DNA of 32,288 bases from a virus: positions 1 through 32,288 of the IMG/VR virus record IMGVR_UViG_3300048589_001628, one strand, 5' to 3'. The notes beneath the pieces are model-generated. The model made no database searches, was not told the DNA's origin, and saw only the letters and a list, made by a program, of their open reading frames with translations. Shown in pieces: positions 1-32,288 of this stretch (within the stretch, counting starts at the first letter, position 1; every line of letters starts with the position of its first letter). The translations under genes were made by a program, and so were the position numbers.

Positions 1-1632
1 TCATAGATAGATCAGGTTGTCCTGGGGAGATCTCCGGAGCTTGTTGACGAGGCCGCCGAGGTCCGTGCGCGGCGGCGGGCCCAGCTCCCAGATGACGCGC
101 TTGCGGGAGCCTTCGTAGGTTACGGATTTCACCAGGGCATCCATTCCATTGCAGTCGGGGTGCGCACCGGTGAGGTTGAATTTACGCTGCAGGCCGTTAT
201 AGCCGTCCAGATCCGGCCGCACGATGGTGACCGGCCCCTCCCAAGGGAGCCAGTTTTGGGCGTTGCGGAGGTTCTCTGCGAGGTTGGCGGGCGGCGCGAG
301 GAAATCGTGGTCCCACGGCTTGCGCAGGGTGGTTTTTGTCCGGTAGTCCAGGTTGATTGCCGGCACGGTGAAGTTCACATAGATGCGGAACGTGCCGTTG
401 AATGTATCTTGGGTCAACCGGCCGATCGTTTTGAGATAAGTGCCGCCAGATCCGATGCCTCCGCTGCCGGCGCTGGTGTTGTAGGTGCAGTTGATCCAGC
501 CCGTCACCCGGACATCGCGGGTGCTCAGGTTGTAGTCGGTGCGCAGCCAGTCTGCGGTGATCTCGCCGGAGATCAGCCGGTGCCAACCGGCCACGGTCAG
601 GCTGGAGGAACTCATGGCCTTGATGGGGCCACGGATTGCAATCGTTTCGATGATCACCGGGTCGAGCTTCATCACGGCGCCGATGCCGTAGCTGATGGGC
701 TCGGTCTGGAGCGTCACGCTGTCGAAGTCATCCTTGGGCACGAGTTCGAGGGTTTCCGGGCCGCTGATGGTGATGATCTGGACCTGTCGCTTGTGGGTAT
801 CTGTGGAGAGGGTGCCATGGTTTTGCGCGGCCCATTGGATCTTGCCGGTCACCGGCTGGCGCTTGACGAATTTGAGCTCCACTCGCTGCACCTGGGAATC
901 GCTGCGCGGATAGATTTCCGCGCTTTCCACCCGCACGCTGCCGGTGCCGCCCACGGGGTAGCTGATGGCAGTCATGGCGCTGCGCCGCGTGATCCGGATG
1001 GCGGGCGGGTTGTTCTCGTAGTCCACCCAGGCCACGGCATCCGGCACCATGCTCATCAGCTCGGCGAAGGCTGCGGCGAAGCTCATGTTTGACAAGGTGG
1101 TTTTGAGCATGGTGAACATGCCTGAGATGCGCTCCGCCATCACCGTGTCGTTGTTGATTTTCGCCATCGGCACGCCCATGTCTGCGGCGCGGTTGATGAG
1201 GGTGCGCAGGGAGGTGCGCAGGTTTTGCGTGGGGAAGACGTAGCTCGTGCGGTCTGCGGTGAGATCTGTGGCATCCGTGCTTTCTCCCGAGAGCGCGATT
1301 TTACTCATCCACCACCACGGGCCGTAGGCGGTCACGCTCAGGCGGTCCAGCCCCAGCCGCGGCCGGATCACGGTGCCTTTGAATTTCCTCACTCCATCAT
1401 AGAACACGGAGATTTCCTGGCCATCGCGCGGCACGATGGCACCCAGGCCTTTGGCGTTGCGCGTGCGCACGGTGTAGGTGAATACATCGTCGGCCAGGTT
1501 CTGGAATTTCAGCGTCCAGCCGGCCAGATTCATTTCCTCGAAGGTGCGCACGGTGTCGTTGAGTCCGTAGGTCACTCCGTCCACCGTCGCCACCGCCACT
1601 GCGGCATCGCCTTTGATCGTCCAGACTGGCAT
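1..1632 (-). CDS. Tail hub / tail tip protein (putative)
   Basis: This 543-residue protein is encoded directly downstream of the tape measure gene, where siphophages and Mu-like phages keep the distal-tail or baseplate-hub protein. Residues about 70-110 include a stretch reading VFYDGVRKFKGTV followed by a Trp-rich GPWWWMSK. This resembles the start of hub-type domains in which a beta-barrel opens a ring around the tail tube. No signal peptide, membrane segment or catalytic motif is visible. It starts three bases after the tape measure stop (TAA CCC ATG), so it is probably translated from the same message. The stop codon lies exactly at the window edge, so the gene is complete. It could instead be a distal tail protein fused to a hub, and I did not match it to a named family. 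Confidence 0.6.
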   Translation of the reverse strand: MPVWTIKGDAAVAVATVDGVTYGLNDTVRTFEEMNLAGWTLKFQNLADDVFTYTVRTRNAKGLGAIVPRDGQEISVFYDGVRKFKGTVIRPRLGLDRLSVTAYGPWWWMSKIALSGESTDATDLTADRTSYVFPTQNLRTSLRTLINRAADMGVPMAKINNDTVMAERISGMFTMLKTTLSNMSFAAAFAELMSMVPDAVAWVDYENNPPAIRITRRSAMTAISYPVGGTGSVRVESAEIYPRSDSQVQRVELKFVKRQPVTGKIQWAAQNHGTLSTDTHKRQVQIITISGPETLELVPKDDFDSVTLQTEPISYGIGAVMKLDPVIIETIAIRGPIKAMSSSSLTVAGWHRLISGEITADWLRTDYNLSTRDVRVTGWINCTYNTSAGSGGIGSGGTYLKTIGRLTQDTFNGTFRIYVNFTVPAINLDYRTKTTLRKPWDHDFLAPPANLAENLRNAQNWLPWEGPVTIVRPDLDGYNGLQRKFNLTGAHPDCNGMDALVKSVTYEGSRKRVIWELGPPPRTDLGGLVNKLRRSPQDNLIYL

Positions 1633-1635
1633 GGG

Positions 1636-3042
1636 TTATTGGGCTGCTTTGCTTTCGAGTGCGGCGATCCGGTTGCGTAGATCCGGCAGGGTACTGAGCA
1701 CGGAGTTGGTGGTTTTATAGAGGGATTCCAGGCCGGCCATGATTTCCTTGTCCGCTCCTTCGCGGCTCACCCGGATGCGGTCCATGGCCTCTCTGAGGCG
1801 GGTCATTTCCTCCAGCTTTACGATGCCGTCCGCCAGGATTTTTTCCAGCCCCACCATGGACTCGCGAGCAGAGGATGAGAGGTTTCCGCCGGAGTCTGCG
1901 GCTTGTTGTTGGATGGCTGCCAGTGTCGTCTTGGCTGACTCTGTCACTGCGGCGATTGCCCCGGTGGTGAGCGTGCTCAGTTCCGCTGCTGTGTTAGCCT
2001 GCAGGGCGGCGAGACCTTCCTCGTAGAGTTTCCTATCGGTGGCAAGGCGTTGTTCCGCGGCAGCCTTGGCATCCAGCGCGGCGTTGTATTTTTCGTCGGC
2101 CTCTTTATAGGCATCGCCATACATGTCATCGCGGCGGCGCAACTCGGCAAGCACCGCGTTTGCCGTATCAAATCCTTGCACGGCCTCGGCGAGAGCGGCC
2201 TTGGATTCGGATAGCTTGGATTGGAGCTGATCCACCTGATTCTCGACGCCCACGGCCAAGGCGTTGGCCTGCGCGCCGAAGACATCGCCGCCGGCGTTCC
2301 GGGCTTGGGTCACGGCCAGGTTGGCCTGGGCTGCAGCGGTATCGCCTTGCGCAGCGCGGATCTCGTTCACTTGTTTGAGCAGTTCCACCTGGCGTTCCAG
2401 ATATTCCGTCTGCTCTTTGTAGTTCTGCGTTACGAAATCCAGTCGCACTTGCTGCGCCAGCAGCGCTTGCTGCTGGCGCATGAACTTGAGCGCCTCCTGA
2501 TAGTCCTCGGCGGATTTCTTCGCCTTGTCTTGCGCGGCGCGCATGGCATCCCACTCCCGCGCGGCCATCTGCAGGCCCACTGCAGCCGCCGTGGCAAACA
2601 CGCCGATGGCGGTGCCCGCGCCGATCGCAGCACTCCAGCTGAACTTAAATCCCTTGCCGAGCGAGGTGATGGCCCCGATCGCCTGCGGTGCCTGTTGGGC
2701 AAAGGCGGTGATGGCGCTGGTGCCCATCTGCGTCTGGATGGCGAAGTCCGTGACCTGATAGCCCACCTGGTTCACCACCATGCCGAAGTTTTGCATGTTA
2801 CCGGCGGCGGCTTTCGCAGCGCGGTCCGCTTGGCGGCGTTTGGCTATCACCAGATCCTGGGCCTGCTGCTCGGACGCCAGCGCCGGGGCCACGCCGAAGA
2901 TGCTCTTGGTCATCTTCTCGCTGGTGTTCGCGGTCTGGGTGGCCGCGGCATCCAGGCCGGTCAGGGAGACCACGGCCTTGTCGATCCCGGCAGTGTCCGC
3001 CTGAGTCTGGATCCCGATCTTGATGTCCTTGTCGTTTGCCAT
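1636..3042 (-). CDS. Tail tape measure protein (short)
   Basis: This 468-residue protein is mostly predicted helix. An Ala/Gln/Lys-rich N-terminal part is followed by a hydrophobic segment (about residues 130-160, Ala/Gly-rich) and long coiled-coil-like stretches (about 165-300 and 300-465) rich in Ala, Glu, Lys and Gln. This is the usual make-up of a tape measure, which spans the tail lumen and fixes tail length. Using the common rule of about 1.5 angstrom per residue, it would give a tail near 70 nm, short for a siphovirus. The start at 3042 is chosen because the N-terminus MANDKDIKIGI is protein-like and the bases before it are repeat DNA. The hub gene follows at once. Assignment rests on composition and position rather than a specific motif. 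Confidence 0.75.
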   Translation of the reverse strand: MANDKDIKIGIQTQADTAGIDKAVVSLTGLDAAATQTANTSEKMTKSIFGVAPALASEQQAQDLVIAKRRQADRAAKAAAGNMQNFGMVVNQVGYQVTDFAIQTQMGTSAITAFAQQAPQAIGAITSLGKGFKFSWSAAIGAGTAIGVFATAAAVGLQMAAREWDAMRAAQDKAKKSAEDYQEALKFMRQQQALLAQQVRLDFVTQNYKEQTEYLERQVELLKQVNEIRAAQGDTAAAQANLAVTQARNAGGDVFGAQANALAVGVENQVDQLQSKLSESKAALAEAVQGFDTANAVLAELRRRDDMYGDAYKEADEKYNAALDAKAAAEQRLATDRKLYEEGLAALQANTAAELSTLTTGAIAAVTESAKTTLAAIQQQAADSGGNLSSSARESMVGLEKILADGIVKLEEMTRLREAMDRIRVSREGADKEIMAGLESLYKTTNSVLSTLPDLRNRIAALESKAAQ

Positions 3043-3052
3043 GGGGTCTTCT

Positions 3053-3104
3053 TTCTCTCAACTCTCAACTCTCAACCATCCACTCTCCACTCTCCACTCT
3101 TCAC
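3053..3104. repeat. Heptamer repeat array (CTCTCAA / CACTCTC)
   Basis: About three CTCTCAA heptamers are followed by about four CACTCTC heptamers. The array fills the 58-base gap between the 142-aa tail gene and the tape measure start. Related CTCAAC-type arrays recur near 11.0, 23.2 and 23.9 kb. Confidence 0.75.
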
Positions 3105-3529
3105 GGTCCGGTGCGGGAGAGGCCGGCGCAAGTGAGGGAAAACGTCCGAAGCACCCGCGGTCCGCGTGCCGTGACCACCACTTCCGGCTCAAACTCTGTG
3201 GCACGGCATTGCGCAGCGGTCCAGTAGCGGTCCGTGTAGCCAGCCACTTCCATCTTGAGGATGGCGATGGTTTCTGCAGCGCGCGCGATGAGGGAGTCCA
3301 ACACGGCAGCGCGGGCCGCCTTGTCATCCGCGGGGGTCACGTAGGCCTGCAGCTTCAGCGTCACGGCAGAGTTGCGGGTATCCAGCAGCAGCGGCCAGTT
3401 CGAATCCGGAGTGGGCACCACTTCCAGCCCGTTGCGTTGCGGAAACTTCAGCTCATCCGCCATTTCCTGGCCGATATCGAGGATCACCTCGCTACCCAGG
3501 GTGAGCTTCCAGTTGGAGATGATAATCAT
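3101..3529 (-). CDS. Small tail protein of unknown function
   Basis: This 142-residue protein sits between the tail phosphoesterase and the tape measure. The N-terminal half is beta-rich (starts MIIISNWKLTLGSEV), and the middle is an Ala-rich helix (about 68-90). I do not recognise a family. Its place just before the tape measure is where many siphophages encode tail assembly chaperones or tail terminators. However, no -1 frameshift site with an overlapping second frame is evident, so a chaperone pair is not supported. It starts three bases after the stop of the upstream gene (TAA CGA ATG), implying co-translation. The 3' end runs up to the heptamer repeat array, and the last codons (GLSRTGP) lie beside it. 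Confidence 0.6.
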   Translation of the reverse strand: MIIISNWKLTLGSEVILDIGQEMADELKFPQRNGLEVVPTPDSNWPLLLDTRNSAVTLKLQAYVTPADDKAARAAVLDSLIARAAETIAILKMEVAGYTDRYWTAAQCRATEFEPEVVVTARGPRVLRTFSLTCAGLSRTGP

Positions 3530-3532
3530 TCG

Positions 3533-4846
3533 TTAGACCTCGGTGAAACCCCAGCCGTTGATCAGGCGGTTGCCGGTCCAGCGGACCCACAGGAATTCGC
3601 CGGCGCGCAATGGTGCGGGAATGGTGACGTTGAGGATCGATCGATCAAGCGCCGGAAGACCCGTCACGGTAGTCCAGGCGGATCCGTTGTTGGAGATTTC
3701 CAAAGTCGTCGGCGGGCCGTTTGCGGAAACGAAGAACCGGTTCGCTCCGGCCGGAAGCGGGAACTTGATGCGGAATGTCCCCACATCGCACAGCCATCCA
3801 TCCGCGTTGCGGTAGGTTCCGGCTCCCACGGCATCCTGCATGATTCCCGTGTGGGAATACTGGCCCTCCCAATACTCGGAAAGGATGGTGCCCACGACGC
3901 CATCATCCCGCAGCGGCAGCACTGCGGGAGAGCTGCGGTTGATGGGCGGCAGCGCCGTCCACATGCCGCTTTTGCCATTCCAGGAGAGCACCAGCGCCAC
4001 CTCCCCATCGCGCATGACGATCGCTCCCATGGCATTGTTGCTGCCGTCGTTAGACCATGCGTTTTTCGAAGTGCAGCCGAAGGCCTGCTCGGAGTAGCTC
4101 GTGGAGTGGATCGCGTAAAATGACTGATACATTTCATGCAGGTGGCCGCAGAAAGCCCAGATCTGATTGGTCATGTCGGGCGGGATCGCAGCCAACATCG
4201 CCTCTTTTAAGAGACTCTCCGCAACACGGGATCCCATGCAGGGCTGGTGGTAGAAAACGGCAATGTCCGCATCATCGGTGATGCCCTCGAAGAATGCCGC
4301 CACCCCAGTTTGCCCTTCCATCCAGGTTCCATGACCTAACGGAACAGAACAACAGTGCACCCCTCCCGCAACCCACGTCTGAACACCACCGGAATACCAT
4401 GGGCAGTTCGCCTCCATAAAGGACTCGACGGGCCGCTCCAGCGGAGCCGAGTCGTGATTGCCAGTGGTGCATTTCAGCGGGGCAAGGTCCGCGAACAGCG
4501 GCATCCAGGTGTTTGAGTAACCCGCCTCCGTGGTTCCCTCCGGCCATGGCCCATAACCGAAGGCCGCGGCGTATTCCGTCAATACATCCCCGTTGATCAC
4601 CACGAATTTCGGTGGGACTGCTTCCAAGCGCAGAAGCTCGGCAGCCACTTCCAGCGACAGATTCGTCCACACATTGGAGGGCGGGAGGTGCATGAAATGG
4701 ATATCGCTGGCATGCAGCAGCCACTCGGTCCCCGGCGCGCTGAGTGGCACCCCGCAGGCTTCGCACACGTCTTGAATGCTGCGGTATTCCACCGGGCGGC
4801 GGGTGCCGCCAAGTCCGCTGCGCGGAGCTGTGTATGCGTAGGCCAT
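3533..4846 (-). CDS. Tail-associated metallophosphoesterase with C-terminal binding domain
   Basis: This 437-residue protein carries a full calcineurin-like metallophosphoesterase signature: SDIH (D48, H50), NGD (D87), GNHD (N130, H131), a lone His in FYHQP (H200) and GHLH (H235, H237). All ligands for the two-metal centre are present, so it should hydrolyse phosphate esters. Residues about 310-437 form a separate beta-rich domain. There, LEISNNGSAW resembles the F5/8 or CBM-like fold of carbohydrate-binding modules. It has no signal peptide. The gene overlaps the fibre gene by one base (TGATG) and lies in the tail operon, so I infer a virion enzyme acting on a phosphorylated surface polymer or phospholipid during adsorption. 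A cytoplasmic phosphatase is the alternative. Family assignment is firm, the substrate is unknown. Confidence 0.85.
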   Translation of the reverse strand: MAYAYTAPRSGLGGTRRPVEYRSIQDVCEACGVPLSAPGTEWLLHASDIHFMHLPPSNVWTNLSLEVAAELLRLEAVPPKFVVINGDVLTEYAAAFGYGPWPEGTTEAGYSNTWMPLFADLAPLKCTTGNHDSAPLERPVESFMEANCPWYSGGVQTWVAGGVHCCSVPLGHGTWMEGQTGVAAFFEGITDDADIAVFYHQPCMGSRVAESLLKEAMLAAIPPDMTNQIWAFCGHLHEMYQSFYAIHSTSYSEQAFGCTSKNAWSNDGSNNAMGAIVMRDGEVALVLSWNGKSGMWTALPPINRSSPAVLPLRDDGVVGTILSEYWEGQYSHTGIMQDAVGAGTYRNADGWLCDVGTFRIKFPLPAGANRFFVSANGPPTTLEISNNGSAWTTVTGLPALDRSILNVTIPAPLRAGEFLWVRWTGNRLINGWGFTEV

Positions 4847-6033
4847 CAGGAGCGGGGCGCGGTAAAAGAGAAATAGTCGATCCAGAGAGCGCCTGTGGCT
4901 GCGGTCTTTTGCCTCGCCCAGAATGCAATGGTCATGCTGCCGGTGGTCGTGGGGGTCACGGCGAGGAAGGAGCCGCCATCCAGTTTCATGAGCCAGTTGC
5001 TGCCATCCCAGGAGAGCTCGAAGTTGTGATAGAGAGCATCCACCGGGATGCCACTGTCCACGTCTGTGCCTCCTCCGCCTTCCATGGAGCGGAAACGGAA
5101 ATTTGCCTGGCCTGGGATGACCTGGAGCCCCACAAACCTCGTCGGCACCTGATTCGCTCCGGATGGCATGGTGCTGAAGCCGAGGTAGTATTCCTCCGTG
5201 GTCAGCAGCCGGAACCTGATCTTCATGCTCATACCCAGGCGCTTGAAGGACGCCGTGCTGCCCAGTGGCAGCCCGCTGCTGGAGTTATCTGAAAAGTGCA
5301 GGCGAGCCGCGGCATCCGTGCCGGATGGAGCCACCAGATGCACGACGCCGAAGGTGGTCACATCATTCGTATCCGCAGCGAGCCGGGCGGCTTGTCCTGC
5401 GGTGGAGCCGGTCAATAGCCAGCCGAGGGAGCCGATTTGCCCGCTGGTAGAGGACACGCCTCCCACGAAATCATCCTCAAGGTGGATCATCCCGAAGTCA
5501 CTGCTCACCTGGCGGAACAAAGCGCTCTGCGCCCAGGTTCCACTGGTCTTTTTCCATAACGCCGTGATGATTCCAGCCGTCGAGAACAAGGCCATGTCCC
5601 CGTCATTCCCGCCAGTTGGCGTGCTCGTCACGATGGTCACCACGCTGCCCGCGCCAAATGCCGCCAGGCTCACCCAGGCACCGCTTTGCTTTTCGAGCAG
5701 GGCAGTGACCGCCCCTCCGGTGTAGAGCAGCGCGAGATCGCCATTGGCGCCGTATCCGGCGGCCGGCGTGGCGGTCACCGCGTGGGTCAGGCGGCTGGGG
5801 GAGGCGGCATAGGCCGTCCACACTCCGGAAATCTTCTTGTATATGATTCCGCTGGGAGCGACCACGTGGAAATCCCCATCCGCCCCCGTCGCATTGGAGG
5901 GCACGCTTTCGGAGAATGACGCGGCGGCAAGCGCGGCGCGACTGGAGGACGGGTTGCTCGCCATGGCAGCGAGCATGCTTGCGAGGAAGATCTCCTGATC
6001 GGAGCCGGCGAGGGTTGCGATGTTTTTTGACAT
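4846..6033 (-). CDS. Tail fibre / receptor-binding protein
   Basis: This 395-residue protein has three N-terminal repeats (about residues 44-76, 89-126 and 137-173). Their shared pattern is GD-x-A-L, then a Gly-rich turn, then L-x-K-x-SG-x-W, as in beta-strand modules of phage fibres and collar proteins. Residues about 180-395 look like a concanavalin/LamG-type jelly roll: WDGSNWLMKLDGG is a typical strand-turn motif, and the C-terminus is Phe/Tyr/Trp-rich. I infer a receptor-binding protein recognising a surface sugar. The upstream segment (6034-6065) has no Shine-Dalgarno sequence. The gene overlaps the metallophosphoesterase gene by one base, so adhesin and enzyme are probably made together and may form one adsorption device. 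It is unusual for it to lie before, not after, the tape measure. Confidence 0.7.
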   Translation of the reverse strand: MSKNIATLAGSDQEIFLASMLAAMASNPSSSRAALAAASFSESVPSNATGADGDFHVVAPSGIIYKKISGVWTAYAASPSRLTHAVTATPAAGYGANGDLALLYTGGAVTALLEKQSGAWVSLAAFGAGSVVTIVTSTPTGGNDGDMALFSTAGIITALWKKTSGTWAQSALFRQVSSDFGMIHLEDDFVGGVSSTSGQIGSLGWLLTGSTAGQAARLAADTNDVTTFGVVHLVAPSGTDAAARLHFSDNSSSGLPLGSTASFKRLGMSMKIRFRLLTTEEYYLGFSTMPSGANQVPTRFVGLQVIPGQANFRFRSMEGGGGTDVDSGIPVDALYHNFELSWDGSNWLMKLDGGSFLAVTPTTTGSMTIAFWARQKTAATGALWIDYFSFTAPRS

Positions 6034-6065
6034 GATTTGTAAGTGTAGAGGTTGCCGTGGATCGG

Positions 6066-6734
6066 TCAGAGAGTCAGATACTCGCCTGCCAGGGTGAGCG
6101 GCTCGCCTGCCAGGGTGAGGGTGTTTTCCGGGATACCACCCACCACAATTGGCGGATAGATCACCGGCGGGGGTGACGGCGGGGTGCCGGCGCCCGGCGG
6201 GGAATAAACCGCGACCGGTGCAGCCAGCGTGTGCGCGGGAAGCAGGGTGAGGTCTTCCGCCACACCCTCCTCTTGCCAGTCATACCAGCTGCCCACATCC
6301 AGTGGGGTGGGCTGTTCCGTGCGCTCCACGCTGAATGCGGAGGCGCTCAGCAGCAGATTGGGGGAGGTGGTGAAAATGTCCTCGCTGTATTCGAGGTTCC
6401 ACACGTAGGTGCCGCCACCGCCATCCCGCTGGATGAAGTAATACCCGCCGCCCGTGCCGACGCCCTCGTCCAGCGCGAGGTTGCCATCCTCGCGCGCCCA
6501 GAGCGGATTCTCATCATCGAGCAATCCCAAATAAACATACCTGCCTGCCCGCTCCGGGTGGACTGCATCCGTTAGATCGAATGCGTCTCCACTCCCCGCG
6601 CCCGGCGGACTGAACACCCCCGCCGGCGCTGCCGGCGTGGTTCCCGAGGATGGCGGGGTGTGGATGGTGGGTGGAGCGCCCGGCGGGCTACCTGCCGAGG
6701 GCGGGGTGTGGATGGTGGGTGGGATGCCTGGCAT
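6066..6734 (-). CDS. Pro-rich repeat-containing structural protein of unknown function
   Basis: This 222-residue protein is very rich in Pro and Gly at both ends. The N-terminus holds two copies of PPTIHTPPS spaced 16 residues apart, mirrored in DNA by a 23-base direct repeat (6652-6674 and 6700-6722). The C-terminus has tandem LTLAGE motifs from an 18-base direct repeat (6081-6098 and 6102-6119). The middle (about 55-165) is a compact domain with aromatic residues (YVYLGLLDDENPLWARED). No family is recognised. Its place between tail tube and fibre suggests a collar or a linker that hangs the fibre on the tail. The repeats make copy-number change by slippage likely. Codon use is GC-rich like its neighbours, so I take it as real. 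Confidence 0.6.
   Translation of the reverse strand: MPGIPPTIHTPPSAGSPPGAPPTIHTPPSSGTTPAAPAGVFSPPGAGSGDAFDLTDAVHPERAGRYVYLGLLDDENPLWAREDGNLALDEGVGTGGGYYFIQRDGGGGTYVWNLEYSEDIFTTSPNLLLSASAFSVERTEQPTPLDVGSWYDWQEEGVAEDLTLLPAHTLAAPVAVYSPPGAGTPPSPPPVIYPPIVVGGIPENTLTLAGEPLTLAGEYLTL
6081..6119. repeat. 18-base direct repeat encoding LTLAGE modules
   Basis: CTCGCCTGCCAGGGTGAG occurs at 6081-6098 and 6102-6119, a 21-base period that preserves frame at the C-terminus of the Pro-rich protein. Confidence 0.8.
6652..6722. repeat. 23-base direct repeat encoding PPTIHTPPS modules
   Basis: Two exact 23-base copies (6652-6674, 6700-6722) lie 48 bases apart, which keeps the reading frame of the Pro-rich protein. 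Confidence 0.8.
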
Positions 6735-6767
6735 CGCTTTGTGGGGTTGGGGTTCCTGGGGTCTGCG

Positions 6768-6799
6768 TGCGCAGCGCGTGATTCATGGCGCGCTGCGCA
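6768..6799 (-). other. Strong hairpin after tail tube gene
   Basis: Perfect 11-base arms, TGCGCAGCGCG at 6768-6778 and its complement at 6789-6799, enclose a 10-base loop in the gap between the tail tube stop and the Pro-rich gene. No T-run follows on the minus strand, so a stabilising or processing hairpin, or a partial attenuator, is likelier than an intrinsic terminator. Confidence 0.6.
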
Positions 6800-6805
6800 T
6801 TTCCA

Positions 6806-7378
6806 TCACGCCACCAGAAGGAAGGTGTTATTGCCGCTTTCCCGTTGTTCCAGGGAGAACTCGATCTTGCTCGTGGCGGGCCCCACGTCGCCGGCGGTCA
6901 CCAGCCTCAGCCGTGCCCAAACCTGCGTGCGCTCGATGACCGGGCCGTCCTTGTTCTGGATCTCCAATAACATCACCCCCTCCAGGTAATTATCCTGCTT
7001 TGCTCCGGGGGCCTGCGGAGTGCCCACCACCGGCACAGCGGCCAGGGCGTGCTCCAGTTGCTTCAGGAGGTTGTTGGTTTTGGCCGTGGCGGCCGTCCAC
7101 ATCCGCTTTTTGAGCGTCTGCTCTTCATCATCCAGGTATCCGCCCGCAGCCGCGGGGATCTTGAATGTCTCTGTGTCGAATTCCTTGGACTCCTTCACCG
7201 TCTCGATATCGTCGAACTGATAGCCAGTCCAGTTGCTCGGCGGGGTGTTGTCAGGCCAAGTGGTCTTGGATACAGTGAGGGAGGATTCTCCGTCCCCCAG
7301 CGGGATGACTTCCCCCACGGGGATAAAGTAGAGCCTGGCGTTTTTATATTCCCGGCGTTTAGTGGTCAGTGCGGCCAT
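6806..7378 (-). CDS. Major tail tube protein (putative)
   Basis: This 190-residue protein has a mixed alpha/beta composition. The beta-rich N-terminus (ARLYFIPVGEVIPLGDGESSLTVS) and beta-rich C-terminus (SKIEFSLEQRESGNN) fit a tail tube fold, and size and position match: after the completion proteins and before the tape measure. No sheath protein precedes it, which argues for a non-contractile tail. An 11-base hairpin directly after the stop could raise the amount of this protein relative to downstream genes by protecting the 3' end of its message. The start at 7378 gives MAALTTKRREY. There is no Shine-Dalgarno sequence upstream. I see no diagnostic motif, so the call rests on size, fold-like composition and synteny. 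Confidence 0.6.
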   Translation of the reverse strand: MAALTTKRREYKNARLYFIPVGEVIPLGDGESSLTVSKTTWPDNTPPSNWTGYQFDDIETVKESKEFDTETFKIPAAAGGYLDDEEQTLKKRMWTAATAKTNNLLKQLEHALAAVPVVGTPQAPGAKQDNYLEGVMLLEIQNKDGPVIERTQVWARLRLVTAGDVGPATSKIEFSLEQRESGNNTFLLVA

Positions 7379-7418
7379 GGTCGTGTGTTTCTAGTGGTTG
7401 GTGTGGTGGTGAGTGCGC

Positions 7419-7628
7419 TCAGAAAATGCCGTCGATGCGGACCTTGCCCAGTGCCTGCAGCGCCTCTGCTTCGCTCTTGCTGAGCGGGAAATCGCAGGGG
7501 CCTGCAGCCACGATCGCACCGCGGATCCTCGTGCGGTTTTCCAGCACGGTGACAGCCACGTTGCGCGGCTCGGCGGTCTCTGCGGCATTGCCATCCGCGG
7601 CGGTGTTGATAGGGTTCTCCTTTTTCAT
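7419..7628 (-). CDS. Small conserved-looking phage protein between completion protein and tail tube
   Basis: This 69-residue protein starts MKKENPINTAADG. A further upstream in-frame Met exists at 7685, but the extra 19 residues are basic, Pro-rich and overlap the 3' end of the upstream gene, so 7628 is preferred. The C-terminal part (VTVLENRTRIRGAIVAAG ... GKVRIDGIF) looks like a small folded domain. I do not recognise it. Its place matches that of short tail or neck accessory proteins. It has no Cys-pairs, signal or membrane segment. The context before the ATG is CAAAACACC with no Shine-Dalgarno sequence. Confidence 0.55.
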   Translation of the reverse strand: MKKENPINTAADGNAAETAEPRNVAVTVLENRTRIRGAIVAAGPCDFPLSKSEAEALQALGKVRIDGIF

Positions 7629-7662
7629 GGTGTTTTGTCTTGGGTGTTGAAGTCTTGGCCTC

Positions 7663-8103
7663 CTACAGGGAGAGCCTTCTAACAAAAACGGTTTGCCTGC
7701 CCAGGTAGCCCGTGCCGCGGTCCGCCTCGATCTCCAGGTCGGAGAAGGAGCGGAACCGGAACCGGTAGGAGTGCGGCAGCGTGCCGAGTCTCAGGTCGTG
7801 CACATGGCGGACCAGATCCTCCCAGAGATCCTCTTCCGGTATTGCCCCGGCTTCGCACTGCGGCAGGCACAGAATGGTCAGCGGGACCGTCACCTCCATT
7901 TCCAGCTCGTCATCCTCGGCGCTGGATCCCTCCGCCACGCCGATGTGGAGCACCGCGCCGGAGCTGCTCCCCGCGATGGCCGTGGCCACATCATTCCAGA
8001 GATCCGTCTGGCGCTTGAGCAGGATGGTGTCCGCGGTCCAGCCGATGTCCGCCGCGATGATGCTCTGTGCGAGATCTTCCCGCATGTCGTAGAGTTTGCT
8101 CAT
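7663..8103 (-). CDS. Mu gp37-like tail completion/terminator protein
   Basis: This 146-residue protein has an amphipathic N-terminal helix (MSKLYDMREDLAQSII) followed by alternating strands. The layout is that of the Mu gp37/DUF1834 and tail-terminator families, which close the head-proximal end of the tail. It overlaps the G-like gene by four bases (ATGA), a sign of translational coupling, and precedes the tail tube as in Mu-type modules. I see no catalytic motif and expect none. Family placement is by order and general fold and not by a signature. Confidence 0.55.
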   Translation of the reverse strand: MSKLYDMREDLAQSIIAADIGWTADTILLKRQTDLWNDVATAIAGSSSGAVLHIGVAEGSSAEDDELEMEVTVPLTILCLPQCEAGAIPEEDLWEDLVRHVHDLRLGTLPHSYRFRFRSFSDLEIEADRGTGYLGRQTVFVRRLSL

Positions 8104-8768
8104 GATTGCCGGCTGGTGATTTGGATATAATCGTTGGCTTCCTCCTGCAGTGCGGCGGCCAGGCTGGCCATGGGCGGCAGCGCCCGCGGATCGCGCTTGA
8201 TGGTGACTTGTTTCTTGAGCGCGAAGACCGGCCGCACGCGCGAGCGCTCCCGCATGCCGATTTCCTGGAAGCTATCCCCCCGCCGCACGGTCACGCCCTG
8301 GCCGCCGATCATCGTGCGGTCGCCGCGATCGCCGCGCTCCATCAGCACCCGCGCATAGCCGGGCCGGAAGAGTTTCTTGCCGAACTTCTTCTCGTAGTCC
8401 TCCACCCGCCGGCCGCGGGCGTCCTTGATCAGCGGGATCGTGAGCCACTTCCGCCCGCCGGTGGGCTTGATCACCCCGCCGGAGAGGTGGATGCGGAACC
8501 GCTGCTCGGCGATGGCCACCACAGCCTGATCATCGGTCACTTCCTCCAGCTTGGTGGCCTCCGCCACGTCCTGCCAGAAGTTCGTCTTCGGTGCCTCCAT
8601 CTTGTTAGGCTCCTTATTGCGCGCGGTGAAATGGGCCTGCAGCTCGTGTGCAAGGCGCGTGCCGAGCACCTCGTTGAGCTCGTGCCGGCGGGTCAGCTTG
8701 CCCTGGATTGTCACCAGGAAATTCGTCGCGTCCGCCGCGCTCACCGTGATCTCCAGTTTCAGCTTCAT
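8100..8768 (-). CDS. G-like virion morphogenesis (tail completion) protein
   Basis: This 222-residue protein starts MKLKLEITVSAAD. It contains a basic stretch (about 130-180) with KFGKKLFRPGYARVLMERG and a long C-terminal helix. This resembles the Mu G / phage virion morphogenesis family (tail completion at the head-tail joint). The start is decided by a strong Shine-Dalgarno sequence: the minus strand has AAAGGAGG a few bases before the ATG (8773-8781), one of few in this window. The frame stays open far upstream (to 9173), but those codons run under the plus-strand gene and MuF and are not protein-like. The product overlaps the gp37-like gene by four bases. The call is from order and length, with moderate support from composition. 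Confidence 0.6.
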   Translation of the reverse strand: MKLKLEITVSAADATNFLVTIQGKLTRRHELNEVLGTRLAHELQAHFTARNKEPNKMEAPKTNFWQDVAEATKLEEVTDDQAVVAIAEQRFRIHLSGGVIKPTGGRKWLTIPLIKDARGRRVEDYEKKFGKKLFRPGYARVLMERGDRGDRTMIGGQGVTVRRGDSFQEIGMRERSRVRPVFALKKQVTIKRDPRALPPMASLAAALQEEANDYIQITSRQS

Positions 8769-8772
8769 GCCC

Positions 8773-8781
8773 GGCCTCCTT
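8773..8781 (-). promoter_or_regulatory. Shine-Dalgarno for the G-like gene
   Basis: Read on the minus strand, this gives AAAGGAGG with about seven bases to the ATG at 8768. It is notable because most starts in the window lack such a site. Confidence 0.75.
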
Positions 8782-8822
8782 TCCGGTTGTGGCGGGGTGC
8801 GGCCTGTGCTAAGCGTGCATCC

Positions 8823-9005
8823 ATGACGGTGGACATCACGGCATTCGCGGAACTCATCGGGCGCTTCACCGGCCTGGATCCGGAAACCGCGGAGCGGTAT
8901 GCAAACGCCATCGGGGACACTCCCGAGGTGGATGCCCAGGGCCTCGTCGTCATCAGGAATGGGCGGGGTGAGATCATCGACCGGATTTCCATCCCCCTTT
9001 CGTGA
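8823..9005 (+). CDS. Small plus-strand gene convergent with MuF (candidate moron or immunity gene)
   Basis: This 60-residue protein starts MTVDITAFAELIGRFTGLDP, runs through an alpha-helical N-terminus and ends in a short beta pair (GLVVIRNGRGEIIDRISIP). Codon third positions are overwhelmingly G/C and the sequence is strongly protein-like, so I consider it real although it runs against every gene around it. It fills the only sizeable gap between the G-like gene and MuF, and its last 32 bases overlap the MuF 3' end. Expression would need its own promoter. A weak TTGTGG (8787-8792), 17 bases, TAAGCG (8810-8815) arrangement is the best I see. Function is unknown. Because MuF carries a C-terminal zincin domain, an immunity role is a hypothesis. 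A lysogenic-conversion gene or a conserved small structural gene are alternatives. Confidence 0.65.
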   Translation: MTVDITAFAELIGRFTGLDPETAERYANAIGDTPEVDAQGLVVIRNGRGEIIDRISIPLS

Positions 9006-10533
9006 AGAGCCGCCACATCGCACGGCTGATTGAGTTGAAGTCCGCCCATGACCACTGGCTGTGCCGGTATAGCCGGGCCTCCTCCACCGCCCCCTCGCGG
9101 ATCTCCCGGATGAATTCCAGCGGCCCGGCGGAGCCCGCCCGCTCGGCGATGTATTGCGCGTAAGCGCGCGCAAAGAACTCGCGGGCGCTCAGCAGATAGC
9201 TTCCTTCCGGCACCTGTGCTGCCAGCCTGCCAGCAGCGGTGCTCTTGCGGATTTCCCGCATCAGCTCCCGCATGTCCGGCTGGCCTTCGCTGGCATAGAG
9301 CCTGGCCTCGTCGGGCGTGTGCAGCCCCAGGTTGTCGATCAGATGTCCCAGCTCGTGGAGCGTGGCGAACTCCGGGTGGATCGCGTTGGGATTGATGCGC
9401 AGCAGTGGCGTGCCCGCGCGCGAGGTGACCGGCTGGTAGTCGCCCGCCACCCATGGTTGGAAAACCGGGGTGCGCACCGCCACTTCCACCATTGGCAGCA
9501 GGCCGTCACCGTGCACGCGGTCCGCGGCCGTGATGCCCCTGCGGATCGCCTTGGCCACCTCATGCTCGCCGCGCACCGTCACCACCTCAGCCAGCGGGCG
9601 GCCAGCCGGCTTCGGAGCCGGCCGGTTGACTCCATCGAAAACGGCCGGCATCCGTTTCTTGCCGCGCCCGGCCATCGCGTCCCCGCTTTCCGGCGGGATG
9701 ATGCGGATCTCCTCGCCGAGGATTTCCACGTCGCCCGCGAGTAATTCGACGATGCGTTTCCGCCCGGCTTCCGGGATGCCTTTCAAGCTCGCCTTCGCCC
9801 CGTCATTGAATGGCGTATCCACTGCGGCCACCAGGTCCTCCGGACCCAGCACCCCCAGTGCCTCCGCCTCCATCCGGCGGATCGGCTTGAGTCCCATTCC
9901 GCTCCCCCAATCGAATGGCGGCCACGGCGTGCCGAAGCGGGAAATCCTTTGCCAGATCGGATCATCCTTCGCAGCGATCATGCGCCCCGGCGCCGCGGGA
10001 TAGTCCGGGCCGGGCTGGCCGAAAAACTCGCCGCCCGCGCGGGCCCACACCTCCGGCCAGTTCCGGTGTTCCATGCGCTGGCGCACGCGCACCAGTTCCA
10101 GGCACGGCACCATCAGCCGGGCCGCGTCCGTCATCCAGGCCTGCCATTGGGCATAGCCCTGGGCCTGGGCCACATTCATGTCCCAGATCAGACCGAGCCG
10201 CCGCGTGGATTTCAGATCCTGTAAACTGCCGCGTTTGGCATCCCCGCGCTTGTAGCCCGCCTTCCGGAGCTCCGCGCGCATTTCTTCGATAAACACCCCG
10301 CGGTCCATCGTCCGCCCGTCCTTTTTCGCCAGCTCGATGCGCGCCTGCAGCCGCTCCTGCATCTCGGCTAACAACCGCTCGTCCTCCACCCGTGCGGAAA
10401 GCATCGCCCGCAGTTTGAATTCGCCCGGCAGCAGGTCGATTTCCGCGCTCGTGAGCGGCAGACCCACCGGAGTCTTCCGGGCGAGCGTTGCCACCGCCTC
10501 TTTGAGCGGCCGGTCTGTGGCGATGGATGGCAT
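8974..10533 (-). CDS. MuF-like minor head protein fused to a C-terminal zincin-like metallopeptidase domain
   Basis: This protein has 519 residues. The N-terminal half is a Mu gpF / SPP1 gp7-type head morphogenesis domain. It has a helical region with RRLGLIWDMNVAQAQGYAQW followed by a basic-aromatic segment ending TPWPPFDWGSGMG (about residues 205-218). This part acts at the portal and is packaged with DNA. Residues about 330-519 form a separate domain with HELGH (H393, E394, H397), a zinc-binding HExxH motif. A downstream SAREFFARAY places a Glu at 452 as a plausible third ligand. Such zincin-like tails are known on MuF proteins, where variable C-terminal domains act as toxins or processing enzymes. 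The gene begins one base after the gp36-like stop. Its 3' end overlaps a small plus-strand gene. Head role is well supported; peptidase activity and target are inferred. Confidence 0.8.
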   Translation of the reverse strand: MPSIATDRPLKEAVATLARKTPVGLPLTSAEIDLLPGEFKLRAMLSARVEDERLLAEMQERLQARIELAKKDGRTMDRGVFIEEMRAELRKAGYKRGDAKRGSLQDLKSTRRLGLIWDMNVAQAQGYAQWQAWMTDAARLMVPCLELVRVRQRMEHRNWPEVWARAGGEFFGQPGPDYPAAPGRMIAAKDDPIWQRISRFGTPWPPFDWGSGMGLKPIRRMEAEALGVLGPEDLVAAVDTPFNDGAKASLKGIPEAGRKRIVELLAGDVEILGEEIRIIPPESGDAMAGRGKKRMPAVFDGVNRPAPKPAGRPLAEVVTVRGEHEVAKAIRRGITAADRVHGDGLLPMVEVAVRTPVFQPWVAGDYQPVTSRAGTPLLRINPNAIHPEFATLHELGHLIDNLGLHTPDEARLYASEGQPDMRELMREIRKSTAAGRLAAQVPEGSYLLSAREFFARAYAQYIAERAGSAGPLEFIREIREGAVEEARLYRHSQWSWADFNSISRAMWRLFTKGGWKSGR

Positions 10534-10534
10534 G

Positions 10535-10999
10535 TTAGAGTCCGTTCATTCTTTCGCGCCCGGTGCGGGCGGGAGGCGCGCTCACCACTTGCACTCCGGC
10601 GGGTTTTTCCGGCGGCGTCGGATTGGCCACCGCATCGTCCGCGGGTTCCGGCCGGATCACGCCGCGCGCCACATCGCGGAAAAACGCATTGGCCGCGTCA
10701 TATTCCTTCTCCCTCGCAGCGCCGGGATTGTAGCCGGGAATGGACGTGAGCGTCCGCCAGCGGACGATCGCCACGGCATGCGCTTTGAAGCCCGGCGGGA
10801 TCTTGTCCGGATCCGCGCTGATCGTGTTAGGACTCCACGTCGTGATGTATCCGCGGATCTCCGCCACCATGTTTTCCAGGATCGGGACCAGGCGGTCTGG
10901 CACCGTCGTTCCGGCAGAAGCCTTGGCGAAATCGTCGCGCTCGCGCTGCGTCATTCCGCTCAGCGCGTCATCCACCGTGAGATTCACCCAGTTGGCCAT
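10535..10999 (-). CDS. Mu gp36-like head-tail connector (DUF1320-like)
   Basis: This 154-residue protein starts MANWVNLTVDDALSGM. It is mostly helical: FKAHAVAIVRWRTL, then a linker, then EKEYDAANAFFRDVARG. The last is the repeated pattern of gp36/DUF1320 connector proteins (two helices, an Arg/Tyr-rich turn, then a helix ending in a Gly). A disordered Pro-rich tail follows (about 118-154). It lies between capsid and MuF. The start at 10999 is chosen over in-frame upstream Mets because the upstream region is repeat and hairpin DNA. The leader before ATG is a CTCAAC repeat with no Shine-Dalgarno sequence. Family call is moderate. Confidence 0.6.
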   Translation of the reverse strand: MANWVNLTVDDALSGMTQRERDDFAKASAGTTVPDRLVPILENMVAEIRGYITTWSPNTISADPDKIPPGFKAHAVAIVRWRTLTSIPGYNPGAAREKEYDAANAFFRDVARGVIRPEPADDAVANPTPPEKPAGVQVVSAPPARTGRERMNGL

Positions 11000-11001
11000 T
11001 T

Positions 11002-11045
11002 GGTTGAGAGTTGATCGTTGAGAGTTGAGAGTTGAGAGTTTGGAG
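11002..11045. repeat. Heptamer repeat array (GAGAGTT)
   Basis: Tandem GAGAGTT-type heptamers (the complement of CTCTCAA) lie directly before the gp36-like start. The orientation relative to the gene is opposite to that of the array before the tape measure. Confidence 0.75.
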
Positions 11046-11059
11046 TCAGATCCCCGGTG

Positions 11060-11122
11060 GTGCGATGGGAGGCACAACCAGCCAGAAGGCCGCCCATCGC
11101 ACGGACCGGAGTCCCGTCCGGT
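11060..11122 (-). ncRNA. Two hairpins in the capsid 3' UTR (structured element)
   Basis: In the gap after the capsid stop the minus-strand transcript would form ACCGGA/TCCGGT (11105-11110 with 11117-11122, 6-base loop). A second stem with perfect 10-base arms follows, GTGCGATGGG at 11060-11069 and its complement at 11093-11102, around a 23-base loop. No T-run follows on the minus strand. It may stabilise capsid mRNA. I recall an RNA motif found near Mu-type gpT genes, but cannot check identity. Confidence 0.5.
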
Positions 11123-11127
11123 GATTT

Positions 11128-12132
11128 TTAGCTGACGGTCAGCTTTTCGATGCCCACCGAGATCGGAATGATGATCTTGGACTGGTGGAACACGGTGATG
11201 TCCGTCCATGCCGCACTCTCCTGGACGAAGACCATCCACATGCCGCCGTTGAGCGTGGGGCTCCAGCAGCGCTTGATGTTGCTCGGGTCCTGCACCATTG
11301 GCGTCTTCTCGGCGCTGTAGGTGTAGACCACGTTGCCCAGCGTCGCCACCTTGGCGGCGCCCTTCTTGGCCTGCTTGATGCCGTTCTCGATGAAGCCCGT
11401 GCGGCACTGCGCGTAGTTGGCGATCTGCTGCGGGGTGTAGTCGCCATGGTTGCCGTTGTTGGTGCGGGCCCCGGCCTCATAGGCGTCCTGGCGCGTTTGC
11501 TGCGCGGTGGAGCCCAGCATCACATGGGTGCTCGGCAGGCCCGTGGCCAGGCGGCCCCGCTCGGCGGCCTTGCGGATGTCGCCATCCGGGTTGGCCGTGT
11601 GCGGGTTGGTCGTCCAGTTCACGGCCGTGTTGTTTGCCGCCGCATCCAGCACCGCCAGCGCGCGGACCTTTTCGGCGCGGATCAGGCGGTGCTTCAGGCC
11701 GGCCGCCACGTTGTTCTCCCAGCCGGCCACGCGGCTGCCGTTGATCATGGGGATCGTCCGGTGGTCCACGCGCTGCGTGAGCCCCTTCTGCACCGTGCCA
11801 TCCGTCACCGTGGTGCCGGAGAACTGGATGCGTTTGAAGTTCGCACCCACGGCCCGGATGTCGGAATCGTCCGCCTCCGTCAGATAGGCCAGGTCATCGG
11901 CCTTGGCGAACTGGAAGAAATCCGCCGTCATCACCGGCGGCGCCAGCAGGTCCAGCAGATTGCTTTCGTCCGTGCTCGGCAGGCCGGCCAGGTAGCCGCT
12001 GATGTCCTGGGCGAGCGAGGCCGCAAACGCGCTCGCGGCGTTGACCGCCACGATGTCGCCGAAGTGCTGCGGAGCCATGGCCAGCGTCGTCGCGCCGGTC
12101 ATTCCGCAGAAGAAGTTGTAGTGTTGTTTCAT
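11128..12132 (-). CDS. Major capsid protein (Mu gpT-like position)
   Basis: This 334-residue protein is in the capsid slot, after the protease/scaffold and decoration genes. It has an N-terminal arm and a central region with FKRIQFSGTTVTDGT followed by helices. A C-terminal segment (GGMWMVFVQESAAWTDITVFHQ) is typical of the A-domain and P-domain strands of HK97-fold capsid proteins in phages of this kind. No cleavage site can be read with confidence. GC-rich, regular codon use fits a highly expressed structural gene. It is followed by a structured 3' UTR. A second capsid-like gene is not seen, so this is the best candidate for the shell. It carries no signal peptide and ends ISVGIEKLTVS. Confidence 0.8.
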   Translation of the reverse strand: MKQHYNFFCGMTGATTLAMAPQHFGDIVAVNAASAFAASLAQDISGYLAGLPSTDESNLLDLLAPPVMTADFFQFAKADDLAYLTEADDSDIRAVGANFKRIQFSGTTVTDGTVQKGLTQRVDHRTIPMINGSRVAGWENNVAAGLKHRLIRAEKVRALAVLDAAANNTAVNWTTNPHTANPDGDIRKAAERGRLATGLPSTHVMLGSTAQQTRQDAYEAGARTNNGNHGDYTPQQIANYAQCRTGFIENGIKQAKKGAAKVATLGNVVYTYSAEKTPMVQDPSNIKRCWSPTLNGGMWMVFVQESAAWTDITVFHQSKIIIPISVGIEKLTVS

Positions 12133-12169
12133 AGGATTGGTTTTCTGGCTTGTGAGGTGGCGGGTGGGC

Positions 12170-12667
12170 TTATTGGAGCACCGGGAGGGCGGCCGGGATC
12201 AGAGAGAACTCGTCGTTGTTCGCGGCGGCCGCAGTCACGCTCCGCCCCATCAGGTATTTCCCGGTGCCGCCCGTAGCCGTCAGCTTGCCGCCGGCATCCG
12301 TGTAAACGGGCACATCCGCGCCGATGGGCCCGCTGGCCACCCCCAGCACGATGTTGCCCGCGCCCATCTGCACCGCGGCGGGCTCGCCGATGGCGGCCGT
12401 ATCCGGCACGAAGCCCAGCGGCACCACACCCGTGGCCGCACAGGGCAGGATATCCTTGCCTGCGGTGGCGCCTTTGCCCGCCACCAGGTTTGGCACGGTG
12501 AATGCCGTGGTCGGCCAGCGGGTCACGATGCCGCCGTCGGTCAGACCGGCGGTATTGCTCGCCGTGATGCCGCCCGGAGGGCTGGCATAGGCGCGGAAGA
12601 TCGTCACCACCACGGGGACGAGGGCGAGGGCCATCAGGATGGCCGTGAAGAGCAGGTGCGTTTTCAT
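12170..12667 (-). CDS. Capsid decoration-like protein with N-terminal hydrophobic/signal segment
   Basis: This 165-residue protein is encoded between the protease/scaffold and the capsid. Residues about 35-165 are a beta-rich, Gly/Ala/Thr-rich domain. Motifs such as GNIVLGVASGPIGADVPVYTDAGG resemble DUF2190-type capsid cement proteins, which trimerise on the shell. Unusually the N-terminus (residues 1-27, MKTHLLFTAILMALALVPVV) is a hydrophobic segment after Lys and His, then RAYASPPGG, like a signal peptide or single membrane anchor with an AxA-like site. A cytoplasmic decoration protein should not need this. It could be cleaved, or used for membrane-linked assembly, or the true start could lie inside. 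The next candidate Met (residue 12) would only partly remove the segment. The decoration call is moderate. Confidence 0.6.
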   Translation of the reverse strand: MKTHLLFTAILMALALVPVVVTIFRAYASPPGGITASNTAGLTDGGIVTRWPTTAFTVPNLVAGKGATAGKDILPCAATGVVPLGFVPDTAAIGEPAAVQMGAGNIVLGVASGPIGADVPVYTDAGGKLTATGGTGKYLMGRSVTAAAANNDEFSLIPAALPVLQ

Positions 12668-12723
12668 GATATGATATTGGCTTCTGTTTGCTGTGGTCTT
12701 GCTGTTGTCTGGTTTCTAACGGT

Positions 12724-13275
12724 TTACTTCGCTTCGCGGTGGAAGACTTCCGGCTTGGCGGCTTTCGCGCCGTTCCACGCGCGGTTCCAGCCGTCCGTGT
12801 TGCTGATGTCGATGTTGTGCTCGGAGGCGTAAGCCCGCGCGGCCGCGTTCATCGCCTCCATGCCGCCCGCCATGTCCACCACGTTCGGATCCCGGCGGCT
12901 GGAGATATCGCCCGGCAGTTGGGAGCTGGTGTTGAGCGCCGGCATCAGCTTGCCGAGCTTCGCGCTTTCGCCATCGAAGTCGGTGTTGAGCGCGGTGATC
13001 CACTTCGGCTTGTCCGCCTCCGTGATGCGGCCCTGGGTCACGGCGTTGGCGGCCACGGTTTCGCTGAGCTTGCCGCGCACGGCCGCCAGCTCGGTATTCA
13101 GCGCGGTCACCTGGCCGTTGGCGGTGTTCGCTGCGGTCTCCGCGGTCGCCTTGGCGGCATCGGAGGATTGTTTCTCGCCCAGCAGCTTCATGGTTGCCGC
13201 GGAGATGTCTGCTTCGCTCGGAGTGGCGTCGGGCGCGAACCCGAGAGCCTTGAGCGCTTCTGGTGTCAGTTTCAT
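12724..13275 (-). CDS. Possible nested in-frame scaffold start
   Basis: An internal ATG at 13275 would give a 183-residue scaffold, MKLTPEALKALGFAPDATP onward, co-terminal with the protease gene. It follows a low-complexity linker and begins exactly at the boundary between domains, as in Mu I/Z. No Shine-Dalgarno sequence is seen, but most starts in this phage lack one. Confidence 0.35.
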   Translation of the reverse strand: MKLTPEALKALGFAPDATPSEADISAATMKLLGEKQSSDAAKATAETAANTANGQVTALNTELAAVRGKLSETVAANAVTQGRITEADKPKWITALNTDFDGESAKLGKLMPALNTSSQLPGDISSRRDPNVVDMAGGMEAMNAAARAYASEHNIDISNTDGWNRAWNGAKAAKPEVFHREAK

Positions 13276-13914
13276 ATGGTCGGTTTGGTTCTCGGTTTGG
13301 GCCCCGGATGCGGGGTTCTCATCAGGAGAGGATGCGGCCGCCGCCGCCGCGTTCAGCGCGATGCGGCTTCCCGGTATGTTCGGATTGTTCGTCAGCCCGT
13401 CGCTGAGCAGCATCACCGGCCGGTAGTGCTTTGGCTTGCCGGGGATGGCGCTCAGCCTCCAGCGCGGCGAGTGGCCGTCATAGGCCGGCGCGGAGCCGCT
13501 CAGCAGTGGCACGCCAATGGTGTTGAAGACGGATGTCACATAGATGCCGTCTTCCCCGGCTTCCACCTGCTTGATGCGGCCCACCGCGATCGGCTTGTGG
13601 CCGGGGTTCTGCGCCAGCCATGCCGGATCGTCCGGGTGCCCTTCGTAGTGCGGCACACCCTTGAACATCACCTCCAGCCCGGCGGACTTCCGGAAGTTCG
13701 CCACGATCTGGGCGGCCGCCTCCGGGTCCACCACCTGCTGCACCACGCCGATGCCTGGCACCTGCTGCGGATACGTGCCATAGCGGCAGTAGAGGTAGCG
13801 TTTCTCTTTCTCGCCATCGGCGAGGTTCAGTTCATTGAACGCGCCGAGCGCGTCATTGATCGCGTCCGCCACGGCGGAGTTGGCCAGGGTGGGGAATGGG
13901 AGTTTGGATTTCAT
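12724..13914 (-). CDS. Mu I-like prohead protease with fused scaffold region
   Basis: This 396-residue protein has two parts. Residues 1-200 form the protease-like domain with EVMFKGVPHYEGHPDDPAW (His-rich) and YDGHSPRWRLSAIPGK, motifs I associate with Mu-like prophage I proteins that cut scaffold and capsid arms. Residues about 214-396 are Ala/Glu/Thr-rich and coiled-coil-like, as scaffolds are. The gene overlaps the portal by four bases (ATGA). Mu encodes a free scaffold (Z) as the in-frame 3' part of I. Here Met214 (13275) starts MKLTPEALKALGF, a good candidate for the same arrangement. The catalytic serine is not assigned. There is a short Ala-rich hinge between the parts (ALNAAAAAAS). 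Confidence 0.75.
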   Translation of the reverse strand: MKSKLPFPTLANSAVADAINDALGAFNELNLADGEKEKRYLYCRYGTYPQQVPGIGVVQQVVDPEAAAQIVANFRKSAGLEVMFKGVPHYEGHPDDPAWLAQNPGHKPIAVGRIKQVEAGEDGIYVTSVFNTIGVPLLSGSAPAYDGHSPRWRLSAIPGKPKHYRPVMLLSDGLTNNPNIPGSRIALNAAAAAASSPDENPASGAQTENQTDHMKLTPEALKALGFAPDATPSEADISAATMKLLGEKQSSDAAKATAETAANTANGQVTALNTELAAVRGKLSETVAANAVTQGRITEADKPKWITALNTDFDGESAKLGKLMPALNTSSQLPGDISSRRDPNVVDMAGGMEAMNAAARAYASEHNIDISNTDGWNRAWNGAKAAKPEVFHREAK

Positions 13915-15440
13915 GAGGGAGAGCTTTGGCGGGTTTGCGCCTGCATGGCCTGCGCCATGGCATCGGCCAGGGAATCTGCGGCTTCCGGATCCAGGTCCTG
14001 GAGCGTGGCCACTGTTTGTTGCGCCAGTTGCAGGAAGGCTGCATCGTCCATGCCGGCGTCTTGCGCGGCCCGCGCCAGATCATCGAAGACATCGGCGGTA
14101 TCCGGCCGTCTAACGGACGCCACCCACTCCCGGAACGTCATGGTGTTGATGGCGGATTCTTCTGCGGACTCTTCTGCGGCGGCTTGCGGCTTGGCGGCTT
14201 GCAGCTCGCCCAGTGCGGCCTCGCCATCCTCCGCTTCCACCACGCCGAATTTCTTGGTGAACCACGATTGCGAAACCCGCACCCCGAAGTCCCTCGCCTG
14301 CTTCACGGTCGCCAGGTCCTGGCGCACGTTGTCGCGCGTCTTGGTCCGCAGTTTGATCTCCACCAGGATCGGCGCGGCATCGCCGAAGTGGTAGCGGATC
14401 ACCCGCTGGGTGAGGTTCCGGTTCAGCGTTTCAGACACCCACTCCGCGTTGTCCGCGTCCAGTTCGTCGGTTTCCTCGGTCTGCGGGTTGGAGCCCACCG
14501 CGCCGCCACCGCGCGAGATCGTGCTCAGGTCGCCGCCCCGCCACAGCATCACCTGTGCCCGGTCCATGCGGTCCACCAGCTTTTCATACGGCAGCTCGCC
14601 CTGGCCTTTGAGATCCAGCACGTCGATCACATCGTCCACGTTGATCACCGCACCGTATTCCGCGCCGATGCTGCCGACGGCCTGCGCCATCTGGTTCCAC
14701 GCGTCCGTCCCCTTCGCGGCGCGGGTCTTGCCCAGGAACGCCGGCATGCCGTGCCGGTCGCAGTAGGTCAGCCAGTCCTGCAGCGGGATCTGCTTGAACA
14801 TGCGGGCGATGGTGCCCGCCAGCATCACGCCACGCCCGCGCGAGATCATCCACGCGCCACGGCCGCCGAGCGTATCGAGCGGAATGCCATCCAGCGCCCA
14901 CGTGCTGGGCAGGAACCGCAGCCGGCCTGTCTTCACCTCGAAGAACCACGTCGGCACCTTCAGGATCTCTGCCGAGAGCGCAGCGCCCGGCCGCCAGATG
15001 ATGTGATGCGCCGCGTAGCCTTTGCCATACCCGTCCATCACCTGTTGGAACAGCAGCCGCGATCCTCCGCCCTGCTCCAGATCCACCGCATCGCCCACCT
15101 GGATATTCTGGTAGAACTCCTGCACCTTGCCCTGCTGGTCTTCGGCCAGCTGGCGCTGGTCCGCATGCACCTCGTCTTTCATCAGCACGTCGTAGCCATG
15201 CCGGCTCACCGCGGCCTTCGCCTTCGGTGCCACCGTCTGGATCACCTCATCGTGCGTTTCCAGCCATTCCATCACCCAGGACAATGGCGCGATCTCGCCC
15301 CTCGCGTAGGCCACCAGCTGGCGCACCAGCACATCCGGCGTCCAGTTCGCGATCGGGTTGAAACGCGAGCTGCGTTCCTGCGCCACCCGCTCCACCGATA
15401 CAGGCCTTCCGTCCGGCCCAAGGATGCCCGCAGGGTTCAT
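13911..15440 (-). CDS. Portal protein (Mu gp29-like, DUF935)
   Basis: This 509-residue protein lies directly after the terminase. It starts MNPAGILGPDGRPVS and contains ARGEIAPLSWVMEWLETHDEV, then a long helical stem and crown with EWVSETLNRNLTQRVIRYHFG, matching Mu gp29-type (DUF935) portals. The portal is the dodecamer through which DNA is pumped and to which MuF and connectors bind. A G-rich Shine-Dalgarno-like sequence (GGGGGTGAG) precedes the ATG closely. The gene overlaps the protease gene by four bases. The C-terminal about 100 residues are Ala/Glu/Asp-rich, as is common. Function is well supported by order and length. Confidence 0.85.
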   Translation of the reverse strand: MNPAGILGPDGRPVSVERVAQERSSRFNPIANWTPDVLVRQLVAYARGEIAPLSWVMEWLETHDEVIQTVAPKAKAAVSRHGYDVLMKDEVHADQRQLAEDQQGKVQEFYQNIQVGDAVDLEQGGGSRLLFQQVMDGYGKGYAAHHIIWRPGAALSAEILKVPTWFFEVKTGRLRFLPSTWALDGIPLDTLGGRGAWMISRGRGVMLAGTIARMFKQIPLQDWLTYCDRHGMPAFLGKTRAAKGTDAWNQMAQAVGSIGAEYGAVINVDDVIDVLDLKGQGELPYEKLVDRMDRAQVMLWRGGDLSTISRGGGAVGSNPQTEETDELDADNAEWVSETLNRNLTQRVIRYHFGDAAPILVEIKLRTKTRDNVRQDLATVKQARDFGVRVSQSWFTKKFGVVEAEDGEAALGELQAAKPQAAAEESAEESAINTMTFREWVASVRRPDTADVFDDLARAAQDAGMDDAAFLQLAQQTVATLQDLDPEAADSLADAMAQAMQAQTRQSSPS

Positions 15441-15571
15441 CGCTCACCCCCTTCCACAAGACAGGCCCATGCAAGGCCGTGCAAGGGTCCCGCGGGCGTC
15501 GCGGCCGGACTCGGGCGCAATCGTCCGCCACAGGACCGCCCCCGGCTTAAAATCGATTTTAGAGCCATCAT
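15437..15571 (-). CDS. Doubtful 44-residue reading frame before portal
   Basis: A frame starting MMALKSILSRGRS ends in a four-base ATGA overlap with the portal start, so it could act as a translation-coupling leader. Codon use (CTA, TTA, AAA) and the Arg/Gly/Pro-rich make-up argue against a conserved protein. Its first codons lie on the palindrome described at 15544-15566. I treat it as a weak candidate. Confidence 0.2.
   Translation of the reverse strand: MMALKSILSRGRSCGGRLRPSPAATPAGPLHGLAWACLVEGGER
15544..15566. other. AT-rich palindrome in terminase-portal gap
   Basis: TAAAATCGATTTTA (15548-15561) is a perfect 14-base palindrome, flanked by GGCT and AGCC that can extend the stem with one bulge. 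It stands out in otherwise GC-rich DNA. The 139-base gap holds nothing else I can name except the doubtful short frame. Confidence 0.5.
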
Positions 15572-15579
15572 GAAAATCT

Positions 15580-17583
15580 TCACAGACCACCTCCGATCCG
15601 CCGGTTCTCCGGCCGCAGTTCCTCCACGGCCTGATAGCCGCCCGTGCCCACCGGCTCGCGCTTCGCGCCGCCGATGAGTTCCGCCAGCGCCGAGTATCCG
15701 TCCGCTAACAAAAGGTGGTTTTCGCATTCGTCCACGAAGTCCCCCTTGTCGTCCTTGTCGGAACCCGTGATCAGATGCGCGTCGAGCGTTTCCACGATGG
15801 CCGGGCTGCCCGCCACCTTCTGTGGCAGGCGCATCACCGGATGCTCCACCACCTCGCCGTCAGCGTTCACCCGGTTCACCTGCTCCTTCGGAGTGAGGAA
15901 CTCGTTGACCACGCGGTTCAACAAATCGAACCGGCTCACCTGCAGGATCGGGTAAAGCCGCTTGACTCCATCCTGCTCATCCGTGCCGATCCGTTGCACC
16001 GTGCCGCCGCCCGGCTTCACCGTGAACTGCACCACCGCCGCGCGCAGGTTTTCCCAGCGGTTGTTAGGACCGTCCCACACCAGCCCGCCGGGGAACTCGA
16101 TGCGTTCCTTCTCCGGGTTTTCCACCACCGGCCACTTGATGCCTTCCAGCCCGTTGAGCGCGTAGGTGATCGAGCGCGCCTGATCCACATGCGGATGCGC
16201 GTCCACCATCAGGCAGCCCACATCCAGCGTGCGCGCCAGCGAGACCACCCGGCGCACCACATCGCCTAGCGGAATCTGTTCGGCCCACAGCGCCCGCTTC
16301 GTGAAATCGTCCTCCACCTCCCGCGCGAAGAACCAGCAGCGGTTGCCCGTGTCCACGCCGGCGTAGCTCGCGCAGCCCGGCCGCAGGCTCATCCGCAGAT
16401 CGAACGGCTGCTCCACGCTGCGGGCCCGCGTGATGATCTCCGGCGTCAGCGCCTGGCTGCTGTTGCGCGGCAGCGCCAGCACGTCGCAGTAGAAGACCTC
16501 CATCACCTCCGGGTCCTTCACCGCATCCTGCCAGCGGCTCACCGGCTGGTTCAGCGAAATCGCCGCAATCGCCACTTGGGAAACGCGGATCGACCAGCGG
16601 CGCAGCTTCGCCCGCTCCGGCCGGCGCTCCACGAAGATCGGCTGGTTCCGGTCCAGCGGTATTCCCGTTTCCGGATCCGCCACATAGAAGGTCCCCGCCG
16701 GGTCATAGTCCCACACGTTCCCCGCATCGTCCTTGAAGTTCCCGGCCATCGTCAGCTTCGGGTCGCCCGGCTGCGGCGTGCCGTCCACGGCCATGCGGCA
16801 GACCTGGGGCCAGTTCTCCTCGATGTTGATCGTCCGGCCCGTATCTCCCACCGCGAACATCTGCACTTCCTGGGTGCCGTCCATGAATTGCTTGTGCTGC
16901 CCCTTGCCGAACTTCCGCTGCGTGCCGATGGAGGATCCCAGCCGCAGCTTCGAGGCCGTCATCCGGCCGGAGAGGAACTTCGCGTTGCGCTCCGGGATGT
17001 CATCCTTCTCATCCTCCATCGCGCAGTCCATGGAGAATGAAGTCGGGATCTTGCCCATCCCCCGGATCATCGCGAAGGCCTTGCGCGTCCCGTCCGTCAC
17101 CATGAAGGCGCCCTTGCGGTTCACCACCTTGCGGCCCTTCTTGTCCACCGTGGCTCCCAGCTCCATCATGCCCTGCAGCCCGTCGATCTGCTCCACCACA
17201 TCCGGCCGCAGCTTGGTATCCACGATGCCCTGCACCAGGTCATCGTCCGGCAGATAGTAGCCCCAGTTGTAGAAACGGCACGCCGTGAGGTATACGCCGA
17301 AGTTCAGCGCGAAGATCGTCTTGCCCCACTGTGCCCCGCCGCAGATCGCAAACGTCGCATCCTCCAGCGGTTCGCCCGTGTGGCTGCCCAGGATCAGGTC
17401 GAAGCGCTCCGTGATGTGCTCCAGCACCGGCCGTCCCGTGAAGCCATACGGCACATACTCGCCGCCGGAGGTCTTCACGCGGGCATGCTTCAGCAGGAAT
17501 TCCTTCAGGCTGGCTGCCTGGAGCGGCCCGGAGCCCGCCGCTTCCGCCAGGCGCTGGCTCAGTCTGGATGCGGCGCCACTCAT
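15580..17583 (-). CDS. Terminase large subunit (Mu gp28-like)
   Basis: This 667-residue packaging motor has an N-terminal ATPase with Walker A GGAQWGKT (residues 82-89). A Walker B-like SMDCAMEDEKD (about 184-194) sits in a gp28-type spacing. The C-terminal RNase H-like nuclease is marked by YAGVDTGN (D411) and LMVDAHPH (D461), with a further acidic run near 600 (GDFVDECENH). It cuts and pumps DNA into the prohead; in Mu-like phages it packages from the integrated copy by headful, taking host DNA at the ends. The start at 17583 overlaps the gp27-like stop by four bases. In-frame codons further upstream are not protein-like and lie under the neighbouring gene. The ATPase and nuclease residues all look intact. 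Confidence 0.9.
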   Translation of the reverse strand: MSGAASRLSQRLAEAAGSGPLQAASLKEFLLKHARVKTSGGEYVPYGFTGRPVLEHITERFDLILGSHTGEPLEDATFAICGGAQWGKTIFALNFGVYLTACRFYNWGYYLPDDDLVQGIVDTKLRPDVVEQIDGLQGMMELGATVDKKGRKVVNRKGAFMVTDGTRKAFAMIRGMGKIPTSFSMDCAMEDEKDDIPERNAKFLSGRMTASKLRLGSSIGTQRKFGKGQHKQFMDGTQEVQMFAVGDTGRTINIEENWPQVCRMAVDGTPQPGDPKLTMAGNFKDDAGNVWDYDPAGTFYVADPETGIPLDRNQPIFVERRPERAKLRRWSIRVSQVAIAAISLNQPVSRWQDAVKDPEVMEVFYCDVLALPRNSSQALTPEIITRARSVEQPFDLRMSLRPGCASYAGVDTGNRCWFFAREVEDDFTKRALWAEQIPLGDVVRRVVSLARTLDVGCLMVDAHPHVDQARSITYALNGLEGIKWPVVENPEKERIEFPGGLVWDGPNNRWENLRAAVVQFTVKPGGGTVQRIGTDEQDGVKRLYPILQVSRFDLLNRVVNEFLTPKEQVNRVNADGEVVEHPVMRLPQKVAGSPAIVETLDAHLITGSDKDDKGDFVDECENHLLLADGYSALAELIGGAKREPVGTGGYQAVEELRPENRRIGGGL

Positions 17584-18128
17584 CCGGCGCGGCCCCCTTT
17601 CTTCGCCAGCCGTTCGTTGAGCTTGCGCAGCAGGTCCTCGGCTTCCTTGTCGCCCTTGGCGGCTTCCACCAGCGCGTCGATCCCGGCCTCTTCCTTGCTG
17701 CGCGCCAGATCGCCAGCCTTCTTCTCCGCGCTCTTCTGCCCGCGGATTTTGTTCCACTCCCGGATGTATTGCACCTTCGTCTTGCCGTCCACCTGCTGGC
17801 CGCTGAGCAGCTCGAAGGTCGTTTGCCGCATCAGCTCCTCCGTCGCCGCGTCCCAGTCCACCGCGCCGATCCGGTCGATCATCCCTTCCGCCACCGCGGC
17901 CGTGAGGCTCGTTTCCTCGTCCTTGATCGGCTGGCACTCCAGCGCCCAGAAGCGGCCCAGCGCATCCCCCGTGGTGCTCACCTGGCAGGTTTCCCACAGC
18001 CACTTCCTGGCTTCCTTGTAAGTGGCTCCGCCTAACAACAGATCGCGCAGTTCCAGCACCCGGCTTTCCGGTTGCAGATTGTGGAGCTTGGAATCGCCCC
18101 GGACCTTGCGTTTGCGCTTGCGGATCAT
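17580..18128 (-). CDS. Mu gp27-like protein (DUF3486-like), likely terminase-associated
   Basis: This 182-residue basic, helical protein starts MIRKRKRKVRGDS. The N-terminal about 60 residues, SRVLELRDLLLGGATYKEARKWLWETC, resemble a DNA-binding helix-turn-helix of the DUF3486 kind. A coiled-coil tail follows (about 120-182, Lys/Glu/Ala-rich). In Mu-like phages this family sits next to the large terminase and is considered a small-terminase-like partner that recognises the packaging start. Four-base ATGA overlaps on both sides (with the wHTH gene and with the terminase) indicate translational coupling. I chose 18128 because codons before it lie inside the upstream gene. Support is good from order and composition. 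Confidence 0.75.
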   Translation of the reverse strand: MIRKRKRKVRGDSKLHNLQPESRVLELRDLLLGGATYKEARKWLWETCQVSTTGDALGRFWALECQPIKDEETSLTAAVAEGMIDRIGAVDWDAATEELMRQTTFELLSGQQVDGKTKVQYIREWNKIRGQKSAEKKAGDLARSKEEAGIDALVEAAKGDKEAEDLLRKLNERLAKKGGRAG

Positions 18129-18355
18129 TCGGCGAGTCGGGCCAGGCCCTCGGCGGTGATTTTGATCAAAGTGAAATCCTCGGTCGCCGTGATGGTCACG
18201 TGACCTTTGGCCTCCAGGTTCGCGCAGTGGCGGCGCAGATCCGACAGGCTCAGCGCGTCCCCGTAGTTCGGGACGGCGTTTTTGAGCACGGGCTCGCGCA
18301 GGCCGCGCGGATGGCACGGTTGCAGAGCGCTCAGGATCGTCAGTTCGGGATTCAT
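18125..18355 (-). CDS. Small winged-helix protein (Mu gp26 position)
   Basis: This 76-residue protein starts MNPELTILSALQP. The order of elements fits a winged helix: a helix, SLSDLRRHCANLEAKGHV as the recognition helix, then a beta hairpin TITATEDFTLIKITAEG and a final helix. It could bind DNA, perhaps as part of the packaging apparatus, or regulate late genes. It overlaps the gp25-like gene and the gp27-like gene by four bases each. Its position matches Mu gp26, but I cannot show homology. The start at 18355 is chosen over upstream in-frame codons, which lie under the gp25-like gene. Confidence 0.65.
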   Translation of the reverse strand: MNPELTILSALQPCHPRGLREPVLKNAVPNYGDALSLSDLRRHCANLEAKGHVTITATEDFTLIKITAEGLARLAE

Positions 18356-18810
18356 GAGGAGCGGTTGTTTCCGGGTTTGATTTTTCCGAGGGCGAGATCC
18401 AGCAGCGTCGCGGTCGTGTCTTTCACCCCCGCCAGCGTGCCTTCCACCTTGCCGAGGCGTTCCCCGATTTTCTCGCTCATCGAGTCGATGCGTTTGTGGA
18501 TGTTGCTGTTGGCCGTGCGGGCGATTCCGCGCTCGCAATCCAGCGCATCCTTGATCTCGGAGAAGGAGCTCTCGATCCGCCGCAGGTGCCCGTTGAAGTC
18601 ATCCAGGGTGACATACTGCGGTTCTTCCTGCGTGCGGACGGTGGGCACCGGCTTCTTGAGCGTCACTTCCCGGCTCGTCTCGCCTTCGCGGCGGCCCTGG
18701 ATTTTTCCGATCACCAGGGCCATTCCGGAGGCGATCGCGCCGATGATGGCGATCAGCCAGTTTCCCGAGATCAGCGTGTCCGGGTTGGCATTCGCCACCA
18801 GATCAAACAT
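18352..18810 (-). CDS. Mu gp25-like protein with one membrane segment (DUF2730-like)
   Basis: This 152-residue protein has a single hydrophobic segment at about residues 18-36 (NWLIAIIGAIASGMALVIG) after a short N-terminus. A long, charged, heptad-like helix follows (about 75-140, with HLRRIESSFSEIKDALDCE). Mu-like gp25/DUF2730 proteins share this shape: one membrane helix and a coiled coil. A spanin-like or lysis accessory role is possible given the endolysin three genes upstream, but it is not proven. It overlaps the next two genes by short stretches (8 bases upstream, 4 downstream). Confidence 0.65.
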   Translation of the reverse strand: MFDLVANANPDTLISGNWLIAIIGAIASGMALVIGKIQGRREGETSREVTLKKPVPTVRTQEEPQYVTLDDFNGHLRRIESSFSEIKDALDCERGIARTANSNIHKRIDSMSEKIGERLGKVEGTLAGVKDTTATLLDLALGKIKPGNNRSS

Positions 18811-19012
18811 CCGTCCCTCCCTTCGTCTTCATGAATCTTCTGAGCGCCTCGCCCACCGCATGGCCCAGCACCACGCCCGCCACATTGTTTTCCGTCATCT
18901 CCCGCCCGCAGTGGCCCAGCACCAGCCGCAGCTCGCCATCCCCCATCCCGCGCAGCGCGGCTGCCGGATCTCCGGCCCGGCACACGTCCAGATACAGCTC
19001 TTCCGCCTCCAT
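18803..19012 (-). CDS. Small helical protein after endolysin
   Basis: This 69-residue protein starts MEAEELYLDVCRAGDP. It has three amphipathic helices and no signal or membrane segment. No family is recognised. It is tightly packed between the endolysin (one-base TGATG overlap) and the gp25-like gene (eight-base overlap), so it belongs to the lysis-packaging transcript. The upstream in-frame extension to 19123 lies wholly under the endolysin and is rejected. Codon use is GC-rich as in neighbours. Confidence 0.55.
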   Translation of the reverse strand: MEAEELYLDVCRAGDPAAALRGMGDGELRLVLGHCGREMTENNVAGVVLGHAVGEALRRFMKTKGGTDV

Positions 19013-19605
19013 CACAGCACGCTCCCCCTTTCCGCGTAGCGTTTCCGTTTCTCCGCCATCGTCAGGCCGGTGGAGATTTCGTAGTGCGGATAATCCCGCA
19101 GGCTCTTCCAGTCCCCGCCCCATTCGAAGCCCAGCCGGCGCGCATGCACCGCCACCGCCGCATGGATTTGCGCCGCCAGTTTCGGATCCGCCTCGTCCAG
19201 ATAGGACTTCCCGCGGAACACCCCGTAATCCGCCGCAATGCCGAAGTTATGGTTCGAGTATCCGCCGCGCGCGTTCGTCGCCTTCGGGCGTTTGGCGTAC
19301 AGCGCATCCTGTTCTGCCCAGGTGCGGTGGCCCTCGATCATCACATACTCGCAGCCAAAGGTGGCCGCCGTCGCCTTGCCCATCAGCGTCAGCTGCTCGA
19401 AGCGCTCGCGCGCTTTCGCGTCCAGGCTCGCGATGTGCTCGCGGGACCGCTCGTCCAGAGGGAGCGCCGGCGTCTCGCCCGCATCCGTCCCGTCTCGCGC
19501 CGAGATATCCTTCAGGATCGCGCCCACCGTCATAGGTCCCACCACCCCGTCACGCACCAGGCCGTAGAATCCCTGGATGCGCTTGATGTCATTCACGAGA
19601 CTCAT
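19012..19605 (-). CDS. Endolysin, M15 peptidase (L-Ala-D-Glu / VanY-like)
   Basis: This 197-residue lysin cuts the peptide bridges of peptidoglycan. An N-terminal segment (residues 1-34, VNDIKRIQGFYGLVRDGVVG) resembles a shortened peptidoglycan-binding repeat. The catalytic domain (about 60-180) has GHRT (92-95), SNHNFGIAADY with H119 and D126, and DYPHYEI with H174. These are the three zinc ligands of M15C peptidases such as phage L-alanyl-D-glutamate endolysins. It has no signal peptide, so it needs a holin. The linker (about 36-50, RDGTDAGETPALP) is encoded by a copy of the GC-rich palindrome found at four places in this window, apparently inserted in frame between binding and catalytic parts. 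The gene is the first of the packaging-head operon. Confidence 0.85.
   Translation of the reverse strand: MSLVNDIKRIQGFYGLVRDGVVGPMTVGAILKDISARDGTDAGETPALPLDERSREHIASLDAKARERFEQLTLMGKATAATFGCEYVMIEGHRTWAEQDALYAKRPKATNARGGYSNHNFGIAADYGVFRGKSYLDEADPKLAAQIHAAVAVHARRLGFEWGGDWKSLRDYPHYEISTGLTMAEKRKRYAERGSVL
19460..19490 (+). repeat. REP-like palindrome, copy 1 (inside endolysin)
   Basis: GCCGGCG (19466-19472), TCT, CGCCCGC (19476-19482) is an imperfect copy of the palindrome GCGGGCG-N3-CGCCCGC, preceded by GGAGC as in the other copies. It lies in the linker of the endolysin and keeps its frame. Confidence 0.65.
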
Positions 19606-19632
19606 CGGGCGTTATTGGTTGTTAGAGCGGGT

Positions 19633-19703
19633 GGGGCGGCGGCGCTTCGGCGATCGCTGGAATCTGTCTCTCATCCGTTCGGATCTCGGCTGGCCACCGC
19701 CCC
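19633..19703. ncRNA. Second three-way-junction-like element before the endolysin
   Basis: GGGGCGGCGG (19633-19642) pairs with CCACCGCCCC (19694-19703), with one mismatch. Inside are CGC-TTCG-GCG (19643-19652) and ATCC-GTTC-GGAT (19673-19684). The gap 19606-19710 lies in the leader of the endolysin on the minus strand. It may be a mobile palindromic repeat or a leader RNA. It shares its closing helix with the element at 23132-23198, though the interior differs. Confidence 0.4.
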
Positions 19704-19710
19704 TTCTTAT

Positions 19711-19956
19711 TTATGGGATAGGCTTCTCCACCTTGGTGAAATCGGCGTAGAACACGTCCCCTGGCTCGAATTTCCCGAGCAGGTCCGGATTCGTGACGTG
19801 CATCTCCAAGGATGCGACCGGCGTGAACTTGGCGTAACTGTTGTCCTCATCGCTTCCGTCCGCCGGATAGGATTTGGCGCACACTGCCTGGAACTTGAGG
19901 ATCTCCGTGCCGTGTTCGGTGCGGGTCACGGTGGTGATTTTGAATTTGGCTCTCAT
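19711..19956 (-). CDS. Small conserved phage protein of unknown function
   Basis: This 81-residue beta-rich protein starts MRAKFKITTVTR and has LKFQAVCAKSYPAD, YAKFTPVASLEMHVTNPDLLG and FEPGDVFYADFTKVE. From memory, proteins of this shape (start, then charged strands, TNP, then GxxYYxDFT) occur across many phages of different hosts as a short conserved protein with no assigned role. The start at 19956 is preferred over an in-frame codon at 19989, whose extra residues are basic and poorly protein-like. No partner is evident. Its neighbours (holin-like and endolysin) suggest middle or late expression. Confidence 0.65.
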   Translation of the reverse strand: MRAKFKITTVTRTEHGTEILKFQAVCAKSYPADGSDEDNSYAKFTPVASLEMHVTNPDLLGKFEPGDVFYADFTKVEKPIP

Positions 19957-19999
19957 CGTCTTAGAAATCTTGCTCTTTGCACTGATCACTGATCACTGA

Positions 20000-20464
20000 T
20001 CACTTGGCACTCGCCGCGTAGACGGCCGGCATCCGCCCGTATCCCGGCCGGTATTGCATCTCGATCCCGCCTTTGGAGCTGTAGGAGAGCCTGCCCTCCT
20101 TCAGTTTCAGGCTGGCCTTGATCGGCATGCCGGAGACCGCCGCGCAGGACGGCAGGCAAAAACCCATTAAGCCCGCCATCCCGCACAGCAGCAAAAGGCA
20201 AGGGAGGCCCCCCCCGGAGCCTCCCTTGTGGTTATCCAACTCCCCGGATCCACTCCGGAAGATTTTCGAAATCCATGCGAGCGCCATGCGGGCCACGAAC
20301 ACTCCGACCGCGCCCAGGATCACCATCAGCGGCTCGATCAGCTTCCCGCCCGCCGCATTCACTTCCGCCACCTGCTCCGGCGCCAGCAGGTTCCACCCTA
20401 ACAGGATGGTGCCGAGGCCTGCGAGAAAGGTAAGGAAATGCCGGACGTGGGATGCGAGGTTCAT
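20000..20464 (-). CDS. Holin-like membrane protein, possibly fused to a lipoprotein
   Basis: This 154-residue protein has two clear membrane helices (about 8-27 and 46-66, FLTFLAGLGTILLGW and LMVILGAVGVFVARMALAWI), as in small holins. A Gly/Ser-rich linker follows, then a third hydrophobic segment (about 87-103) with LPSC at 104-107, which looks like a lipobox, and a soluble tail. The linker is encoded by a hairpin with 10-base arms whose loop is mostly a run of eight G on the coding strand. Run-length change there would switch frame. The original layout may have been holin followed by a small lipoprotein (Rz1-like) with Met96 as start. It lies upstream of the endolysin, supporting a lysis role. 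The membrane call is firm, holin function inferred. Confidence 0.6.
   Translation of the reverse strand: MNLASHVRHFLTFLAGLGTILLGWNLLAPEQVAEVNAAGGKLIEPLMVILGAVGVFVARMALAWISKIFRSGSGELDNHKGGSGGGLPCLLLLCGMAGLMGFCLPSCAAVSGMPIKASLKLKEGRLSYSSKGGIEMQYRPGYGRMPAVYAASAK
20199..20228 (-). terminator. Terminator-like hairpin with G8 run inside holin-like frame
   Basis: CAAGGGAGGC (20199-20208) and its perfect complement (20219-20228) flank a 10-base loop. The C8 run on the plus strand (20208-20215) is read as G8 on the coding strand. On the minus strand the stem is followed by TTGC-like bases, then CTTTTG, a weak T-tract. It may be a degraded terminator between two genes now in one frame. Confidence 0.45.
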
Positions 20465-20635
20465 GGTCGTGGTCCTGGGTAATCTTGGGTGGTTCGCTCC
20501 GCGTTGCGCACTCCGCGTTCCGCAGTCGTGAACGCATCCAACCACACCCTCTAACCGCCCGCCGTCACACCTCCCACAAGTCCCACACCTTTCGCGTTTT
20601 TCGCACGAGCGCGGGCGCCCCGCCCGCATCTTCCC
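20465..20635. other. Intergenic gap with repeat-like DNA
   Basis: About 170 bases without a supportable gene. It holds tandem-like GCACTCCGCGTTCCGC-type sequence around 20499-20524 and the second REP-like palindrome near its left end of transcription. No promoter stands out. Confidence 0.5.
20608..20633 (+). repeat. REP-like palindrome, copy 2
   Basis: GCGGGCG (20611-20617), CCC, CGCCCGC (20621-20627), preceded by GAGC and followed by ATCTTCCC. It lies just downstream of the HTH gene stop, in the same orientation as the other three copies. Confidence 0.7.
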
Positions 20636-20968
20636 TCACGCCTCCACGCGGCTCATCGCCTCGCGTTGCTGCTTATAGCGCAGCACGCTTTCAGAGTCCA
20701 GCCTCAGCGCTGCGTTGCTCGCCTTGCCGTCCTTCCTCTTCACCCGCGCGCCGGGCTTGTAACCTGCCAGCAAGCCCAGCCGGAAAAGATCGCTCACCGT
20801 CCACTCGCTCACCCCCAGCACCTTCGCCGCTTGGCGGCGGCTCATGTGGGAGAGCGGCCGCCGTGCCACCACCTCCACCCGCCCAGGCCCCCGCGTCACC
20901 ACCTCGCTTTCCCACACAAAAAGCGAGAGTTGCACGGGCTTCGCAGCGGTCTTGCAGGGGGCTTCCAT
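20636..20968 (-). CDS. HTH (excisionase/MerR-like) DNA-binding protein
   Basis: This 110-residue protein has a helix-turn-helix at about residues 44-60, MSRRQAAKVLGVSEWTVSDL, then a wing-like RLGLLAGYKPGARVKRK and a second helix, as in excisionase-type HTH_17 or MerR-like domains. It is a likely regulator of the leftward arm. A GTG at 20986 would add six residues, but the ATG at 20968 is preferred. An extended -10-like TGCTATGAT lies only six bases before it (minus strand, 20975-20982), which would give a nearly leaderless message. Its 5' part is overlapped by the DUF4177-like frame. Regulation target is unknown. Confidence 0.65.
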   Translation of the reverse strand: MEAPCKTAAKPVQLSLFVWESEVVTRGPGRVEVVARRPLSHMSRRQAAKVLGVSEWTVSDLFRLGLLAGYKPGARVKRKDGKASNAALRLDSESVLRYKQQREAMSRVEA

Positions 20969-21159
20969 GCCCCCATCATAGCACACCCTCTTCCAAGGGA
21001 GCGCGGGCGTCCCGCCCGCTTCGAAGCCATGGTCACGCCACCCAGGCCAGTAAGGCCATGAACAGCAGCATGCTCGTTCAAAACCTTTTCCAGGACCTCT
21101 GGATCAAACTTCCCGCTGAACCACTTGTCCTTCTGAGAGATTACCTTGTATTTTTTCAT
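20896..21159 (-). pseudogene. DUF4177-like protein with repeat-derived C-terminus (probably truncated)
   Basis: Residues 1-33 (starts MKKYKVISQKDKWFSGKFDP, then EVLEKVLNEHAAVHG) look like the start of DUF4177, a small family whose members normally continue with a Trp-containing strand pair after the LNEHA-like helix. Here the frame instead runs into GGVTMASKRAGRPRS, encoded by the third REP-like palindrome, and then overlaps the HTH gene in another frame before stopping. The real domain end is thus lost or displaced. I read it as a gene truncated by repeat insertion, possibly still making a short peptide. The ATG at 21159 is chosen; a GTG precedes it. Confidence 0.5.
20997..21026 (+). repeat. 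REP-like palindrome, copy 3
   Basis: GCGGGCG (21003-21009), TCC, CGCCCGC (21013-21019), preceded by GGGAGC and followed by TTCGAAG. It lies in the DUF4177-like frame and just upstream of the HTH gene. Confidence 0.75.
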
Positions 21160-21207
21160 CACGTGTTTCGGTTGCTCAGCTCCAAGGCCCTACAATCACA
21201 TTATTTT

Positions 21208-21420
21208 CTACGCCCGCCGCTTCGTCCCCGAGGACTCGGGCGAGATACTCTGCTTTATTGCCGCCACTTCCTGTGGAGGAAGATAGGCCATTAATGCCCT
21301 GCGAATAATGTCGCTCTTGTTGGTCAATTCGAGTTTAGCCCGCCGCGTTACCGCGTCTGCCATCGCCTTTGGCAACGTGAATGAAACAGTGACGGTGTCA
21401 GGGTGCGGAGAATTGGCCAC
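21208..21420 (-). CDS. Ribbon-helix-helix regulator, leftward (candidate lysogeny switch)
   Basis: This 70-residue protein (with a GTG start at 21420) has a CopG/Arc-like ribbon-helix-helix: the strand TVTVSFTLP, helix AMADAVTRRAKLE and helix NKSDIIRRALMAYL. It should bind DNA as a dimer through the strand. The frame extends to an ATG at 21498, but the extra 26 residues are translated switch DNA containing both -10 boxes, so the GTG is preferred. It is divergent from a second RHH gene, and the shared region holds repeats suited to operators. By position it replaces the Mu c/Ner-type switch. Which of the two is the repressor cannot be told from sequence. Confidence 0.65.
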   Translation of the reverse strand: MANSPHPDTVTVSFTLPKAMADAVTRRAKLELTNKSDIIRRALMAYLPPQEVAAIKQSISPESSGTKRRA

Positions 21421-21425
21421 GTGCT

Positions 21426-21515
21426 GGGTATAATAAAATTCCTGGGATTCGCAAGATTTTCCTTGCCTCGGGTATAATATCGAACATGATTCGCCCATAC
21501 CGAACGCGATACCCG
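21426..21515. promoter_or_regulatory. Divergent switch region between two RHH genes
   Basis: GGGTATAATA occurs twice (21426-21435 and 21470-21479), 44 bases or about four helical turns apart. TATAAT on the plus strand is TATTAT-like on the minus strand, so each box can serve as a -10 either way. A palindrome GCAAG-N6-CTTGC (21451-21466) lies between, and ATACCCG (21509-21515) is the exact inverse of CGGGTAT (21469-21475). This is the only AT-rich intergenic stretch in the window. Clear -35 boxes are not seen. Confidence 0.65.
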
Positions 21516-21524
21516 ACCAAAACC

Positions 21525-21704
21525 ATGAACACCTCCACGAAACGAGCCTGCCGGAAACGAACCGGCGACGACAACAAGCCGTGCTCAGTGACCATGCCGC
21601 GGCCCCTCCAAGAAGCGATCATTCAGCGGGCAGACGCTGAGGATCGGTCATTCTCCGCCACCGTTCGCCGAGCCATCGAACTATACCTCTCCAAACCCGC
21701 CTGA
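21525..21704 (+). CDS. Ribbon-helix-helix regulator, rightward
   Basis: This 59-residue protein starts MNTSTKRACRKRTGDDNKP. Its C-terminal part is a ribbon-helix-helix: the strand PCSVTMP, helix PLQEAIIQRADAE and helix FSATVRRAIELYL. It is first in the rightward arm and divergent from another RHH gene across the switch. An upstream in-frame ATG at 21486 would be nearly leaderless, since the TATAAT ends at 21478. I prefer the ATG at 21525 because the residues between are Arg/Tyr/Pro-rich and not domain-like, but the earlier start is possible. A repressor/antirepressor pair with its neighbour is plausible. Confidence 0.65.
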   Translation: MNTSTKRACRKRTGDDNKPCSVTMPRPLQEAIIQRADAEDRSFSATVRRAIELYLSKPA

Positions 21705-21736
21705 CCCCCATGAAAACCACCATCCCCGTTGAGCAG

Positions 21737-22180
21737 CTAATCGCCTTCAACTTTGCCCTCTGTCTGCTCACCCTGGTGCTTGACAGCTTCCTCGGCGATC
21801 TCCGTGAGAGCCGTCGCCTTCGCCGCGAAATAAGACGCGCGGAAGAAACACAACTCGACCGCGATGATCGCCGGCCCCCAGGCCCACCAGCCGATGTGGG
21901 ACAGCCCCATACTGCAAACCAACAGGATCCCGGCCCACACCGCCCATCCCACGCCCCGGATCCGGTGGTGCAGCGCACGGTGCAGCAGAAACAACGCGGA
22001 GAAACCGTCCCCTTTGATGCCGGATGCCGCTTGGCGGGTCCTGGCGGCAGCAGCCTCAGCCAGTGCCGCAGCCCGGAATTTAGCCGCCCGCTTCCTGCGG
22101 TCGATCCACGGCTTCAGGTAAGCCGCGGCCAGGCTGCATCCCACGCTCAAAACAATAATGACGATCCATCCGGTTTCCAT
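21737..22180 (-). CDS. Three-helix membrane protein, counter to its arm
   Basis: This 147-residue protein starts METGWIVIIVLSVG. Three membrane segments are clear (about 5-22, 73-89 and 92-110, with WAVWAGILLVCSMGL and WWAWGPAIIAVELCFF). A basic, Ala-rich helix joins the first two (about 28-62), and an Ala/Glu-rich tail follows. Third codon positions are mostly G/C and regular. The plus-strand frame over the same bases is Pro/Gln/Arg-rich and not protein-like, so I choose this strand. It lies just right of the switch but runs leftward, like lysogenic-conversion genes. A superinfection-exclusion or other membrane role is inferred only from position and topology. Confidence 0.65.
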   Translation of the reverse strand: METGWIVIIVLSVGCSLAAAYLKPWIDRRKRAAKFRAAALAEAAAARTRQAASGIKGDGFSALFLLHRALHHRIRGVGWAVWAGILLVCSMGLSHIGWWAWGPAIIAVELCFFRASYFAAKATALTEIAEEAVKHQGEQTEGKVEGD

Positions 22181-22272
22181 GCCTGAAGTCCACCAGCCCA
22201 CCTCCACACCGTCAACAAAATGCAACCCACCGCCGCCCTCTGACCTCCCGCCTCCACACCGCCAACCACCCC

Positions 22273-22563
22273 ATGCCCGACCACCTTCACGACGACGACG
22301 ACGAAGCCCTGGCCTCTGCCCTGGCAGACGCCTGGGTGCAGCGCGCCGAGTCGGATCCCCGGCTCCGCCGCGAGGCCCTGCGTGCCGCCGGGCTGCTGCC
22401 CCAGCCGCAGACCCTCCGGGATCTCGCCAGCCAGTGTGGCATCTCCCCTGGCGCCACCCATCACATCTGCCGCCAGTTCCGCGCCCGCCTCGCTGCCGCC
22501 ATCCTCCAGGATCCCGCCTGCCCGCCCCGCCTCGCCCGCCTCGCCGCCAAACTCCTGCCCTGA
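22273..22563 (+). CDS. Small HTH protein
   Basis: This 96-residue acidic-start protein (MPDHLHDDDDEALASAL) has a helix-turn-helix of the sigma/RNA polymerase-like or homeodomain-like kind at about residues 47-72: TLRDLASQCGISPGATHHIC, followed by a basic RQFRARLAAAI. It is likely a DNA-binding early regulator. No wing is seen. The ATG follows CCAACCACCCC with no Shine-Dalgarno sequence. It precedes the MarR-like gene by about 30 bases. No specific family is recognised. Confidence 0.6.
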   Translation: MPDHLHDDDDEALASALADAWVQRAESDPRLRREALRAAGLLPQPQTLRDLASQCGISPGATHHICRQFRARLAAAILQDPACPPRLARLAAKLLP

Positions 22564-22594
22564 AACCAAACCACCTCCCACCCCATCCACACCC

Positions 22595-22909
22595 ATGATC
22601 GCCCTGCCCACCGCCACCACCGCCGCCACCCTCGCCGGCATCCTTGCCCGCGCGGATCAATACCGCCTCTCTGCCAGCTCCCTGCACGCCCTGTGCGCCC
22701 TGCGCGCATCCGGCGCGGACTCCCTCACCATGACCGGCGCCGCCAGGCAGCTGGATCTCTCCACCGCCGCCGTCACCGGCATTGCAGATGGGCTCGAAGC
22801 CCGCGGCTTCATCCAGCGCGCCCCGTCCGCCGCGGACCGCCGCGTCACCTGGCTCAACCTCACCGACCGCGGCCGGGACGCCCTCACCGATATCCTCACC
22901 GCCGCCTGA
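22595..22909 (+). CDS. MarR-like winged-helix protein
   Basis: This 104-residue protein has a MarR-type winged helix: SSLHALCALRASGADSLT, MTGAARQLDLSTAAVTGIAD as the recognition helix, then the wing RAPSAADRRVTWLNLTDRG. The wing Asp-Arg-Arg followed by a strand and LTxxG is a classic MarR signature. MarR proteins repress by binding inverted repeats as dimers; a single-domain 104 residues is short for the family (about 140), since the dimerisation helices are partly missing. It is preceded by TCCACACCC-ATG. A phage regulator of early genes is likely. Confidence 0.7.
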   Translation: MIALPTATTAATLAGILARADQYRLSASSLHALCALRASGADSLTMTGAARQLDLSTAAVTGIADGLEARGFIQRAPSAADRRVTWLNLTDRGRDALTDILTAA

Positions 22910-22935
22910 TCCACCCCCTCCGCACTACCACACCC

Positions 22936-23115
22936 ATGAAAGCTCTCGAACCTCTCATCCTCATCGCCGGCGCCGTGCTCATCGCCGCCCTCTCCGCAGC
23001 CATCACCGCCTGGCATCACCGCCGCATCTATCGCAGCCAGTATAACCGCGGCTGGAACGCCGGCCGGGACTTCGCCATCCGCCAGGCGCACGACGTCCAC
23101 GCCCGCCGCCGCTAA
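22936..23115 (+). CDS. Small single-pass membrane protein
   Basis: This 59-residue protein has one membrane helix (about 5-26, EPLILIAGAVLIAALSAAITAW) and a His/Arg-rich tail (HHRRIYRSQYNRGWNAGRDF). The positive tail suggests it stays in the cytoplasm. No family is recognised. It follows the MarR-like gene by 26 bases and starts in ACCACACCC-ATG, the same context as other early genes. Roles in membrane targeting, exclusion or signalling are open. Confidence 0.55.
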   Translation: MKALEPLILIAGAVLIAALSAAITAWHHRRIYRSQYNRGWNAGRDFAIRQAHDVHARRR

Positions 23116-23131
23116 CCCACAAACCCCTTCG

Positions 23132-23198
23132 GGGCGGATGGCCGGTGTTCCGCAAGGCCCGGCTCGGTCTGATAAAGCCGCCACTAAGCATCCGCCCC
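23132..23198 (+). ncRNA. Candidate structured RNA (three-way junction) in early leader
   Basis: GGGGCGGATG (23132-23141) pairs perfectly with CATCCGCCCC (23189-23198), giving a 10-base closing helix. Inside are two further possible helices: GGCC (23141-23144) with a later GGCC (about 23157-23160), and CGGCT (about 23161-23165) with AGCCG (about 23177-23181). The unpaired joining bases CCACTAAG precede the closing strand. A CCCC-TTC-GGGG hairpin at the 5' end could compete with the closing helix, as in a switch. It sits in the leader of the next gene. No known class is recognised. Confidence 0.5.
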
Positions 23199-23206
23199 GT
23201 CCCCTT

Positions 23207-23230
23207 CTCTCAACTCCCAACCCTCAACTA
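23207..23230. repeat. Heptamer repeat array (CTCAAC type)
   Basis: CTCTCAACTCCCAACCCTCAAC-like array directly before the 79-aa gene start; a weaker relative (ACCCTCAACTCC) lies near 23515-23527. Confidence 0.65.
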
Positions 23231-23236
23231 ACAGCC

Positions 23237-23476
23237 ATGCTCTACCTCATCGATATCGTCTGGATCCGCCGCTCCTCAGAGCCGGACCGCCCAGACAGCG
23301 GCACCACCACCTATGCCGAGTTCGCCCGCACCCTCACCGGCGCCAAGCGCAAGGCCGCCGCAAAATTCCGCCGCCACTACGGCATGCACCTCATCCTCCT
23401 CAACGCCCGCGAACAACCAGACCCCGCCGGCCTCTACCAGGGGAGCGCGGGCGTCTCGCCCGCTTCTTCCCACTGA
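23237..23476 (+). CDS. Small early protein with repeat-derived C-terminus
   Basis: This 79-residue protein starts MLYLIDIVWIRRSSEPDR, with an N-terminal beta strand, a helix AEFARTLTGAKRKAAAKFRR and a second strand MHLILLNARE. That compact alpha/beta part (about 1-62) is protein-like. The last residues (QGSAGVSPASSH) are encoded by the fourth REP-like palindrome, which also supplies the region of the stop. It appears the original 3' end was replaced by the repeat. The gene follows the candidate RNA and a CTCAAC array. No family is recognised. Confidence 0.5.
   Translation: MLYLIDIVWIRRSSEPDRPDSGTTTYAEFARTLTGAKRKAAAKFRRHYGMHLILLNAREQPDPAGLYQGSAGVSPASSH
23441..23472 (+). repeat. REP-like palindrome, copy 4 (3' end of a CDS)
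   Basis: GCGGGCG (23447-23453), TCT, CGCCCGC (23457-23463), preceded by GGGAGC and followed by TTCTTCCC. It encodes the last residues of the 79-aa protein. Confidence 0.75.
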
Positions 23477-23558
23477 TCGCCTGGTCCGCCGCCTGGCTCC
23501 TAACCGATCTCCACACCCTCAACTCCTCCCGCTGAACGCTCACTGAAATCCCGCGCCC

Positions 23559-23609
23559 ATGAAACGCCCTGCTCCCACCAAAAACCCACCAGCAACGCCT
23601 CAAGCCTGA
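23559..23609 (+). CDS. Very short Pro-rich frame (leader peptide candidate)
   Basis: A 16-codon frame (MKRPAPTKNPPATPQA) ends six bases before the next gene. Like its neighbours it starts after CGCCC-ATG. The Pro content could slow ribosomes. It may equally be chance. Confidence 0.2.
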   Translation: MKRPAPTKNPPATPQA

Positions 23610-23615
23610 TTCCCC

Positions 23616-24722
23616 ATGTCCACCCTCGCCAAAGCCCTCGCCCTCCCATCCATCGAAGACGAAATCGCCGCCATCTGCGCCACAGACAGCCTGCTGCGTT
23701 CCACCACCCACATCAAGAAGCTGCTCAAGAATGAGTACGCCCGCAGCCCGGAACACCTCCGCGAGATCTTCGAGAGCGCCCTCGCCCGCGAGGTCCGCGC
23801 CAAGCCCCAGCGCCGCGCCGTCATCCAGGCCCTCAAGAACGCCAAAGCCAAACTCCCCAACCCGCCCGCCAAAGTCGTGTCCAAAGCCGGATTTTCCAAA
23901 ATCCTCGCCGAGTCCGTCAACCGCTCTTCCTCTCAACTCTCAACCCTCAACCCTCAACCTCTTCCCGATCCCGCCTGGGACAATGCCCGCCTCTACTTCC
24001 GCGCCGTCAAGACCACCGGCCGCCAGTTCATCGTCGCCCAGATCTGCCTCGGCTGGGAACTCCACAATCGGAAAACCGCCCTCGGATTCACCCATGGGAA
24101 CAACCAACATTCGAAGGATGCCCAACTTGGGCATCCTCGGAAGACCTGGCAGGAATGGCTCCACTCCGAGATTGATCCCGACCTCACTCGGCAGACCGCG
24201 GACCGCCTGATCATGGTCTATCAGGGCTTCTGTGAGAAGTGCCCCAAGCGGCTCCGCGTCACCTTTCAGGGCGGCAGCCGCCGCAGCCTCATCACCGCCC
24301 TTTCCAAGCCGCCCGCCACCCTCGCCGCCAAGGACCGGCAGATCATCGAGGCCGCCATCGCCAAAGCCAGCGATGGCGAAACCCAGCGCTCATTGTTAGA
24401 GGAGCTCAGCCTCGTCAAAGCCCACAAGCCCCTCACCGGCGGAGACACCTCCGCCCACCGCAAGGACAAGCCGTCCGATGCCGAGCTCATGGGCCAGCTC
24501 GCCTTCAAGTTCTTCCTGCCCATTGCAGAGGGCTTGCACAGCCTGCGCACCAGCCCGGACAGCGCCGCCTTCCTCCACACCATCCCCATCACCTCCAGCG
24601 AGGCGGATGAAATCTCCCTCACCACCCTCGAAAACGATCTGGAAGCCGCACTGCACGACGTGCGCGCCGCCAAAAAAGCCCGCCTCAAACCCGCCGCCGG
24701 AAAAGTCATCCCATCACTGTAG
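23616..24722 (+). CDS. DUF3102-like early protein with repeat insertions
   Basis: This 368-residue protein has two parts. Residues 1-105 are Ala/Lys-rich helices. Residues about 120-220 contain FIVAQICLGWELHNRKTALGF and KTWQEWLHSEIDPDLTRQTADRLIMVYQ, a pattern I associate with DUF3102/Stl-type phage proteins: a helix, a Lys-rich strand, then W-x-x-W-L and R-x-A. Two repeats lie in frame: a CTCAAC-type array (about residues 105-115, SSSQLSTLNPQP) and a palindrome at about 165-176 (SKDAQLGHPRK). The C-terminal about 120 residues are charged helices. Its stop codon TAG is the start of a third palindrome. Function is unknown; it lies two genes before the transposase. Confidence 0.6.
   Translation: MSTLAKALALPSIEDEIAAICATDSLLRSTTHIKKLLKNEYARSPEHLREIFESALAREVRAKPQRRAVIQALKNAKAKLPNPPAKVVSKAGFSKILAESVNRSSSQLSTLNPQPLPDPAWDNARLYFRAVKTTGRQFIVAQICLGWELHNRKTALGFTHGNNQHSKDAQLGHPRKTWQEWLHSEIDPDLTRQTADRLIMVYQGFCEKCPKRLRVTFQGGSRRSLITALSKPPATLAAKDRQIIEAAIAKASDGETQRSLLEELSLVKAHKPLTGGDTSAHRKDKPSDAELMGQLAFKFFLPIAEGLHSLRTSPDSAAFLHTIPITSSEADEISLTTLENDLEAALHDVRAAKKARLKPAAGKVIPSL
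23930..23959. repeat. Heptamer repeat array inside a coding sequence
   Basis: Four to five CTCAAC-type units within the 368-aa gene, read in frame as SQLSTLNPQP. Confidence 0.7.
24110..24142. repeat. Palindrome inside a coding sequence
   Basis: AGGATGCCC-AACTT-GGGCATCCT is a perfect inverted repeat; with the flanks the arms reach 14 bases with two mismatches. It is in frame within the 368-aa gene and could be a third REP-like type. Confidence 0.6.
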
Positions 24723-24743
24723 CGGCGGTCTGTGACCGCCGCA
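24719..24743. repeat. Second palindrome type at stop codon
   Basis: GCGGCGGTC (24722-24730), TGT, GACCGCCGC (24734-24742) has perfect 9-base arms. The TAG stop of the 368-aa gene overlaps its first base. As a hairpin it could also act on transcription, but no T-run follows. Confidence 0.65.
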
Positions 24744-24764
24744 GTTTCCCACCACTCCAATCCC

Positions 24765-24956
24765 ATGCAAATCACCCTCACCCTCACGCTTGAACAAATC
24801 CTCGCCCTCCCAGGAGAGGCCGCCATCAAGCTCATCGAGCTCGCCGGAGACCAAGTCGCCCCGGTCCAGGCCTACGACCTCGAAGCCAAAGGCCGCGCCC
24901 GCTGGGTAGTGCTCAACGCCCTGCGCATGCGCTTCAAAAACGGGCCCCGCGCATAA
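24765..24956 (+). CDS. Small protein before transposase
   Basis: This 63-residue protein starts MQITLTLTLEQILALPGE, an N-terminal strand and helix, then IKLIELAGDQ, then a basic C-terminus (ALRMRFKNGPRA). No family is recognised. It lies between a palindromic repeat and the transposase gene, with the ATG after AATCCC and no Shine-Dalgarno sequence. The small size and the basic tail would suit a DNA-binding accessory, which is only a guess. Confidence 0.5.
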   Translation: MQITLTLTLEQILALPGEAAIKLIELAGDQVAPVQAYDLEAKGRARWVVLNALRMRFKNGPRA

Positions 24957-24975
24957 CCCTCGGCACACCACCGCC

Positions 24976-27132
24976 ATGTCCACCCTCGCCACCCAATCCC
25001 TGTCCGTGATCCGTCTCATCGACGATTATCCATCCTATTGCTCCCTGCCGGACCGCGTGCAGTCGGATGTCATGTCCAAGCTGCGCTGGGTGCATGCCCT
25101 GCTCACCGCCGCCCATGGCGAGAAACAACTCATCGTCAAGCAGGCCGCGCGGGAGCTCGGCGCATCGCCTGGCGCCGTCCATCGCTATCTCAGATGGTTC
25201 AAGGATCACGGCTGGAAGGGCCTCATCGATGAGCGCCACGCCGGCGTGGGAGCCAAGGGCCTGCCCGAGAAATTCAAATCCCACGTCGCCGGGATCTTCG
25301 ACAATCTCCAGCGCGATGACGACGGCCGTGAAGCCCACCGCCAGCTCATCGACCGCTGGCAATGTTGGCGCGAGACCGGCAGCAGCGACTTCGAAATCCC
25401 CGGCTACGATCACGCGCCCGACCCGGACCCCGCCACCGGCGAGCCGCGCGGATGGAGTTATGACAACCTGCTCAAACTCCGGCCCAAGAAGGCCGCTCGC
25501 GCCGCCGCCAAGATCGGCCCCAAAGCCGCCTCCGTCTTCCTCCCGCCCGTTCTAACAACACGCATCGGCAGCGCCTATCTTTCCCGCGTCCTCTTCGATG
25601 ACCAGGATCTCGACAACCTGCTCGCCGATGGCTTCCTCGCCATCTCCGGCATCACCAGCGCCCAGAAGCCCGTATCCTTCAACTCCCTCGACTTCTACAC
25701 CGCCGCCCATCTCGACCAGCACCTTCGCGCCCAATACAAAGACCAGGACTCCGGCCGTGACAAAACACTCTCAGGCCAGGAGTTTGCATGGTTCACCATC
25801 CATCATCTTCAAACACGCGGCTACCGCACCGATGCTCTCGGCAGCGAACTGATCCAGGAGCACGGCACCGCCAAAACCTGGCAGAACAAAGACCTGGTCT
25901 CGCTCTCCGGGCACCACTCATTCGAGGACGCCATCCACGCCCTCACCGGCGGCAAGGTTTTCATCAACCGCTCCGGCAAGTTCGACTCGCCGCTCTTCGC
26001 GGACATGTGCTTCCGGCCAAGCGCCACCGGCAACTTCAAGTTCAAGACCTGGCTGGAAAGTGCCTTCCGTCTGCTGCGCACCTACATGCAGTCACTGCCC
26101 GGCCCCACCGGCTCCATGGAGCGCATCAACGGCCCTGAGGAAAGATATGGCATCCGACTCGTCGAGAAAAACCTCCTCTCCGCCATCTATCAGGCCGTCG
26201 ATCCCGGCACTCAGGAATTCCTCCGCGCCAACCTCCGCCACGAACTGCTCGACCTCGCCACCTTCCACCAGCTCGTGCTTGCCGTCTATCGCGCCGTCAA
26301 CGCCCGCACCCGCCACAGCCTCGAAGGCTGGCACCAATGCGGATTCACCATCCCGCTCTGGCGTCCATCCGAGAAGTCCGAGACCTGGTTCACCCAGGAC
26401 GAACTCGCCGCCATCGAAGATCCCGAGGAAAAGCGCTTCCTGCTCAAGCGCATCAACTCAAACCGCGAACTCCTCACCAAGGAAGAGCGCCTCTCGCCCG
26501 CCATGGCCATGCAGATCGAGGCCGCCCGCGATGCCAACTGCATCGCCAGGCTCAAGGATGAATTCGTCGGCCTGCTGCTACCCACCGCGTGGTCGCTGGA
26601 GAAAACCATCGGCTCAAATCACTGCTTCACGATGCCAAATCCGCTCTGGCCGGACACTCAGGAAACCTACGTCGCATCATGGGATCACAAGGACATGCAG
26701 GTCACTCTCGATGCCGGCAAAAAAGTCCTCGTCTATCACAATCCGTTTTCCGACGGCCGCGCCCATGTCCATGACATGAACGGCAGCTACATCACCACGC
26801 TGCACCCCACCGTCCGCGCCGAGCCATTCCGCCAGGACAAGACCCTCATCCAGCTCGCCGCCCGCGCCAAGGTGAAGTCCGGCCACGAAGCGCACCTCAA
26901 GGCCCGCCTCGCGGACATCGCCGCCGGCCGAGTCGCCGACCGCGAGCACAACAAGGTCATCCTCGACCTCACCAAGGAAGATCGCCGACGCTCTGCAAAC
27001 GCCGTGCAGGCCGCCCGCACGGCCGATGCGCAGCGCACCTACGCCACCCACGGCCAGGTCGCCGATGATGCCCTCTCCCACATCGCCCCACCCCCAGACA
27101 CCACCACCACCCCTGACGACCTCGACTTCTGA
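24976..27132 (+). CDS. A: Transposase A (MuA-like DDE recombinase)
   Basis: This 718-residue protein is the recombinase that cuts the phage ends and joins them to target DNA. In order: an N-terminal winged HTH (about 45-90, QAARELGASPGAVHRYLRWF) for end binding; the RNase H-like catalytic core (about 195-375); a beta-barrel domain (about 610-680, with FSDGRAHVHDMNGSYITT); and a basic, Ala/Arg-rich C-terminus (about 660-700) of the kind that contacts the B ATPase. First acidic residue D208 is in VLFDDQD. At the second position, where DNG or DHGT is usual, the sequence reads QEHGTA (E295). Third E361 is in WLESAF. Hence D-E-E rather than D-D-E. The gene starts in ACCACCGCC-ATG. The ORF is intact. 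Confidence 0.85.
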   Translation: MSTLATQSLSVIRLIDDYPSYCSLPDRVQSDVMSKLRWVHALLTAAHGEKQLIVKQAARELGASPGAVHRYLRWFKDHGWKGLIDERHAGVGAKGLPEKFKSHVAGIFDNLQRDDDGREAHRQLIDRWQCWRETGSSDFEIPGYDHAPDPDPATGEPRGWSYDNLLKLRPKKAARAAAKIGPKAASVFLPPVLTTRIGSAYLSRVLFDDQDLDNLLADGFLAISGITSAQKPVSFNSLDFYTAAHLDQHLRAQYKDQDSGRDKTLSGQEFAWFTIHHLQTRGYRTDALGSELIQEHGTAKTWQNKDLVSLSGHHSFEDAIHALTGGKVFINRSGKFDSPLFADMCFRPSATGNFKFKTWLESAFRLLRTYMQSLPGPTGSMERINGPEERYGIRLVEKNLLSAIYQAVDPGTQEFLRANLRHELLDLATFHQLVLAVYRAVNARTRHSLEGWHQCGFTIPLWRPSEKSETWFTQDELAAIEDPEEKRFLLKRINSNRELLTKEERLSPAMAMQIEAARDANCIARLKDEFVGLLLPTAWSLEKTIGSNHCFTMPNPLWPDTQETYVASWDHKDMQVTLDAGKKVLVYHNPFSDGRAHVHDMNGSYITTLHPTVRAEPFRQDKTLIQLAARAKVKSGHEAHLKARLADIAAGRVADREHNKVILDLTKEDRRRSANAVQAARTADAQRTYATHGQVADDALSHIAPPPDTTTTPDDLDF

Positions 27133-27160
27133 TCCACACCCCATCCAACCATCCACACCC

Positions 27161-28105
27161 ATGAAGAAATACCCCACCGATCCCGCACTCATCGCCGCCC
27201 TCGTCTCACTCCGCAATGACCAGGGCCTCACCAACAAACGTCTCGCCGCACTGCTCGGCATCCAAGGCTGCACCGAGACCTTTCTCAGCAAATACATCAA
27301 CGACAACCTCGACCGCGAAATCCACGAGTTCGACCGCATCGCCCTCGACATCGTCCGCTCCATCCGCGAGCGCATGTCCTTCGCCTCATCCATCTATCAG
27401 ACCAGCGTCGTCCGCAAAATGGGCAACGTCCTCCACCTCATCCGCAAGACCGGAGACATCGCCGCACTCACCTCCCCGGCCGGCAATGGCAAAACCTCCG
27501 CCATCCGCCACTTCGCCGCCGAAAATCCATCCTCCATCTGCATCAACCTCAACGCCACCACGCGGGATGCCGCCAAGGTCGAAGGCCTCATCTTCCGCAC
27601 CACTGATCACCGCGAGTGGAAAGGCCAGACCAGCCGCTATGATTTCCTCGTCAACCGCTTCAAAGGCACCGGCCGCCTCCTCATCGTGGACAACGCCCAG
27701 CGCCTCACCATGTCCGGCCGCCAGCTCATCTTCGACCTCGCCGATGACGCCGAGTTCCCCGTCGCCCTCATCGGCAATCCCGAAATGATCGATGCCATCC
27801 GCGCCAACGACCAACAGTTCTCCCGCGTCGGCATCCACGGCACCTACGCGCTCGAATCCGCCGAACTCCCGGCCGCCGCATTGTATGTTGCCCGCCAGTT
27901 CTCCGATGATCCCACCGCCGAGGCCATCTCCGATCTCGTCGCCTTCATCTCCGCCCGCGATGGCCGCCTCCGCGCAGTCCGCAAGACCGTAATCCTCGCC
28001 CAACAACTCCGGGCAGAGTCCAACAAACTCCGCGACGATCCCCGCGCCGCCATCCGCGCCGCCCACTCCCGCCTCATCCGCGACTACGAACTCCCCGTTG
28101 ACTGA
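27161..28105 (+). CDS. B: Target-selection ATPase B (MuB-like AAA protein)
   Basis: This 314-residue AAA+ ATPase is the partner of the transposase: it coats target DNA, gives target immunity and activates strand transfer. Residues 1-60 hold a Cro-like HTH with LTNKRLAALLGIQGCTETFLSKY. Walker A is SPAGNGKT (105-112). Walker B is LLIVDNAQ (173-180), where the usual DE is DN (N178). Sensor 1 is LIGNPE (N206), and an Arg is at 222 (FSRVG). Loss of the catalytic Glu would slow ATP hydrolysis unless another acid serves. The start context is TCCACACCC-ATG, 28 bases after the A stop, as expected for an A-B operon. The length matches MuB. Confidence 0.85.
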   Translation: MKKYPTDPALIAALVSLRNDQGLTNKRLAALLGIQGCTETFLSKYINDNLDREIHEFDRIALDIVRSIRERMSFASSIYQTSVVRKMGNVLHLIRKTGDIAALTSPAGNGKTSAIRHFAAENPSSICINLNATTRDAAKVEGLIFRTTDHREWKGQTSRYDFLVNRFKGTGRLLIVDNAQRLTMSGRQLIFDLADDAEFPVALIGNPEMIDAIRANDQQFSRVGIHGTYALESAELPAAALYVARQFSDDPTAEAISDLVAFISARDGRLRAVRKTVILAQQLRAESNKLRDDPRAAIRAAHSRLIRDYELPVD

Positions 28106-28106
28106 C

Positions 28107-28442
28107 ATGCCATCCGAGCAAGCAACCTTCGACTTCACCGCACCGGCCGCTCCAGTCGGTGAAGCCGAACGCCTGCTCGCCTGGCTTGCCGCACATCCCG
28201 GATTCCACACCGCCGCCACCCTTGCCGCAGCGCTCCATCTATCAGACCGAAAAATCCGCCAGCTCGCCGAAGCCTCCGATGGCCTCGTCATCTCCGGACC
28301 CGGCTCACCAGGATACTGCCACCTCTACCACTGCGATCCCGCAACCATCGGCCACATCGCAGATACCCTCCGCTCCCAAGCCCGCAACATGCTCCGCCGT
28401 TCCATCCGCATCCGCGTCCGTGCCCACAAACTCATCCGATGA
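28107..28442 (+). CDS. Winged-helix protein
   Basis: This 111-residue protein has a winged helix: HPGFHTAATLAAALHLSDRKIRQLAEASD (helix, turn, recognition helix), then the strand pair VISGPGSPGYCHLYHC, then a basic C-terminal helix rich in Arg (RSQARNMLRRSIRIRVRAHK). DNA binding is likely. It starts two bases after the B stop and its own stop overlaps the next ATG (ATGA), so the three are co-translated. No family is assigned; a Mu-like middle/early regulator is possible. Confidence 0.6.
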   Translation: MPSEQATFDFTAPAAPVGEAERLLAWLAAHPGFHTAATLAAALHLSDRKIRQLAEASDGLVISGPGSPGYCHLYHCDPATIGHIADTLRSQARNMLRRSIRIRVRAHKLIR

Positions 28443-28675
28443 AATCCATCCACCCCAATGACATCCTCGCTGATCTGCTGCTCTGCCGCACCTCCGCGGA
28501 TGCCCTGGCATCCCGCCACCAGTGCAGCACCTATCAGCTCCGCGCCATCATGAACCGTCACAAGAAAGACGGCCTCGTCACCAGCGAGAAACTCACCGAA
28601 CAGATCACCCTCTGGTCACTCACCGCGGCCGGAAAAGACCGCGCCATCTCTCTCCAACCACAAACTACAAACTGA
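28439..28675 (+). CDS. Winged-helix protein (short)
   Basis: This 78-residue protein has CRTSADALASRHQCSTYQLRAIMNRH (HTH-like) and a wing GLVTSEKLTEQITLWSLTAAG, as in small transcription regulators. It overlaps the preceding winged-helix gene by four bases and is followed one base later by Gam. A paired action with its neighbour is conceivable. No family name is certain. Confidence 0.6.
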   Translation: MKSIHPNDILADLLLCRTSADALASRHQCSTYQLRAIMNRHKKDGLVTSEKLTEQITLWSLTAAGKDRAISLQPQTTN

Positions 28676-28676
28676 C

Positions 28677-29195
28677 ATGTCCACACGACTCAAATCCACC
28701 GCCACCATCACCTCGCAGAATCAATTCGAGTCCACCGTCGATGCCATCTGCAAACTGCAGCTCGACCGCGAGCAGCTCGTCACTCTGCGCGACCGCCTCC
28801 TCGCCGAGATCATGGAAGAGCACAACCCCAAGATCGAATCCATCAGCACCGAGATTTCCGCCAAGCTCGTGCTCTGCGAGAAATACGCCACCACCCACCG
28901 TGAGAGCCTTTTCGGCAAGCTCAAATCGGCCGCCTCCAGCCTCGGCATGTTCGGTTTCCGCACCGGCAATCCCAAGCTCGTTTTGCTCAACCGCAAGTGG
29001 AAGTGGAACGATGTTCTGGAAGCCCTCAAATCCCTCGGCAAAACCGATCTCATCCGCGTCAAGGAAGAGCCGGACAAGGACGCCCTCAAAAAACTCGACG
29101 ACGCCGAACTCGCCGCCATCGGCCTGCGCATCGACCAGGACGAAGCCTTCTTCATTGAGCCGAAGCGCGAAGACCCGGAGCGCATTACGGCCTGA
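28677..29195 (+). CDS. gam: Gam (host nuclease inhibitor, DNA-end-binding)
   Basis: This 172-residue protein matches Mu Gam in shape: an N-terminal long helix (DREQLVTLRDRLLAEIMEEH), a coiled-coil segment, then HRESLFGKLKSAASSLGMFGFRTGNPKLVLL. The FGFRTG-x-P hinge is typical of the Ku-like Gam core, followed by WNDVLEALKSLGKTDLIRVKEEPDKDALKK and a final IGLRIDQDEAFFIEPK. Gam coats DNA ends and blocks RecBCD-type exonucleases. Length is as expected (about 170). It lies in the early operon after A, B and the winged-helix genes, as in Mu (early-region order differs in detail). Confidence 0.85.
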   Translation: MSTRLKSTATITSQNQFESTVDAICKLQLDREQLVTLRDRLLAEIMEEHNPKIESISTEISAKLVLCEKYATTHRESLFGKLKSAASSLGMFGFRTGNPKLVLLNRKWKWNDVLEALKSLGKTDLIRVKEEPDKDALKKLDDAELAAIGLRIDQDEAFFIEPKREDPERITA

Positions 29196-29214
29196 ACCCT
29201 GTCGGCCCCAAATG

Positions 29215-29261
29215 AACGGGCGGGTGGGCCTGCCGACTGCCGCTCATGACGCCCGCCCGTT
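29215..29261 (+). terminator. Hairpin after gam
   Basis: AACGGGCGGG (29215-29224) pairs with CCCGCCCGTT (29252-29261); the loop is 27 bases. TTACAAC follows, so a T-tract is weak. It may attenuate transcription between gam and the next genes, or be a degenerate REP-like repeat. Confidence 0.45.
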
Positions 29262-29287
29262 TACAACTCTCCAACCCCACCACACCC

Positions 29288-29638
29288 ATGTCCTCCAACT
29301 TCATCATCGTGCGTGATCCTCGCACCCCTAAAGTCCGCGTGCTCGAATGTGACGGACCAAATCCCAACTCTGACCCGATCATCAATTACTATCCGCGCAT
29401 GAACCTTCCTCCCTTGTCCTTCGATGAGTGGAAGGCTCTGCCGGACCATGATCGCAACCCGCGCTATACATTGCCGAGCAATCAGGATTTCGACTCCGCA
29501 TGCCGTGTCGCGAGATTGGTTGAAGACCTGGTCGAGCCCAGTCGCAAAAAGATCGAGGTTTTAGCCAGGCTGGAACTCCTCTTCCCAGGCTGCACCGGAG
29601 ATCTGCTGCGCACCCAGCCAAACCTCCAATCCGCATAA
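29288..29638 (+). CDS. Small early protein of unknown function
   Basis: This 116-residue protein starts MSSNFIIVRDPRTPKVRVLE and runs through charged helices. It has no membrane segment or obvious motif. It begins in ACCACACCC-ATG, the same context used by other early genes, which supports the start against an in-frame Met at 29246. It follows the gam hairpin. It may be a middle-region regulator; no family is recognised. Confidence 0.55.
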   Translation: MSSNFIIVRDPRTPKVRVLECDGPNPNSDPIINYYPRMNLPPLSFDEWKALPDHDRNPRYTLPSNQDFDSACRVARLVEDLVEPSRKKIEVLARLELLFPGCTGDLLRTQPNLQSA

Positions 29639-29641
29639 TCC

Positions 29642-29860
29642 GTGGCACGCCTCTTTAAATCCACCGTGAAATACACCGGTCGCTTTCCAGGAAGCACCAC
29701 GAACGTCAGCTACACGACTGATGGCAACAAATTGGCCGTCGCCATCTTGTCGGAGCCGTTTGTCAGGAGCTGGAAAGAGGCAATGGCCGCCAACTATCCG
29801 GATGAAGCGAACCGTCCTAAGCTGCGGTCCCTCCATATCACCATCAACTTGCCGTTCTGA
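29642..29860 (+). CDS. Small protein with GTG start
   Basis: This 72-residue basic protein starts (GTG) VARLFKSTVKYTGRFPG, with beta strands (TTNVSYTTDGNKLAVAILSE) and a helix, then LRSLHITINLPF. No family is recognised. The GTG follows the preceding stop by three bases. The GC third-position pattern is less marked than in its neighbours, so I am cautious. Confidence 0.45.
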   Translation: MARLFKSTVKYTGRFPGSTTNVSYTTDGNKLAVAILSEPFVRSWKEAMAANYPDEANRPKLRSLHITINLPF

Positions 29861-29862
29861 TT

Positions 29863-30864
29863 ATGATCTGGGATCTCAAGACCCTGCGATCGCTGCACCG
29901 CGAGTATCTCGCCGGCGCGTATCCCAGTGCCCTCGCCAAACGTCGCAAGCGCACCTCTGCGGAGCTGCTGCGCGCCTTCCGCAAGCATGGCCTGAAAGTC
30001 CTGCCAAAAAAGAATCCGGTGATGCCGAAGCGGGTCGGTCTCGAACTGATCCTTGCCATGCACGCCGACTATCAAACCGGCATGACCTTGGCAGCCGTCG
30101 AGCGAAAGTATGCCCGTGGTCGAGCTACCTTGCGGAATCTTTTCGTGTCTCGCGGCCTGCCCATCCGCACGCCTATTCCAAACGCCATTCGCCTCCACCG
30201 GCCTGACGGATGTTGGGTCGCGAAGGCGCCCGCCACCGAGGCCGAGATCGAGGCCGCCATCCGCGCGTCCACCAAACTCGCCATCCCGGAATCCCTCAAT
30301 CTTGATTGGCGTAAATGGGACCTGCCGCGCCGCGGCGAATTCATCCGCCGGCTCAAAGCCCACATCCGCTATGAGCCCACCGCGCCGCGCGGCCCTCACA
30401 GTCCGAACGTCAAACCGTTCGATTACACCACACCAGCCGCGTGGAGCATCTTGAATGCCGCCAATGCCGGCCTGCCGTCGCGGTTGTGGGCCCAGAAGAT
30501 GGACATCAAATCGGAGGGTCTGATTTACCAGGGCCAGCTCTGGTTCTGGAATCCCAAAATGGGAGGCTACATGCGCCGTGGAAACCGTGATGCTGGAGAG
30601 CCCCATTGGTTGGCCCTGCATCGACGCATCTATGCCGCCAAACACGGGCCCATCCCCGGCGATATGACCGTCCGGTTCCGCGACGGAAACCCGAACAATT
30701 TCCGCCTCTCCAACCTCTACCTCTGCCCAAAGCAGGAAGTGTGTCGCGAAAACCAGGCCGCCGCACTCAACCGCAAGTCCATGGAGCGCACCGCAGCTCT
30801 CCTCAACCGTCACCATACCCCCAGCAAATCCCATGACCTCGCTCGTTCACTATCGCTCGCTTGA
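29863..30864 (+). CDS. Degenerate HNH-type protein
   Basis: This 333-residue protein has a basic N-terminal half (Lys/Arg-rich, with HTH-like segments around 1-100 such as MTLAAVERKYARGRATLRNLF) and a C-terminal HNH-like module. The module reads LHRRIYAAKHGPIPGDMTVRFRDGNPNNFRLSNLYLC (about 240-290, with a spacing typical of phage HNH_3 proteins). In the canonical motif the first part of vvHxDgN has His; here it is VRFRDGN, so the catalytic His is not at its usual place, and activity is doubtful. Possibly it now only binds DNA. It overlaps the next gene by 32 bases. No catalytic residue set can be claimed. Confidence 0.6.
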   Translation: MIWDLKTLRSLHREYLAGAYPSALAKRRKRTSAELLRAFRKHGLKVLPKKNPVMPKRVGLELILAMHADYQTGMTLAAVERKYARGRATLRNLFVSRGLPIRTPIPNAIRLHRPDGCWVAKAPATEAEIEAAIRASTKLAIPESLNLDWRKWDLPRRGEFIRRLKAHIRYEPTAPRGPHSPNVKPFDYTTPAAWSILNAANAGLPSRLWAQKMDIKSEGLIYQGQLWFWNPKMGGYMRRGNRDAGEPHWLALHRRIYAAKHGPIPGDMTVRFRDGNPNNFRLSNLYLCPKQEVCRENQAAALNRKSMERTAALLNRHHTPSKSHDLARSLSLA

Positions 30865-31834
30865 TAAAGGCCAGATCGACCCCGAAGAAATCCGCCGCCT
30901 CGTCGCCAAGTCGAAGGACGCCGGGCTCATACAGGTGCCCGGCTGCGTCAAGATCCTCAAAAACGGCACCGCTGCCACCACAGCCGGGACCGTGATTTCA
31001 CAGTGGATGGATGTCGATCCAGGACTCGCCGCCCACTGGCTCCAAAACAACGTCTGCAACCGCCCGCTCGCGGACGACACGATCATCGCCTACGCCCGCG
31101 ACATGCGGAACGGCGAATGGGCCGAGACACACCAGGGCATCGCTTTCAACGACCGGGACGAACTCATCGACGGCCAGCACCGCCTCCATGCCGTCATTCG
31201 GGCCGGGGTCACCGTCCGCATGATGGTCACATTTGGCCTGAAGTCCGAAATCAAAGGCAAGGAAGTCACCACCATGGACGCTGTCGATCGAGGCCGCCCC
31301 AGGTCCGTCGCAGATCAGCTCAAGATCCAGCATGGACTCAAGGATGGCTCCAAGATCGCCATGATTTGCGCCAGCCTCGCCTGCCTTTGTCAGTCCGAAC
31401 GCACCCGTCGTCTGAGTGTCGGGCAGACGCTGGAAATCTACCGCGCATTCCAACCATCGATCAGTTGGGTGATCGAGTTCGCCGCCAAGGACCCCGGCCT
31501 ACGCGCCAAAGGCGTCGCCGCCGCCTGCGCCTTCGCAATCGCCGCCGCCCCCAAACTCAAGGATGCCTGCCACCGCCTCTACACCGGCGTGAGCCTCGCC
31601 CCAGGCTCCCCCCTGCATCAGCTCCGCGAATTTCTCGTCAGCGACGACGCAAAGCTCCTCAACCGCGGAAGCGATCGCGCCCTCGCCGATCTGGTCCTCG
31701 AAGCCATACACCTCCACATCGCCGGCGTCACCGTCCCCCGCCTTGAACTCGGTCAAACTGGGCGCAAGGCATTCCAAGCCCTCCAGCAGGATAGAGTGCG
31801 TAGAATCGCCGAAATGTTCGAATTGTCCCGGTAA
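30833..31834 (+). CDS. DGQHR/ParB-like phage protein
   Basis: This 333-residue protein has LIDGQHRLHAVIRAGVTVR (DGQHR at 113-117), the ParB/Srx-like motif found in many phage and DNA-modification-linked proteins. It is preceded by NRPLADDTIIAYARDMRNGEW (about 76-96) and followed by VDRGRPRSVADQLKI, then Ala/Leu-rich helices. The region 40-60 has a Gly-rich strand pair. Such proteins bind or process DNA, or CTP; the exact role is not established. It starts in AAATCCC-ATG within the 3' end of the HNH-like gene. Codon use is GC-rich. I am sure of the motif, not of the function. Confidence 0.65.
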   Translation: MTSLVHYRSLDKGQIDPEEIRRLVAKSKDAGLIQVPGCVKILKNGTAATTAGTVISQWMDVDPGLAAHWLQNNVCNRPLADDTIIAYARDMRNGEWAETHQGIAFNDRDELIDGQHRLHAVIRAGVTVRMMVTFGLKSEIKGKEVTTMDAVDRGRPRSVADQLKIQHGLKDGSKIAMICASLACLCQSERTRRLSVGQTLEIYRAFQPSISWVIEFAAKDPGLRAKGVAAACAFAIAAAPKLKDACHRLYTGVSLAPGSPLHQLREFLVSDDAKLLNRGSDRALADLVLEAIHLHIAGVTVPRLELGQTGRKAFQALQQDRVRRIAEMFELSR

Positions 31835-31838
31835 TCCC

Positions 31839-32288
31839 ATGGCCACGATTTCCCCAAAGCAGCTCGGCAAATACCGTTTCGAGTGGAGTCGCGTTCGGAA
31901 GGCGCTCGTCGAGTTAGGCGATTTCAGTCCGTCCGATGCAGAAGCCGAGCGCAAAGTCATACAGCGTGAGGCCATCGGCTGTGAAAAATCCAGCAAGGAT
32001 CTGACCAACAAAGAGCTGAACCTGGTGCTGGATGCCTTCGACAAGATTCTGGTGCTCTTCGACGGTCCCACGGTCAAGCCCAGCCGAAACGCCGCGAACC
32101 TGATTTTTTCGATCACCCGCACCGGCTTGCCCGATGACTACCTCGCCCCCATCGCTCAAGACCAATTCGGCACCATGGATTGGCGTTCGCTCGATGAGGA
32201 CAAGCTGCGCAAATTCTTGTTTACCGCCGTCGCACGCGCAGCCTCGAAACGGAAAGCAGACCGGGCGGCGACAGGCGATGTCAGTTGA
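31839..32288 (+). CDS. GemA (Mu gp16)-like regulatory protein
   Basis: This 149-residue protein starts MATISPKQLGKYRFEWSRV. It contains ERKVIQREAIGCEKSSKDLTNKELNLVLDAFDKILVLF (about 40-80). The pattern K-x-SS-x-x-L-T-x-x-E-L-x-x-V-L matches the core of the GemA/gp16 family, which in Mu modulates host gene expression and replication. The C-terminal part is basic and Ala-rich. The ATG follows GGTAATCCC with no Shine-Dalgarno sequence, four bases after the preceding stop. It ends exactly at the right edge (TGA), so it is complete, and the Mor/C-type late activator would be expected further right. Confidence 0.6.
   Translation: MATISPKQLGKYRFEWSRVRKALVELGDFSPSDAEAERKVIQREAIGCEKSSKDLTNKELNLVLDAFDKILVLFDGPTVKPSRNAANLIFSITRTGLPDDYLAPIAQDQFGTMDWRSLDEDKLRKFLFTAVARAASKRKADRAATGDVS

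Follow-up and report, generated by a model that had tools for sequence, protein, structure and literature searches.

In phage T7, the early genes are separated by RNase III sites, which are irregular hairpins. The put RNA of HK022, which belongs to the early transcript of a temperate phage, is a structured RNA of about 70 nt that works independently of proteins and is present twice per phage; it consists of two stem-loops, of which stem I contains a short triplex (PMC9378689). Its two copies, putL and putR, mediate antitermination through the zinc-binding domain of the RNA polymerase beta' subunit. The L17 downstream element (Weinberg 2010), which is not phage-borne, follows the gene for ribosomal protein L17 in Lactobacillales and Listeria (PMC2864571).

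In this report, we analyzed a window of 32,288 nt, namely positions 1 to 32,288 of an IMG/VR virus record (IMGVR_UViG_3300048589_001628), in which the late genes lie on the - strand and the early operon on the + strand. Our main finding is that an RNA element of this early operon represents a new phage RNA family, previously uncatalogued by Rfam and by the open-licence literature. With Rfam 15 at the gathering threshold, no family was recovered for the window or for eight loci carrying other copies, and permissive Rfam scans gave weak chance matches only, far under threshold; the first-pass annotation, made on the sequence of the window, had likewise been unable to assign the structure to a known class. 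Similarly to the T7 RNase III sites, the element is structured, repeated between early genes and restricted to the sense strand, but it differs from them by its conserved junction, its GNRA loop and its joining strand. It resembles HK022 put RNA in being a structured RNA of about 70 nt located on an early transcript, in being present in two copies in some phages, and in that no dedicated protein factor was found; unlike put, it folds into a three-way junction that carries a GNRA loop, and the two-stem-loop arrangement is seen in none of its copies. The sequence relation of the element to put RNA was compared through Rfam only. As for the L17 downstream element, both are covarying RNAs placed directly 3' of a coding region, with a strand set by GNRA loops (PMC2864571), but our element resides in phages and has no Rfam match.

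The element lies within a 121-nt gap separating a 59-aa gene from a 79-aa gene, and the early strand that carries it is rich in C and poor in G. The features of the locus are the following.

22936..23115, + strand: gene preceding the element, for a single-span membrane protein of 59 aa; its stop codon lies 14 nt 5' of the element
23130..23199, + strand: entire element, an intergenic three-way-junction RNA of the early operon; covariance model (CM) match of 87.9 bits, covariation across 11 copies
23130..23140, + strand: 5' strand of helix P1, CGGGGCGGATG; 4 of its 11 pairs with 23189-23199 show double changes across copies
23141..23163, + strand: helix P2, GCCGG...CCGGC, with an inner 2-bp CC/GG mini-stem; double changes in 7 of 7 modelled pairs
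23152..23155, + strand: GCAA (GNRA) tetraloop capping P2; GNAA in 11 of 11 copies
23165..23180, + strand: helix P3, CGG-U-CU-GATAA-AG-CCG; pairing kept by CGG/CCG, CAG/CTG, AGG/CCT and other variants
23181..23188, + strand: joining strand J3/1, CCACTAAG, 8 nt; CUAAG-like core in most close copies
23189..23199, + strand: 3' strand of P1, CATCCGCCCCG, pairing with 23130-23140
23237..23476, + strand: gene following the element, for a small basic early protein of 79 aa, the end of which runs through a GC-rich repeat
24976-27132, + strand: MuA-like transposase, early operon
27152-28105, + strand: MuB-like ATPase, early operon

Two other sequence features were noted in the early operon. The final residues of the 79-aa gene are encoded by a GC-rich palindrome (GGAGCGCGGGCGTCTCGCCCGC, window 23440-23470), an exact 22-mer of which is present in more than 100 genome contigs from many phyla, with some inverted pairs. 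Further downstream, an almost perfect inverted repeat of 16 nt, with a single nucleotide at its centre (TTCGAAGGATGCCCAA/TTGGGCATCCTCGGAA, 24110-24142), lies in the frame of a 368-aa early gene. Regarding the transposition genes, the MuB-like protein of the window is 81% identical to its counterpart in genome G735 (L176), as against only 35% identity between the two MuA-like proteins; judged from these sequences, the region 24976-28105 appears mosaic with respect to L176.

The first-pass annotation had proposed a three-way junction closed by a perfect 10-base helix, and this fold was recovered in all copies: P1 comprises 11 bp, that is, the 10 perfect base pairs and a C-G pair at its foot, and the 11 copies, folded singly, all share P1 and P2 and have a third helix at the same place, P3 being shifted in the minimum-energy form of L211 and L218. 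The linkers of the junction are of 0 nt (J1/2), 1 nt (J2/3) and 8 nt (J3/1); as there is no gap between P1 and P2, these two helices are probably stacked. The CUAAG-like core of J3/1 is absent from the divergent copies. Two details of the initial description were revised, since the GATAAAG segment, read as a joining segment, is actually the loop and 3' side of P3, and the competing CCCC-TTC-GGGG hairpin on the 5' side exists only in the window and in L211 (2 of 11 copies). The minimum free energy of the element is -36.9 kcal/mol (z = -2.7 compared to dinucleotide shuffles). Perfect 10-bp stems at such spacing occur five times in the window by 10-mer count, compared with 1.6 on average and 5 at most in shuffled sequences, and a coding stretch of 74 nt near 22320 has a fold more stable than that of the element. 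Folding energy by itself is weak evidence in a GC-rich window, and it is the comparison across copies that decides.

Scans with exact 18-mers and 21-mers in IMG/VR and GTDB gave no match, nor did single-sequence searches of viral contigs with the transposase, MuB-like and terminase proteins, and blastn against annotated phages and plasmids revealed no homologue. Relatives were first reached through the GC-rich repeat, which led to Verrucomicrobiota handles (L011, from genome G001, is labelled Opitutaceae). The closest relatives of the transposase fall within one Verrucomicrobiota family, with identities of 68% (G637), 48% (G655) and 33-39% for the others. Among 260 genomes of that family, blastn of the element detected one clear homologue, on contig 47 of G701 (E 1.7e-14, 86% identity), in the early region of another Mu-like phage. 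The transposase of this phage belongs to the L214 group and is only about 26% identical to that of the window, which makes the element much more conserved than the proteins encoded around it. A two-sequence covariance model then identified a second, diverged copy 4.7 kb along the same G701 phage (40 bits, E 2e-6), and degenerate patterns applied to IMG/VR gave L204, L206, L209, L211, L214 and L218, the first copy of L209 coming from the pattern and the second from the CM. Finally, a ten-sequence model run on 388 genomes of the phylum yielded convincing matches in one genome only, G085 (49 bits), with an E value of 7e-6 per single genome and of about 0.003 across the 388 genomes searched; this divergent copy is a probable rather than certain member of the family.

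Altogether, 11 distinct copies in nine phages or prophages were collected, that is, the window and ten copies in eight others, a number that under-samples a family of which more copies surely exist. The other carriers are mostly Mu-like; one has a recombinase/exonuclease region and one is a divergent prophage. Several candidates were discarded: weak CM matches in L200-L203 (21-30 bits), L225 and L233 (the G146 repeats described below) correspond to chance or to a different long-hairpin repeat, the DNA pattern is present and the structure absent in L205, L207, L208, L210, L212, L213, L215-L217, L219 and L220, and L234-L237 are chance matches to the 3'-end pattern only.

Compensatory changes were found in every helix, P1, P2 and P3, which answers the covariation test called for at the outset. 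In the CM alignment, 14 of 23 pairs show double changes (four in P1, seven in P2 and three in P3), for a mean of 4.7 in shuffled controls; none of 500 shuffles scored as high, a figure that should not be read as a probability, since the control disregards the relatedness of the copies. The signal was lost upon sliding the 3' partners. As the CM alignment is fitted to the structure, the test was repeated on a structure-blind MAFFT alignment, from which RNAalifold proposed the same three-way junction unaided, with double changes in 14 of 21 pairs. Since the patterns used to retrieve most copies included P1, its near-invariance is partly a matter of ascertainment; still, P1 double changes are present in the model-found copies G701b, L209b and G085. 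P2 lay outside the first search pattern save for its outermost bases, and every P2 pair covaries. A GNRA loop makes sense only if read from the + strand; the loop thus designates this strand as the RNA strand, and in all 11 copies the strand bearing the GNAA loop is the sense strand of the flanking genes. We conclude that the element is very probably a true RNA family, with a conserved and strand-specific structure, residing in phages between genes.

All 11 copies are intergenic and in sense direction, and most are found towards the start of the early operon; each phage carries one or two of them. In nine of them, the copy starts 6-15 nt past the preceding stop codon, and the distance to the next start, where assignable, varies from 8 to 89 nt (the distances of L209a and L214 were read by hand). 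The upstream gene encodes a single-span membrane protein of 26-72 aa for 7 of the 11 copies, several of these genes being homologous, so that they do not count as independent observations. In L209 (reverse strand, 255-525), a 26-codon hydrophobic reading frame, MRPLLFDITLIATPWALIWILSKHLP, lies between the two RNA copies. In G085, the upstream gene is lipoprotein-like; two near-identical prophage segments about 35 kb apart (L231, L232) each hold an identical RNA copy, flanked by the lipoprotein-like gene on one side and a 140-aa gene on the other, in the late-gene region of the prophage.

The downstream genes are unrelated, and encode a small basic protein, an acyl carrier protein, a recombinase-like protein or unknowns. 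In the window, the element stands 5' of the 79-aa gene of the early operon, in agreement with its initial placement before a small early gene. Homologues of this 79-aa protein (the g23237 family) exist in G701, L206 and L211, so that, with the window, the protein is encoded next to or near the element in four phages. No member of the family was detected in the sequence available around the L204, L209, L214, L218 and G085 copies; these five carriers rule out an obligate co-occurrence, and among the phage genes tested none co-occurs with all copies. The same gene order also exists free of the element: in L171 and L174 the membrane gene is almost directly joined to the next gene, and in L223 the junction between the membrane and acyl carrier genes is occupied by other sequence. 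The element is therefore an optional module. The acyl carrier protein-like gene (L214 4208-4465, L223 8346-8612) is found in the early operon of Mu-like phages, just before the transposase region.

Two functions were considered and set aside. A metabolite riboswitch does not fit the unrelated downstream genes and an unpaired core that varies in divergent copies, and a leader peptide starting at the internal ATG does not fit length differences between copies that are not multiples of three and a frame that is closed in L204, L218 and G701b.

We infer that the element is probably transcribed and acts in cis. Our preferred reading, a tentative one, is that of a cis-acting RNA that would keep early transcription going by contacting host RNA polymerase. 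In Mu-like and some other Verrucomicrobiota phages, the element would belong to the polycistronic early mRNA, would fold as soon as the ribosome has left the gene before it, and would then contact a general host machine, the first guess being elongating RNA polymerase; this contact would keep the long, C-rich early operon transcribed, as in the case of HK022 put RNA. A generic target, rather than a gene-specific sensor, is suggested by the unrelated downstream genes, a host factor is favoured because no tested phage gene accompanies all copies, and these two observations, along with the occurrence of the element in different phage types, suggest that the target is a general host machine. RNA polymerase as the target is the weakest part of the reading, and is a doubtful one. 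The C-rich, G-poor early strand would be expected to be Rho-prone, which would give antitermination a purpose. Against antitermination, no terminator was predicted downstream of the element on the + strand, the relatives L171, L174 and L223 show that the element is dispensable for such an operon, the G085 copy lies among late genes, and put RNA has two stem-loops instead of a three-way junction. The narrower proposal of a protein-independent, put-like antiterminator in unrelated Verrucomicrobiota phages, with a separately evolved, GNRA-capped three-way-junction fold, is unlikely.

Other explanations have to be weighed against transcription-sustaining activity. An intercistronic structure for processing or stabilization, in which the P1/P2 stack would be cut by RNase III or would block exonucleases and thereby result in unequal cistron levels, has a precedent in the early-gene sites of T7; it accounts for the close spacing past the upstream stop codon with a variable distance to the next start, for a long GC-rich P1 running directly into P2, and for unrelated downstream genes. 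A plain long hairpin would suffice for this, and the junction, the invariant GNRA loop and the joining strand of close copies exceed the need, so that we regard it as somewhat improbable. Conservation of the loops and junction would rather suit recognition by an RNA-binding protein, of phage or host origin, which would repress or activate translation of the adjacent gene, as would the position of copies 8-89 nt 5' of a start codon and the small basic g23237 protein encoded nearby in four phages, but the absence of that family from the sequence available around five carriers, the variable distance to the next start and the unrelated downstream genes make this reading unlikely as well. A trans-acting small regulatory RNA, excised from the early transcript or made apart from it, would be in line with a compact, stable and self-contained fold and with two copies in some phages; given that neither a promoter-like nor a terminator-like site borders the element on the + strand, and that loop sequences vary with no obvious conserved seed, we find it quite improbable.

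Least probable of all, to the point of being very remote, is a REP-like or MITE-like palindromic repeat, either mobile or originating from the host, and devoid of RNA function. Its appeal comes from the presence or absence of the element at the same gene junction among related phages, from its location before different genes, and from a Verrucomicrobiota REP-like palindrome of G146, whose outer arms GGGGCGGATG/CATCCGCCCC are nearly identical to P1 of the phage RNA. This host repeat is present in about ten scattered copies (L233 3800-8960), with outer arms TGGGGCGGATG.../...CATCCGCCCCAC that match P1 identically, but it is a single long hairpin with neither P2/P3 junction nor GNRA loop. The random host scatter that the first-pass annotation named as a refutation was not seen: the best-matching genome, G701, holds only two copies, both on the phage contig, and no copy was detected in 17 other genomes under permissive filters or in 15 congeners, a set to which the window's own host does not belong. 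Many scattered host copies, the mark of REP-like or MITE-like repeats, were thus found in none of the tested genomes. Moreover, the copies show no consistent target duplication, and covariation of P2 and P3 with a kept GNRA loop is unexpected for a decaying mobile repeat.

This study uncovers, from one raw window, a covariation-supported RNA family in a bacterial phylum for which few phage studies exist. Compact, moving between phage types, gained or lost at one gene junction and preceding unrelated genes, the element offers a tractable test case for RNA-only control of long early phage transcripts. Should it act on RNA polymerase, put-like control would extend far beyond the lambdoid phages and would be known in two architectures.
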